A stretch of 64,000 bases of DNA from Pomphorhynchus laevis. Lineage: Eukaryota; Acanthocephala; Palaeacanthocephala; Echinorhynchida; Pomphorhynchidae. Shown piece after piece: positions 1 through 64,000 of this stretch. Position numbers and translations under genes: made by a program. The DNA lies in the NCBI GenBank assembly GCA_012934845.2, contig WNNJ02001732.1, positions 62,001 through 126,000 on the forward strand, written 5' to 3'. Below the pieces are notes generated by a model, which saw nothing but the letters and a program-made list of their open reading frames with translations, had not been told where the DNA came from and ran no database searches. Each line of letters opens with the position of its first letter. Within the stretch, counting starts at the first letter, position 1.

Positions 1-499
1 ATTTATCAACTGATCAAATACGCCAGTCATTATCACCAATACAAATTGTAAAATTATCTGTTATTTTATTTTTCTTGTCATAAAAAACTGCATTTATATA
101 TATAAAATTCAATTTTAATTTATAATTTATTTTCTCTTTTTATTAAAAAATTTATATTATTGTTGATATATTTGGAATAAACAAAGATACTGTAGACGAT
201 TTACATATGTACTAGATTTCATAATAGATTTTGCTCATAATCAACCTTAATCAATTTCAGTATTTTATTCTACATATGATTAACTGAAACTTGTGTAGAA
301 ACTCATCAAACGCACGGTATGAAAGTTTAGATGCATCAAATTGGAACATAGCTTCAGCTTCATTATCTTTTATGAATAGCCCATCTATTATTTTATTAAT
401 ATTATAATTACAAATATTTTGTAAATTAATTAACTATTTACAAATATAACTTTAAATTAATTTACAATTAATTGTAAACTTTAATTTAATATACAGTTG
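1..499. other. AT-rich non-coding DNA
   Basis: I see no gene here. The sequence is very AT-rich with short direct repeats of taat and aatt words. It lies beside the decayed copy described at 500-590 and may hold the rest of that copy, but nothing upstream of the conserved tail can be aligned by eye. Confidence 0.4.
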
Positions 500-590
500 T
501 TGATAAATCATAACCTGCATCTTTTTGTTGAGCCTTTATTCTTCTATCCGAGTTGGATTACCTTTTGTAAACAACTGACCACAGGCTATT
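500..590 (-). pseudogene. Decayed copy of the C-terminus of the 845-1216 ORF
   Basis: Read on the minus strand, this stretch gives CGQL, then after a frameshift SDRRIKAQQKDAGYD. The ORF at 845-1216 ends CGQL...WDRRIEAQQKDTWYD. The match covers about 28 residues, needs at least one frame change and is not followed by a conserved stop. This is direct sequence similarity and suggests a local duplication with one decayed member. The parent family is unknown. Confidence 0.55.
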
Positions 591-844
591 TTATTACAGA
601 CAATTATGAATTACCTACATCTTAAAATCTAATTATAAATTTAACAGCCTTATGGATAAATGTTTATTTTCTCGACAACAGTTTTTTGAGAGATCTCAAA
701 CTAGCTCATGTTTACCGCTATCCTACCATGTAATTTTTTTAGAGTTATAGATGAATCATTTAAATTCAATTAATTTACATCTTACAAAATGAGAAAACTT
801 TGAATTAATTAACAATGTAAACGTTTAGACGATAAATTCGGTTC

Positions 845-1216
845 TTAATCATACCATGTATCTTTCTGTTGAGCTTCTATTCTTCTATCCCAGTACGCAT
901 TATACTCCTTTAACAGCTGGCCACAATTAATTATCACCATAAATATATTCTTCATTAGAAAAAATATGAGTTTATCGATACTTTCGCTTTGAAATGCAAA
1001 GTGTAGATATCTTGTCAACGCAAATACTGTATCTTGAAGCAAAGTGCTCAATAAGACGGACCAAATTTCCGTTGAAAGAATCATGTCTTTGAGTATTGCA
1101 ATTCGTTCCGTAATTGTAGCATCGTCCCAATCTATAATGTCCAGTTCTTCGATGTGTGGTAGCTTTGCCGCCGTATTTAATGCAAATGGTATATTACATA
1201 AGTCAGTTAGATGCAT
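845..1216 (-). CDS. Hypothetical protein, 123 aa (possibly the last exon of a longer gene)
   Basis: An open frame of 123 residues starting MHLTDLCNIP and ending QQKDTWYD. It is rich in Leu, Ile and acidic residues with no obvious signal peptide or catalytic motif. A hydrophobic stretch in the second half (KLIFFLMKNIFMVII) could be a buried helix or a short membrane segment. I do not recognise the family. A decayed relative of its last 28 residues lies about 300 bp away at 500-590, so the sequence was duplicated locally, which argues that the frame is or was a real coding unit. It could be a complete small gene or only a 3' exon. The upstream DNA (1217-1480) is AT-rich and shows no clear partner exon. 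Confidence 0.4.
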   Translation of the reverse strand: MHLTDLCNIPFALNTAAKLPHIEELDIIDWDDATITERIAILKDMILSTEIWSVLLSTLLQDTVFALTRYLHFAFQSESIDKLIFFLMKNIFMVIINCGQLLKEYNAYWDRRIEAQQKDTWYD

Positions 1217-1489
1217 TTTAAGAATTTAAACTTTTGTTTTGTATTTACAATTCAACTTTTTATCTTTAATTTCATTTCAAAGTTTCCAAGAATATATATT
1301 TCAAGAATATATAAGATAGTTAAGACAATGACTCGAGCACACTTACAATTTCTACACTTTTGAAACTCGAAAACCTAGGGCTGAAAGTACGAAATTAAGA
1401 TAAATCAATTGTTGATTAATATATTTTATAATATAAATAAGAAACATTTCAAGGGAGATTAATTAAGTTTATTTATTGATCGCAATCTT

Positions 1490-2110
1490 ACATGCTGCGT
1501 TGCATCGTTGAACAGCCACACTCAGTCTTTGGAATAATAAGGACGCCGATCGTCGATCGTCGGTACTCCTGTTCAATAGCCTGCCAAGTTCATCCAGAAA
1601 TTTAGTGGTTTACTGTCCGATCGCATCTAAGGACTCTATTGCCACCGGTTCGAAAACATGTTTTTTCGTCGATACATGCATATTTATTTCGTTTTTTAAC
1701 TTCAACTAAGGCTGCCGCAGTGACAGCGCTGTGTGACAATGTGTTTGTAACTATTTGCTAAGGTGTTCACACATATGGCATCCCAGACTATCCACTTGCT
1801 TCCAGACCAGGGAAACAACGTGCACCCGTCGGTACGCTTTCTATCATTTCGACAAATATGGCTCGGTTCCAACCGATTTGGTAAACCGGCTGTCACTAGA
1901 GCTATGAGGATAATTTCGTTCACCTCACTGTGATGGCTATGACGAGATATGTTGCGTGGGCCGTCAAGGCCATGTGCGTCCGAAACAGTAGTCGTTACGC
2001 CGCATTTACAAGTATGGGGCTGAAGGAAACAAATTCAAAGCCTTAGTGCAATTAATATTGATAATCTACGGTTGTTCATTCTTGTTCCCACTGCGGTAAT
2101 GGGTAGAGTA
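1490..2110 (-). pseudogene. R2-like LINE fragment: zinc knuckle and PD-(D/E)XK-type nuclease C-terminus
   Basis: The minus-strand translation carries, in order, a CxC zinc-knuckle start (CKCG), a His-rich step (ISRHSHHSEVNEII), LPNRLEPSHI, a nuclease-like KRTDG...W...WDAIC block, the segment FEPVAIESLDAIG and the tail LLFQRLSVAVQRCNAAC. This order is typical of the C-terminal zinc finger plus restriction-enzyme-like endonuclease of retroelements of the R2/NeSL type as I know the family. In-frame stops and frame changes make it a relic. The usual KRPDG is KRTDG here. The reverse transcriptase part is not visible, so the element is truncated. Confidence 0.65.
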
Positions 2111-2574
2111 TTGAAAAAAATTTCGGGATGTGATGGCTAAGATACGGGCTCGATTTTCAGAAGAGAGCGAACTCGATAGAAGGTCATGTTGGCGTTTTTC
2201 ATAAACTGGATGAGACCATCGTATTTGTAATAGATTTTACCATTGTAAAATCCATTACAAGGGTCTCATAAAAGAAGGGTTCTTTTAAATATGGGGAGAT
2301 GGCAATTGTGCGGATAGTGAGCAAATGAATGCATTTTCCAGCCTCTTTGGAAGTAAAGTTAGATAAGAAGAAATAAAGTATATCGAATATCCTCCTAAGC
2401 TTACACATCGACATCCCAATTGTAACCGAACGCAAACTACAGAAGTAACATTCCACCAAAGCATCAATCAGGGTTAGAAAAAAATAAAAAATCAAAAAAA
2501 TATTATTTTTGATATTAAAATACTTTTTGATATAAATTTTTGCTATAAGTAATGATCAATCAGGGTTAGAATAA
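2111..2574. other. Unassigned intergenic DNA
   Basis: No coding similarity recognised. Short open frames on the minus strand here have no recognisable content and look like chance frames. A phrase beginning aatcagggttagaa occurs twice (near 2465 and 2560), a small local duplication. Confidence 0.35.
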
Positions 2575-3585
2575 CTATTAAAAAATAAGAATATTATTAT
2601 AAAATCTGCTAATAAGTGTGGAAATGTAGTGGTATGGGATACTGGCGATTACCCAAAGGAAGCCGAAAGACATCTGGACACTGATAGCTACAAGCAAATC
2701 TCGAATTTGGAATCATATGATATAGCACACATTGTTAAGCAAACGATATGCAATTTAGCAGATGTACAATAACATAAACATTTAATAGTAAAGTTGGTAG
2801 ATTCCATCTCTTTCCAAAAATTCATAAACTGATGCATTCGATGGGACAGCGTAGATAAGCTGTCTTTATATTTACATATCTGAAAAAAATGTCTATTGGA
2901 TGGAGTGGATTCTTATATTTCCAGCACGGATGACTTTCTATGAAGGTTTGAAGATTTGAAACATGATATACCTCGACAAGCAATCTTATCAACTTTAGAT
3001 ATTGAATTACTGTAAAGCTCGATAGATACAGAGAAGGGCATGAAAGCAATTAGAAGCAAAATGGGATAGCGGACTGGGGAAATGAAGGTATAAGTTTGAC
3101 AAACTATTAAAGACCGTTTTATCTTCAAACGCATTTGATTTTGACGGCAAAACATACCTACAAACCAAATCCATGTATTTGTTATCTTCCATGTGTTGAT
3201 TATATTACACTAACTTCGACGTCTACCGGCTGAACCACTCAGGCTCTCACACACCTTAGATTCTAGTCGAGGCGGACAATGGTAGTAATCGCGATATGAG
3301 GAGCTTAAGACAACCTTAATCTCCGACTTAATCAAATTTATATTTTGCAGACAGAGGATTTTTTGCAAAACGAGACATAAAACAATTGTGTTGGTTTAGA
3401 TATATATTCTATGTAATACTGATATGGCTTCTACAATGGAGATTTTGCATGACTTTGTAGATAATCTAAATGGGGTCTCTGAATTAAAGTTCGAGTTGTC
3501 AGAGCTTAATAATACTGGACTATTATCGTTATTAGACACACAAATTTACAGAGATTATAACGACAACTTACTAAGGCATTTAGAT
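2575..3585 (+). pseudogene. Penelope-like retroelement relic (Poseidon/Neptune-like)
   Basis: Conceptual plus-strand translation in shifting frames gives hallmarks of a Penelope reverse transcriptase: ANKCGNVVVWDTGDYPKEA (the usual ADKGG..V.W...Y..EA segment), LSTLDIELLYSSID (the LYT/S catalytic-core block), SNAFDFDGKTYLQTKS, and ILHDFVDNLNGVSELKFEL followed by LLSLLDTQIY. The order matches the canonical PLE core. Several stops and frameshifts show that it is dead. The catalytic DD motif region is lost or unreadable near 3200-3400. It differs clearly from the second PLE family in this window, which carries a YIDDICVF motif. No GIY-YIG endonuclease was found downstream. Confidence 0.6.
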
Positions 3586-3849
3586 ATTGTTGATGCCTAA
3601 AGATGGAAAATATATTACGGATGGAGCTAAATTTGATCGAAAGGAACGAAACGTTTCATACGTCAGGTTGGAAATGCTTTACATGAATAGCGTGAGCTTC
3701 ACTAGAGATTTTCATGATTTGTGCCTTTTGTGGAAAGTTTTGGATAACCCTAAACACGTGCTGTATAATCTAATGGACATAATATATGACAATATATTGC
3801 GTGAACATTCACTCTATCTGCGTATAAATTTGTTGAATTTGACGTAGGT

Positions 3850-4797
3850 TGAATTTTTCAATTCAACCTCTGTTGCAAGTGTATATGACTCACTACTGAT
3901 TTGTCTACTTGCTTCTGATATATAGTCTTCTCGCTTCCACATTACTGCAACCAGTGATTTGTCAACCTAAATTGAGAACCTCAATTTGTGGATCTGCAAG
4001 TAGCATTTCGGAAAATAGACTGTTCACTCATTGGTTTCTGGTATTAGTTAGTAGAGAGAGTGAAGTATAAATATTTCCTTTTATTTAAATATCGAATTTT
4101 CGATAGTCAACTGCTATTATTATCGAGATAAATTGTGTTTATATAAATTTTATAAATTGTGTTTACAATATTTAATGATAGTACATGATTTAGAGCCAGG
4201 AATTACATAAAATAATTTAAATTCGTTAATTAAAATAAAATAAAAGCTGTTTTTAAAGAAATTTGTTATTTTAACACCTAATGATGATTTTAACTTTATT
4301 TAGGAAAATTAAAGCTTAAATTCAAATGTTGATCCAGTTAAATTTTTAAGAACAAAATATGTTTATCCTCAGACTGTGATTAATACATTGAGACGTTCAT
4401 TAATACATAATGACGTTCTTAGTAATGATTTAATAATAATGATTTAATAATTCACATGTATAATAATTCACATGTTTTCACAGTGTTCAATAAATTCTTA
4501 AACATGATCTACAATGTACATTACGTACATCATATTCGTAGCTATACAGTACGTAATTAAAATAATGCCGATATTAAAATCAATACACGAGTCATTTAAA
4601 TAATCATAAACATAAAATTTTAGGGAATGTCATTGAGTGGTCGTCGGTAAAGAGAATACGGAAAACTAATATTTCCGTTTTTTTTTCAAAAACGGAAATA
4701 TTAGTCAATAAATAATAATTAAATTGAATTGAACGTAGGGTTAATAGCAGTGCCTCGAGCTTAATTAGGTAATGGGCTCTATTAGGTAATTTCCGCA
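3850..4797. other. Non-coding AT-rich DNA
   Basis: No gene recognised. A phrase containing caacctaaattgagaac (near 3967) recurs in inverted orientation near 28450-28475, so part of this stretch is a dispersed repeat. A short self-complementary run, tttccgttttt and aaaaacggaaa, lies at about 4670-4700. Confidence 0.35.
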
Positions 4798-4804
4798 ATG
4801 CTCG

Positions 4805-5387
4805 ACAATTTTTTATTCCCCCCAATTATAGCTAACTTGTTTTTAAGCTTTATAGAATATGAATTTGTTCATAACTGTGTAAAAACTAAATCTAAACAAT
4901 ATAAATATATAAAATATATGTTTCGATACATTGATGATATATGTGTATTTAATTCTAATAATTTTTATTCAATTAGTGAGCACATTTATCCAGAAAGCCT
5001 TATTCTTAACAAAACCAATATTAATGATAAAGAAGGTGTATATCTAGATATGAACATTAAATTAACATCAATTAAAACTACTTTTAATTTATATCGTAAA
5101 GATGACATATTTAAATTTACAACATATTTTTGCATGAGCATTCATGCATACCATATAATATAAAATATAATACATTAAATAATGAAATTTTAAGAATTGC
5201 AACAATATGTAATGATATTGGCTTTCTTCAAAATCATTTAAATAATTTAATAGATACATATTTTAAACTAGGTTACTATAAAAATAACATCAAGCAGAAA
5301 ATAGTAAAATATATAAATCAACACAATAATATAAAGAATAAATTTAAACTCTTAAGTGGCAAATTTTTATGGATGGATAATAAATAA
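4805..5387 (+). pseudogene. Penelope-like RT fragment, family 2 (copy A)
   Basis: 5'-truncated copy of the same PLE as at 60.7 kb. It starts at PIIANLFLSFIEYEF and holds the catalytic RYIDDICVFN intact. It then runs through YPESLILNKTN and YLDMNIKL and changes frame at about 5120, where a short deletion removes the RNIFLHEH junction. The second frame continues NTLNNEILRIATICNDIGFLQNHLNNLID to LLSGKFLWMDNK and a stop. The structured terminal module follows directly. The frameshift rules out function. Family assignment rests on the conserved order of PLE motifs. Confidence 0.75.
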
Positions 5388-5575
5388 TATACTTTGTATT
5401 AGAATAATATACTAGATAGTTTTATCAGAGGAAATACATCATTAGCATGTATTTGGCCCCGCTGCTATGTTGGGTAGAGGAGTTAGGGGCCGAAACCTGA
5501 TAGCATAGCAGTTCCTCCTGATGACCTCTAATTCTTATTCTGATACAACGTCTGTTATTTATTAGTCAATTCATA
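5388..5575 (+). repeat. PLE terminal module with conserved RNA-like folding (copy 1)
   Basis: Follows the PLE stop codon. Visible helices are agagg (5427-5431) with cctct (5525-5529); atacat with atgtat around a 7-nt loop (about 5434-5452); ggcccc with ggggcc; and ctgctatg in that loop pairing with catagcag downstream, which would form a pseudoknot. A CTGATGA box (about 5518-5524) and a GAAA box (5431-5434) flank the outer helix. It is followed by the element's usual end, which contains gtcaattcataaaaatgacg. Other copies are near 20.6, 22.15, 23.1, 34.0, 61.63 and 62.1 kb. Confidence 0.65.
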
Positions 5576-6619
5576 AAAATGACGTTTATTTTAAATTTTA
5601 TTTTTATTTTTAACTTGATTTAAATTATAGAAAATCTAAAAACAATTATTATTTTATTATTTAATTATTAAATTTTGATTTAGCATTATTATGTTTTGTT
5701 TTTTTATAATTATATTAAATACGTAGACTCAGTTAGCTGATTTAATTTTAATAATTGTCGTTTTGTAAGCATTAAGAAATTATATTATAATTATATAATT
5801 ATAATTATAATATTCGTAATATAATAGCTGGACTTTCATAGTTTCTATAATAGTTGAACTCATTTTTAAGTTAAAAACCAATGATTTGATTGTAAATATA
5901 ATCTGTAAATTTATAATCAAATCAGAACATTAAAAACGTATTTTATAATGTTAACAAAATTTACCTTAAAATATATGACAGCTCATAGCGATGCTCCAAT
6001 TGACAACTAAGTATTTTCTATATTAGTTGAACCCATAAATAACATTCATTTAATTGAATATTAACTCAACTTCTGGTTGTAGCACGACATTATCTTCACA
6101 GGTATAGCTCCTTTCTTGATACCGCAGGACGCTACTAATCAACCTGAGTGGCTGATTAATTCAACTTTTCATTCATAATCAAATTGATTGTCACATATTT
6201 TACTACATTCAATGCATTTTACCAATGCATTGAATATTATTCAATGCTAGTATAAGGCTTTACCAGAAATAAAATAAATAAAATCTTATTTCCATGAAAG
6301 GAAAAAACATATTTGCTATTTTGTTTGTTTATTTTAAAATTTGTTTGTAAATTCAAAATTTTTATATTTATATTTTTATATGTAAACATTTACAAAAGTA
6401 TATTTATTTTATAAGGTAAAATTTTACAAAAGAACATATTTTATCTTTATAAAATATGTCTTTATATCTTTATATACGCCATTTTTATATTCGTTCCGTA
6501 TTCTTCAATATTTTCTATTTTACTAAAATCACGATATTTTAAAAATTTAGTTTGCCTATGAAAAATTATTTGACAGCTAGCGCTGAAGGACAATTATAAA
6601 ACTAGAAGGTCAAGCATTT
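5576..6619. other. AT-rich intergenic DNA downstream of PGK, with a 12-bp hairpin
   Basis: No gene seen. A perfect inverted repeat with 12-bp arms (ATTCAATGCATT) and a 5-nt loop lies at 6207-6235. The part next to PGK would hold its 3' UTR, but I cannot pick a polyadenylation site with confidence. Confidence 0.4.
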
Positions 6620-8617
6620 CTACTTCTTTACTTTGTCCTTCTTCTTTTTAGAATATTTCCCTCCTTCTTTCTCATCGTCTTCCTCATCTTCTGCGTTTTG
6701 CTCAACATTTTCGGCTTCCTGTCTCAAAGATGGCTTTTCTGATATATTCAGATCATCTGCCTTTAAAGAACCTTCACCAACACTATTTCTTTTGATTGAC
6801 TGCTTTCCTTCGCTTACAGCTACACTTTCTTTTGGATCCATAGATGCATTTGGCATAGATTCATCTTCTTTATTAATTTCTGCTCCTTTTTCAACGGCTG
6901 CACGCTCTTCTTTAACTGCACTTTTTCTTAGTGAATCTCCTTGCGTAGCACTTTTTCTAGGCGGTTCTTTCTGTGTAACGCTTTTTCTCAGCATTTCTTC
7001 TTGTGCGGCACTTTTTCTCAGCGATTCTTCCTGTGCAGCGCTTGTTCTCAGCGGATCTCCTTGTGTAGCACTTTTTCTAGGCGGTTCTTCTTGCACAGCG
7101 CTTTTTCTCAACGATTCTTTTTGTACAGCACTCTTTCTCGACGCATCTTCTTGACCAATGCTCGTTTTACGCTGTAAAGAACTCTCTCTTGTACTCTTTC
7201 GATCTACAGACTTTAATCCTGAGTTCACCTCACCTTCCACTTGCTCAACTGCTGGCTCTTTATCTGGATCAGGATCAACTGGATCCTCTTGAATCGACCT
7301 TTTAAGCGATGATCGTGCATTCTGCGAAGCACGAGATAACGGTTCATTTGAGGCCCCTTGAACCGGATCTGTTTGCTTTGACACAATTTCAGATTTATCA
7401 GTAAGCACAGATACACCGGGTAATAGCTTACCTTCCAGTAACTCTAATGTAGCCCCACCACCTGTACTCACATGCGTGACACGATTACTTAGCTCCCATT
7501 TCATCGCTGCTGCAGAAGTATCTCCGCCACCAAGTAATGTTATCGCACCATCAACAGTTCGTTCTGCAATTGCTTCTAATAATGACTTTGTGCCTTTATC
7601 AAATTTTTCCCATTCAAAAACTCCCATCGGGCCATTCCATATAACAGTTTTTGCCTGTGCAATTACTTGTTTAAAAGCATCAATACTGCCTTGACCTATA
7701 TCTAAGCCCATCCAGTCCTTCGGAATGCCCTCTTCTTTGGTGCATATTTTAGTTTCGGCATCCGGATCCATTCTATTGGCAATTATAAAATCCAACGGTA
7801 AATGTATAGCAACCTCTTGCTGATCTGCCTTCTGCATAATGGCCTTAACATCTTCAACTCCTTCTTCGTCAAAAAGTGACTGCCCAATTTCAATTTCATA
7901 TAAAACTTTTAGAAACGTGAAAGCCATTCCGCCTCCAATTATCATGACATTTACCTTGTCTAGTAGATTTTCAATGAGTTTGATCTTATCGTGTACTTTG
8001 GCACCACCAATGATGGCTAGAAAAGGTGCTTCAGGTGCAGACATTATTTTGGTGAATATATCCAATTCTTTCTTCATCAGAAGACCAGAAGCCTTTGTGG
8101 CCATACCCACACCTACAATTGAACTATGTGCACGATGTGCGCAGCCGAAGGCATCATTGACGTAAACATCACCTAATCGAGTAAGCATTTCCCTAAATTC
8201 TATTACTGTTTCAGGTACAGGGTCTTCAGTATTTTCTTCCTGCTCATAGTATCGCACGTTTTCCAGAAGAATAATTCTACCTCCGGATGCCGCATTTATG
8301 GCTTTTTCAACACAATTACCAACACAGTCGTCAATGAATGTTATCTGTTCGTTCATTAGCTTAGACAGACATAAGGCAATTGGGTAAAGAGAAAGAGTTG
8401 CGTCTCTACCCTTAGGGCGTCCCAAGTGGCTCAAGAGAACAACACATTTTGCACCTTTCTCACGTATTAGCTTTAAAGTTGGCAGTGTTTCTCGTATTCG
8501 GTTATCATCGTTTACTTTTCCGTCGTTGTCGATAGGACAATTAAAATCTACGCGTACAAGAACCCGTAAATCGTACAAATCAAGATCACTTACAGATACT
8601 TTTTCAGTTATATTCAT
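6620..8617 (-). CDS. PGK: Phosphoglycerate kinase with a long repetitive C-terminal extension (665 aa)
   Basis: Glycolytic enzyme converting 1,3-bisphosphoglycerate and ADP to 3-phosphoglycerate and ATP in the cytosol. Family blocks appear in order: RVDFNCP (residues about 22-28, with Cys where most have Val), [83 protein letters not shown] (usually IGGGDTA) and [15 protein letters not shown]. The Asp and Asn of the first block, the substrate Arg/His residues and the nucleotide-binding Lys are present, so activity is plausible. The kinase domain ends near residue 415, where most family members stop. Here about 250 more residues follow: an acidic Pro-rich linker, about eight 10-residue RKSA(V/A/T)QEExL repeats, then an acidic stretch and a Lys-rich tail ([10 protein letters not shown]). 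The single exon and divergent blocks could mean a retrocopy or paralogue. The start is the first Met of the frame and fits family N-termini. Confidence 0.95.
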
Positions 8618-9075
8618 ACTCGAAATGTCTTTTTCACGATTAAAAAGTAAAAATTAACTTGAGAGGTATGCAAAATGGCGCTTTCGTCGTTAAGATTGTT
8701 GCACGGTTGCTACGTTATAAATTATCACCATAATGACAGTCACAATCTTAGTACTATATATTGATTAAACTTATAATTGGTCGAATAAGTTTGTTAGTTG
8801 GTATCGCAAAGCATTAATCAAGCATTTGACTACTGAGGTAATCATGAGTACCTCAGCATTGACTTGACTGAAACTAAGTCTAACATGTAAGTTGGATCAA
8901 ATACATACTAATGACGTATAGCAAAGGGCATTTTACTTAAAATCTAAATCAATATTTATTTTCAATTAAATTTGCATAATTTTAAATTTTTTTGTTACCG
9001 TAATCATTAATTATATGCTATTGATGCAATTACATATTGAAAAAATCATATTCGATATTAAATATTACACATATT
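8618..9075. other. Intergenic DNA upstream of PGK
   Basis: Presumably contains the PGK promoter, reading leftward, but no clear TATA or initiator element can be defended. Otherwise AT-rich with no coding similarity. Confidence 0.35.
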
Positions 9076-9106
9076 GAATCATTGAAAATATTAATGTTTA
9101 GTTATA

Positions 9107-9545
9107 AATAATCTCCGCGTTTCCAATTACTCCAACAACTACGGTCTCCGATCCTTCCTCGTCGCCGCCTTACTTGCTTGGAATCAGCTCCCTTTCGAGG
9201 GCCGCCGCGCTCCCTCATTTATCACATTCAAATACCTCCTCCGTTCCCACCTTCTCGACACTTAGATTTTTGTTTGCATTCTTTCTTCGTTGTCATGTAA
9301 GCGTGTGCCGTCACGCATTTGTTATTAAATAATCTCCGCGTTCCCAATTACTCCAACAACTACGGTCTCCGATCCTTCCTCGTCGCCGCCTTACTTGCTT
9401 GGAATCAGCTCCCTTTCGACGGCCGCCGCGCTCCCTAATTTATCACATTCAAATACCTCCTCCGTTCCCACCTTCTCGACACTTAGATTTTTGTTTGCAT
9501 TTTTTCTTCGTGGTCATGTAAGCGTGCACCGCCACGCATTTGAAT
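9107..9545 (+). mobile_element. Tandem dimer of a 220-bp LINE 3' tail
   Basis: Two nearly identical units (about 9107-9325 and 9326-9545), starting aatctccgcgtt and ending with the acgcattt tail found on other LINE ends in the window. The coding part reads NYGLRSFLVAALLAWNQLPF...FKYLLRSHLL, the usual C-terminus of CR1/L2-like reverse transcriptases. The same tail, diverged and inverted, forms the 3' end of the LINE at 29165-32707. The dimer is flanked by direct repeats containing aatcattgaaaata and taatgtttagttat (about 9077-9105 and 9545-9580), consistent with a target-site duplication. Confidence 0.65.
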
Positions 9546-9585
9546 CATTGAATCATTGAAAATACTAATGTTTAGTTATTAAATT

Positions 9586-10733
9586 ATCTTTAAGAGATTT
9601 AAATAGTCATATGTTGCCAGTTTTCAATTGCCAATAATTTTTATATTAATTTACATTTCTAGTTAAACATGAAGAATATTACATATTCTGTTGCAAAATG
9701 TAAAGAACGAGAATATATTAAATATAAATTTTTAATTAAAACATTAAATACAAAAATGAACTGATTGTTCTTATAAAAATCAGTCCATTTTGAAGTTATT
9801 CGTTCCAAAATGAAGAGTTATAATTTTGAAATGTAAACTCTCTCCACGTTCTTCGTTTGACTAAAAATGAAAAGTTAAAATTCAAAGTTTAGAAATATCT
9901 TAAAGTAGACCTTCACTATTGTAAACTACTAGCAGAGTCGACAAAAAAACTTTGAAGATAAACGATAACGCTTAAAGAAAATCTTGAGAACAATTTGATT
10001 TATATTTGAGTGAGGAGTAAAGGTGAAGAGTAACAAATTCTACTGCAAGAAAAAGCTAATGATTGTATGAGCGAATACAATATTCGCTCATACAATCATT
10101 CGCTTGCATTATAAGCGAATGATTGTATGATAATGAATTGGTTAGGAACGACTGGATAATAATGGCATAATGGTTAGACGGATTGATCATTATGTTGATA
10201 AGATTGATCACAACCAAATATTACATGCGATTTGCTAATTATGTAATATCACACATATCATAGCATACAATAATAATACACGAAGGACAATTGCATCAAT
10301 TAGTAGCTTAAAATTTAATAAGACTTTTATTTTTGTTAGTTTTTGAATGAGAAAGTAATGTGGAATAACTAAGGAGTCAGTAAATAAAGTCACAGGATTA
10401 CATTTTTAACAAAATGTCACGGCTATATTTAGATTCTTCCAGATACGTCGTCATACATAGAAAGAAAAATAATAAAGACTACAGCTAATTGCCTCGTTGA
10501 CAAAAGGCTCTAAATTGCTTTTAATTAATTGAAACCAATAAATTCCTTGCTTATTTTGGGTCTCTAGTACATCTTTATGCAGCTGCGATTCATAAGTTTA
10601 AAACCAAATCAATTTATATTGATTAATTAAAAACTAAATTAATTATTTTTCAAAGGATATAGTACGGGAAACGCCATATTAAATAGAAACAATAAATCAA
10701 TAAAACAATAAAACAATAAATAGAAACAATAAA
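9586..10733. other. Intergenic AT-rich DNA
   Basis: No coding similarity seen. Contains the long perfect hairpin listed separately at 10058-10100 and a run of short aataaa-type repeats (10690-10735) just before the hammerhead-like element. Confidence 0.4.
10058..10100. repeat. Perfect 20-bp inverted repeat with 3-nt loop
   Basis: Arms of 20 bp (starting aatgattgtatgag) at 10058-10077 and 10081-10100 with loop caa. A third partial copy of the arm (gcgaatgattgtatga) follows at about 10114-10129. It may be the core of a small inverted-repeat transposon or a recent snap-back duplication. No flanking target duplication is obvious. Confidence 0.7.
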
Positions 10734-10906
10734 TGACTGCCGCTTCGTCGTTATTACGACTCATCAGTTGGAGATAATCCTCACTGATAGGCTGCAGAGG
10801 GAGACCATTGCATTGCTATAGTAATGCAGTTAAGTGGCCGTAGTGGGGTCTCCATCCAGCATTGAAGGGTATCTGATGAATTGTAATAGCTACGAAACGG
10901 CAGTCA
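10734..10906. mobile_element. Small element with two outward-facing hammerhead-like motifs
   Basis: On the minus strand, CTGATGA (10761-10767) is followed by a perfect 4-bp stem GTCG/CGAC, then GAAGC (10742-10746) and GTC (10735-10737). On the plus strand, CTGATGA (10873-10879) is followed by a weaker stem, GAAAC (10894-10898) and GTC (10903-10905). The spacing matches a minimal type I hammerhead ribozyme with a very short stem III. Stem I is poor in both, and one core has GAAGC for GAAAC, so these look like decayed or variant ribozymes at the two ends of a 173-bp inverted-repeat element. Confidence 0.45.
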
Positions 10907-11151
10907 TGGTGATTATTGGTTTCTACTTCATTCGGAGTCGCACCATTACCGAAATATTAAATATGTTAATAGACTGAGCTATTGCCTTTTAATTGAAATT
11001 TTTAAAAAGATAATAAGCATAACAAGCTACCTTTTCTAATGCAAATCATCTTTAGCTAAATCCGTTCTTATCTCATTAAGAACATTCAATTTGTTCGTAA
11101 ATTGTACACTTTGATAGTATTTCAATGATATCCACAATATAAGAAAAATCG

Positions 11152-14100
11152 TTAAAACTTAAAGCTCTTGTTTCTCTTTGACTGTGATGAAGTTCCACTA
11201 GATTCCCCTGCATACCGACTACCGCTCGAGTGTCGCTGTCTTTTCTTTCTCCGATTGCTACTGGATCTATGCCCGCTCTCATCATCATCGTCTGAGTTTT
11301 TCGATAGCTCGTTCTGCATTTGCTCTTTGTATCGTTTCTCCAATATATCAGAATCCATTTCCAGCTCATCTGGCTCCAAAGCAATATCCACAGAGTTGCT
11401 AGCAATCGCAGCATTGGGCTTGCCAGGTCCACCGCTGCTGGGCTGTGCAGATGTTCTCTTACCTGTGGGTTGCACAGCTGCTGAAACATCGTACACTTTA
11501 CTACTACCCATAATGCTAGTACCGACAGTCACTGATTTCTCTGTAAGAACATGATATAGCTGCTGAGCTTGCTGCTGACCTGTTGAATCGTCTACAACAG
11601 AAGCATCACCGCTTGCTTCAGTTGTACGTTTTCTAATCTCAATATGATCTGCCGGAGTTTCCAATCCCAGAGCGGATGGAGCTGCTGATACAACTCCTGA
11701 AGGTGTAGCAGTTCCTTGAATATCGTCACCATCTTCAAGTTGTGTACCAGCGGACATGGTCATATCAACAATCTGTCCACTATCACTGTCACCATCGCTT
11801 TCAAGTTCGTTTTCTTCATCAGATTCAAGTTCACCCCATAAAGTACGATCGACGTGAAGATCAATATCTTCACCGCCAGGCCCGCTAATGCCACCAGAAC
11901 AACCAAAAACATCACCATACAAAGGTCGACCCATTTCGTCAACTGGAGGCTTGCCCCAACCACCAGCATGATATCCAAAAGAGCATCCTTCCGGAATGGG
12001 AGCATTTAGACCTGGAATTTTTAAATTCGGATACGATGGAGGAGGGCCATATCTTTGCATTGCAATTAACCAAGGTGGCGGAATTTTGTCTGAAGCTGAA
12101 CCGATGGGCATCCCTAGAGCTGCTCTCAGTTCATCGCTTAATTGGCCGGGTTTCTTTTGTCGCAGTTTAATCTCATTCTCTTTACCCTAAATTCAGAGAA
12201 AAGTTAGATTTGATTTAATTCGAAATTTGATTTACTTCGAGCAATAGAAATAGATTTTCATATGAAAAACTATCAAAATTAACAAAATTAATAAATAACA
12301 AAATAGTAAAATGAATTTATAAAAATAATTTATTAAATAATTTACCAACTCAAAGTTTAAATAAAAACAAATTTAATTGTAAAATGTGAAAAAGCAATTT
12401 AAAAGCTATTGTGAGATGCAAGTTAAATTAGTTCAATACGTGTGTTCGTTAAATTTACTTTATAAAAAAAATTAATCAACTAAACGTATCAGTATTTTGG
12501 ATTTGTTTAATTCCGAATGTCATCATAATGTGTTTATAATACAACTGGATTACATTAATGATCGTATGCTTAATCTTGATGTCTAAAAAATGAAGTTCTT
12601 CGAAAATTAAATCATACATAATTCACCTTCTAACTAATGGCCTTACCGATCCGGCTTGATAAGCGCGCAGAATATCCGAATTCTCGGCGTGTTATTTCCG
12701 GATAACCAGCATTGGGAACCACACATTGAGGCGACGATCAGCAAGTATCTTCTAAGAATATTTTTACTAAGATGATGTAAGTTTTTAGTATGCCAACCCA
12801 ATGATTTTAATTATTTATATTACTCTCTTGTTCGAACCATCCAAGTTATGGCTACCTGACTTTAATAAATATTGATTCAACCCATTATAAACGCCTCTTC
12901 TCTACTCAATCACAACTCAACGCATATGCGAAGTAGATCTACTAAAATTGGACTCTTATCTTCGCCTCATTTTTATTGAGTTTGCATCTAATACGTCTTT
13001 TATTCATGAACTTTGCGGTATATTGAATACGTTCGAGCTGAGGGTTATTAGGCGGAATATGACAAAGTTTAGACGTCTACTTGCGAGCATGGAATATTTA
13101 AAACGAAGTTTATTATATCAAGATATTTAAACTTTAAACTCTAAGTGTTTAAACTTTAAAGTGTTTAAAGATTTTAAATTTTTAAACTCTTTATACTCAA
13201 ATAATTTGGTTTCTGTTATGTTAATTGTAAATATATTTAAAGTTTTCAACTGTTGTAAGGTTGGCTTCCTACAGCTTTAACCATAGAAGCAAATATGCGT
13301 TTTTATTCATTCATATGTAATAATTATTTTAATTATTCAAATAATAAAATTATCAAATGCAGTAATATGTAACAAATTTATATATGGCAGTATATAATAC
13401 GTTCAAACCAACAAGTAATTACAAAATTTCCAAAGATTAAGTACTTAGTTAAAATAGTAGCAGCTTTGATATACCTCATAATAAAGATCACCATGAATGC
13501 TCATTCTGGGTTTTGTCTGGTATTTGAAAAATGCATCGTGTAGTTTCTGATAATCGATTTCAATTTTACCCAATTTTGGTCTAATTCGTTCTCTCATCTT
13601 CTGCTTCAGACTTTTATGGTCATCCTATTTTTGTTTTAAAGATAAAAAGCGTCCACATATGTAAAAATAGATACCTTATCAAGTAAAGATTGTCGCATTT
13701 CCATGATTCCTGTTCGCTTGATAAAATCAGGTAAATCAAATGGGGGTTTTACAAATCCTCTCTTTCCTTGAAGATATTTTCGCTTTCCACTCCAATGTCG
13801 AGGAACAGGAACTGTATTCCGTGTAGACTAAAATATTTGTAATTACAATATATTTGACATAGACACTATAACGCTAGATATTTTCGAATTAAATATTTAT
13901 TGTTGATTTTAAACAAGGAGCTTAGGAACTCCTCGCTTTCGAATTATCTGCAACACAGTTTGAAGATCACACGACAAAAAACTCCATTTTGTCGTGTGAT
14001 TATATATTCGAGTTTAATATAACTCGTGTGTTTGAATTATATGGTGTACAAGTTATAACATTATATTTATAAAATTTAGATTATTTTTTGAGTTCTTGTT

Positions 14101-17100
14101 TTAAATTATATAATGATATTAATTTTAGAAGTCATTGTAAAAGGCTGTTATAAAGTTAGCCCTTTAATAAACTATAACATGGTTTATATATAAGAAACTG
14201 TAACTAAACAGTATATAGACATAACAATGGGCATTCATATAAAAAATATTATAAGCAATAAATTATAATTATACATTTATTAATTAATAATTTTGTAAAA
14301 TTATAATTTAAGATAATTTAATCTATAAAACTGATTATAATTCTTTCTTTCTCAAGGTGATAACTATTTTGTCATAATATAAATCGACGTTGCTCACAAG
14401 ATTATTGTAGTGGTATAAGAAGATATAATATATCTTCTTTAGAATCTATAAATAGACATTCATATAAGGGATATTTTTCAAAACAATAGATTGATGGTAA
14501 AAAATATTTTTCAATACAAAAGATTGATGGTAAAAAATATTTTTTTTCAATACAATAGATTGGAAAAGTTCATAAACGATTTTCCACAGCAAATACAGTC
14601 TTGTAATACGTTAAATACAGGGTATGTGTTTTATTCTAAATTAAGTCATATTCAGAATTAACACAATGTACCTAACACATCACAAGCGTCAGCAGATAAA
14701 TACTCGACGGCTTTGTCAAAATAATAGCATTAAACATTAATACTATCATAAAAATACAATGTCTTTAGGTTGATGCAATGTCATAACATGTTATTGCCTC
14801 AGTATATCTGATAATATAAATATCTGATTAATACTATCTATAGTGAATTAATTTTGTAATGCCAAATACAAGATTTAAAATAAGATTTTGTATTTTAGTC
14901 ACGAGATAAACTAGTTGCATATGATACATAGTAAAATTATATCGAGATGATTTAAGAAATCTGCGGAATAGTGACTCAAATCACAATTATAAACAATCAG
15001 CCTGCAACGCAACGAAAAAACCTACCTTCAGTAAGACTAGAAGTTTCGGATCAGTAGCGGTTACATCGTGCATTTCAACCACATCAGGACGAATTACTAA
15101 TTGTTTTAGTTCAGCAACACTTAAACGCGTCATTTTTTTAAGCTGCTTTTTCGATATTCTGTGCTTGTCGGCTTCATTATCTTTGACCTAAATATGATAT
15201 CATGTAAATAATGTACCATAAAAGAAAATATTAATATTATTAATATATTTTATTTAAAATCTTTGAATTTTCATGCTCGTGAATCTATTATCTACGTCAA
15301 ATATGTTCAATGCGTCTGCTATTTACATAGAGGAATTAATAAAATAAACATTTTAGTACTTAAAACGTTTAGTGTTTTGAAAAGTAAAATATTAAAATAT
15401 AAAATAAAATATATCTGCATAATATCCATTTAAAAATATTCATCAATGCACATTTTTAAAGATAATATTTAGAAGATAAACTTTTTAATATAAAAAAATA
15501 TAAATAATTTACTCTAATAATTTATCGTATTTTAAATAAATTAATTTTTAATTCATTTCATCAAAATAATCCAAACAACAAATTTACAATTTAAATAATA
15601 ATCAAATATAAATGTATTTATTCATCAATGAAAAATTAAGTTATTGTATTAATTACCAAATTAAGAATTATAAAATCAAACAATTAAAAATTGAAATAAT
15701 GATAATATCATAATTAATAATCTTTAATAATATTAATTAACAATATTGTATTATTGTAATAATATTAATCAATAAAGAATTAAGCTTTTGTAATTACTAA
15801 ATATAAACAATCAAACAATTAAAAATTGTAATAATGACTTTATAGTCATTACAAATTCTTTTTAAAAGTCTGCATTAGTAAAAAGTCTGCATTAGTCTTC
15901 ATTGTACTTTGTTAAGTAGAACAAAGTACAATTTAACCGTATAAATTCACACCAAATAAGGTTTGTCTTTTCGACATATGAGTATTTGATCATAAATTGA
16001 ATTTACACAAAAAAATAATAAATTAATAATAAAGTTTTAACATACAATGTCTTCTTTTTCTTCCTCAAGCTGAGTTCTATCGCGAACACGAGGTTTACTG
16101 GCGGCTGTAGCGCGAGCATTCTTTTTTTCGGCTTTTGCGATCTCACTGGCATTAGACATAAGCTAACCAAATAAAAAATATGTACACAAACAGAAATACA
16201 AACACTCGAACCTTAAAGTGATGGGAAATTCTTTTGAAATAGGCGTATGATGGATCTGCCCGGTCAAGTGGAAAATCTTCTTGAACGTACTCGACTGAGA
16301 CATCAACAACCGCCTTATCATCTAATTCATTTGCTTCAACTTTACTATATGTGCTTTGTGATTCAGGTTTACCAGTTACATCAGACGCATCGATATTTCC
16401 GTTTTTATTCGATTTTGATGCGACAGAATCCTTTATTTGGTATTTTGCAGCTTTCTGCTGTTTCCGCCTATCGCGTTTCTTCTTATACTTTAGCTAAATC
16501 CAGAAGAACAAGAATAAACAGATTTAAATGATACAAACTATTTACTTGTGTTTTTGTTTTATTATACGCCTTTTCAACATCACGGTCGCGGAAAGAATTA
16601 TCTGGTTCTGCATCGGTTTGGTTAATCGTGTTGCCTGCAGCGTCATTCGTATGGCAACCGAGTATATGCTCTGATGGCAAAAATAAGTTAAATGTTAATT
16701 GCAAATATTTAAATTAGCTAAATAATGACCTAAATATCCAATTTTACAAAGTATATTACAATGATTGCAGGTAAAACCAAAATAAATCGATACATTTTGT
16801 AAATAAATTGAAGGTTTAAATAGTGTTGACAGTATATAATTATATATTTGTATATATACTCAAATATTTGTATATATAATTATATATAAATATAAAATGG
16901 GAAATATTATGTTAATTAATTATTATTAATTTGTTTTGCTAGTAGATTACAGGAACGAAGTGAGAAATAAGGTCACTGTATCCAGAAATAAACGATTTTA
17001 TCTGTGTACCGGGAATTATCACTAAATTCAGGGATAAAGGGATTTATCCGGTTTCCATGGTTAGATTGTGGTCGATCTCTACATTGATTTTTCTATCAGG

Positions 17101-20100
17101 CACATACGTCCTGGTAGATTTCAAAGAAGGAAACATCGTACTTTATGCAATGTCATTTTTAGGATAAAAATGGATTTCAAGGATAACACATCAACAACAA
17201 GATATAACGAAAAAACATTATGGGGAATTTTTATCTGTCCATTGGCAGATACATTTATCCGATCCACAAGTAAAAGCTCGACACCACTTTTTACTTTTTT
17301 ACCAGATAAATCTGTTATCACTACTGATAAAACAAAAAAAATGATAAATGAAAAAGTAAACAAGTAAAATGTTGGAATGCAAAAATTAAAACAAATATGC
17401 ATCGATACATACTTTTTGTTTGTTTCTAGTAAATAAAGAAAATAACAAATTATATCTTCAAAAGATTGCACTCTGTCATATTGACAATCACTATCAATGG
17501 CGATATTTTTATCGACAACGTCGGTAGCACTTACAATAGAGACTCGCAGGCACCCGAGGGACCTGAGAGAAGAGAACCCAAAAGGAATGGATATGCGGTC
17601 AAATGCAGCAGAACAGTCAATGAAAACATCCATAACTAGACGATGACTATTGTCCCGACAAAACTGCTCCATCTCGCACTGCTGAATGGATCGAGCAACC
17701 TTTGACGAACCCATGAAAACCTGGAGGGATCAAATTACGCCTACTTAAATGGTCGCGGATTTTACGCGCAAGCGCTTTTTCGTAAATCGACACGATGGCA
17801 TTTTGAATCGAAATGGGTCGCAGATATTTAGGGCATGAGCAGGATTTTTTCTTAGGAATAAAAACACGCTTACTAATATTGATGCCTGCTACATCGGATG
17901 GGGAGGCTAAAAGCATTGTGACGGCCACCTCTCTTCTCTGATCAGCTGTCAAAAGCTGACAGACCCGAGAAGAAAGTGGAGCGACGGATTCGGAGGTGCC
18001 CGGGAGTGGACCCAGGAGTTAAGGATATCCGTAACAGATAGATCCCTACTCCTGAAGTTACACCAAGGCAGGATTGGTTGAGGTGATTGAGTGGCTCCAT
18101 AGTTGTGTAGGGCTAGTGACTCCTCCAAAACTTTATCAAGGCCTACATTCCCTATCCAACCCAATGCTCTATCCTTCCAGCAAACAAACTTCTCCTTCTT
18201 GAAAATCGTGCAAAAGGAAGACTGAGAAGGATTAAGGCGAGCAATACTCGTCCTATCCTTATTCAGCTGGAACCTATATCTAGTGCTCCAGTATTCATTC
18301 GAGAGGGCCTGTTTGGCGGAAACAGAGAGATTAGGGATGTTCAGCAATTTAGCTAGGACCTTGAGTTTTGTCGGAGTGGGATTGTATATACGACCTTTAT
18401 AGGTATTCGATAGAATCGCGGAAGCTTGCGAAAAGAGGTAGGTATTAAATTCGGTCAGACTCTCAATTCCTATTCTGGGAAAGAGTTGGATAGCCGCTTG
18501 AAAGCAGGCCACTCTGATCGGATCAAAATGAAACATCCTTCGAAGCAATGTATCTTCCTTAATTCTCCAACGAATTAGGTAATGAGAGGTTGACTGTTGT
18601 TTGCGCGACTGCTCCGTACAGATGGTTTAAGCAACCATCTCGAGTGAAGCAGTAAAATGTCGAAGATTGAATTTGTTGATCTGCAATGAAATGTGGGGGA
18701 AGTTTGTTTGTGAATAATATAACCGTTTCTAGCTCTTCGAAGTGATGCGTTGATCCAACGACCAGTTCTGTCGTTGAAGTCCCCAAGTATCATGTCATAT
18801 CCGCTGTCACTAATACCATCCAGGAGGTCACAGTTCTTGTGAATCTCCCCTGGACGAATGTAGACATTGGCTAACTGAGGTGTTTACCGTTCTTACTGAG
18901 TGAAACTACTAAATAAGACATGGCCGGACATGAGTAGTTTAATAGGAGGGAGGACCTTAAGAAGCACTTAACTGAGGTCAAGAGTCCTTGAGATGAAGAG
19001 GAGTGAGGAGGGTTATGCACGGAGTATAGTGGGAACATATATGCTTTGGGATAAATCGAGTAATGTCCTGGGGAAGACGGATAGACCGCGTCTCCTGAAG
19101 GACTACAACATCTACATCTCTACCAGCAAATTCTTCTTGCCCACCAAGTCATAATGTTTAGTGTGCAAGAAACGGTATTATTTTTCAATCACATTATTAA
19201 ACATTATCTAACATTGTCTATTAAATTGGTCGGTCATTGGTTGTGCATACTTTCAATTAATTTAATTTATTTTAAAGTTCATTATTTTATATATAACGCG
19301 TTGTATAATTTGTTGCAATTTAATATTGTCGGCGTAATTTAATATTAAATGAGATGTCTACCATATTTACGTCGGTAGCGCTTACAATACAGAGACTATA
19401 TTACCTGGACTAAAAAGTTCACAAGTCAATAATAAGATAGTTTTAATGAAACCAAAATGTTATATACACATATGCTTGTGTTGTCATCGATAAGTTATCA
19501 ATTCATTGATTTATAAAAATGGATAGCTTTAATATCTGTACATCATGACACATTTTAGACTATATTACGGACTACGAATCCATTAATAAGCTGAAACTGC
19601 CCTATCAAACAAACTTGCTTAGCGTAGAAAATGATTTGCTACCTAAATGTAAGAAGCAACAGTTTCCGTTTGCACTAATCGAAGGGACACTGATCAAACA
19701 GAAAATGATCGATTTTTACTAATTTTTGTTGTTTCGTAATCAGATGTGCATTCTAAAATGTATTTACACATCAAATTAATTATTTATAATTAATTATCAA
19801 TAAATTATTATTGATTGACAAGGAAATTGTTTTTATTATAATATATGATATTGACCGAGTAAAGTTTGCTGTCTAGCATGTGTTTTGAAAAATACGGATT
19901 AAAGCCACGCAAAAATCCGTTTGCTTAGCATCGATACCAAATAAAACAATTGAATTCATACGTTATCATTTTATTTGAACGAAATCGTAATTTAATAATT
20001 TATCAATCCAGAATTAAAGTTACATGCAATAATTAACTGGTTTAACCTAGCTTTTAAAATTAAACTTGATACAAAAACAAAACATTTTCGATCACATAGT

Positions 20101-22845
20101 TGTATTACGGAAAATGAAAAAAATCATATCACTTTACTGAAGCTACTACATATTTTGTACTATAAATAAATTAAAAAATGAACATATATTTATCTTAAAA
20201 AGGAATTCTTAAAACCTTGTTTTTACGAACTATTAATATATAATATATCAAATGTAATTTGCTGTAATTTGCGAATAAAGTTGTCGCTCATCAGAAAAAA
20301 CAAATTTAAAGTGCAAAAATTGATAAATTCAATAATTTATCAATCCAGAATAAATTAGATCAGCTATCTGAGTATACGTATTTTATATTATTTATAAATT
20401 AAAAATAGTGCTAAATAAAATTCAAATAATTAAATAATAAATTACAAATAATTTTAAAAATAAATAATTGTTATATAATATTTTAAATAAATATAATTTA
20501 TTTAAATATAATATAATTTAAATAAAGTTAAAATTTAAAATTGAAATTTAAAATAAAAGTCAATTTTTATGAATTGACTAATAAATAACAAACGATGTAT
20601 CAGAATAAGGATTAGATGACATTAGGAGGAACTGTTATGTTATCAGGTTTCGGCAGCTACTACTCATCCCGACATAGAAGCTGGGCCAAATATATGCTAA
20701 TGGCGTATTTCTTTGATGAAATTTGATTATCTAGTGTCTTATTCTAATACAAAACATATTGCTATCCATCCATAAAATTCTTCCGCTTAATAGTTTAAAT
20801 AATTTTTTAATAATATTTTGTTGATTTGCATATTATAAATTTAATATTTTTATAATATTTTGTTGATGTATAATCAAACACTATAATAAAAATAAAAATA
20901 CATTAAACGAAAAATTCATTAGTAGAAAAATAATGTCGTATCAAAAATAATGTCGTATCAATAATACATAGTTTCAGTATTTCAGTTTTTTAGTATAATA
21001 TACATTATATTTAGGGATTTCTGACAGAGGCTATATTACCGGGAAAGCAAAGTTCATAGGCCAATAATAAGTTATCAGTAGAACAAATCAAATCAGATAG
21101 CTGAGTCTATTTTATACAATTCAACGGATGCTACATTTTTGGACAAAACATGTAGCTAATTTGCTCAAAAAACTTGCTTGAAAACTAGCAGAAAAATAAT
21201 AATATCGTATCAAGAATACATAGTTTAAGTATTTTTGACAGAGGTTATATTACCGGGAAAGCAAAGTCCATAGGTCAATAATAAGTTATCAGTAGAACAA
21301 ATCAGATCACATAACTGAGTCTACGTATTTTATATATAAATATAAATAAAGATAAATAATAGTTAATATAAGATAATCGTTAATCCATTCATAAAATCCA
21401 ATTATTTATTTTTAATAATATTTTTTTACAATGTATAAGTAATTTAATAATATTTTGTGATTTATACTTATCCATTATAAAAAATAGAAAAAATAATCAA
21501 GCAGAAAATAATTAAACATTAGCAGAAAAATAATAATGTGGTATTAATAATACATAGTTTCAGTATTTCTGACAGAGGTTATATTACCGGGAAAACAAAG
21601 TCCACATATCAATAATAACTAGCTTTTGCTAATGATCCTATTTGGTGAAGCAGTAGTGCTGATTTAGCACTTAATGTGAAGTTACAAGAAATCTTTCTGG
21701 TACTTCATACACATGACTCGTGTGCCGTATGCCATTAGTGCTGCATCCAGTAGTGGGAGGGATCAGGCATTGATGAGTCATTGTGATGACGAAACGGTAC
21801 TTGCTACCGTTCTTCCGCGTCTGGCTTCAATGATAACAAAATACTTTAGAGAATAATGTAACTTTAAAAAGATAAATATTTCAGTATGATATATTAGAAT
21901 ATTTCATATTATAAAAATATAAAGTAACGGTAACAACCTGGAAATGTGTGTAAAACTTCAATTTATTTAGATTTACATCTTGCCTTCAGATTTTATTTTA
22001 TTTATTTCTTTTACAATAATTTTTATTTATATAAATTAGAAATAAAAATAAATAATTATCTAAGATTAAAAACGATAAAATTTAAAATTGAAATTTAAAA
22101 TAAAAGTCAATTTTTATGAATTGACTAATAAATAACAGACGATACATTCAAATGAAGAGTAAAGGTCAACAGGAGGAACTGCTATGTAATCAGGTTTCAT
22201 CCATATTTATATAAGGCTGAAATATACTATAATAATAGTATATTATTTATTATCCATCCATAAAAACTTTCTGCTTAAGAGTTGAAATTTATTTTATATA
22301 ATATTATGTTGATTTATACATTGTAAATTTAATATTTTGATAATATTTTGTGATTTATACTTATCCATTATAAGAAATAGAAAAAATAATCAAGCAGAAA
22401 ATAATTAAACATTAGCAGAAAAATAATAATGTCGTATCAAGAATACATAGTTTCAGTATTTCTGACAGAGGTTATATTACCGGGAAAACCAAGTCCACAT
22501 ATCAATAATAACTTGTCAGTAGAACAAATCAAATCAGATAGCTGAGTCTACGTATTTTATACTATAAATTAGAAATGAAGATGAATAATAAATAATTCTA
22601 TAAGATTTTATACAATTCAACGGATGCTACATTTTTGGACAAAAATAAAATTAAAAATTAGAAATATTATCTTAAAAAAAATAAATTTTATAACTCAGAA
22701 TTTTAATACATAAATTTATACCGTCTAAATCGGCTGGAGAAATTCCAAGCTCTTCTGCTCTCCTAGATATTGTAGTTAACACACGTTCTAAGCTTTGTGG
22801 CAAACGATTTTCGTTAGGTTGTTGACGTTGATGCTGCGATTGTTG
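11152..22845 (-). CDS. SF3B2: Splicing factor 3b subunit 2 (SAP145), multi-exon
   Basis: Component of the SF3b complex of the U2 snRNP, which stabilises branch-site recognition in the nucleus. Exons on the minus strand, each bounded by AG and GT: about 22845-22722, 16670-16546, 16493-16212, 16162-16046, 15187-15026, 13827-13675, 13624-13475, 12186-11152 (stop at 11152-11154). Phases join cleanly; for example the single G ending the 22722 exon plus AG at 16670 makes a Glu codon. Recognisable blocks: RLPQSLERVLTTISRRAEE, DVSVEYVQEDF...YAYFKRISHHFK, KKMTRLSVAELKQLV, RPDVVEMHDVTATDPKLL, RNTVPVPRHWSGKRKYLQGK, IDYQKLHDAFFKYQTKP, IHGDLYYEGKE, PPPWLIAMQRYGPPPSYPN and FGYHAGGWGKPP, then an acidic region and a basic Ser-rich tail ending SFKF. 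Most introns are 49-1,200 bp; one of about 6 kb (16671-22721) is packed with transposon DNA. The N-terminal SAP region is not in the assigned exons. Confidence 0.93.
12640..13135 (+). pseudogene. LINE reverse transcriptase C-terminal fragment inside an SF3B2 intron
   Basis: Plus-strand translation gives IRILGVLFPDNQHWEPHIEATISKYLLRI, matching the LINE block 'kiLGv.fd.nl.W..HI', then after stops SYGYLTLINIDS and a weak downstream part. It lies antisense to SF3B2 in the 12187-13474 intron. Short and broken; assignment rests on one block. Confidence 0.45.
13828..15025. other. SF3B2 intron, AT-rich, with a 14-bp hairpin
   Basis: Intron sequence without coding similarity. A perfect inverted repeat lies at 13966-14000: 14-bp arms beginning atcacacgac around a 7-nt loop. 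Near 14475-14570 a phrase containing gattgatggtaaaaaata occurs in two or three tandem copies. Confidence 0.5.
15188..16045. other. SF3B2 intron, extremely AT-rich
   Basis: No gene or repeat family recognised. Short inverted pieces such as acttt...aaagt (about 15830-15935) can be seen, but nothing definable. Confidence 0.45.
16671..17517. other. Part of the large SF3B2 intron
   Basis: AT-rich with a tat-rich run at 16830-16900. A minus-strand reading frame at 17121-17480 contains ITDLSGKKVKSGVELLLVDR, but I do not recognise it, and it crosses a transposon junction at 17545. No confident exon. Confidence 0.35.
17545..19368 (-). pseudogene. APE-type LINE fragment (endonuclease plus first part of RT)
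   Basis: On the minus strand, from 19150 downward: DVDVVVLQETRSIRLPQDIT (endonuclease core), ANVYIRPGEIHKN, MILGDFNDRTGRW (catalytic GDFN), then a 199-residue linker (MLRRMFHFDPIRVACF... to 17949), VFIPKKKSCSCPKYLRPISI (RT block 1), FHGFVKGCSIHSAV (block 2) and DVFIDCSAAFDRI (block A, first catalytic Asp). The RT then ends abruptly at 17545 before the YxDD block. Frames shift at about 18550 and 17950 and near 17700. Direct repeats beginning acgtcggtagc flank the segment (17518-17544 and 19369-19397). Confidence 0.75.
19400..20559. other. Intronic AT-rich DNA with PLE-related repeats
   Basis: No coding similarity. At 19390-19440 a phrase (ctatattacc...gtcaataataag) begins that recurs several times up to 22530. 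It is probably non-coding PLE sequence. Confidence 0.4.
20560..20770 (-). repeat. PLE terminal module (copy 2, diverged)
   Basis: Minus-strand copy of the structured module followed by the end of a PLE reading frame (the tail seen as AARFLWMDN in relatives, near 20755-20810). The long helices are kept with changes: the ggcccc/ggggcc helix becomes GGC..AGC with GCT..GCC, while CTGATGA has become CTAATGT. Lies in the SF3B2 6-kb intron. Confidence 0.55.
21755..21815 (+). ncRNA. Hammerhead-like hairpin cluster
   Basis: TTGATGA (21770-21776; canonical CTGATGA with C3 changed to T), perfect stem GTCA/TGAC with a 6-nt loop, GAAAC (21791-21795), then a 6-bp stem ACGGTA/TACCGT (21794-21810). This is a hammerhead-like core apart from the first base, but a stem I around it is not convincing. 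Probably a decayed ribozyme of a small retroelement. Confidence 0.4.
22104..22290 (-). repeat. PLE terminal module (copy 3, partial)
   Basis: Carries the outer end (containing tttttatgaattgac), aggaggaactgctatg and a broken remainder without the ggcccc helix. Minus orientation, as in copies 2, 4 and 5. Confidence 0.5.
22722..22845 (-). CDS. SF3B2: SF3B2 upstream exon (partial), with in-frame stops just upstream
   Basis: Reads QQQSQHQRQQPNENRLPQSL then ERVLTTISRRAEELGISPADLD and ends G|GTATAA. Its phase joins exactly to the exon starting at 16670. The segment RLPQSLERVL corresponds to KIPQALEKIL of other SF3B2 proteins. The same frame continues upstream as YEDNAEPNYIQHVGSY, but with TAG (22879-22881) and TGA (22873-22875) in between, so either the acceptor is the AG just before 22845 or the upstream part is damaged. 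A PLE terminal module lies immediately beyond it. Confidence 0.75.
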
Positions 22846-22984
22846 CTGATTTTGTACCGATGAATGAGGTATTCAATACTAATAACTACCAACGTGTTGA
22901 ATATAGTTAGGTTCTGCATTATCCTCATAATAATTTATATTTTATATATTTGTATAAATATATTATATTTTTTATATATATTGA

Positions 22985-23953
22985 AATTTAAAATAAAAAT
23001 CAATTTTTATGAATTGACTAATAAATAACATACAACGTATAATAATAAAGAATAGAAGTCATCAGGAAGAACTGCTATAAAATCAGGTTTATGCAGCTAT
23101 TCTCGACTCAACATAGAAGCGGGGCCATCGGGAGGAACTGCTATGCTATCAGGTTTCAGCCCCTAACTCATCTACCCAACATAGTAGCGGGGCCAAACAC
23201 GTGTTAAGGACGTATTTCCTCTGATTAAATTTGATTATCTAGTGTATCTTATTATAATACAAAGTATATTATTTATTATCCATCCATAAAATTCTTCCGC
23301 TTAATAGTTTAAATTTTTTAAATAATATTTTGTTGATTCATATATATTATATATGATTATTGTGTTCATTTGTATATTTTACTATTTTCCTCGTTAATTT
23401 TTTTATTTGTTTAAAATACAAATGAAATTTTTAAATGATTTTGAAGAAAGCCAATATCATTACAAATTGTTGCAATTCTTAAAATTTCATTATTTAATGT
23501 ATTATATTTTATATTATATGGTATGCATGAATGCTCATGCAAAAATATGTTTCTTGTAAATTTAAATATGCCATCTTTACGATATAAATTAATAGTAGTT
23601 TTAGTTAATGTTAATTTAATGTTCATATCTAGATATACACCTTCTTTATCATCAATATTGGTTTTGTTAAGAATAAGGCTTTCTGGATAAATGTGCTCAC
23701 TAATTGAATAAAAATTATTAGAATTAAATACACATATATCATCAACACATCTAAACATATATTTCATTTCTTTATACAATTTAGATTTAGTTTTTACACA
23801 GTTATGAACAAATTCATATTCTATAAAGCTTAAAAACAAGTCAGCTATAATTGGGTTACTTTTACCACCCATTGGAACACATTTTACTTGTCTAAATATA
23901 TATATGTCCCTACCTTGATAATGGTAGGTAGTGTAATGGATATAGCAATCCAT
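22985..23953 (-). pseudogene. Penelope-like RT fragment, family 2 (copy B), with duplicated terminal module
   Basis: RT frame 23411-23953 on the minus strand holds FRQVKCVPMGG (usually KGVPMGG), LFLSFIEYEFVHNC, CVDDICVFN (YIDD changed to CVDD), YLDMNIKL and FLHEHSCIPYN up to FLQNHL, then loses frame. The terminal module downstream (23035-23215) is partly doubled: two aggaactgctat...cagg units about 80 bp apart. It sits in or next to SF3B2 intronic sequence. Confidence 0.7.
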
Positions 23954-23959
23954 TATGAG

Positions 23960-24484
23960 GATTGTTATGTGTTCAACTTAAATATATGTATCCGTTTTAA
24001 TATTTTCTCATTTTTTATATGTTATATAATCAAAAGAATTCTTTAATCGAAAATAGTTAAAAATGGTATATAATTGATAAAAATTATGGGAGCTGGATCA
24101 ACAAAAGAGGAAAAATTTTATTTGCTTTTCGTTAACCTCTGTTAGCATCATCAGAAAATTAAATAAAATTTAATAAAATTTAATGCATCGTTTTCTGAGG
24201 AAATATTTGGTTTGCGAAAATCAAATAAAATTCTTTAATCATTCACAATATTTAGTATATACAAAAGCCATTTCCACTATCTTAACAGTATGTATTGTTT
24301 CTATAGATGATTTCAAGGAGTAATATATGTTGTTTTTTAAATTATAAAATGATCATCATGTATAATCGGTATATTTCTAAAAAGTGCACATGGAACCAAT
24401 ATAAAAAATATCATCATTGATGAGACTAAATTGATCTGGCTCGAATTTCATCGGATCGACGTTTAAAGTCTATTAAAAATCAAT
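23960..24484. other. AT-rich DNA, probably intronic
   Basis: No gene recognised. A short direct repeat (aataaaatttaataaaattta) occurs near 24160. A possible small minus-strand exon FKRRSDEIRARSI follows an AG near 24470, but it cannot be supported further. Confidence 0.3.
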
Positions 24485-24673
24485 TTAATAATGCATGTAG
24501 CTATTAGCTTTGAATTCCCTATTCAATAATTGCATGTGATGTTGGTACGCATCGTGTCCATTTTTCGATTGATTTTGAGAGCGTTGATATGAATTAGATG
24601 GTGTCATCACTGGATTTAGAAACGGTGGCGGAGGAACCGGGAAAGGAAATGACGTAAACGAATTGAAATTCAT
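24485..24673 (-). CDS. Possible N-terminal SF3B2 exon or unrelated Pro/Asn-rich exon
   Basis: After a good acceptor (tttcag at about 24679-24674) the minus strand reads MNFNSFTSFPFPVPPPPFLNPV then MTPSNSYQRSQNQSKNGHDAYQHHMQ before a stop. The Pro-rich FPFPVPPPP run recalls the Pro-rich N-terminal half of SF3B2 proteins, and strand and position (1.6 kb upstream of the next SF3B2 exon) agree. No clear donor site is seen before the stop, so it could also be the terminal exon of another gene. Confidence 0.35.
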   Translation of the reverse strand: MNFNSFTSFPFPVPPPPFLNPVMTPSNSYQRSQNQSKNGHDAYQHHMQLLNREFKANSYMHY

Positions 24674-25059
24674 CTGAAATGTATTTGTCATAATTTAAAT
24701 AAATCAATAATTAGAGTTTACAAATATGTACTGCCAAATAGAAGTTTTGTACAGAAGACAGTTATTTATTATGCAAAATATAAACGTTACAGTGAGAGAA
24801 TTAACTCTAGTTTATTAAATAAAACATTAAATTTGGTATTAATTTAACATTAAAATCAGCGGATAAAACAACAATTAACATTTGAACAGATTTTGCCAGG
24901 AAGGAAATGTGCTGATATCCTTATTCGGATTAGAGCCGGTACTTAAATTATTAAATTATCAAAACTTATAACTATGCAACCGAATAAAAGTAGAGAAGTA
25001 AGACACCATAATTGCACAATCAAAATGTATATACCGATGGGTGGCAGCGAGAAAACGGC

Positions 25060-26497
25060 ATTCAACCGAACTTCGAAATCCACCAACACGTGTATTTAAC
25101 TGTAAATCGGAAGAAATATTATACATTGGTATGTGCAGACTATGTAGCGCACAATACCTAGGTGAGTAAGGACGGTCAAAGAATATTTCAACGAAGAACT
25201 AGAATACGAGCAGCATATGTAAAGTACTGAGGCGTGATGATTTCAATCTAGTTGAATCGGAATGTAGAAAATCAACACTCAAAAAGTGGACTAAAGTGTT
25301 ATACAATGCATCGCATTCCTTACAACGAACTATCACGCAGCTCTATATTCATGTTTTTCGGATAGATCTCAAACAGAACCATTATGATTTTACATTATAT
25401 AATGAAGTATGATTAAAATATTATATTATACGAAAATCCAAACAGTTACTATCGATATTGAGATTATCATGGATATTTGCAGATCAGATTAGGAGAAGCG
25501 AGTACGGAAACTGTTCCAAAAAATGTGATAGTTGACTATGCTAAGGGATTTTCTTTTGTAATGATCGCGATGTGTAGAGCATGTGGCAGTCTATCAAAAG
25601 TGGGATTATACAAGTGCAAGATGAATTTGCTCCCATGCGTGTATTTAACAAGCATAAGAGGTCTAATAAACTCACGTGGTTTGATATTTAAATAAAGCGT
25701 TGTATAGGGTTCAGAAATAAAGCGTGCAGTCCCTGGAGGAAAAGTGAAGGTTTATATAGTGAGTACAAACGAATTCGTAATGAATGTAATCGCTTAAAAT
25801 CGGAAAAGATATACGTGTACGAGAATGATGTTGATATGTCTTTGGTACAAACACCCAAGCGATTTTGGAATTATGCTTGTCGAATCAAAAGTATCTAATA
25901 GTGTTCGACGCATTCGTATCAGAAATGAATTTGTTGAGATCCTAAGATAAATCGCTGAAGCGTCCACTTGTGTGCTTGCGCTATCTTTAAAAAGAGATAA
26001 TGATTATAAAGTCAACAGTTTGATGGCTCATCAATCTGTCAGAGTCCGTGCATAATTGTCACAATGAAGGAAGTTGAAAGATAGCTATCCAGATTATCTA
26101 AATGTATACCAGCTAGGCCTGACGATATCCCAACTTATGTCCTTGATCGCTTGAAATGTATACTAGCATACCGCTTTCAAAATTATTTAATGTTTCTCTC
26201 AATCCGTCGATAATTTCAAATGATTGGAAATGAGTGATTGTGGTACCACTTCCAAAAACGAAAAACGCTTGTGATGTAGATACCTTTAGGCCTAGAAGTT
26301 TACCATCTACTGTAAGATACTTGAAAGAATTTTCACAAAAGTTTAATAAGCGTCATGAATTCAATAAACTATTTGAGTGACTCGCCGCACGGTTTTCTAC
26401 ATGACCGCTCATGCTTAACGAATATTTTGAGTGCCGTGGACAATATGCTGATACAATTTCAGGTGGATTAATCATCGATGTCATATATTTTGATTTC
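25060..26497 (+). pseudogene. LINE family X fragment (linker and RT start), left palindrome arm
   Basis: In shifting frames: NKALYRVQK, YKRIRNECNRLKSEKIYVYENDVD, QTPKRFWNYACRIKS (linker between endonuclease and RT in CR1/jockey-like LINEs), then VVPLPKTKNACDVDTFRPRSL (RT block 1) and VIYFDFFKAFECV (block A). Interrupted in block A by LINE Y at 26532. Relatives are at 27355-28260, 28560-28970, 32742-33725 and 37570-38795. Many stops; dead. Confidence 0.65.
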
Positions 26498-26531
26498 TTT
26501 AAGGCATTCGAATGCGTTCGAATGCCTTAAA

Positions 26532-27345
26532 CTCATACGCGACTCTCCCATAAGAACATATCAACCTCCAACGTGTCCACTCAAACCACCCAGTCGTTTC
26601 TGATGTCATTTATTAACCGACTGATCATGTCACCACATGCACCTCTAATCCCATGTCTTCACTTACCGGCACCCCCGTCTCTTCCCTTCTGTCTCGTTTG
26701 TCAATAACCTTCATCCCTCAATCAAAATCACCTCCACCAACCTCAACAATCCTTCCACTCATAATTTTTCCTCACATATTATCCAAATCATCTTTGTCTT
26801 CCGCTGTCAAACCTTCTCCCTTGATATCCTCAACTCCCAGCTCTCCTATCAGAATCTCACCAACTCACGTTAGTCGTCCTCTTTGACGGAAACGCTTTCC
26901 TTCTCGCGATCGTTGCGTCATCGTCACTAATATCACTCCTTCCACCTCTTTATATCTACAAGCACGTCTCGACCACGATGTTTCCGCATTCAGATACATC
27001 CTCTCGTCTCTTGTTCCTGTGGATAAACCATCCTTTTTCAACAACATCTCTCCTGTCGCACTCATCCACCTAAACAAATCTTTTCAATCTAATCCTTTCC
27101 AGCCCCCTTTCATAAAAGTTGTTTTCAAGCTTCGCTCTTACGCGTCCTCTGTCATCTCCCAACGATTCAAACTCATGTCCTCTTCAGCCATTCGCATTTT
27201 CCCCGATCGCACCCCCTCCAAACTCGATCAATTCTCATCTGCCCGCATCAAAATCGCCGTCGCGAGGAAAACGACGAAACATCTCTCTCTATCCGAAACA
27301 TCGACGGAAATTTTCAAGTTGTCTACACCCGCCCAAAAATTCATG
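26532..27345 (+). pseudogene. LINE Y 5' portion (ORF1), inverted copy
   Basis: Nearly identical to the reverse complement of 31898-32707. Holds the first ORF1 part (MSSLTGTPVSSLLSRLSITF) and the later part (SPVALIHLNKSFQSNPFQPP...), split by frameshifts. GC-richer than its surroundings. Stops abruptly at 27345, where LINE X sequence resumes. Confidence 0.7.
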
Positions 27346-27354
27346 GTTCTCTCC

Positions 27355-28260
27355 ATAGTCAATAATTTCAAATGATTTGAATTGAGTGATTGTGGTACCA
27401 CTTCCAAAAACGAAAAACGCTCGTGATTTAGATACCTTTAGGCCTATAAGCTTACCATCTACTGTAAGTAAGATACTTGAAAGAATTTTCACAAAAGTTT
27501 AATAAGCGTCATGAGTTCAATAAACTATTTGAGCGACTCGCCGCGCGGTTTTCTACATGACCGCTCATGCTTAACGAATATTTTGCGTATATGCAAAGAA
27601 TACTATACCTACGTAATTAGTGTGAAAGAACTCGAGATAGTTACGAGTCATCGTGATATTAGGATTTTTATCGATTCATCTTTAAAGACTACATCATCAC
27701 GACGTTCAGTTAGGCAAAGCTAGAAAGATAATGCACACAATAAAAATTGCTTTTTGAGAACTCCATTTTCGCTCACGCTGATGTTCAACTAGTTAGTGCG
27801 ACCAATAGTTAATTATTGCTCTTCATATTGTTTTCCATGTACATGATTTGAACTGAATGCTGTCGATGCGGTTCTTCGCTGTATCACGCGTCTATGCCCA
27901 GACAACGAATTTACCTTATCCTGAGAGACTCAAAGTGATCGGCATTTTCGAAACATAGTTGAGATTACTGTATACCAACTTAGTTGTAACGTAAAAATTA
28001 TTGTACAAATTTGATGGATATCCTTCAATATTATAGCGTGTTGTGATAATCTATTCAGCAGAGTTCATTTGATGATATTTTTTAAGAAGCATACAGGGAA
28101 ACTATCGCATGTCTCAAGATTGTTTAGACATTTGCTTAACGTGTAGAATAGTCTTCTTGGATACGTTGCTTCCACAACGATGATTTTATTTTAAAAGCAT
28201 TTGCGAATGTATAAAACAAATGAATGATTTGAATATGATATATTTATTCTATTTTCGTTT
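27355..28260 (+). pseudogene. LINE family X fragment (RT and C-terminus)
   Basis: Repeats the block-1 region (VVPLPKTKNARDLDTF) and continues SPRGFLHDRSCLTNILRIC (block 2), then jumps by deletion to VKELEIVTSHRDIRIFIDSSLK and LVRPIVNYCSS, the usual C-terminal LINE blocks. Ends near 28260, where an inverted copy of the same tail begins at 28560. Confidence 0.6.
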
Positions 28261-28559
28261 GCAGACTGTTTAGCCATATACGCTTTGTCTGGTATTTAAT
28301 AAATATTATCACTTCGGCAAGTCAAATAATGAGAGATTAACGCATGTGATGTACTGCCACGAAGAACGTTTCGGTGCTTAAGGAAGCATATTAAAGCACA
28401 TATTAAAATGTTTTAAAACAATTCAGAAATGCAACTTACATATCCACAAATTGAAGTTCTCAATTTAGGTTGACAAAATTTTTCAGTCTGCTCACGAAAA
28501 TAAAATGAATTGAAATTAAAAAATATAGAAGTTATAAAGCTAATAAAATCAGAGATAAT

Positions 28560-28970
28560 ATATCATATTCAAATCATTCATTTGTTTTATACATTCGCAA
28601 ATGCTTTTTAAATAAAATCAGCATTGTCGAGGCACAACCACGAAGTTCTTGCCTCGACAGGAAGACTATTCAAAAAGACTATTGCGATATCCATCAAATT
28701 TGTTCAATAATTTCCACGTTGAAACCATATCGATAAATAATAACCTGAACTTTATGTCGAATATGCCGATCACTTTGAGTCTATCAGGATAAAGTAAATT
28801 CCTACAGACTGTGCATAGACGCGTATTACGACGAAGAACATTTTCGTCAGCCTTCAATTCAGTTCGTGTACATAAAAACAATATGGAGAACAATACACAA
28901 GTATTGATCGCACTAACGAGTTGGGCGGCAGCTTGAGCGGAAATGGAGTTATTCTCAAAAAACAATTCTT
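28560..28970 (-). pseudogene. LINE family X C-terminal fragment, inverted
   Basis: Minus-strand frame reads LVSAINTCVLFSILF, then LCTVCRNLLYPDRLKVIGIF and MVSTWKLLNKFDGY, the conserved C-terminal 'YPDRLK.LG' block of CR1/jockey-like RTs. It pairs with 27800-28260 as an inverted repeat (for example gcatttgcgaatgtataaa at both). Confidence 0.6.
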
Positions 28971-29164
28971 AAGTGTGCATTATTTTTCTTGCTTTGTTTA
29001 CCTTGAGGTACATCATATATAACACAGCGTTGAGACGGGAAAGCATAATCTACCCTTACACAAAATTGACGAACACTCATGAAGTGCTTAATCTAACGAG
29101 TTAGGTAATGATCGACACTAACAGACTCGAGAATAATTATTAATTCAGTATGAGGAACAAAAGA

Positions 29165-32100
29165 AACAAGGATTTATTTTAACGTGGCAAACGCGTGCCA
29201 GCGCACACTTACATGACCACAACAAAACAAAAATGTAAATCATGTGTCGAGGAGGTGTTCGTTCAGGCGAGTGGGGCGGCGACGAGGAAGGGTCGGAGAC
29301 CGTAGTTGTTGGAGTAATTGGGAAGTGGAGTAAGAGGGAATGACTGGAACGCAGCGATAAAGAGGTGGGGGCGAGTGTCGTTTAATGATTATTCGTTGTA
29401 GGGGTAGGATGATGGATTTTGGAGAATTTGCGAAAATGCTAAGTAATCGATTTTAGGGATAAGAAGCAATGAAAGAAGAGACATACAAGAACGGAAGTCG
29501 ATAAGGGGGAGATACGGCGGATGCCACGTAGAATTAAGTTCGACGAGCGGATATTGTCACGGACGAAGGGTTTAAGGGAAAGGTGATCATCGAAATAGAA
29601 GCCTAATAAAGTAAGATTATGTACTATGGGATGATAAATGAGGCAAAAGATACAGTGGGAGGAGATATGTTTGGTTTACGGGGGAAGATCCACATTATTT
29701 TGGACTTGTCGGGGTTTAGAACGAGATGGAAATTGGATAGACGTTTGTAGATAGAAGAAATACAGTTGGAGGCAGAAATGCCGATATCGTGTATGCGATG
29801 TGCGGTTGCATAAGCGAAGATTAGGATGTCATCGGCGTATTACATGACGTTAAAGGAGTAAGGTTTGATAAACGGAGAGAGATCGCCAAGCAGAAGAGAG
29901 AAATGCAGGGTACCAAGGACTGAACCTTGTGGGACCCCGCAAAAAATAAGGATGGGAGGGAGTGTGATGAATTAGAACAGACGCGAAAAGAATATCGGAT
30001 AGATATGAAGCAAACCATGCAACGGAGGAAGAAATGCCATAATGATAATGAAGCAGAGAAAGGAGGATGGAGTTGTCGTCGATGTCGAAGGCGGATGAGA
30101 GATCTAGAGAGATGATAACACTATATAGAGCCTTGTCACGAGAAATGAGTAGTTCGTTGTAAACTTTCATGCAGGCGATTTCTTTGGAGTGATTAGAGCG
30201 GAAACCGGATTGGAAAGGAGGGTACATATTGGATGACGAGAGATAAGCGTTGATCCGTATAAAGATGAGGCGTTCTAAAAACGCTTAGAAAGAGTAGGGA
30301 GTAGTGAAATGAAGCGATAGCTACAAGGAAGGGGTCGATCAATTGTTTCTTAAGGAGGGGACGAACGATTGCGGATTTCCCGAGTGAAGGGAATGTACGA
30401 CTGCGGATGGACGAGTTAAACAAGGTTATGAGAAAAGGGGATATAGATGATCATATGGATTTAAGTATGTGGGTAGGCAGGGGATCGGCATGTGAGGTTT
30501 TGTTGGGCAAGGACATGAGGACAGATAAGATTTCGATAGATGAAACAGGGAGAAGATGAAAGAGTTTCGGGAGGATAAGGCGAGGCGAGTAACTGTGAGA
30601 TGGAATGGATACGGGGTTGTGAGAGAGCAACGTCGATACTTTGGTCTGGAGAAATGACGAATAATCATGGAGATTGATGCTGCGAGGCGAAGAGGAGCGA
30701 GCAAGTATTGAGTTAAAAGTATGCCAGAGAGCCTTAGAGTTGAATGAAGTGTTGATTTTATTCTGCCAGAAGGAGTGGCATTTGGTACGTAGTAGGTTGA
30801 GATGAGACCGGCGAAGAGCAAGATAGGAATCACGGAAAAATAGAGTAAACGAGCGGAAATCACGTCTGAGAGAGCGGTGATAGACTCGAAAATCATTACG
30901 GAGTCAACGCTTTGAGAGTAGGCATTGGATGTCAATCCATGGGGCACGGTGCAAGCGACGGTGTGGGTGAGGCTTGAAGCACAAGAGAAGATCGAGAACG
31001 GATGTGAGTTTAGAGTCGAAAAGAAAGGCAAGATCGTGAGGAGAGGAATATGTTATTGTGGAATAGGATAGAGACGATTTGAGTAAAGCAAAGCGGAGAA
31101 GAGAGAGGTCAAGATATCTTCAAGGGCGACGTAGGATTGTAGGTGTGTGAGGAGGGGTGTGGTTGTGAGTGAGATAAAGGGTTACGAGAAAGTGATCGGA
31201 TAAACCAGGATCGAAGATGGACAGTGAGGTGTAGCCAGCAAAATGTTCGGGGACAGCGATGATACCGATTGTCCCGCCAAGGATATGTGTAGGAGCAGTG
31301 GTGATGGGTTTGTAGTTATAGTTGGATCGAATGTTGATGAACTAGATGGAATCGACGGAAGAGGGGCGGTCGAGGCGGGTGTTGAAGTCGCCAAGAACGA
31401 TTGAAAAGATGGATGACAAAGAACAGTGAGACAGAAGGTCAGCGAGTTTGGTAAACAAATAAGGAGGTAGAAGCAGATGAACCAGGACGGTATACAATGG
31501 CAAGATCTAGAGTGATCGGGTTAGAAGAACGACAAGTGAGAAGTTCAAAAGAGCAAGGACTGAAAGGGAAAGTGATTTTGCGAATAGACGCGGGGTAACG
31601 GGCGAATGCGACAATGCCGCCATGATTAGAGAATGTAGAACAGGATTAGCTAAGGGGGCAAGCGGATTCGACTAGTGAGCAACCGGCAGAGAGCAAACTG
31701 CGGATGGAGAGATTGTCGGCATCGGAGTGCCATGATTCAGTGCGGCAGAATATATCGATGAATTGCTTGGTGAATAGTTGAGGATGATATCGGATTTATT
31801 GAGAATAGATCTAGTGTTGAAGAGGCCGAGTCGGACACCGTGTGTGGTGGTGATGGAGGCTAGTAAGAAGACACGTAGGGGAGATAAAGCGCCATCGAAT
31901 TTTTGGGCGGGTGTGGACAACTTGAAAATTTCCGTCGATGTTTCGGATGGAGAGAGATGTTTCGTCGTTTTCCTCGCGACGGCGATTTCGATGCGGGCAG
32001 ATGAGAGTTGATAGATTTTGGAGGGGGTGCGATCGGGGAAAATGCGAATGGCTGAAGAGGACATGAGTTTGAACCGTTGGGAGAGGACAGAGGACGAGTG

Positions 32101-32707
32101 AGAGCGAAGCTTGAAAACAACTTTTATGAAAGGGGGCTGGAAAGGATTAGATTGAAAAGATTTGTTTAGGCGGATGAATGCGACAGGAGAGATGTTGTTG
32201 AAAAAGGATGGTTTATCCACAGGAACAAGAGACGAAATGATGGATCTGAATGCAGAAACATCGTGGTCGAGACGTGCTTGTAGAGATAAAGAGGTGGAAG
32301 GAGTGATATTAGTGACGATGACGCAACGATCGCGAGAAGGAAAGCGTTTCCGTCAAAGAGGACGACTAACGTGAGTTGGTGAGATTCTGATAGGAGAGCT
32401 GGGAGTTGAGGATATCAAGGGAGAAGGTTTGACAGCGGAAGACAAAGATGATTTGGATAATATGTGAGGAAAAATTATGAGTGGAAGGATTGTTGAGGTT
32501 GGTGGAGGTGATTTTGATTGAGGGATGAAGGTTATTGACAAACGAGACAGAAGGGAAGAGACGGGGGTGCCGGTAAGTGAAGACATGGGATTAGAGGTGC
32601 ATGTGGTGACATGATCAGTCGGTTAATAAATGACATCAGAAACGACTGGGTGGTTTGAGTGGACACGTTGGAGGTTGATATGTTCTTATGGGAGAGTCGC
32701 GTATGAG
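29165..32707 (-). mobile_element. LINE Y, near full-length but degenerate L2/CR1-like element
   Basis: Minus strand, 5' end at 32707 inside LINE X. ORF1 (32586 down to about 31840): two blocks, MSSLTGTPVSSLLSRLSI and MDKPSFFNNISPVAFIRLNK then KVVFKLRSHSSSVLSQRFKL. APE endonuclease: GVRLGLFNTRSILNKSDIIL, VLGDFNTRLDRPSS and DPGLSDHFLVTL. RT: FQSGFRSNHSKEIACMKVYNEL, SLDLSSAFDIDDNSILLSLL, then YADDILIFAYATAHRI at about 29835-29790. The 3' tail (29165-29360) matches the dimer at 9107-9545 and ends in the cacgcgtttgccacgtt type terminus. Frameshifts and stops throughout. Clearly more GC-rich than the host DNA. Confidence 0.75.
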
Positions 32708-32741
32708 TTTAAGGCATTCGAACGCATTCGAATGCCTTAAA

Positions 32742-33725
32742 GAAATCAAAATATATGACATCGATGATTAATCCACCTGAAATTGTATCAGCATATTGTC
32801 CACGGCACTCCTAATATTCGGTAAGCATAAGCGGTCATGTAGAAAACAGTGCGGCGAGTCGCTCAAATAGTTTATTGAACTCATGACGCTTATTAAACTT
32901 TTGTGAAAATTTTTTCAAGTATCTTACTTACAGTAGATGGTAAACTTATAGGCCTAAAGGTATCTACATCACAAGCGTTTTTCGTTTTTAAAAGTGGTAC
33001 CACAATCACTTATTTCCAATCATTTGAAATTATCGACGGATTGAGAGAAACATTAAATAATTTTGAAAGCGGTATGCTAGTATACATTTCAAGCGATCAA
33101 GGACATAAGTTGGGATATCGTCAGGACTAGCTGGTATACATTTAGATAATCTGGATAGCTCTCTTTCAACTTCCTTCATTGTGACAATTATGCACGGACT
33201 CTGACAGATTGATGAGCCATCAAACTGTTGACTTTATAATCATTATCTCTTTTTAAAGATAGCGCAAGCACACAAGTGGACGCTTCAGCGATTTATCTTC
33301 GGATCTCAACAAATTCATTTCTGATACGAATGCGTCGAACACTATTAGATACTTTTGATTCGACAAGCATAATTCCAAAATCGCTTGGGTGTTTGTACCA
33401 AAGACATATCAACATCATTCTCGTACACGTATATCTTTTCCGATTTTAAGCGATTACATTCATTACGAATTCGTTTGTACTCACTATATGAACCTTTACT
33501 CTTCCTCCAGGGACTGCACGCTTTATTTCTGAACCCTATACAACGCTTTATTTAAATATCAAACCACGTGAGTTTATTAGACTTGTGATAGACTGCCACA
33601 TGCTTTGTGATCATTACAAAAGAAAATCTCTTAGCATAGTCAACTATCAAATTTTTTGGAACAGTTTCCGTACTCGCTTCTCCTTATCTGATCTGCAAAT
33701 ATCCATGATAATCTCAATATTGATG
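32742..33725 (-). pseudogene. LINE family X fragment, right palindrome arm
   Basis: Reverse complement of about 25456-26497 with small differences, such as a short deletion near 33590-33610. Contains the same linker and RT block 1 in broken frames, ending at block A, where LINE Y is inserted. Confidence 0.7.
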
Positions 33726-33971
33726 ATGCCTTTTTGGATTTGTATAATATAATTAAATCAGCTAACTGAGTCTACGTATTTAATATAATTATAAAATATA
33801 CAAAACATAATAATGCTAAATCAAAATTTAATAATTTTATAATAAAATAAATATTTGTTATAAGATTTTTTATAATTTGAATAAAGTTAAAATAAAAAAT
33901 TGAAATTTTGAACAAACGTCATTTTAATGAATTGACTAATAAAAAACAGTCGTTTTATCAGAATAAGGATT

Positions 33972-34076
33972 AGAGGTCATGAGGAGGAACTGCTATGCTA
34001 TTACGTTTCGTCCCCTAACTCCTCTACCCAACATAGCAGCGGGGCCAAATACGTGTTAAAAACGTATTTCCTCTGA
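33972..34076 (-). repeat. PLE terminal module (copy 5)
   Basis: Minus-strand copy with all four helices kept: agagg/cctct, aaatacgt/acgtattt, ggcccc paired with gggg plus one changed base, and ctgctatg/catagcag. The CTGATGA box is changed to CTCATGA. Confidence 0.6.
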
Positions 34077-35674
34077 TTAAATTTGATTTAATAGTATCTT
34101 ATTCCAATACAAAATATATTATTTATTATCCATCCATAAAAATTTTCCGCTAATGATTTTAAATTTATTTTTAATATTATTGTGTTGATTTATATATGTA
34201 ATTATTTTCTGTTTGATGGTATTTTTATAGTAACCTTGTTTAAAATATGTATCTATTAAATTATTCAAATGATTTTGAAGAAAGCCAATATCATTACAAA
34301 TTGTTGTATTCCTTAAAATTTCATTATTTAATGTTTATATTTTATATTATATGGTATGCATGAATGCTCATGCAAAAATATGTTTCTTGTAAATTTAAAT
34401 GTCATCTTTACGATATAAATTAAAAGTAGTTTTAATTGATGTTAATACAATGCTCATATCAAGATATATACTTTATTTATCATTAATATTAGTTTTATTA
34501 AGAATTAGGCTACTTGGATAAATGTGCTCACTAATTGAATACACATATATCATTAATGTATCGAAACATATATTTCATATATTTATATTGTTTAGATTTA
34601 GTTTTTACACAGTTATGAACAAATTCATATTCTATAAAGCTTAAAAATAAGTCAGCTATAATTGGGCTACTATTACCACCCATTGGAACACCTTTTACTT
34701 GTCTAAATATAGATGTCCCTACTTTTAAATAATTTTGATTTATTAAAATAGTTAAGGATTCTATTTATTCAATTTTATCCATATATTGTTATTTACTTGA
34801 TGGTTTAATTTTTGTTAGATATGCGTTATAGTTTTTATAACATATATATGTATATCTTCTTCCGAATATAAGATTAATTAATTTTTCTAATGCATCTTTA
34901 ATATCTGCTAAATCTAGATTGGTATAAAGCGTACTAAAATCGTACGTATTTATATTCTGAAAATTTATTCCTTTAATATTATATTTATATTTCTAAATAA
35001 TTAATATTAATTATTAATTAATACTGAAATAAAGTTTTATACCTGTATTAATTTCGATTATCCTACAATATTTTTCGAAGTGTGCTTTAATTACTTTAAG
35101 TATTTTATTCATAATAAACCGAAAGCGGTTTTAATGTACATTCAAAAGCACTACATATGAACCTTGGTTTTATTGAATTTTTATGTAATTTTAGATTTCA
35201 ATATAAAATAGGTATAGTTTTATTATCTAGTTCAACCTTTATACCCTTTTTATCCCTTATAGAACAGTGACTTGTAATAATTGTTTCTAAACTCAACTCA
35301 CTACGTTCATATGTTGGATTTACATTTAAATCATTAGAATTAACCTCTTTCATTAGTATATCATAATAAAGCTTTTTGCATATGAAGACAAAGTTATTAC
35401 TAGCTTTATCAATAGTTGTTATTATATAGTTATGCTTTAATTTAGTAAGTTCTTTATACATATCTTTATTAATTTGATCTTTCCTATTATAATTGTTTGT
35501 TATTTTAGTTTTCTCTCTAATTTTATCTAATATATAAGTTTTCCAAATGTTTATCTTTGATGTATGTAAGCTTTTACTATTAATCAGCTTATCAAAGTAA
35601 GCATTTAAGTCATTATATGTCGAATTGTAAATTTTATTTCTATTTTTATTATTATTTAATCTAATTTATACCAT

Positions 35675-36554
35675 TCAATAAAGTTTGCTTCGGACAAGGG
35701 AGCATCTTCGTGGTTATGTACCAAACCAACCCGAATGAGACATACGAGGCTAAATTCACAAGAGTTCCAAGACGCAATATGCGCAAGATACAATCTAAAA
35801 GCAAGCGAAACATCACTAAAATGTGCTTGTGGTTCTTACTTTACAACTTCTCATGCATTGTCATGTCATACTGGTGCCATGACTATTATCAGACATAACT
35901 TAGTGAGAGACATTGTAGCTAAGGAACTTGTAGGGGTATGCTGTGACGTGCAAATTGAGCCATGTTTACGATCTATACCAAACAACTACGTATTTAATAA
36001 GCCAACAACCTGCTCTGATGATCAAGCGCGGTCTGATATAGCTTGTAGAGGAATTTTCGGAGGAAATATGGTGCGATCCTTTTTGGACATATGTATTTAC
36101 AGCTCTTTGGCACCTACATACTCTTGCAAAACTCCTCTCGAATGCCATATATACCATCAACAGCGGAAATATGCAAAGTACGGTGAACGAATTGCAGATA
36201 TAGAAAGAGGTACTTTCTTTCCTCTTATATTTTCTACGTCAGGTGGTATTGGACCTGAGACAGATAAAATACTAAAATGGATAGCAGCCAAATCTGCTGA
36301 TCGTAATAAGCTTGCATACAGCGAATGTATTTCTAGGCTGAAATCAAAAATCAGTGTCGCCATTGCAGTTAGTGCATCGGTTTGTATACGTGCTACAAGG
36401 CTTAGAATAAACAAACAAGCACAGTATTATCAAACATAGTAAAAGATGGGCAAGCGTCTAAGATTTACATCAATGACTGATCAAAAAGCAAACAAATTTA
36501 AGGATATTATGTGTATTTGTTGTTTATTTTTATAATAAAAAAATATTAAAAAAA
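35675..36554 (+). pseudogene. R2-like LINE C-terminal fragment inserted in a PLE
   Basis: Frame 35735-36439 reads SQEFQDAICARYNLKASE, zinc knuckle CACG...HALSCH, then RHNLVRDIVAKEL, ARSDIACRGIFGGNMVRSFL plus DICIY (nuclease D..D block), YAKYGERIADIERG and FFPLIFSTSGGIGPETDKIL, ending in CIRATRLR and a stop. The 5' part up to about 35735 is in another frame. Same family as 43.0-44.8 and 52.8-53.8 kb. The interrupted PLE coding word aatggtata is found on both sides (about 35665 and 36555), a target duplication of about 10 bp. The 3' end is A/T-rich, as expected for a LINE. Confidence 0.75.
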
Positions 36555-36640
36555 ATTATACCATTTTGATAGCATTTTCCTTAATTCATTGTTTTCAATT
36601 AATTCTAGATTATGAGTGCATATATGTCCATTTATTTTAG

Positions 36641-37017
36641 TCACGGTACTGATGAGCTCCGTAAGAGCAAAACGCGTCCACCGTTGTTGAAGTTTGTCGT
36701 CACACATAGAATGACTGGGCATTGGGTGTTCCAGGGCAGGTGTAACAACACATTATATTTTATATATTTGCACACTTAAAAGTGTCCCTGTAAAACAGCA
36801 TTTCTATTAAAAGGAATTTAGTGCATGATGCATGGTTAAACAGTAATACACACTGCCATGCACAGAGCGCATGCTAAATTCTCTCTGATGATTCAAATTA
36901 GGGGCAGTTCTGCTTTTCGGACTTTGATCACTGTTTAAACGTGTGCTAAGGCGCCTACAGATGATTATTGTAGTCACGGTACTGATGAGCTCCGTTAGAG
37001 CAAAACGCGTCTACCGT
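36641..37017 (+). mobile_element. Retrozyme-like unit: 333-bp repeat bounded by two hammerhead motifs
   Basis: Two copies of a minimal type I hammerhead layout, 36643-36684 and 36976-37017, exactly 333 bp apart. Each has acggt(a) for stem I, CTGATGA, perfect stem II GCTC/GAGC with a 5-nt loop, AAAAC, two bases, GTC (cleavage site) and (t)accgt closing stem I. Known animal retrozymes and PLE-linked hammerheads have this layout (established knowledge). One odd base: the canonical GAAAC is AAAAC in both, which replaces G12, so activity is doubtful. The interior (36685-36975) has no ORF. Inserted in a PLE coding region, with similar words (ttatgag.gcatatatg and ttatgagtacatatatg) on both sides. 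Confidence 0.65.
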
Positions 37018-37569
37018 TTTTAATCTTATGGATGGTTAATGGTTAGGAATATATTTACTTTTATGAGTACATATATGTTCATTTGTTTTATCAAAATTGA
37101 GACTTTTGCAATTGCATTCTGTTTCTATAATGTTTCTAATATTATCGTTACATATTGATTTTAATTCTTTATTATAATTACAAATTTTTCGTCCTAATGG
37201 TAACAACTTATACCTTATTTTAGGAATATATTTACTTAAATCTGACCCTATTATTTCTTTACTTTTAGAATTATTTAAAAGTCCGGCTATATTTATGTTA
37301 TCTATACATTTATTAATGAAGTTTATGGTTAATGTATATTTTCTATTGTTATTATTAACATTTATTGTCCGATTATAGTATTTTGTATTACAATAACTGT
37401 CTATTATACAACTTAGCCTATCATAGTCGTTAATTAATTTTTGATTTATTGAACAAATGATATCTTTAGAAAAACTTTTAATATTTATAATTGTTAATAT
37501 TTTCAAGTTTATTTTTCTTATTCCTTATTTAATTATTCCTTATTCCTTACTTCATTATATAATGTAAAA

Positions 37570-38795
37570 TTACTAAAGGTATCTAAATCACAAGCGTTTT
37601 TCGTTTTTGGAAGTGGTACCACAATCACTCATTTCCAATCATTTGAAATTATCGACGGATTGAGAGAAACATTAAATAATTTTGAAAGCGGTATGCTAGT
37701 ATACATTTCAAGCGATCAAGGACATAAGTTGGGATATCGTCAGGCCTAGCTGGTATACATTTAGATAATCTGGATAGCTATCTTTCAACTTCCTTCATTG
37801 TGACAATTATGCACGGACTCTGACAGATTGATGAGCCATCAAACTGTTGACTTTATAATCATTATCTCTTTTTAAAGATAGCGCAAGCACACAAGTGGAC
37901 GCTTCAGCGATTTATCTTAGGATCTCAACAAATTCATTTCTGATACGAATGCGTCGAACACTATTAGATACTTTTGATTCGACAAGCATAATTCCAAAAT
38001 CGCTTGGGTGTTTGTACCAAAGACATATCAACATCATTCTCGTACACGTATATCTTTTCCGATTTTAAGCGATTACATTCATTACGAATTCGTTTGTACT
38101 CACTATATGAACCTTTACTCTTCCTCCAGGGACTGCACGCTTTATTTCTGAACCCTATACAACGCTTTATTTAAATATCAAACCACGTGAGTTTATTAGA
38201 CCTCTTATGCTTGTTAAATACACACATGATAGCAAATTCATCTTGACTTGTATAATCCCACTTTTGATAGACTGCCACATGCTCTACACATCGCGATCAT
38301 TACAAAAGAAAATCCCTTAGCATAGTCAACTATCACATTTTTTGGAACAGTTTCCGTACTCGCTTCTCCTAATCTGATCTGCAAATATCCATGATAATCT
38401 CAATATCGATAGTAACTGTTTGGATTTTCGTATAATATAATATTTTAATCATACTTCATTATATAATGTAAAATCATAATGGTTCTGTTTGAGATCTATC
38501 CGAAAACATGAATATAGAGCTGCGTGATAATTCGTTGTAAGGAATGCGATGCATTGTATAACACTTTAGTCCACTTTTTGAGTGTTGATTTTCTACATTC
38601 CGATTCAACTAGATTGAAATCATCACACCTCAGTACTTTACATATGCTGCTCGTATTCTAGTTCTTCGTTGAAATATTCTTTGACCGTCCTTATTCACCT
38701 AGGTATTGTGCGCTACATAGTCTGCACATACCAATGTATAATATTTCTTCCGATTTACAGTTAAATACACGTGTTGGTGGATTACGAAGTCCGGT
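37570..38795 (-). pseudogene. LINE family X fragment (third copy of the linker/RT start)
   Basis: Reverse complement of about 25064-26290, ending at the same VVPLPKTKN block and retaining the fuller linker lost in the 33.6-kb copy. Broken frames. Directly follows the 5' end of PLE copy C. Confidence 0.65.
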
Positions 38796-39199
38796 TAAGG
38801 TCAAAATTCTTACATGTACGCTAATGTTATTGCAGCATTTGGCTCAATGTCTGAACATGAGAAAAGCCTTTTCGAGCAGGCCCTTGTCTGAACAAGATGT
38901 TGTCAGTAATATCTTCATACGGATGCTGTGATTCACTTATTGCACGGTATTCAAACTGCGCAAATGTCGATACAGATGTTGTTGAAGGTCTGTTACCCGT
39001 TTACGAAAAATTTCAATCTAAATTCTGAACGACAAAGAAACGCCATATTCAGTTATATCCTTTGAACCAAGTAAATAGTTGATCAATGATAAATGGTATT
39101 AACTCAAAACAGCTTAAATAACACCGATCAGTCAAAACGATCATCACATGAAAATTACTCTACAAATATCTACGAACTTCCTTCACCTTTCATAGCATG

Positions 39200-40920
39200 A
39201 TCAATTTTGATAGTGAAAGCGAAACTAGCAGCAAGCTAGATGATAAAGACCAATTGCCGCCTAAGTACAAACATATTAATGACGATTGGCTTGAGCAGAT
39301 TCGCAACAAAGCTTCAACCTGTAAGTGTTGATGACAAAACAATAACTTAACATTGCTTCACTACTTTGTTGAGGTAAGTATTCCAGAAATCAGAGTATTT
39401 ACAATTTATTGTATCAACATTCCTATCATGAGTTGAAATATGTAATATATACAAAGATCGTCTGTGAGATGGACAAAACGGCATTACTTTACATTTTGAG
39501 AAATTGAATTTTATGTTATTCTCAAGGCATTAATCTATGACCTTACCTTATTCAAGTTCGATTTTTTGTTCAATAGCATCTGGATCCGAAATTTACAAAA
39601 TCATCGTATAGTCGTCCCCGAATTTAATTCCACACGAGTTAATAAGCGAGGGTCTGAGATCATTTACATATATGGTAAATAACATTGGCGAAATAACACC
39701 GCTCTGAGACACTTGCGAGTATCGGAAGCACATCTGAACGATATCCGTTATATGAAATAAACTGACTACGATCGGAAGAAACGAAGATATCTAAACTACT
39801 TGCAAGAGAGCGAAATCACTAATTTTCATTTTATTCAATAGTATATAGTGATTGACACTATGGAACGGCCCAAAATGTCGATAACTCTTTTTTTGTAGAA
39901 GCATAAGAGCGTTAACCGATTACTGATTTGGTCGATAAGCAAATTGATAGTCACCCAGTACAGCATTAAGTGTTTAGAAATATTTTGCAGAAACATAATT
40001 CAAGCAACTTCCCAAAAACGGAATTTAAACTAATCGGCCGAAAATTGAGCCCAGTTTTATCCTTTGAATTTAGTATCACTTTGGACGACTTTAGCTGATT
40101 GAAATCTCCTTGTGATAAGGGAAGCTAAGATAGGAGATAAATCCATGATTAGTAATTTAGCTAGCCAGCATCTGATACCATCTACGTATGTTTTCGATGA
40201 GTTAAGGTAGGATATGTTTTCGATGAGTTAAGGTAAACATATATTTTATTGAAGGAGGAATGTCTGATATTTTTTGGATAATTCACTAAATGAGGTAAAT
40301 GACCGGATTAATTCATTAAGCCTCATTACTAATTCGTCTTCACTAAGATTACGAAAAACATTGTGCGTTTAAAATCACTAAAGATAAAAAATTATGGGAC
40401 TTGTGTATATTCGTTAGGAAATTAAGAAGAGTGAACGATACCGCACTCAAGGCACGATATACTAAACATAAAGTAATAATAGCACTTTTATATTGCGTAA
40501 TACTCAATTGTAGAGCATCGGCATAACTTGAATCATCAATGAATTTTACGACCGAAATAACCGTCAAACTCACATGAATAAAGAAGGCAACTCCAACACC
40601 GCGTCCATGTGCTCGATCAGATCTGTAGAGATCAAATTCAGGTATGTGAACCAACATCAGATATGTCAGAATGAAACCAACTTTCACAAATTCCAAAGAC
40701 ATTGGCATCAGGACAACACATCTAATACATAATCTAATCCAACTTATTAACTACGCTACGTGCATTTGTAAATGTAAATTTTATGAAAGACGAATCATTT
40801 CGACATTGGCTATCCGTTGCTCGCATGGTAATCAAAGATTCACACATGTCACAGGAAACCGACCGATCTACAATTTCAATGGCGTCCAACGTACAAATGG
40901 ATTTTGATGAACAACTCGAA
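39200..40920 (-). pseudogene. Jockey/CR1-like LINE relic (endonuclease and RT)
   Basis: Minus-strand frame 40349-40708 holds HIPEFDLYRSDRAHGRGVGV then AFFIHVSL, the endonuclease 'R.DR..GGGV' block. Downstream (about 39750-39400) in other frames: SGVISPMLFTIYVNDLRPSL, IKFGDDYTMIL (catalytic FADD changed to FGDD) and NIKFNFSKCKVM. Many stops. Order and strand agree with one element. Confidence 0.6.
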
Positions 40921-41431
40921 AATTTTTAATGCATATGTCTTTCTCGCCTAATAATAGACGCTTGTGCAGCCCGTCCTTAGCATTTCCAGTTTTGAACAAA
41001 CATCAAGGGACATATCTCTCAAAATACGGAGAGAGTTTTTTCTAGACGATGATCCTAACTAAATACATAGTATGTGTTGATGTATTAGCGACAACCTATA
41101 ACAATCGCGGTATGTTTAAACTGTTACTTCGCTTGCCAATTCAAAACAAACTTCTAGTCACAATATCTTTTGCTTTAACTTTATCGCTAGCATTGAACAT
41201 TTTATTCATAAATTTTTTTATCGCACTAATACCATCGTTAACTAGCTCATGAGACAGAAACATTTGATCCATATAGAATCAAATTGTTTAAAATAAAATT
41301 ATTATATTCAATAATAAAATTTTACATTTCGAATTTTATTTAACTTAATTTAGCATTTGTTTGGTTTTCTTTTTACAATATCATTCAATATATTTATTTG
41401 TAAATTAGCGTAACGCGTTAGTCTGGCGTGA
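40921..41431. other. Region upstream of TIMM22
   Basis: A 67-residue plus-strand frame at 41049-41252 has a hydrophobic stretch but no recognisable family and is treated as chance. The 90 bp before 41432 would include the TIMM22 5' UTR. Confidence 0.35.
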
Positions 41432-41938
41432 ATGGACGACACGACACTCGTGCAACTAATTGATTCACTTATTGGACCGAACAAACGCAAGCGAAATGCA
41501 ACGTTACCACCGTTACCTCCTCAAGTAATGACCGAAGCGAAAATTCGCCGGATAATGGAAAGCTGTCCGATGAAAAGTGTGTTTAGTCTTTGTGGCGGTG
41601 CCTTGGTTGGAGCCGTATTTGGATTATTTACCGCCAGCATAGACCCAATGTCTACTGTTACTTTAGAGACTCCTACAACGAAAGTAGTCTTAAGAGAAAT
41701 GAAATGGAGAATGAAATCGTATTCGAAAAGTTTTGCCTTTATTGGTGCGACATTCAGCGGAATCGAGTGCTGCATTGAAAGTTATAGGGCTAAAACAGAT
41801 TTGCGGAATGGAATTTACAGTGGATTTTTGACTGGTGGCATCCTTGGAATTAAAGCTGGACCTCAAGCTGCTCTATTAGGAGCTCTCGGTTTTGCATCAT
41901 TTTCAGCTGCCATTGAATATTATCTTCTTCACCGTTGA
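41432..41938 (+). CDS. TIMM22: Mitochondrial inner-membrane translocase subunit Tim22 (168 aa)
   Basis: Channel-forming core of the TIM22 complex, which inserts multispanning carrier proteins into the mitochondrial inner membrane. The frame starts MDDTTLVQLIDSLIG and contains MESCPMKSVFSLCGGALVGA (first segment with the conserved Cys), FGLFTASIDP, KSYSKSFAFIGATFSGIECC then IESYR (the most conserved Tim17/22/23 block, with the second Cys), NGIYSGFLTGGILGIKAGPQ and FASFSAAIEYYL. Gly-rich membrane segments and paired cysteines are as expected. Length is slightly below the roughly 190 residues of vertebrate proteins, mostly at the N-terminus. Single exon. Repetitive LINE sequence begins about 220 bp downstream. 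No break is seen, so it is likely functional. Confidence 0.95.
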   Translation: MDDTTLVQLIDSLIGPNKRKRNATLPPLPPQVMTEAKIRRIMESCPMKSVFSLCGGALVGAVFGLFTASIDPMSTVTLETPTTKVVLREMKWRMKSYSKSFAFIGATFSGIECCIESYRAKTDLRNGIYSGFLTGGILGIKAGPQAALLGALGFASFSAAIEYYLLHR

Positions 41939-42151
41939 TTATTAATATTCTAATTTTAAATGTAAATTCTTATACGCCATGTTTTTACTGATAATAATCA
42001 GATAACAATATCATAATAATTAGATATCAACCAGATGTTTTTTGTATCTAAAAAGTCAAAACAAAGTTATAACGAAATGCTTTTACCGTAAATAGTAGGA
42101 GAATTTGAAAAAGTAGACAGTTGTATAGGTTTGTTTCAGCTGAGATAATTG

Positions 42152-42660
42152 TTTTATATTACCAACCATACAAGGCTAATATGTCGAGTGATAACCATAC
42201 TCGTGTACAATACATCAAACAATATATAACCGTCCGATACCGTCTAGATTCAACGTGTTAAAGATAAATTTACAGGAACAAAGAAAGTAAAAGGGTTCTG
42301 TTCTAAAAGTTTAATATGTTTCGATAGATCCTGTTATCATCTTCAGGAATTACAAGTTTTTCTAAAAGTTAAAATAAGTCTTGGATTAAGACTTATTATT
42401 TTTAGATTAAAACTTTTTTTACTCATTTCGTTTATGTAAATTTTTTACTAATAAAAAATTTAGAAAAAAATGGATATCGAGAGGTGTTTTCAAAATTTTT
42501 TATCCAGAGTGATGTGGATGTTGCGAAGCGTCTAAAAGTTCTGAGAGTTTTTCGACTCGGCAAGAAACTGTTAGCCAAACCGAGGCTTTTAAAAGTTGTT
42601 CAAAACATTCAAAAGATCATGTTAACTTCCTACTTTGGTTGGTTAAATTAAACCAACCAA
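42152..42660 (+). pseudogene. LINE Z relative: 5' leader and ORF1 scrap
   Basis: The leader 42152-42386 repeats the 5' leader of the LINE at 46.5 kb (words such as tcaacgtgttaaagataaat and cctgttatcatcttcagga). After a change of sequence near 42390-42480 shared with 51040-51110, a frame reads VAKRLKVLRVFRLGKKLLAK then PRLLKVVQNIQK, matching the ORF1 block LVKSLFRLGKK..RPRLLKVV. Then it decays. Confidence 0.6.
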
Positions 42661-42950
42661 AACACACGTTGTATTTACAAAAAATAAATAAATTTCAAAA
42701 ATCTATAATAATGCAGAATTTTTATATACTCAAACTACAGGTCTTATCTATCTGTCTTTTAGGTATTCGTGGATACCTAAAAATAGGTATCTACGAATAA
42801 ATTTATCACATTAGAAATTTGCAAATTTATCCCATTGATAAATTCACAAATTTATTAAAATAATAAGATACAATAATATTTTTTTTGTTTTTTTTTAATA
42901 GAATAATTTTAATATAAAACATTAATAAAACATTTTTAAGGTTATCCGCA
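42661..42950. other. AT-rich spacer
   Basis: No gene seen. A small inverted repeat (taggtattcgtggatacctaaaaataggtatc) near 42760-42790 could fold. Confidence 0.3.
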
Positions 42951-44830
42951 AATGGGCCCTAATTTTGTCGGAAAATATATATCATTTTTCATTTTTTTCA
43001 TGTGTCGCAGTCACTCTGGTAAGTCCGCTTGAAAAGTCGAAATCCGCTGATATTGTACGCGTGAACATCGAAGCGCCGCAGAACAAATTTTTGAAAGGGA
43101 CGTACTGATATATGTCCTGATCGAAGCGATCGTCTCATCAGTTTTTTGCCGTTAAGCAATTTTTAGAGCCAATAATTTGATACATGCTCTTGCACTTTTG
43201 CCAGCACCGCCAGTAGTCGCCCAAATAAGGGGGCAAAATGAGCTGTGCTCTAATGTATGTATCCTCTCTTCATACTTGGCACATTTTCTATTTTCGTGAA
43301 AAGTGAAAGTATCATCTGTCGACTTTTCGCAGTAGGATGGAGCATGATTGTTGAAAACGACTACATCAAAAAATGTACGCTCCATATTCCCACCGAAGAG
43401 TCCATTACTCACTATATCAGCTCGAGCATCATCTTGTCTGGTTGTGTGCTAATATCAAACATAATGTTTTCTGGAACTTGAGTCAGAGTAGGTTCTGCAT
43501 ACACATTCCAACAGACTGTGTTCAACTTCTTAACCAAAAAATCGCGAAGTTTATTATGACGAATGTAGTAGAATGCGCCTCTTTTGCACGATAGAGCGTG
43601 TGTCGTTGTTAAACTCTGACCGCATTGACACTTTTCCGGAAAATTTTTGGGAGTTAAACCGTATCGAACAGATAGAGCATCTCGAAACTCTTGCGTTGAC
43701 AACTTGCATTCCGAAGAAACCAAATCATCTATTGAAGCACGTTTCAGAGATGCATATTCCACGGATTTTCGCACTATAGGCTTGATCACTAGCTTGAGAC
43801 TTTCAGCACGACTACGATTTTCTTCTTTGTGCTCTTTTCGAATTGCAGACAATAACTGTGTTACTGAGAAATCGATATCTAAAGCAGATTTTTCATAAAC
43901 GGATGATAACACCCGTGCAGCCTTGTACTGTCGGATCGATTCCCTTTCAATATTTCGTATTCCAAGTCCTCCAATATTGGTCGGCAACGAACATACATCT
44001 CTCAAACCAACATCAATGTCATCGTCAAACATGACATTCATGAATTTTGTTTCAATAGCACTCTTTACATTATCCAACCATTCAATGTCGCAATCAATAG
44101 CACGGAATAGGTGAGTCCACTTTGACTGAACCGCAAGATAATATGCTATAAATGCGGAATGTGCATTGGTATTAGCGACATTAGCGACATCCTCGACTAG
44201 ATCTGACATTGATAAAAACTGCTCGCGGCAATATTCTTTTACAAACTTTGGTGTGCCAATAGGTGCACCAAGTACCTTTAATCCATTGTCAATAATATTT
44301 ATGCCATCCACCCCAAAGATATATTAAGCGCGGATCCTGTTTCGTGTATGAATAAGCAACCTCGATTTGTTTTAATTGACATGGTACCCATACTGTTCCC
44401 CTATTGAACAAAGGAGACGCCATACACGTGATAGATCTTTAAGTCCACCAACGAAAGTCGAATCATCTGCATACTAACACTGCTTTACTGCTGGAATCAA
44501 TTCACGGATTTTATATATCAAAGGAATAGACGAGATTGCAAATGCTGGCATCGCGAGGGTGTCCCCTTGTGTGACCCCTTCTGCCGACACTAAATTACCT
44601 CCTTGACCAACAAGTAACGCATCTAATCTGTATGTATTTTTTAGAACACATGTAAGGGCAGGGCATACTTTATCGACATTTTTAAGCATTAGACACCTAT
44701 TCATTAGATTAAACGCGTTCTTCGCGTCCACCGACAATATTCCACATTCCTCGTCCGAGTGAAAGCGATCGTTTAATGTATGTATAACATACGCTAACCC
44801 ACCTGATTGTCCCGCACACATTTGCGGACA
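42950..44830 (-). pseudogene. R2-like LINE, RT through nuclease, the most complete copy
   Basis: Minus strand from 44821: SGGLAYVIHTLNDRF, SVDAKNAFNLMNR (block A), EGVTQGDTLAMPAFAISSIP (block B), QYADDSTF (block C; a stop sits just before YADD), GLKVLGAPIGTPKFVKEYC, IRNIERESIRQYKAARVLSS, STQEFRDALSVRYGL, zinc knuckle CQCG...HALSCKRGAF, RHNKLRDFLVKKL, SNGLFGGNMERTFFDVVVF and FCPLIWATTGGAGKSA. Frames change near 44470-44330 and 43410. A 3' region of about 200 bp ends with gcaaatgggcc-type sequence also found near 52835. The N-terminus is missing. Confidence 0.8.
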
Positions 44831-44899
44831 TCTTTGCTCTGTATTTCAGACATCTTTGCTCCGCTACTTGGCTGCAAGTCAAAACATGGCCATTCTAGT

Positions 44900-46430
44900 T
44901 GGTTCGACAGAGTTTCTGGATGCACTTAGGTCCCACAACAAATTGTGATGCAAGTTTAGACGTTTTCTTGCTTTCAAACATGCCTTCATCGACTCTAGAA
45001 ACTTATGGATAAAATTTCAGAAACGCTATTTTTGCGAAGAGGGTATCGCCAGGGATGCACCTTTAAACCCTAGAGGTTTTGGTCATATGTAAGAAATAAC
45101 AAAACCTTTGTCACCACAATTAGCTTAATTCAAACGCCAGCTGAGACTTTAACCGAACCATCTAATTCGCCCAACATTTAGCTGATAGTTTCTCAGTGCA
45201 AGTTTCGATTACTGACAAAGAGCGTGACTTTAGTTGGAAGTATGTTCCGATTGCACATCGGTGTTATGTTCGTCCACTCAGAGTTGATGAGGTGTTGAAC
45301 GAGGTTATGAAGCTCGATCTGTTCGCATCTCCGGTACCAGACAATATTGCCCCCATCTTTGTCAAAACCCCAGCGAAAAAAAACAGTTAAAACCTTTAAC
45401 TCTGCTTTTCAGATATAACTTGGACATATCATGGATTCCTGACAGTTGGAAATGTACAATTGTGGTACCCGTTCCCCAAAAGCATCCTGCTAGCTTTTGT
45501 GCGGACTTTCAGTCAATCAGTTTAACCAGATCAGTGAATTCTGCAAACTCTTAGAAATACTCATTGCTAGTAGAATCAGGTTCATCTAAACTGTAATCAT
45601 ATATAGGTTTATTCACAACCTGGTTTCAGGATTAGACATTCATGCCCAACTAATCTACTAACTGAGCGTGAAAAATGGACAGATGCTCTGAGTGTTGGGT
45701 TTAAGGTTCACAGTTACTATATTGAAGATATTGTCCTAAGGGAAGTGTCTCAACATACAAATTTAAGTATCATTGTCCATTGATGCTTGAAAGCAAAGTT
45801 AAACACCGACTGCACTCTAGGTAAAGCTACTTGGTCATTATATTGTATAAAAATCGCATTCATCATGTAAGCTGTCAAATGTTCAAGAGCTTATTCGTCT
45901 CCATCGTCGGTCCACACTTGAAATTCTAAATTCAGGCTTGTTACCTGTCATCAAGCGAGAAGTATTAGACATTGAGTCTATTCTTAGGCGGAGATCGAGG
46001 CTGTGTTGGCTTAGGTGGTAGTGAGTATCAATTACGTCTTTGTCGTATTGCAATGTTTTCGGCGCGTGAGAGGTTCGTAGCTGTGAAAATGCTTTGCCTA
46101 TGGTAAATGTCGAATGGTGTGGGGGGGGTTATCCCACCGATGTAATCACTAGTCGGGTAGGTAGGCTGTGAGGGCATAGTAGTAATCACTAGTCGGGTAG
46201 GTAGGATGCGAGGACATAGTAGAGTCTTGTATGAATCTCTATTTGGCAGATTACCGAAACTATTTATACTACCGAGGAAGGGAATTAACATGTGAAATTC
46301 GTTGCCCGAGGAAGTCGTTGCTGACTCTAGCTTGAACAATTTTAAATCACGATGCTGCAAATGGATATGTGATCAATGCCGCGTTTCAGCACCTCTGCTG
46401 AACTCTCCTATTTAGTTCCGTTGATTGACT
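44900..46430 (+). pseudogene. Jockey-like LINE relic
   Basis: Plus strand: IAHRCYVRPLRVDEVLNEVM plus KLDLFASPVPDNI (RT entry), then ISWIPDSWKCTIVVPVPQKH (block 1). After a gap, LRLCRIAMFSARERFVAVKM, YESLFGRLPKLFILPRKGIN and NSLPEEVVADSSLNNFKS, the usual C-terminal end. Numerous frameshifts. A direct repeat of about 48 bp (taatcactagtcgggtaggt...) occurs twice at 46142-46220. Confidence 0.6.
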
Positions 46431-46509
46431 ATTTGCTTTTTCTATTTTTTTAGCTCTACCTGAATAGCGTTTTAGCTTTGGCATGCATTTGAATAAATAT
46501 CTTTAATAT

Positions 46510-46835
46510 AATTTGGTCAGTATTATTAAGCATACAAGCCCAATATGTCGAGTGATAACATTACTCGTGTATAATACATCAAACAATATTTTTGTGATGA
46601 CCATCCGATACCGTCTAGATTCAACGTGTTAAAGATAAATTTATAGGAACAAAGAAAGTAAAAAGGTTCTGTTCTAAAAGTTCAATATGTTTCGATAGAT
46701 CCTGTTATCATCTTCAGGAATTACAAGTTTTTCTAAAAGTTAAAATAAGTCTTGGTTATTAAAAACTCTTACAATCTAAAGTAAATACAATCTAAAGTAA
46801 ATACAATTAATATACACAATTGTTTTCGTACTGTT
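46510..46835 (+). promoter_or_regulatory. LINE Z 5' untranslated leader (likely internal promoter region)
   Basis: About 250 bp repeated before two other LINE Z-related pieces (42152 and 51120). Conserved words include aatatgtcgagtgataac and atacatcaaacaatat. In LINEs this region carries the internal promoter, which is an inference here. Confidence 0.5.
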
Positions 46836-47981
46836 ATGAAGAACAAGAAGGTTAAATCTACAAGTTATCAAGTACAGTGTGACTCTGATGATTGTCGACG
46901 CTGGTCGACGATTACAATCGCTACTGATTCAAATGATAATTCTAGTGGGTCATTTATGTGTGGATTTTGCGCTTCCCTGCGCATTCAATCACTAGAAGAG
47001 GAAATAAGTGTTTTAAGAAAAGCAATTCAAAATATAAATCATTGCCAGTGCAACATGAATTCCAAAGATGCATTAACAAATACATTCAATAACATCACTC
47101 CTGTTTTATCAAATTCAACTGTGCATTCTAGTGGGTCAATTGTAAATGTTCACAACAAGAGACTCGAAGTAAGCGATTGCATAATGGATCAGTGTACAAC
47201 AGGGAATGTGATATTGCAAAATTCCACTAACAATCATCATATCACTCCAATATCCAATATTACCCCACAAACTCACTCTACACGGGTATGGAAGAATATT
47301 AAAGGACGTCATTTTCGAAGTTCATCCAGTATTGGTCAACAAAATTTGCAACTTGATTCCAAACTTGGTGGATCCAACTGTAAAGATCATTCCAGGGATA
47401 TTAATTCAATGTCTAAATCGTCAGTGATGGTTGCAAATGTCGGAGAATTTTCCGTACATAAAACAGGAAACGGCCAGAATAAAGAACCATTAGCACAACC
47501 GCTAGATATTAATGCGCGAATGCGTGGCGAAAACCGAGATCGGTGCGTAATATTTGCTAATATACCGGAATCTAACTCTTCGGAGCCGCAGCTACGTATT
47601 GATCATGACGTGAGTAGAGTTCGGGAAGTATTATCAAAAATATTTACTTCAGGTGAGGAATCTATAGCCTCATCTCTTCTAGTGAAATCATTGTTCAGGT
47701 TAGGTAAGAAAAATGAAGAACGTCCACGCTTATTGAAAGTGGTATGTAAATCGTCCGACAATGTTAACGAGATCTTACGCAGAAGGTATAAATTAAAAGG
47801 TCAAATTACTAAAATCTTCAAGGATCTCAGCATTCAGGATCGTAAGATGCGACATCAAGCTTGGGAAGAGCTAAAGACCAGGAATGCTTCTGGTGAAAAG
47901 GACTTGACAATAAGAAATTTTCGTGTGGTTCGAAGAAAGCCATTTGTACGTTGGAATCCAATCGGTCCGTTAATTGCTTAG
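46836..47981 (+). CDS. LINE Z ORF1: PHD-like zinc finger, coiled coil and RNA-binding domain (381 aa)
   Basis: ORF1 protein of a CR1-like non-LTR retrotransposon, expected to bind the element RNA. The N-terminus has a Cys-rich PHD-like pattern (VQCDSDDCRRW ... MCGFCASLR) followed by a short heptad-like helix SLEEEISVLRKAIQ. The middle is Ser/Asn-rich and low complexity. The C-terminal third (RCVIFANIPES ... LLVKSLFRLGKKNEERPRLL plus KVV ... IFKDLSIQDRKMRHQAWEEL ... RNFRVVRRKPFVRW) resembles the RRM-like domain of CR1 ORF1 proteins. The frame is intact and overlaps the next ORF by 31 bp, a common ORF1/ORF2 layout in LINEs. Confidence 0.8.
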   Translation: MKNKKVKSTSYQVQCDSDDCRRWSTITIATDSNDNSSGSFMCGFCASLRIQSLEEEISVLRKAIQNINHCQCNMNSKDALTNTFNNITPVLSNSTVHSSGSIVNVHNKRLEVSDCIMDQCTTGNVILQNSTNNHHITPISNITPQTHSTRVWKNIKGRHFRSSSSIGQQNLQLDSKLGGSNCKDHSRDINSMSKSSVMVANVGEFSVHKTGNGQNKEPLAQPLDINARMRGENRDRCVIFANIPESNSSEPQLRIDHDVSRVREVLSKIFTSGEESIASSLLVKSLFRLGKKNEERPRLLKVVCKSSDNVNEILRRRYKLKGQITKIFKDLSIQDRKMRHQAWEELKTRNASGEKDLTIRNFRVVRRKPFVRWNPIGPLIA

Positions 47982-48973
47982 GTATTGATCCATCCTCGTT
48001 AGATATATTTCCTACTGGACTATCTATAAACGCAGGAACCAGTAAATGTTCAACTCCAATTATTAACGTCGCTTACACAAATATTCGTAGTATAGTATCG
48101 AAGATTGACGAATTTCGGAACAGATTCTTTACATATAAACCTCAAATAATCGCAGTTACCGAAACTTGGCTAAATCATGATATTGCTGATAGCATGGTAG
48201 CTGTGGATGGGTATTCGATCATCAGGGTTGATCGTAAAGTACGACGAGGAGGCGGTGTTGCACTTTATGTCGATCAATGTATAGGTGTTGACGATTTTGA
48301 ATGTTATACTGACACATATGGTACTTGTGAACTGATGGTGGCGAGTCTATCCCATGTAAGAAATAAAGTTACTATTGCACTATGTTATAGATCTCCATGT
48401 AGCTTCGTTCTCACTCAGGAATTCTCAGATATTTTGACAAAGGCAGCAATGGGTGACCGGTTCCTCTGTTTAGGGGACTTCAATATTTCCAGCATCAATA
48501 TGGATGATCCTCATTCAGGAATAATATTTTCTAGTAAACTAGATCATGACTTGTGGAATTTTCTGTTAGATAGCCTACTTCTTGTTCAGCATGTATCAGC
48601 ACCAACTAGGATTATGAATGATCAAAGTTCTTTGTTGGATTTAATTTTATCTAAATCATTAACAGATGTGCGTGACATTATGCATGAAGCACCCATAGGA
48701 GTTAGTGATCATTGTGTATTGCTTTTTCACTTCTCAGGGATTTCAAATAATATTATCGACGAAGTCGAAACTAAAATCTTCAAGCATTGTTGGTATCGTG
48801 CGGATCAGTGTAAAATTCTTCAAGCAGCATTGACTATGAACTTTGTAGGCGCTAGCGACGATGCTGAAGATTGTTGGAAAGTTTTCCGTTCAGCAATGTG
48901 CGAAATAATAGAAAAATACGTTCCTACCAAGATCGTGCATAAAAATAAAAAAAGTGAATCCTCCGTGGTTTAA
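47951..48973 (+). CDS. LINE Z ORF2 5' part: APE-type endonuclease (340 aa frame)
   Basis: Apurinic-like endonuclease that nicks target DNA to prime reverse transcription. Blocks: YTNIRSIVSKIDEF, VTETWLNHDIAD (catalytic Glu), IIRVDRKVRRGGGVALYVD, CLGDFNISSINMDD (GDFN), SLLDLILSKS and GVSDHCVLLF (SDH). All catalytic blocks look intact. The frame ends in SSVV* just after an A-rich run at about 48943-48953, while the RT continues in another frame from the same point, so a one-base indel has split one ORF2. Confidence 0.85.
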   Translation: MESNRSVNCLGIDPSSLDIFPTGLSINAGTSKCSTPIINVAYTNIRSIVSKIDEFRNRFFTYKPQIIAVTETWLNHDIADSMVAVDGYSIIRVDRKVRRGGGVALYVDQCIGVDDFECYTDTYGTCELMVASLSHVRNKVTIALCYRSPCSFVLTQEFSDILTKAAMGDRFLCLGDFNISSINMDDPHSGIIFSSKLDHDLWNFLLDSLLLVQHVSAPTRIMNDQSSLLDLILSKSLTDVRDIMHEAPIGVSDHCVLLFHFSGISNNIIDEVETKIFKHCWYRADQCKILQAALTMNFVGASDDAEDCWKVFRSAMCEIIEKYVPTKIVHKNKKSESSVV

Positions 48974-50861
48974 TAGAGAACTTAAATCAGAACTAAGACG
49001 AAGAAACCGACTGTTTAAATTAAGCTGCAAGGACAATACTTATCGACAGGAATACGTCAATTGTCGTAACTTTTTCGAAAAGCTTAAAAAACGCAAAAAA
49101 TTTAACTACGAAATAAGAATAGCTGCGGATTTTCATAGTGCACCAAAACGATTTTGGGCTCACATACGTAGAAATAGGACAATTCCTCCTGCGATTTCGT
49201 CTCTTCGTATTAATGATAACTTTATCACATCGCCTCAAGATGTAGCCGATACGTCTGCGTCGACTTTTCATCTCGTAACTAATAACACAGAAATTAACCA
49301 GCAATCCCGTGTAAGCCATTCACGAAGTTATTTTGATGTTACTACCGAGGAGGTTTATAGTGAGTTAAATTCATTACGACATTCATCACCTGGTCAGGAT
49401 GGATTACATCCCCAGATACTAAAGATATTATCAACATTTATTGCTTCATTGTTAGCTTATTTGTTTCAACTATCACTAGCTAAGTCAATTCTACCGTTAG
49501 ATTGGAAAATCGCCACTGTAGTGCCAGTCCACAAAAAAGGAGATCGTCACAATCCTGAAAATTATAGAGCAATAAGCCTTACAAGTGTCGTATGTAAGAT
49601 GTTAGAGCGCATATTGTATCGGCGATTACTATCCTATCTTGAATCATCGAACTTGTTAGATAATTCGCAACATGGTTTTCGTCCTGGACGTTCTTGCATG
49701 TCTAATCTTTTATGTGCACGCGAAGCATGGGTTGATGCAGTTGCGCAGGGTAATGCAGTTAATGTCGTGTATTTCGACTTCAGTCGGGCCTTTGATAGGG
49801 TTCCTCACAATATGTTGATTGATGCTCTTGCAGATTACGGAATTGAAATTCCTATTATTCGATGGATTCACGCTTTCCTATCTAATCGTTCTTTCAGAGT
49901 TCGAGTTGGAAATTGTCTATCTAGACCGTCAAATTTATCAATGGGTGTTCCTCAGGGATCGGTGTTGGGTCCATTATTATTCGTCATATTTCTGAATAGT
50001 TTGCTACGCTCTCTAAAATGTAAAAAATTAGCATTCGCGGATGATCTTAAAATATGGAATGTCATTACATGCTATGCCGATATGCAACACTTACAAGATG
50101 ACATAAATATGGTTAATAGGTGGAGCGAACTGACCGGAATCATGATTAACATTACTAAATGTGTCCACCTCAGATTTGGTCGTAGTGATTTACCAAATGA
50201 TTATTCTGTTTGCGGTGAGATTATTCCCACAAATTCGTATACAAAAGATCTTGGGATAATTGTTCAGAATTCGTTTAAAGCCGACCTCAATACTGAAAAT
50301 ATATGCAACACGTCGAGAAAAAGTATTTACATGATCAACAATATCTTTAGTTCGCTTCCACCGTCTCAGTTTTCACTATTATATAAGGCGTTGATCAGAC
50401 CAATCATTGATTATGCTTCGCCGGCGACTTTTCCTTCTACGCGTGGTGAAATAAACCAATTAGAAAAGATTCTTCGCCGATTTTCCAAGCTATGTTCTGG
50501 TCTTCGGAACATCGCCTACTGTAATAGACTAAGCCAACTAAATATTACTTCAGTTTACAAGAGATATGTGTACAATGATTTATTACAGTTATGGCGAATG
50601 ATCCATATCTTTCCTGGTTATCCATTGGAATCCGTTATTCTAAATGATCGCCCGAGCCACAGAGGACACTCTTTATCAGTTGTTGTGCAATCACACGGGA
50701 AATGTCATAGATACTTGCGATTATCTCACAGAGCGGTAAACCTATGGAACCTATTGCCGAATTCGATCGTGTCTATGGCACAGTACAAATCTTTCCAGAA
50801 TGCGCTGAGCATGTGGATAAAAAGAGAAGATTCTTTGCAGGAAATATATAACTATATGTGA
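48954..50861 (+). CDS. LINE Z ORF2 3' part: reverse transcriptase (635 aa frame)
   Basis: Opens with NPPWFNRELKSELRRRNRLF, the linker directly following the endonuclease. RT blocks in order: SPGQDGLHPQILKIL, VVPVHKKGDRHNPENYRAIS, QHGFRPGRSCMSNLL, VVYFDFSRAFDRVPH (block A), MGVPQGSVLGPLLFVIFLNS (block B), LAFADDLKIW (block C, FADD intact) and KDLGIIVQNSFK. Then the C-terminal LIRPIIDYASPATF and RAVNLWNLLPNSI. Uninterrupted to the stop and followed by a short 3' region ending in taa/ata repeats. Apart from the frameshift the element looks young. Confidence 0.88.
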   Translation: MNPPWFNRELKSELRRRNRLFKLSCKDNTYRQEYVNCRNFFEKLKKRKKFNYEIRIAADFHSAPKRFWAHIRRNRTIPPAISSLRINDNFITSPQDVADTSASTFHLVTNNTEINQQSRVSHSRSYFDVTTEEVYSELNSLRHSSPGQDGLHPQILKILSTFIASLLAYLFQLSLAKSILPLDWKIATVVPVHKKGDRHNPENYRAISLTSVVCKMLERILYRRLLSYLESSNLLDNSQHGFRPGRSCMSNLLCAREAWVDAVAQGNAVNVVYFDFSRAFDRVPHNMLIDALADYGIEIPIIRWIHAFLSNRSFRVRVGNCLSRPSNLSMGVPQGSVLGPLLFVIFLNSLLRSLKCKKLAFADDLKIWNVITCYADMQHLQDDINMVNRWSELTGIMINITKCVHLRFGRSDLPNDYSVCGEIIPTNSYTKDLGIIVQNSFKADLNTENICNTSRKSIYMINNIFSSLPPSQFSLLYKALIRPIIDYASPATFPSTRGEINQLEKILRRFSKLCSGLRNIAYCNRLSQLNITSVYKRYVYNDLLQLWRMIHIFPGYPLESVILNDRPSHRGHSLSVVVQSHGKCHRYLRLSHRAVNLWNLLPNSIVSMAQYKSFQNALSMWIKREDSLQEIYNYM

Positions 50862-51250
50862 CAATTTATTATTGCTGAACTATTTTTTTTCTTTCTTTTT
50901 TCTTTTCTTAATATTGTGATCAGACAAAATGACTCTTTTATGTGTCAAAGTCTTGTAATAAATAATAATAATATAATATAAATATTAAGATAATAAGAGT
51001 TTAAGATAATACTGAGATCTATAGAAATATAGTGGATATTTTTAGATTAAAACTTTTTTACTCATTTCGTTTATGTAAACTTATAAAAAAATTAGAAAAG
51101 AAAGGATATCCTTAATATGATTAGGTCAATATTATTAAACATACTATGCCAATATGTCGAATAATAATCATACTCGTGTACAATACATCAAACAATATTT
51201 TTGTGATGGCTCGCTGATAGTGTCTAGACTCAGCATGTTTCAGATGGTTA
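50862..51250 (+). repeat. LINE Z 3' region and a further decayed leader copy
   Basis: The 3' UTR ends around 50960-51000 in short taa-type repeats. At 51040-51110 a phrase shared with 42400-42480 follows (attaaaactttttt then actcatttcgtttatgtaaa), then 51120-51245 repeats the LINE Z leader with more changes. Two or more LINE Z-type elements were therefore arranged head to tail here. Confidence 0.55.
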
Positions 51251-51600
51251 AGAATACACGTTTTTTAAACAGTTTCGTTTAATCTGTTAAGCTGGTTACT
51301 GTTTAATGATGATCTGTATCAACGTTCAAATATTAACCATTCAGGATGCACAAATCGTAAAAATGATCAGAAGTCTTTCTGATTTACACACGTTGTCTAG
51401 AGGCAGAATGACTTTTTTGATGTGAATATTTACGTGGTTTTATTGTCGTCGTCTATATCGAGGCTACACATGCTGTCGAGATGGCAGTGGCGACATCGCG
51501 TATTTCATCTGTAGTTGGCTACTGCCCATTCTGGCTAATGATAATTTATTAGCTGGATCTAATGAGCATGTATTTGAGCATTAATAATTTTTATTGTATG
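51251..51600. other. Unassigned DNA between LINE Z and the minisatellite
   Basis: No gene or clear repeat recognised, apart from a short trace of PLE-module sequence (gagcatgtattt) near 51565. Confidence 0.3.
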
Positions 51601-51624
51601 GATCTTTTAAAAATACATTCTCAT

Positions 51625-51745
51625 GTATTAGGCACGCTGATATGTGTCCGTGTATTGGGTCCCTCTGATATATGTCCTTGTATTTGGTCCCGCTGCTATG
51701 TTGTGTCCGTGTATTTGGTATCAGTGCTATGCTGGGCTGCGAAAA
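51625..51745 (+). repeat. Minisatellite of about 30 bp derived from the PLE terminal module
   Basis: About 3.5 units of the type ggtcccgctgctatgt + tgtgtccgtgtattt. The words cgctgctatgttg and gtatttgg are the core of the PLE terminal module, here multiplied with no PLE coding sequence beside it. Confidence 0.5.
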
Positions 51746-52194
51746 AATAAGCTTTAATTTTTCATTTATCGATAAAATTAATCGATAATATAATATCATA
51801 TATCATCGTATATATCTATTTTAAGCCTCTTATACGTATTTTCATGTCTTTAATTTTCTTTTTAGTGTTTTATTGTTATCACAGACTCGAGCTTTGCTCT
51901 TTTCGCGTTCAATAAATAATAAAATACGTAAAGAAATTTTGATAAAGTTTATTCAAAATTTCAAAAAATATAAAACATTGCTTCCGAGTTAAAAATTCAA
52001 ATTTAGCAGCTGGATGGTAATGGCTTTCAGGTGCTGTAGCATAATTTGTATTTGTGCCTCCATATAGACGCACCATACGGATGGGCTATATGGAGATAAT
52101 AATACGATAAATTAATGTTGAGTGGCAAATGCGTGCTTACGGCGCGCTTACAAGCCCACTAATAATAATTTCGCAGACGAAATCGGTCCATTCG

Positions 52195-52335
52195 TTAATA
52201 TTGTTCGTTCAGTCCGTTCGTTCAATCCGTTCGTTTAGTTCGTTCAGTCCGGTTAGTCCGTTCGTTCAGTCCGTTCAGTCTGTTCAGTCCGCTTGTTCAG
52301 ACAGGACTGAACGATCGAACGGATTGAACGGATAT
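52195..52335. repeat. GTTCAGTCC-type tandem repeat
   Basis: Irregular tandem array of gttcagtcc and gttcgtt words, ending with an inverted piece (ggactgaacgatcgaacgg). It lies just after a decayed LINE tail (52110-52165, ggcaaatgcgtgcttac). Confidence 0.65.
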
Positions 52336-52800
52336 GTCTCTATTACAACTGGTATTTGTCACAATAAATAATTATTATTTATCAAAATTTGAAATATCTA
52401 TATTTTTATCAAACCTTTCGATAATAGAGTGGTGAAGTACATAGTGGCTGGAGTTTAGACGTGTGGCACATTAATTTGGGCAATTAATTGTTAGTGTAAG
52501 CTTTCCGGTACTATCTGGTGCGAGCTTGGCATTTTTATTGAGAATTTTTTTTAAAATTTCATTCTTTATTTTTCATTCTTAACATGCGAACATATTTATA
52601 TAGAAAACATATTCCGTTTACCGCTGTGTACTGCAGCAATAATTTTAGATCAGATGATCAAGGACAAAAAATAAGTTTAAAATTTTTGAACTTTAAAATG
52701 TAAATTGCTCAAAAATTCCGAATATACTTTTTGTCGTCATTCGTAAGAGCATTACCGATTATACTTGATTCTGAATAATATTTTTTTTAATAATGAACAA
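52336..52800. other. Unassigned DNA
   Basis: No gene or repeat family recognised. Confidence 0.3.
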
Positions 52801-53790
52801 TTTATTAAAAATAATCATATTAACTTAGGTTCCCGCAAATGGGCCTCAAATTGAAATTTACGATCCCAGACTGGGCAATATAATACAAAAAAGTTTCTCA
52901 ATGTGAAACAGTAGTTAACTCTGCCATCCGAATAGTCACAGAGATCGTTCTTTGTGCGCTAAAGCATAATCGCCTTCGTATGTCAGAAATGCAGTTTGCG
53001 TACGATTGTTTGCTTTTGATGGCAATATATCGTGCAGCTTTCCTTAATAAGAGATCCAATTCTCTCCCAATTCCAGCAGCAGTCGAAACAATGGCTGGTA
53101 TGAAAATCCCATCCTCCACCAGTGAAACACGCTCGCCATATTTAGCCATCTTGCGATTTGAATGATAGTCGAATGTGGAACTGACAGTTTGGTGAGCATA
53201 GGATGGAGCTAAATGGTTAAAAACGCAAATGTCGACATAAGACCGCTCCATCCTACCCTCTGAAAAATTCATACACACAATGTCCATTCTCGCAGATCTA
53301 TCCCTCGTTGTGGTGCTAGATGCAAACACTATACCCTCATCTACTGGTCGTAATTCCACTTCCCGATCCATGCGATCATGCACCTCACTTATTGAATAAT
53401 AATTATTATTTGTATTATTGAATAATAATATAAATTTTAGTTCATTGAGTTTGCAGGTCGATGTCGAGCAGAACGAGGACCGCGAATACACATCGAAATT
53501 GAACGAGCCAACTGAATTCCAATCTTTGACCGTAATTTTGTCAATTCTTCTGAGTAGGAATGATTGTTTTTTATTGCCATCTTCTGTGCAATTCTCTGAA
53601 TTAATTGTGCAGATGATTTTACTGCTCCACCGAAACATGATAACACGATAGGTGCGAAATTCGCCCTCTCTATGGCAGTTACTCTCTCTTGATACTTAGC
53701 GAATTTACGTGTTTCGTGATATGTAAAAGCAGCCCCAGCGGATTTCGAAAGGTTGGACGGAGCGAAAACGTTAAAAATTTATTTAGTGGC
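52800..53790 (-). pseudogene. Two joined C-terminal fragments of R2-like LINEs
   Basis: From 53790 downward: PSNLSKSAGAAFTYHETRKF + AKYQERVTAIERANFAPIVL, then SSAQLIQRIAQKMAIKNNHS and ARSISMCIRGPRS, which is one C-terminus. At about 53400 a second copy starts: ARMDIVCMNFSEGRMERSYV plus DICVFNHLAPSYAH, MAKYGERVSLVEDGIFIPAI and GIGRELDLLLRKA to AELTTVSH*. The 3' end carries gcaaatgggcc (about 52830), as at 42950. Two related tails in tandem suggest repeated insertion or unequal exchange. Confidence 0.7.
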
Positions 53791-54920
53791 AAATGCGTAC
53801 CAAAAACGCATTTCTCCAAAAAAATTATACGAAAGCGCACATATGTACAATAAACACACTTTTTGCGTAATTTGGACAGTAAGTCAAACTGAAAAGATTC
53901 AAAACATGTTTTTGGTTTTGTTATAATGCACCTGTATTAATTTCATTTTTTTGCATATGCCTAGAGTGAAGCAAACATTAACTGAAAAACTTTAACTAAA
54001 TTTGGCACTGGTACTTTTCTGCAAATGGCATTTTATTTAACTACTAGCTTAGTAAACGTTCACACACACTTTATCTAGATCGTTTATAAGAATATTAATG
54101 TTGGCTAGATGTTGCGGCCAAGCCACTTAACCCCAAATTGGTTATGACTAATGACTATCATCCGTTTCATGATTAAAAATGATTTTAGTTTGATCAATGG
54201 TATTCCACGTGCAGTCACTCTCATGTAGAATGAATATTATTTGCTGTCGAAGTTTACAGGCATACCGGTTGTATAACATTCAAACGTTTACCAAATATGA
54301 ATTTGATAAATTTTGATATGAATTTTTAAGTTTCAAACAAGTTAGTTTCAAATAATTAAGATATTCAATAAATTTAAAACTAAATTTTTATTTGTTAAAT
54401 TTGTTACTTTTTTATATTTATTACTTTTAAAATAAAAGTAATTTCGTTCTTTAATAATACAAATTTATTTAACGTGGCAAATGCGTACAAGCTGCACGCT
54501 TACAAGTCCACAAACAAAAATGAAAAGGTCAAACAGATAAATTGTTTAAACCAGAGTTATTTCATTTTTACATAAATTTACACTAAACTTGAATCTTAAA
54601 ATTTATTGTTAATCTTATTGTTAATCTTTTTTATTAAACCAGCATTCCTTAAATCTGTTTACTCAATTATTAGACTAGGAATTCAATTTATTTAAATTCA
54701 AACTAAAAAAAATTAATTTAATTCAAACCAAATTAAATTATTAATTTAATTTTAAATTTATAACAAATTTTCAAATTATAACATGTGCGTATTTTTACAT
54801 TTTTTTTAATTCTACATTGTAAAACGATCTTAGACATATTTATACTTTTATTCAACATAAAGTTAATTAGCATTTCATTGATACATTATTTAATAATAAT
54901 ATTGAAACTTGATCTGGAAT
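53791..54920. other. AT-rich DNA with LINE-tail traces
   Basis: Short LINE 3'-tail traces (gtggcaaatgcgta type) occur at 53780-53835 and 54470-54535, in minus orientation. Otherwise no gene recognised. Confidence 0.4.
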
Positions 54921-57000
54921 ATTATTATGTAGACAACGTTACGAGCATAGCTCAAAGTTGCTGACAAATCGATAGTCAAAATAAAAGAAAAAGAGAAAAA
55001 CAAAAACAAATCAGTTAACAATTTAAAATAATATGTCGTTTAAAGAGCTCACGAGTTGCCGCATTTACAATATCATCGCTTAAACGATTCCATGAATTTA
55101 TTATTCGTTGTCCAAATTGAATCGTCCTAGAATGTACTATTCGTTGGCGACTAAGATAAAACGAGTGACCTCGCAAAGCTCGAGTTGATTGAATGTTGAA
55201 GAGGCATTAACAGACAGACTATTAGAACGTGCCCACTTAAAAACCGTGCCAACATCTGATTGAAAAATGTTTCCATCATAATCCGACTTGATGACTCTCC
55301 AATTTTTTAAATCGTCTGCAAATAATAATGAATGCGAACTTATTACACTGGGGAGATCGTTGATGAAAATACAAAACATCAGAGGACCCGATACATACCC
55401 TTGCGGGTCACCGTCATAAACTGGATAATGCTCGGAAAGGGTAATGTGAATGGCGACCTGGTATGTGCGACCAGAAAGAAAGTTGTATATCCAACGAATA
55501 ATAATTGGATTGATGTTTAATGCACTGATCTTCATAATCAACTTATCATGGGTTACATGATCAAATGCTTTGGAGAAGTCAAAAAATATGACATCTACAG
55601 CATACCCCACATCCACTATGGAACCCCAACTTTCCTGTGCCAATAAAAGGTTGGTTACTGTGGAACAGTTTTTACGGAATCCGTGCTGATTAGTAGAAAG
55701 TAACCTGTATGATTCTAGGTAGTTACTGATTATCCGATAAAGTAATCTCTCTAATACACGACACGATACAGAGGTTAAACTAACCGGTTGGTAGTCATCT
55801 ACACATGATCGATCACCTTTCTTATGAAGCGGCTTAATGATAGAGCGTTTCCATGCATTCGGGACTATACCGTAATATAATGATACTATAAACATCCTAT
55901 ATAAAGGCGCAGCAATGACATCATGAAGATTCTTCAGATATATTGAGGGAAGTAAATCTGGGCAAATCGAGCCCGACGGTTTCAGTCGTCTAAACTCTTT
56001 CATAACATCTTGAACTGTGAATAAGTGAAGAATATCAAAAATTGACGGATTAATACGAGTAATTTCTATACGAAGAGAAGTAGTAGCTGATACGAGAAAT
56101 TTACGGCCAAATGCAGTAGCAATATCGAAATGATCTACTAGAATGCGTATTTTAAATAATATGTTGGGATAGTTGGCTGACTTTCCTACAAGTACTTGTT
56201 CAAATTGCCGCTTTTTAAGCCTTTTGAGATATGTGAAATGATTCCGACACTTTTTAAATGACCTATAATCAGTTTCTCCATGCATATACCTTACGAATTT
56301 TTGCTTCTTGGATCTCAATGCCTCCTGAAGCTCCTTATCAAACCATGGATTTGTGCGTGCACGTGCAGTTGCTACCTTACGAGGTGAGAAACGTAGAAGG
56401 AGCGATATCATTAGAGTTTCAAATTGTTGCCAAGATGATTCAACTCCAAAAATCAATGGATCATACCAATTTGTACCGAGAAGGGATTGACGTACTTAAC
56501 TGAAATTGGTTTTGAAACATTGTACTGGCATACATGAAGACTCAGGTTGTGACAATATATTAGATAAGTTTGTATAAAAGCGAATAACAGTTTGGTCAGA
56601 GCTGCCTAGGGGATCCAAATATATTACACCAGTGACCAAATATTTATCGGAAGTAAGACAAATATCAAGCAAAGATTGATGGTCTCCAGAGGAACGAGTA
56701 AACATTGAGACATGTTGCGTTAGATTAAGAAAATTGATAGTATCAAGGAATGCTGATGAATAATTATTGTTATCTAAGCATATGTAGTTAGTTCAGTCTA
56801 TAGAAGGCCTATTTAGATCACCCACTACTACCACATTACTACGGGATCCAAACTTAAATAATGTATCAACTATAGAACAAACATCCATTCTTGGACTACG
56901 ATATATAAGACCAATAGTAACTAACACATGACCGAACAGTAATATATCGCCCCATAGTGTTTCTGTACCACCTTCAGACTTGGCACTTAAGGTCATAAAA
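54921..57000 (-). pseudogene. CR1-like LINE, endonuclease and RT, degenerate
   Basis: Endonuclease pieces: GLIYRSPRMDVCSIV...VVVVGDLNRPSID (56793-56996; GDFN changed to GDLN) and SSGDHQSLLDICLTSDKY (56496-56705). RT frame 55137-56456 is long and open: NPWFDKELQEALRSKKQKFV, IIKPLHKKGDRSCVDDYQPV, NQHGFRKNCSTVTNLLLAQE, DVIFFDFSKAFDHVTHDKLI, GDPQGYVSGPLMFCIFINDL (normally GVPQGSVLGP) and LLFADDLKNWRVI. The open RT frame implies fairly recent activity or assembly of a young copy, but block B is altered and the endonuclease is split. Confidence 0.75.
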
Positions 57001-57092
57001 AAGCATTTTAAAAAAGATTTAAATATAATAACAATCGTATTTACCAGACTTTAACTTTACTTTCGTGATCATAGGTCTTTTGCGAATTTAAT
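57001..57092. other. Spacer between LINE and Merlin fragment
   Basis: No feature recognised. Confidence 0.3.
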
Positions 57093-57332
57093 TTGCTGTG
57101 TACTTCACGACGCATTAGTGGATGTATACTAACAGTTGAAATCTATAAAACAGTTTATAGTCGTCGAAAGTACAACCGGGGCCGTCTATATCCAGAACAG
57201 TGGGTTTTTGGAAGAATATATGGAGAAACAAAGTATTCTTCTCTGCTGTTAATAATCGTTACGCTGAGACGTTACATTAATGTAAATATGAATTTATTAA
57301 TCCGGGACTATTATTCACTCGGTTATGTATAA
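57093..57332 (+). pseudogene. Merlin/IS1595-like transposase fragment (DDE region)
   Basis: The frame reads LTVEIYKTVYSRRKYNRGRL then YPEQWVFGRIYGETKYSSLL and MNLLIRDYYSLGYV. In Merlin/ISXO2-type transposases the matching segment is VEIDE..F.(K/R)RKY.RG....(G/Q)WVFGG.ER...., followed later by SD.W..Y. Here VEID is VEIY, so the first catalytic Asp is lost, and SDxW is RDYY. About 80 residues survive. A separate fragment of the N-terminal part lies at 63.77 kb. Confidence 0.55.
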
Positions 57333-57639
57333 TGGCTATGCTGGAAAAGATATGATTGAAGGATATAATTTTTAATTTTAAATGAAATTAAAAATTAAAT
57401 AATTTCACTCATATAAATAAGTATTGCTTGACATTTTCAGGTTTAGACAAGATTAAGAATATAAATATTATATTTTATAATATAAATATAACTTTAATTA
57501 TTTTTTAATAAAATTAAATTATTTCACTCATTAAAAACGTATCATTACAATGTATTTTGTGAAATAAAACAATTTCAATAAAAAAATTGTAAAATAAAAA
57601 TTTTCCAAGACGATTTCTTGCACCAAGCAAACAAGACTC
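57333..57639. other. AT-rich spacer
   Basis: No gene seen; several att/aat-rich short direct repeats. Confidence 0.3.
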
Positions 57640-57915
57640 ATTTGTTTTAAAACGTTGTCAAATGAATGCTCCCTTCTTTTACATGTCCCAAACTACTCTA
57701 CCTTCTTCGCCTTCTGCTCCTTGTTTGTGGCTGGTCCTCTCTCGTGGAATCATTTGCTTATTCATATACGTCAATCAACCTCCCTGTTGTGCTTCAAACG
57801 ACAAATCCGATTCCATTTAAACAATTTAACAAATTTATCTGTATGACTTTTGCTGTGTTTGTTAGTTAGTGGACTTGTAAGCCTGCAGCTACCACGCATT
57901 TGCCAAGTTTAATAA
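57640..57915 (+). mobile_element. LINE 3' tail (CR1/L2-like)
   Basis: Plus-strand frame RNECSLLLHVPNYSTFFAFC then VAGPLSWNHLLIHIRQSTSL and CFKRQIRFHLNN matches the C-terminal 'AP.LWN.LP..IR...SL..FK..L' end of LINE RTs. Ends in the family terminus, with a gtggacttgtaagc phrase and acgcatttgccaagtt, followed by a taa-rich stretch (57905-57935). Confidence 0.6.
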
Positions 57916-58029
57916 ATCAATTATTATCATTAAATCAATGAAAATTATGTCCTTTATTTGCAATGCTTATACACAAGAACTTTATGCATTTGCCTTCTAT
58001 TTATAGATAGTATAAACCGCCTTAGCACT

Positions 58030-60298
58030 ATGGTAAACGACAGCTAATTCAACGGTTTTAGATGCCTACTTGTGGTTTATTTTTAGGCAACTACAATTGT
58101 GCTCCCTGATAATTTTCAGCATATTCTTCGAGTCCTCAACACTAACATCGATGGGAATCGGAAAATTCCGTTTGCCTTGACTGCTATCAAAGGTATCGGT
58201 CTGCGCTTTAGTCACGTTGCGGTCACTAAAGCCGGTATCGACTCAACTAAGAGGGCCGGTGAACTCAATGAAGAAGAGGTTTTATTCTGCTTTTGTGTGT
58301 ATTTTTACCTTAAATTTCATAGTTCGCTTTTTAAAGAAGACATTTCTAATTTCTCAAATCGATTGACTTAGTGGTTCGGCATGTTGAATCCAAAATTTTT
58401 GCAGATTTTTGATTTTAATTTTTGCTTGAAATATTCAAATGGGATCGCACCTGCGACCGAATTTATCATGACTTTGAAAACCAAAACGAGTTGATATAAT
58501 TGCATTTATTTTTATTTTAGTAGCTGTCAATTTCGAAAAATTGGGCAATACATACTTTGTAACGATTCAATTAAAGTAATATATGTTGGAAATATTAAAG
58601 GAGATTAAATAGCAAGCGAACCTGCTTGTAACTTATAAAACTTTCGGTATATTCTAGATGCCTTTGCGATATGATTCATCTACAAAGTAAAGATTTTTTA
58701 CTTTTTTTACAAAGTAAAGATTTTTATAAAACAATTAAATTAACTAATTATATTATAAGAAAAGTTTATATGATTATAGTTTTGTCAATACTAATTTTAA
58801 ATAATTAAAATAATTATTATAAAATAAAATTAATAAATTTATAATTTAATTAATAATAAATTTATAAATTCATAAATTATAATAAAATAATAATTTATAA
58901 AAAATTATCATTTTAAATTAAATAATATTAAATAATTATTAAAAGTTGTTAACAAATATACAAAATATTTTATTTATAACTAAAAAATCCATTTTAAAAA
59001 TTAAATTGTAATTAAAAATATTATTAAATTATTGATTAATTATTATTGAATTGTATTTAAAATGGTCAACTATTTTTTGACATTAAAATATTTTTATTTT
59101 ATTATGAGCTCATCAGCTCGTTGCCGAGGTATTTGCCAATTTGCTTTGTTTGCTTCGACTAATATAGGAATCTAACAATAAGACTCCTCGTTGAATTAGT
59201 GGACATTCTTAAATTTTAGACATTTATTGAGGTGAATTAAGAGATTTTTAATTTTACTTTCAGATATTTTAGATTTCTTATTACGATGAATTTTCTTCAC
59301 AATTCATTTCAATGAAAATAAATCTGGATATGTATATTTTGTTTCAAATCTAAAAAGTAAAATATTAAGTCCAAACATTTTGTTTTGTGCATAAGTCAAT
59401 ACTTATTCATAGCAATATTTGGTCTAACTGTAGAATTTCGGAACCTCTTTTAGTTAGGACAATACTCTTCCGGTGTAAGAATAAAAAGTTGAATCGACAA
59501 AACTAGATTTAATTTCAGTGTGTTTAGCAAGTTACTTACTTCAATGGAAATAGAGCGTGCAAATTCACATTATTTTACTAAATTACAATTCAGATTTTGT
59601 TTCAAAATTAAAAAGCAATTAAATATAAATAAAAAGTTTTAAATTAATTAAACTATAGTTGTCTAAGTTTAAATTTATTAGTTATTATTAAGCTTTTATT
59701 AATTAAGACAAACTTTTATTATTATAAATTTTATATATAATATTTTTATATCTAAAAAATTTCAATTTAATTTAATTTAATTTTTCAAATTAAATATTTT
59801 ATTTATATTTTAAATATTTTGCTTTGTAAATTTGCCTTCACAATTTTGAAATGAAATATTCTGATTTAAAATTAGCAAGTTAATGTAGCAATATTAATTA
59901 TTAATAAATAATTAAATAACTGACGATTGTATAATAAAATTACGTTAAGTAATCGATAACAAATTTTTGATTTATCAAGGTCGAGCGCATTATAAATGTA
60001 ATAAGTAATCCGAAAGAGTACAAGATTCCGAATTGGTTCCTTAATAGACAGAAGGATTACAAGGATGGAAGAACAACACAGATCACGTCAAACGTTTTAG
60101 ATGTCAGACTAAGAGAAGATCTTGAGCGACTCAAGAAAATGCGGGTACATCGTGGTCTTCGTCATTACTGGAAGTAAGTAATTTGCAATAAGTGCCCTAG
60201 CTATTTGTTTTGATTTGTATAGCACGAGAGTTCGCGGTCAGCACACCAGGAACAGCGGGAGAAGAGGAAGAACGGTTGGTGTGTCAAAGACAAAGTAA
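58030..60298 (+). CDS. RPS18: 40S ribosomal protein S18 (uS13), four exons, about 154 aa
   Basis: Small-subunit ribosomal protein at the subunit head that contacts the large subunit. Exons: ATG at 58030-58032, followed at once by a GTAAAC donor; 58087-58278; 59980-60173; 60223-60298 with stop TAA. Protein blocks: [42 protein letters not shown] | [50 protein letters not shown] + W | [20 protein letters not shown] then VSKTK. Phases join exactly (TGGAA|CACG gives Trp-Asn-Thr). Length agrees with 152 residues in human. The Met-only first exon rests on phase, the donor site and the acceptor (tttttag at 58086), not on homology. Intron 2 is about 1.7 kb and AT-rich; introns 1 and 3 are about 50 bp. 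Confidence 0.93.
58279..59979. other. RPS18 second intron
   Basis: Very AT-rich (notably 58780-59060 and 59640-59900). No transposon or RNA gene recognised. A snoRNA would be a reasonable expectation in a ribosomal-protein intron, but no C/D or H/ACA boxes could be defended. Confidence 0.5.
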
Positions 60299-60544
60299 TC
60301 GGAACTAATTGATACATAGTAGTGTACTAACAACGTACAAATGTACTACATATGAAATAAAACCGCTTTATTCTTTCTGTGTCAGAATGATTCAGAGAAA
60401 TTTTTTGATTAATTAAGTTTTAATTCAATATTTGATTTTTAGAAAGGTCGATATCGATTTATAATAACAAAATATGGAAAATTATTATTAATATATTATT
60501 TTATTTTTAAAACATTAATTAACAAAATATTATGCTAAACTAAG
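60299..60544. other. RPS18 3' flank
   Basis: Contains a plausible polyadenylation signal aataaaac at about 60355, 57 bp after the stop. Nothing else recognised. Confidence 0.45.
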
Positions 60545-60694
60545 TGAAATATGTGTTAGTAATGTTAACAATAATATTGTTAAAATATGGTGTTAATAAT
60601 AATGAAATATTGTGTCAATAATAGTGAATAATGTGATAGTATAAGTTAAATATGGTGATAATAATAATGAAATATGGTGTCAATTATGATGAAA
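60545..60694. repeat. Satellite array, left part
   Basis: Units such as atggtgttaataataatgaa, atattgtgtcaataatagtg and ggtgtcaattatgatgaaa are of the same type as the array at 62425-63645. The array is split by the PLE insertion at about 60695. Confidence 0.7.
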
Positions 60695-61543
60695 ATTATA
60701 AATAAAATACTTAAAGTAATTAAAGCACATTTTAAAAAATATTGCAAGGTAATCGAAATTAATACTGGTATAAAACACTATTTCAGTATTAATTCTACAA
60801 AAGAATTTTTAGAACAGACAAAAGGAATAAATTTTCAAAATATAAATACATACGATTTTAGTACGCTTTATACAAATCTAGATTTAGTAGATATTAAAGA
60901 AGCGTTAGTAAAATTAATTAATCTTATATTCGGAAAAAGATATACATATATATGTTATAATAATTATAACGCCTATCTAACAAAAATTAAACCATCAAGT
61001 AAATATAAATATATGGATAAAATTGAATTAATAGAATCCTTAAATATTTTGATAAATCAAAATTATTTAAAAGTAGGGACATCTATATTTAGACAAGTAA
61101 AAGGTGTTCCAATGGGTGGTAATAGTAGCCCAATTATAGCTGACTTGTTTTTAAGCTTTATAGAATATGAATTTGTTCATAACTGTGTAAAAACTAAATC
61201 TAAACAATATAAATATATGAAATATATGTTTCGATACATTGATGATATATGTGTATTTAATTCTAATAATTTTTATTCAATTAGTGAACAAATTTATCCA
61301 GAAAGTCTTATTCTTAACAAAACCAATATTAATGATAAAGAAGGTGTATATCTAGATATGAACATTAAATTAACATTAACTAAAACTATTATTAATTTAT
61401 ATCGTAAAGATGACATATTTAAATTTACAAGAAACATATTTTTGCATGAGCATTCATGCATACCATATAATATAAAATATAATACATTAAATAATGAAAT
61501 TTTAAGAATTGCAACAATATGTAATGATATTGGCTTTCTTTAA
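60674..61543 (+). pseudogene. Penelope-like RT, family 2 (copy D), best-preserved
   Basis: The 289-residue frame begins in satellite sequence and continues into RT: VIKAHFKKYCKVIEINTGIK, INTYDFSTLYTNLDLVDIKE (block with the first catalytic Asp), FRQVKGVPMGGNSSPIIADL (block B-like), RYIDDICVFN (catalytic DD), YPESLILNKTN, YLDMNIKL and FLHEHSCIPYNIKYNTLNNE. It ends at a premature TAA where copies A and E read FLQNHL, so one C-to-T change created the stop. The last part is missing by deletion (about 61560-61600). No N-terminal domain: 5'-truncated. Confidence 0.78.
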
Positions 61544-61599
61544 AATCATTTAAATAATTTAATAGATACATATTTTAAAATAGTTACTATAATATTTTG

Positions 61600-61797
61600 T
61601 ATTAGAATAAGATACTGTATAATCAAATTTAATTAGAGGAAATACGTCCTTAGCACGTATTTGGCCCCGCTGCTATGTTGGGTAAGAGTTAGGGGCCCAA
61701 ACCTGATAGCATAGCAGTTCCTCCTGATGACCTCTAATCCTTATTCTTATACAACGTATGTCATTTATTAGTCAATTCATAAAAATGACGTTTATTT
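61600..61797 (+). repeat. PLE terminal module (copy 6)
   Basis: The outer helix is longest here: attagagg (61631-61638) with cctctaat (61730-61737). The second helix has aaatacgt/acgtattt in place of the aaatacat/atgtattt of copies 1 and 7, a compensatory pair change. CTGATGA box present at 61723-61729. Ends with the gtcaattcataaaaatgacg terminus, directly fused to copy E. Confidence 0.68.
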
Positions 61798-62072
61798 TAA
61801 ATTTACAAACATTTTTGCATGAGCATTCATGCATACCATATAATATAAAATATAATACATTAAATAATGAAATTTTAAGAATTGCAACAATATGTAATGA
61901 TATTGGCTTTCTTCAAAATCATTTAAATAATTTAATAGATGCATATTTTAAACTAGGTTACTATAAAAATAACATCAAACAGAAAATAGTAAAATATATA
62001 AATCAACACAATAATATAAAGAATAAATTTAAACTCTTAAGTGGCAAATTTTTATGGATGGATAATAAATAA
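61798..62072 (+). pseudogene. Penelope-like RT C-terminus (copy E), head-to-tail after copy D
   Basis: Starts within TFLHEHSCIPYNIKYNTLNN and runs EILRIATICNDIGFLQNHLN to FKLLSGKFLWMDNK*, so it holds only the last 90 residues. It follows the terminal module of copy D without spacer, the partial tandem arrangement often seen for PLEs. Confidence 0.7.
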
Positions 62073-62424
62073 TATACTTTGTATTAGAATAAGATACTAT
62101 ATAGTTATTTCAGAGGAAATACATCATTAGCATGTATTTGGCCCCGCTGCTATGTTGGGTAGAGGAGTTAGGGGCCGAAACCTGATAGCATAGCAGTTCC
62201 TCCTGATGACCTCTAATTCTTATTCTGATACAACGTCTGTTATTTATTAGTCAATTCATAAAAATGACGTTTATTTTAAATTTCAATTTTTTTTTTAACT
62301 TGATTTAAATTATAGAAAATCTAAAAACAATTATTAATTTTATTATTTAATTATTAAATTTTGATTTAGCATTATTATGTTTTGTTTATAATTATATTAA
62401 ATACGTAGACTTAGTTAGCTGATT
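62073..62424 (+). repeat. PLE terminal module (copy 7) and element end
   Basis: Module 62111-62217 is almost identical to copy 1, with all helices and the CTGATGA/GAAA boxes. It is followed by the family 3' region (tttttttaacttgatttaaa ... gtagacttagttagctgatt), which also follows copy 1 at 5600-5745. The boundary with the satellite is at about 62425. Confidence 0.68.
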
Positions 62425-63645
62425 TAATTGTGTTAATTATGATGAAATATTGAGTCAATAACAGTGAAATATGTGTTTGTATAAGTCAAATAAGGTGTTA
62501 ATAATATTGAAATATGGTGTTAATTATGATGACATATTGTGTCGATAATAGTGAAATATATATTAGTATAAGTCAAATATGTTGTACAAAATATTGAAAT
62601 ATGGTGTCAATTATTTTGAAATATTGTGTCGATAATAGTGAAATATATATTAGTATAAGTCAAATATGGTGTTAATTATGTTAAAAAATGGTGTCAAGTA
62701 TGATGAAATACTGTGTCGATAATACTGAGATATTCCTTAGTATAAGTCAAATATGGTGTTAATAATGTAAAAATATGATGTCAAATATGATGAAATGTTG
62801 TGTAGATAATAGTAAAATGTGTGTAAGTATAAGTCTAATATGTTGTCAATAATATTGAAAATGGTGTTAATTATGATAAATTATTATGTCAATAATAAGA
62901 TATGTGTTAGTATAAGTCAAATATGGTGTTAATATTGTTAAAATATGGTGTTAATTATGATGAAATATTGTGTCAATAAAAGTGAAATATGTGTAAGTAT
63001 AAGTCAAATATTGTGTTAATAATATTGAAATATGGTGTCAATTATTTTGAAATATTGTGTCGATAATAGTAAAATGTGTAAATATTAGTAAAATGTGGTG
63101 TTAATAATATTGAAATATTGTGTCAATAATAGTGAAATATGTGTAAGTATAAGTCAAATGTTGTGTTAATAATATTCAAATATGGTGTCAATTATGATGA
63201 ATTATTGTGTCAATAATTGTGAAATATGTGTTAGTGTAGGTCAAATATGGTGTTAATAATATTGAAATATGGTTTCAATTATGATGAAATATTGTGTCAA
63301 TAATATTTAAATATGTGTTGGTATAAGTCAAATATGGTGTTAATAATGTTAAAATATGGTGTCAATTATGATGAAATATTGTGTCAATAATAGTTAAGTA
63401 TGTGTAAGTATAAGTCAAATGTGGTGTTAATAATATTGAAATATGGTGTCAATTATGATGAAATATTGTGTCAATAATAGTAAAATGTGTAAATATAAGT
63501 CAAATGTGGTGTTAATAATATTGAAATATGGTGTTAATTATATAAATATTGTGTCAATAATAGTAAAATGTGTAAATATAAGTCAAATGTGATGTTAATA
63601 ATATTGAAATATGGTGTCAATTATGATGAAATATGTTGTCGAAAT
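62425..63645. repeat. 87-bp satellite built of four 21-22-bp subunits
   Basis: About 14 diverged units. Each unit is a series of four related subunits: taataatattgaaatatggt+gt, caattatgatgaaatattgt+gt, caataatagtgaaatatgtg+t, tagtataagtcaaatatggt+gt. The subunits share the frame xAATAxTxxTGAAATATxGTGT, so the 87-bp unit is a higher-order repeat of a 22-bp ancestor. No ORF. Confidence 0.8.
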
Positions 63646-63739
63646 AATTATATATTTGTCTTCTTTATAAATATAATACTGTCGTATAAATATATTCCCT
63701 TTAAGTGTCCGAGGTAATTAGGTACATTGGATATGTCAA

Positions 63740-64000
63740 AAATCGGAACTATTTTAACTACATTCGAAGTTGGACTTATTTGAAGAAGCACGATTACCGC
63801 TTCGTGAAACAATTATGTTCATGTACTGTTGGTCTAAACAATTAACCAGCATTAAATTTTGCGAAGAAGAATTGGCCATTGATCACAGCACGGCCAGCTG
63901 AAATCAGGCACTAGAAAGCGATGGGGTATACATCGCTCAATGTACAAATCTCAATCTACAGAATTAGATGCGGTCAAGTTTTTACAGAATTATCGATTAA
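63740..64000 (+). pseudogene. Merlin/IS1595-like transposase N-terminal fragment
   Basis: Plus-strand frame with two stops: LFEEARLPLRETIMFMYCWS then KQLTSIKFCEEELAIDHSTA, matching the pattern of Merlin/ISXO2 N-terminal helices (S.L.L..I..L.Y.W.....I..C..EL.I...T..DW). The tail beyond decays and runs off the window. Probably the same family as the DDE fragment at 57.1 kb. Confidence 0.45.

Follow-up and report, generated by a model that had tools for sequence, protein, structure and literature searches.

A 463-bp hammerhead repeat family of Pomphorhynchus laevis with array junctions that point to a probable Penelope-like helper

A decayed retrozyme copy and its neighbours

The window, i.e. 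the whole 64,000-nt stretch of Pomphorhynchus laevis DNA analysed here, contains an insertion of 421 bp (36640 to ca. 37060) that begins with a hammerhead motif, carries a second one further downstream and interrupts a reverse-transcriptase (RT) element located on the minus strand. The features of this area are listed in Table 1. A preliminary description, made from the letters of the window, had reported two type I hammerhead-like motifs in the same direction and 333 bp apart; both are found on the plus strand, in direct orientation and with this spacing, and they differ from each other at 3 of 47 bases while each retains its 4-bp GCTC/GAGC stem II, as had also been stated. Each motif is further composed of CTGATGA, AAAAC, a stem III with two pairs closed by a loop of two bases, and GTC as the cut triplet, so that the stem and core layout first proposed stands for all of these parts but not for stem I of the first motif, in which one pair, by reading, is broken (A-C). 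No match above the gathering score was obtained when the window was scanned with Rfam, in which both motifs correspond to weak Hammerhead_HH9 matches (20.4 and 19.2 bits, for a gathering score of 52).

Table 1. Features at the retrozyme insertion and in the element that it interrupts, in window coordinates
Feature	Positions	Strand	Evidence
Left target-site duplication, imperfect, 30 bp	36610..36639		L059/L060 alignment and direct repeat
First hammerhead, type I, G12 to A, one broken stem I pair	36640..36685	+	Motif reading, Rfam, family alignment
Shortened unit body, 130 bp missing after ca. 36722	36686..36972	+	Genome-wide unit comparison
Second hammerhead, G12 to A	36973..37018	+	Motif reading, Rfam, family alignment
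42-bp filler between second hammerhead and right duplication	37019..37060		Last 18 bp match 37220-37237
Right target-site duplication	37061..37090		L059/L060 alignment and direct repeat
Part of the interrupted RT-element target, open stretch broken by the insertion	37036..37524	-	L059/L060/L063 comparison
Same RT-element target, continuation beyond another repeat	35198..35665	-	L059/L060/L063 comparison

The extent of the insertion was deduced from two uninterrupted copies of the target (L059 and L060, both on contig C670), which align leftward from 36639 and rightward from 37061 with an overlap of 30 bp. Because these targets use the same 30 bp twice, the insertion is taken to cover 36640-37060 and to be flanked by a 30-bp target duplication, which was also found independently as a direct repeat and which shows 3 mismatches in 29 bp. 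The element had first been bounded by its two hammerheads; this pair is in place, but the insertion runs on through 42 bp of non-retrozyme filler up to the right duplication. The end of the filler (37043-37060) is an exact copy of a nearby piece of the target, such as template-switching repair would leave.

The unit itself had been proposed to measure 333 bp. Comparison across the genome instead gives a unit of 463 bp, the exact length of 34 out of 76 monomers, from which the window copy differs by the lack of 130 bp, with the gap located at a short shared word. Genomic matches to the window stretch mostly begin at query position 80, which indicates that sequence was lost there in the window copy. 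The latter is 12% divergent from the family consensus in the stretch compared and does not have the typical 3' end of the family. Overall, the window stretch is a decayed, internally deleted and ordinary dead retrozyme copy that belongs to a new family of a known kind.

The interrupted element had been described as a Penelope-like element (PLE), which was not confirmed. In L063, this element is followed by an RT frame, and a related RT frame of the window (60671-61543), for which 32 database relatives were found, matches RVT_1 at a sub-threshold score (27.7 bits, for a cut-off of 29.6). Among the candidates scored for GIY-YIG (150 of 795), none gave a match on the contig of the window, and no match to the window was obtained with the GIY-YIG PLE of L066 (see below). 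Another repeat, at ca. 35660-36570, lies inside the same RT element and adjoins the retrozyme; it has at least 40 genomic matches and a frame with no Pfam match.

Elsewhere in the window, LINE-type endonuclease and RT frames occur at 47897-48973 and 48912-50861, and a relic with ca. 75% identity to a 310-bp hammerhead repeat (see below) at 21622-21827 represents a second, unrelated retrozyme-like fragment. A phosphoglycerate kinase frame (6620-8653, minus strand) encodes 677 aa, including an extra C-terminal part of ca. 250 aa that may correspond to a fusion or to an unspliced intron; its best matches among solved structures are phosphoglycerate kinase 1 chains of mammals, as would suit an animal host.

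The 463-bp family and its array ends

The genome searched comprises 249 Mb in 3,242 contigs, in which the window stretch has at least 142 matches on at least 39 contigs; these counts are a lower bound, with 39 contigs scored out of 1,272 candidates and chosen by likeness to the window copy. A 30-base motif allowing up to 3 mismatches is found at 846 + 840 = 1,686 genomic sites, with 0 sites for the reversed control. In the 39 loci, 73 of the 76 monomers measure between 459 and 466 bp, and the largest array contains ca. 20 units and reaches the end of its contig. The G+C content is 38.4% for the consensus and 32.7% for the window. The retrozyme-like layout initially recognized in the window is supported by these many tandem copies, the consensus of which displays the full hammerhead core. 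With 421 bp for the insertion and 463 bp for the unit, the repeat is too short to encode an RT and is therefore not itself a PLE.

The ends of the arrays were located in these same 39 loci, with positions that may shift by some bases where the alignment enters AT-rich flanks. The 3' ends (n = 50) fall into two clusters, with 22 at unit positions 189-206, 15 at 245-262 and 13 elsewhere, whereas only 3 of 48 5' ends lie inside these same two windows and the distribution of the 5' ends as a whole is not clearly different from uniform (KS p = 0.08). A large number of 3' ends have the sequence GTGATATATAT... or CAAATTATATAT... and continue into TA repeats. Such repeats (at least 6 units) were found at 17 of 49 3' junctions versus 1 of 23 5' junctions and 13 of 1,824 background 60-mers, while no poly(A) tail was seen in the 60-bp 3' flanks viewed. 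The counts of 3' ends leave out L027 and L044 (contig ends) and two fragments (the minus arm of L016, 47 bp, and L020, 36 bp), and those of 5' ends leave out the plus arm of L017 and L038. They include the 3' ends of L040 and L042, located 26 and 4 bases from the contig start, and that of L034, which is counted outside the clusters and the sequence of which corresponds to a cluster-A end after a small rearrangement.

When two arrays are joined in inverted orientation, they are so 5' to 5', with their 3' ends facing outward, in 11 out of 11 cases. The two preferred windows contain the starts of both arms in 6 of these 11 pairs and that of at least one arm in all 11. The L016 pair is included despite a gap of 211 bp; more distant arrays were not counted as joined, namely those of L020 (673 bp apart, 5' ends facing) and those of L017 and L037 (ca. 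870 and ca. 720 bp apart, 3' ends facing).

The window copy is the only one for which a clear target duplication was found. At 22 other single-orientation arrays, none was clearly above control and none was clear beyond the TA tracts. One target repeat was hit in two loci, and two paralogues of this repeat hold just a short AT-rich stretch at the site. A pre-existing long TA microsatellite is a doubtful target in view of these paralogues, and the long TA tracts may for the same reason arise at or after insertion.

In silico folding of the unit as a circle gave a predicted energy of -122.5 kcal/mol (z = -2.4 relative to 100 dinucleotide shuffles, 3 of which were as low). Pairing in the unit is lowest for the 14-nt window that starts at position 236, and positions 191-198 lie in another loop. 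Both stretches at which 3' ends cluster would be situated where the predicted circle is weakly paired, and the top-ranked 14-nt window is contained in the second of them.

Other hammerhead repeats and a Penelope-like element in the same genome

Two further families with hammerheads were detected. The first, a 296-bp repeat, carries Hammerhead_1 motifs that exceed the gathering score, and ten loci, corresponding to eight distinct places, were considered for it: 6 of 10 usable 3' ends fall at 183-186, with several running into TA repeats, and the joined pairs are 5' to 5' in 3 out of 3 cases. The second is a 310-bp hammerhead repeat that was discovered beside one array of the 463-bp family. In 39 loci, scored out of 1,561 candidates, all 22 joined pairs (gaps below 150 bp) are 5' to 5'. 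The alignment ends of this family, the list of which was compiled by hand, form on the 3' side two clusters of 20 and 16 out of 56, in windows of 8 and 21 nt, versus 0 and 4 out of 55 for the 5' side in the same windows. The 5'-side ends are themselves uneven, with 10 of 55 at positions 16-21, a cluster that may be due to a local indel breaking the alignments. Over the three families, joined inverted pairs are 5' to 5' in 36 out of 36 cases.

Two loci (L065 and L066) contain a 5'-truncated element with a GIY-YIG domain (26 bits, for a cut-off of 22.6) and, downstream, a hammerhead-like string that was not scored by Rfam. We take this element to be a PLE, based on its domain order and on the known layout of Penelope proteins. 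The two loci are 98.5% identical over 1,579 bp and are therefore not independent. A better-scoring GIY-YIG hit on contig C1660 (L064), the best obtained, was rejected as a PLE: this contig carries a uvrC-like frame and others of bacterial appearance, which we assume to be bacterial, and is likely a contaminant of the assembly.

Of the other PLE copies aligned, 37 of 38 end at query positions 267-292, i.e. ca. 117-142 nt downstream of the hammerhead-like string. Six junctions, two of which are identical, were viewed, and all lie no more than a few bases from ...TATTTATTA or from a close variant of it. Two copies have a short inverted arm that is joined 5' to 5', both arms ending at one site located ca. 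35-40 nt upstream. Based on these junctions, the PLE too appears to have two stop sites and to form 5'-to-5' pairs (2 of 2 seen in a partial survey). TA repeats, present at many retrozyme ends, are absent from the six ends viewed in the PLE, two of which are identical.

Comparison of the PLE ends with the retrozyme start sites (A and B) gave, once composition was controlled, values of 0.04 and 0.14 for site A and of 0.19 and 0.28 for site B. The best matches to the PLE ends in the 463-bp unit fall at both of its 3'-end sites, but those in the 296-bp unit do not fall at its 3'-end site. A short word shared upstream of site B, which was found after looking, has a local-shuffle frequency of 0.008, and a DNA search for sequence common to the PLE and the retrozyme returned short AT-rich words only. 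This likeness is suggestive at best.

Candidate route of movement

These data suggest that the 463-bp retrozyme probably moves by reverse transcription of a circular RNA into nicked AT-rich DNA, carried out by the machinery of a PLE. Transcripts of an array would cut themselves at each hammerhead and close into 463-nt circles, while the enzyme would cut both strands at AT-rich DNA. The freed DNA ends would then prime at two AU-rich regions of this RNA (unit positions ca. 195-202 and ca. 250-258) and copying would run for a variable distance along the template, giving tandem copies with random 5' ends. Should both DNA ends be used as primers, the two resulting cDNAs would be joined to each other by their 5' ends. 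The window copy would likely be an old product of this process, with decayed ribozymes, from which 130 bp and the 3' end are now missing. Clustered internal starts, 5'-to-5' pairs and an AT-rich target, the features looked for as signs of PLE-like movement, all appear to be present at the junctions. The help of a PLE reverse transcriptase, which had been put forward from the window alone, receives indirect support from array junctions located elsewhere in the genome, and it is from these junctions that we infer the link to a PLE.

Movement by a LINE, in which the self-cut RNA would undergo target-primed reverse transcription by an endonuclease-RT retrotransposon, with twin priming at the origin of inverted pairs, is rather unlikely. 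Frames for such an enzyme are present in the window (see above) and twin priming, as known for LINE-1, likewise makes 5'-to-5' pairs. With this process, the second arm is expected to start from scattered internal sites, however, while the arms of the 463-bp family use the two preferred windows as described above. The 3' flanks viewed are also free of poly(A), and it is the PLE of the same genome that has two stop sites and 5'-to-5' pairs.

Less probable again is the view that the family is at present a plain satellite, devoid of any RNA stage, in which the hammerhead persists as a relic. The window copy would agree with it, being 12% diverged and displaying, in both motifs, the AAAAC in place of GAAAC that had been pointed out initially. 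In 126 motif copies, however, position 12 is occupied by G in 117 cases, by A in 8 and by T in one, so that AAAAC is not the core of the family; of the 126, 105 have kept the catalytic core and 92 have kept the core as well as the 12 stem pairs. Variation per site is lower in the hammerhead (2.6%) than in the rest of the unit (4.2%), a level that only 6 of 371 other 46-nt windows reach, and several arrays include units that diverge by no more than 1-2% from the family consensus.

As to A12 itself, both an inactivation and a variant core had been envisaged. The first agrees with the data, A12 being more frequent in old copies (5 of 25) than in young ones (2 of 91; Fisher p = 0.005), while the second does not agree with the neighbours of these copies: for each of the 7 A12 copies compared, G12 is present in all four of the closest copies from other arrays. 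Since it is commoner in old copies and since its nearest outside relatives carry G12, A12 is best regarded as a product of decay and not as a new core. A variant lineage is not supported either, A12 copies being scattered, and decay of a CpG was rejected as the cause of the change, with G to A occurring at 2.75% in CpG versus 2.99% at other G.

Slightly less credible still is a satellite that would spread with no RNA step as extrachromosomal circular DNA, the TA-rich parts of the unit recombining with TA repeats of the genome. The arrays are often in contact with such repeats, and they contain mixed and locally duplicated units such as unequal exchange would produce. A single exchange, however, would give an array that starts and stops at the same point of the unit, while the 3' ends are clustered and the 5' ends spread; the constant 5'-to-5' polarity over three families is not expected either. 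Finally, a chance pair of hammerhead-like strings, which the Rfam scores below gathering might have allowed, is virtually ruled out by the 1,686 genomic sites against none for the control and by the alignable 463-bp units.

The composition of the arrays bears on the template used by the proposed reverse transcription. In arrays having at least two full units (n = 11), the mean difference between units is 4-7% in 8, ca. 2% in two and 10.6% in one, for 7.1% between arrays. Copying of one rolling circle per array is inadequate for most of them, because the units of 8 of the 11 arrays differ nearly as much as arrays do; template switching, multimeric templates or later recombination may account for this heterogeneity. 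The units of L016 are nearly equal, as expected from one circle copied repeatedly. In L010 (2313-4305), two unit types alternate, one of which has the core CTGATAA (G8 to A) that is expected to block cutting. This alternation, which is broken by the 3'-most unit, would fit a two-unit circle as template.

The 463-bp family has in common with the non-LTR retrozymes of metazoans, as presented in the portions considered here of Cervera and de la Pena (2020, PMC7229834), a type I hammerhead, short dispersed tandem repeats, a G+C content below 45%, a PLE in the same genome and a circle that is predicted, in the present case, to be self-paired. According to the same source, these repeats are expressed as circles, and PLEs are strong candidate helpers, a proposal based on shared hammerheads, tandem copies and co-occurrence. 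Metazoan retrozymes are there given as repeats of 150-450 bp with RNAs of ca. 170-400 nt, circles of 150 to over 1000 nt being also mentioned, so that the unit described here is slightly above their range; their target duplication, when present, exceeds 4 bp, and that of the window copy measures 30 bp. Plant LTR retrozymes also have units bounded by two hammerheads and thought to move as circular RNA (PMC4918200, in the part considered), but they carry type III hammerheads, LTRs and 4-bp target duplications, in contrast to the type I hammerheads and the 30 bp of the window copy (PMC7229834). With its stem III of only two pairs and a two-base loop, the motif further resembles the minimal PLE hammerheads that act as dimers (Lunse and others 2017, as cited in the part considered of PMC7761336), although it occurs in a non-coding tandem repeat and not in a PLE pseudo-LTR. 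Since this stem is so short, pairing between neighbouring units may be needed for a transcript to be competent for cleavage.

The closest parallel at the level of the junctions is provided by Poseidon, a PLE of Anolis, the enzyme of which, in vitro, cuts AT-rich DNA and extends both strands; its reverse transcription begins inside the template, at two neighbouring sites, which accounts for the tail of PLEs (Frangieh and others 2024, PMC11167929, in the sections considered). Two adjacent internal starts, an AT-rich target, the use of both strands and a hammerhead near the starts are common to both systems, those of the 463-bp family being read from genomic junctions only. The two differ in that Poseidon is an autonomous PLE with a protein while the repeat is non-coding, in the distance between start sites (30-40 bp versus ca. 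55 nt) and in that the Poseidon start site is described as not homologous to the cut DNA, whereas many ends of the repeat enter TA repeats.

Array junctions were mapped here, while none are in the portions considered of PMC7229834; for Schistosoma repeats, the part considered of PMC8490949 names a target duplication for one element and contains no junction mapping. A literature search by title and start of abstract, with most subscription journals outside its range, likewise found no mapping of retrozyme array junctions. What appears to be new here is genomic junction evidence for the suspected PLE helper of retrozymes.

As a tentative and more general extension, for which the case is somewhat short of even, animal retrozymes would parasitise PLEs: their circles would mimic the pair of start signals of a PLE, a pair of PLE enzymes would cut both target strands and load each end with RNA circles that are copied towards each other, and several unrelated hammerhead repeats of one genome would have converged on this solution. 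The interest of the locus lies in the insertion signature of the relatives of the window copy and not in the window copy itself. These junctions make the idea that a PLE enzyme returns animal retrozymes to DNA testable. If right, this idea would provide defined RNA stretches to mutate and would explain how a gene-less repeat of a few hundred bases has reached more than 1,000 sites.
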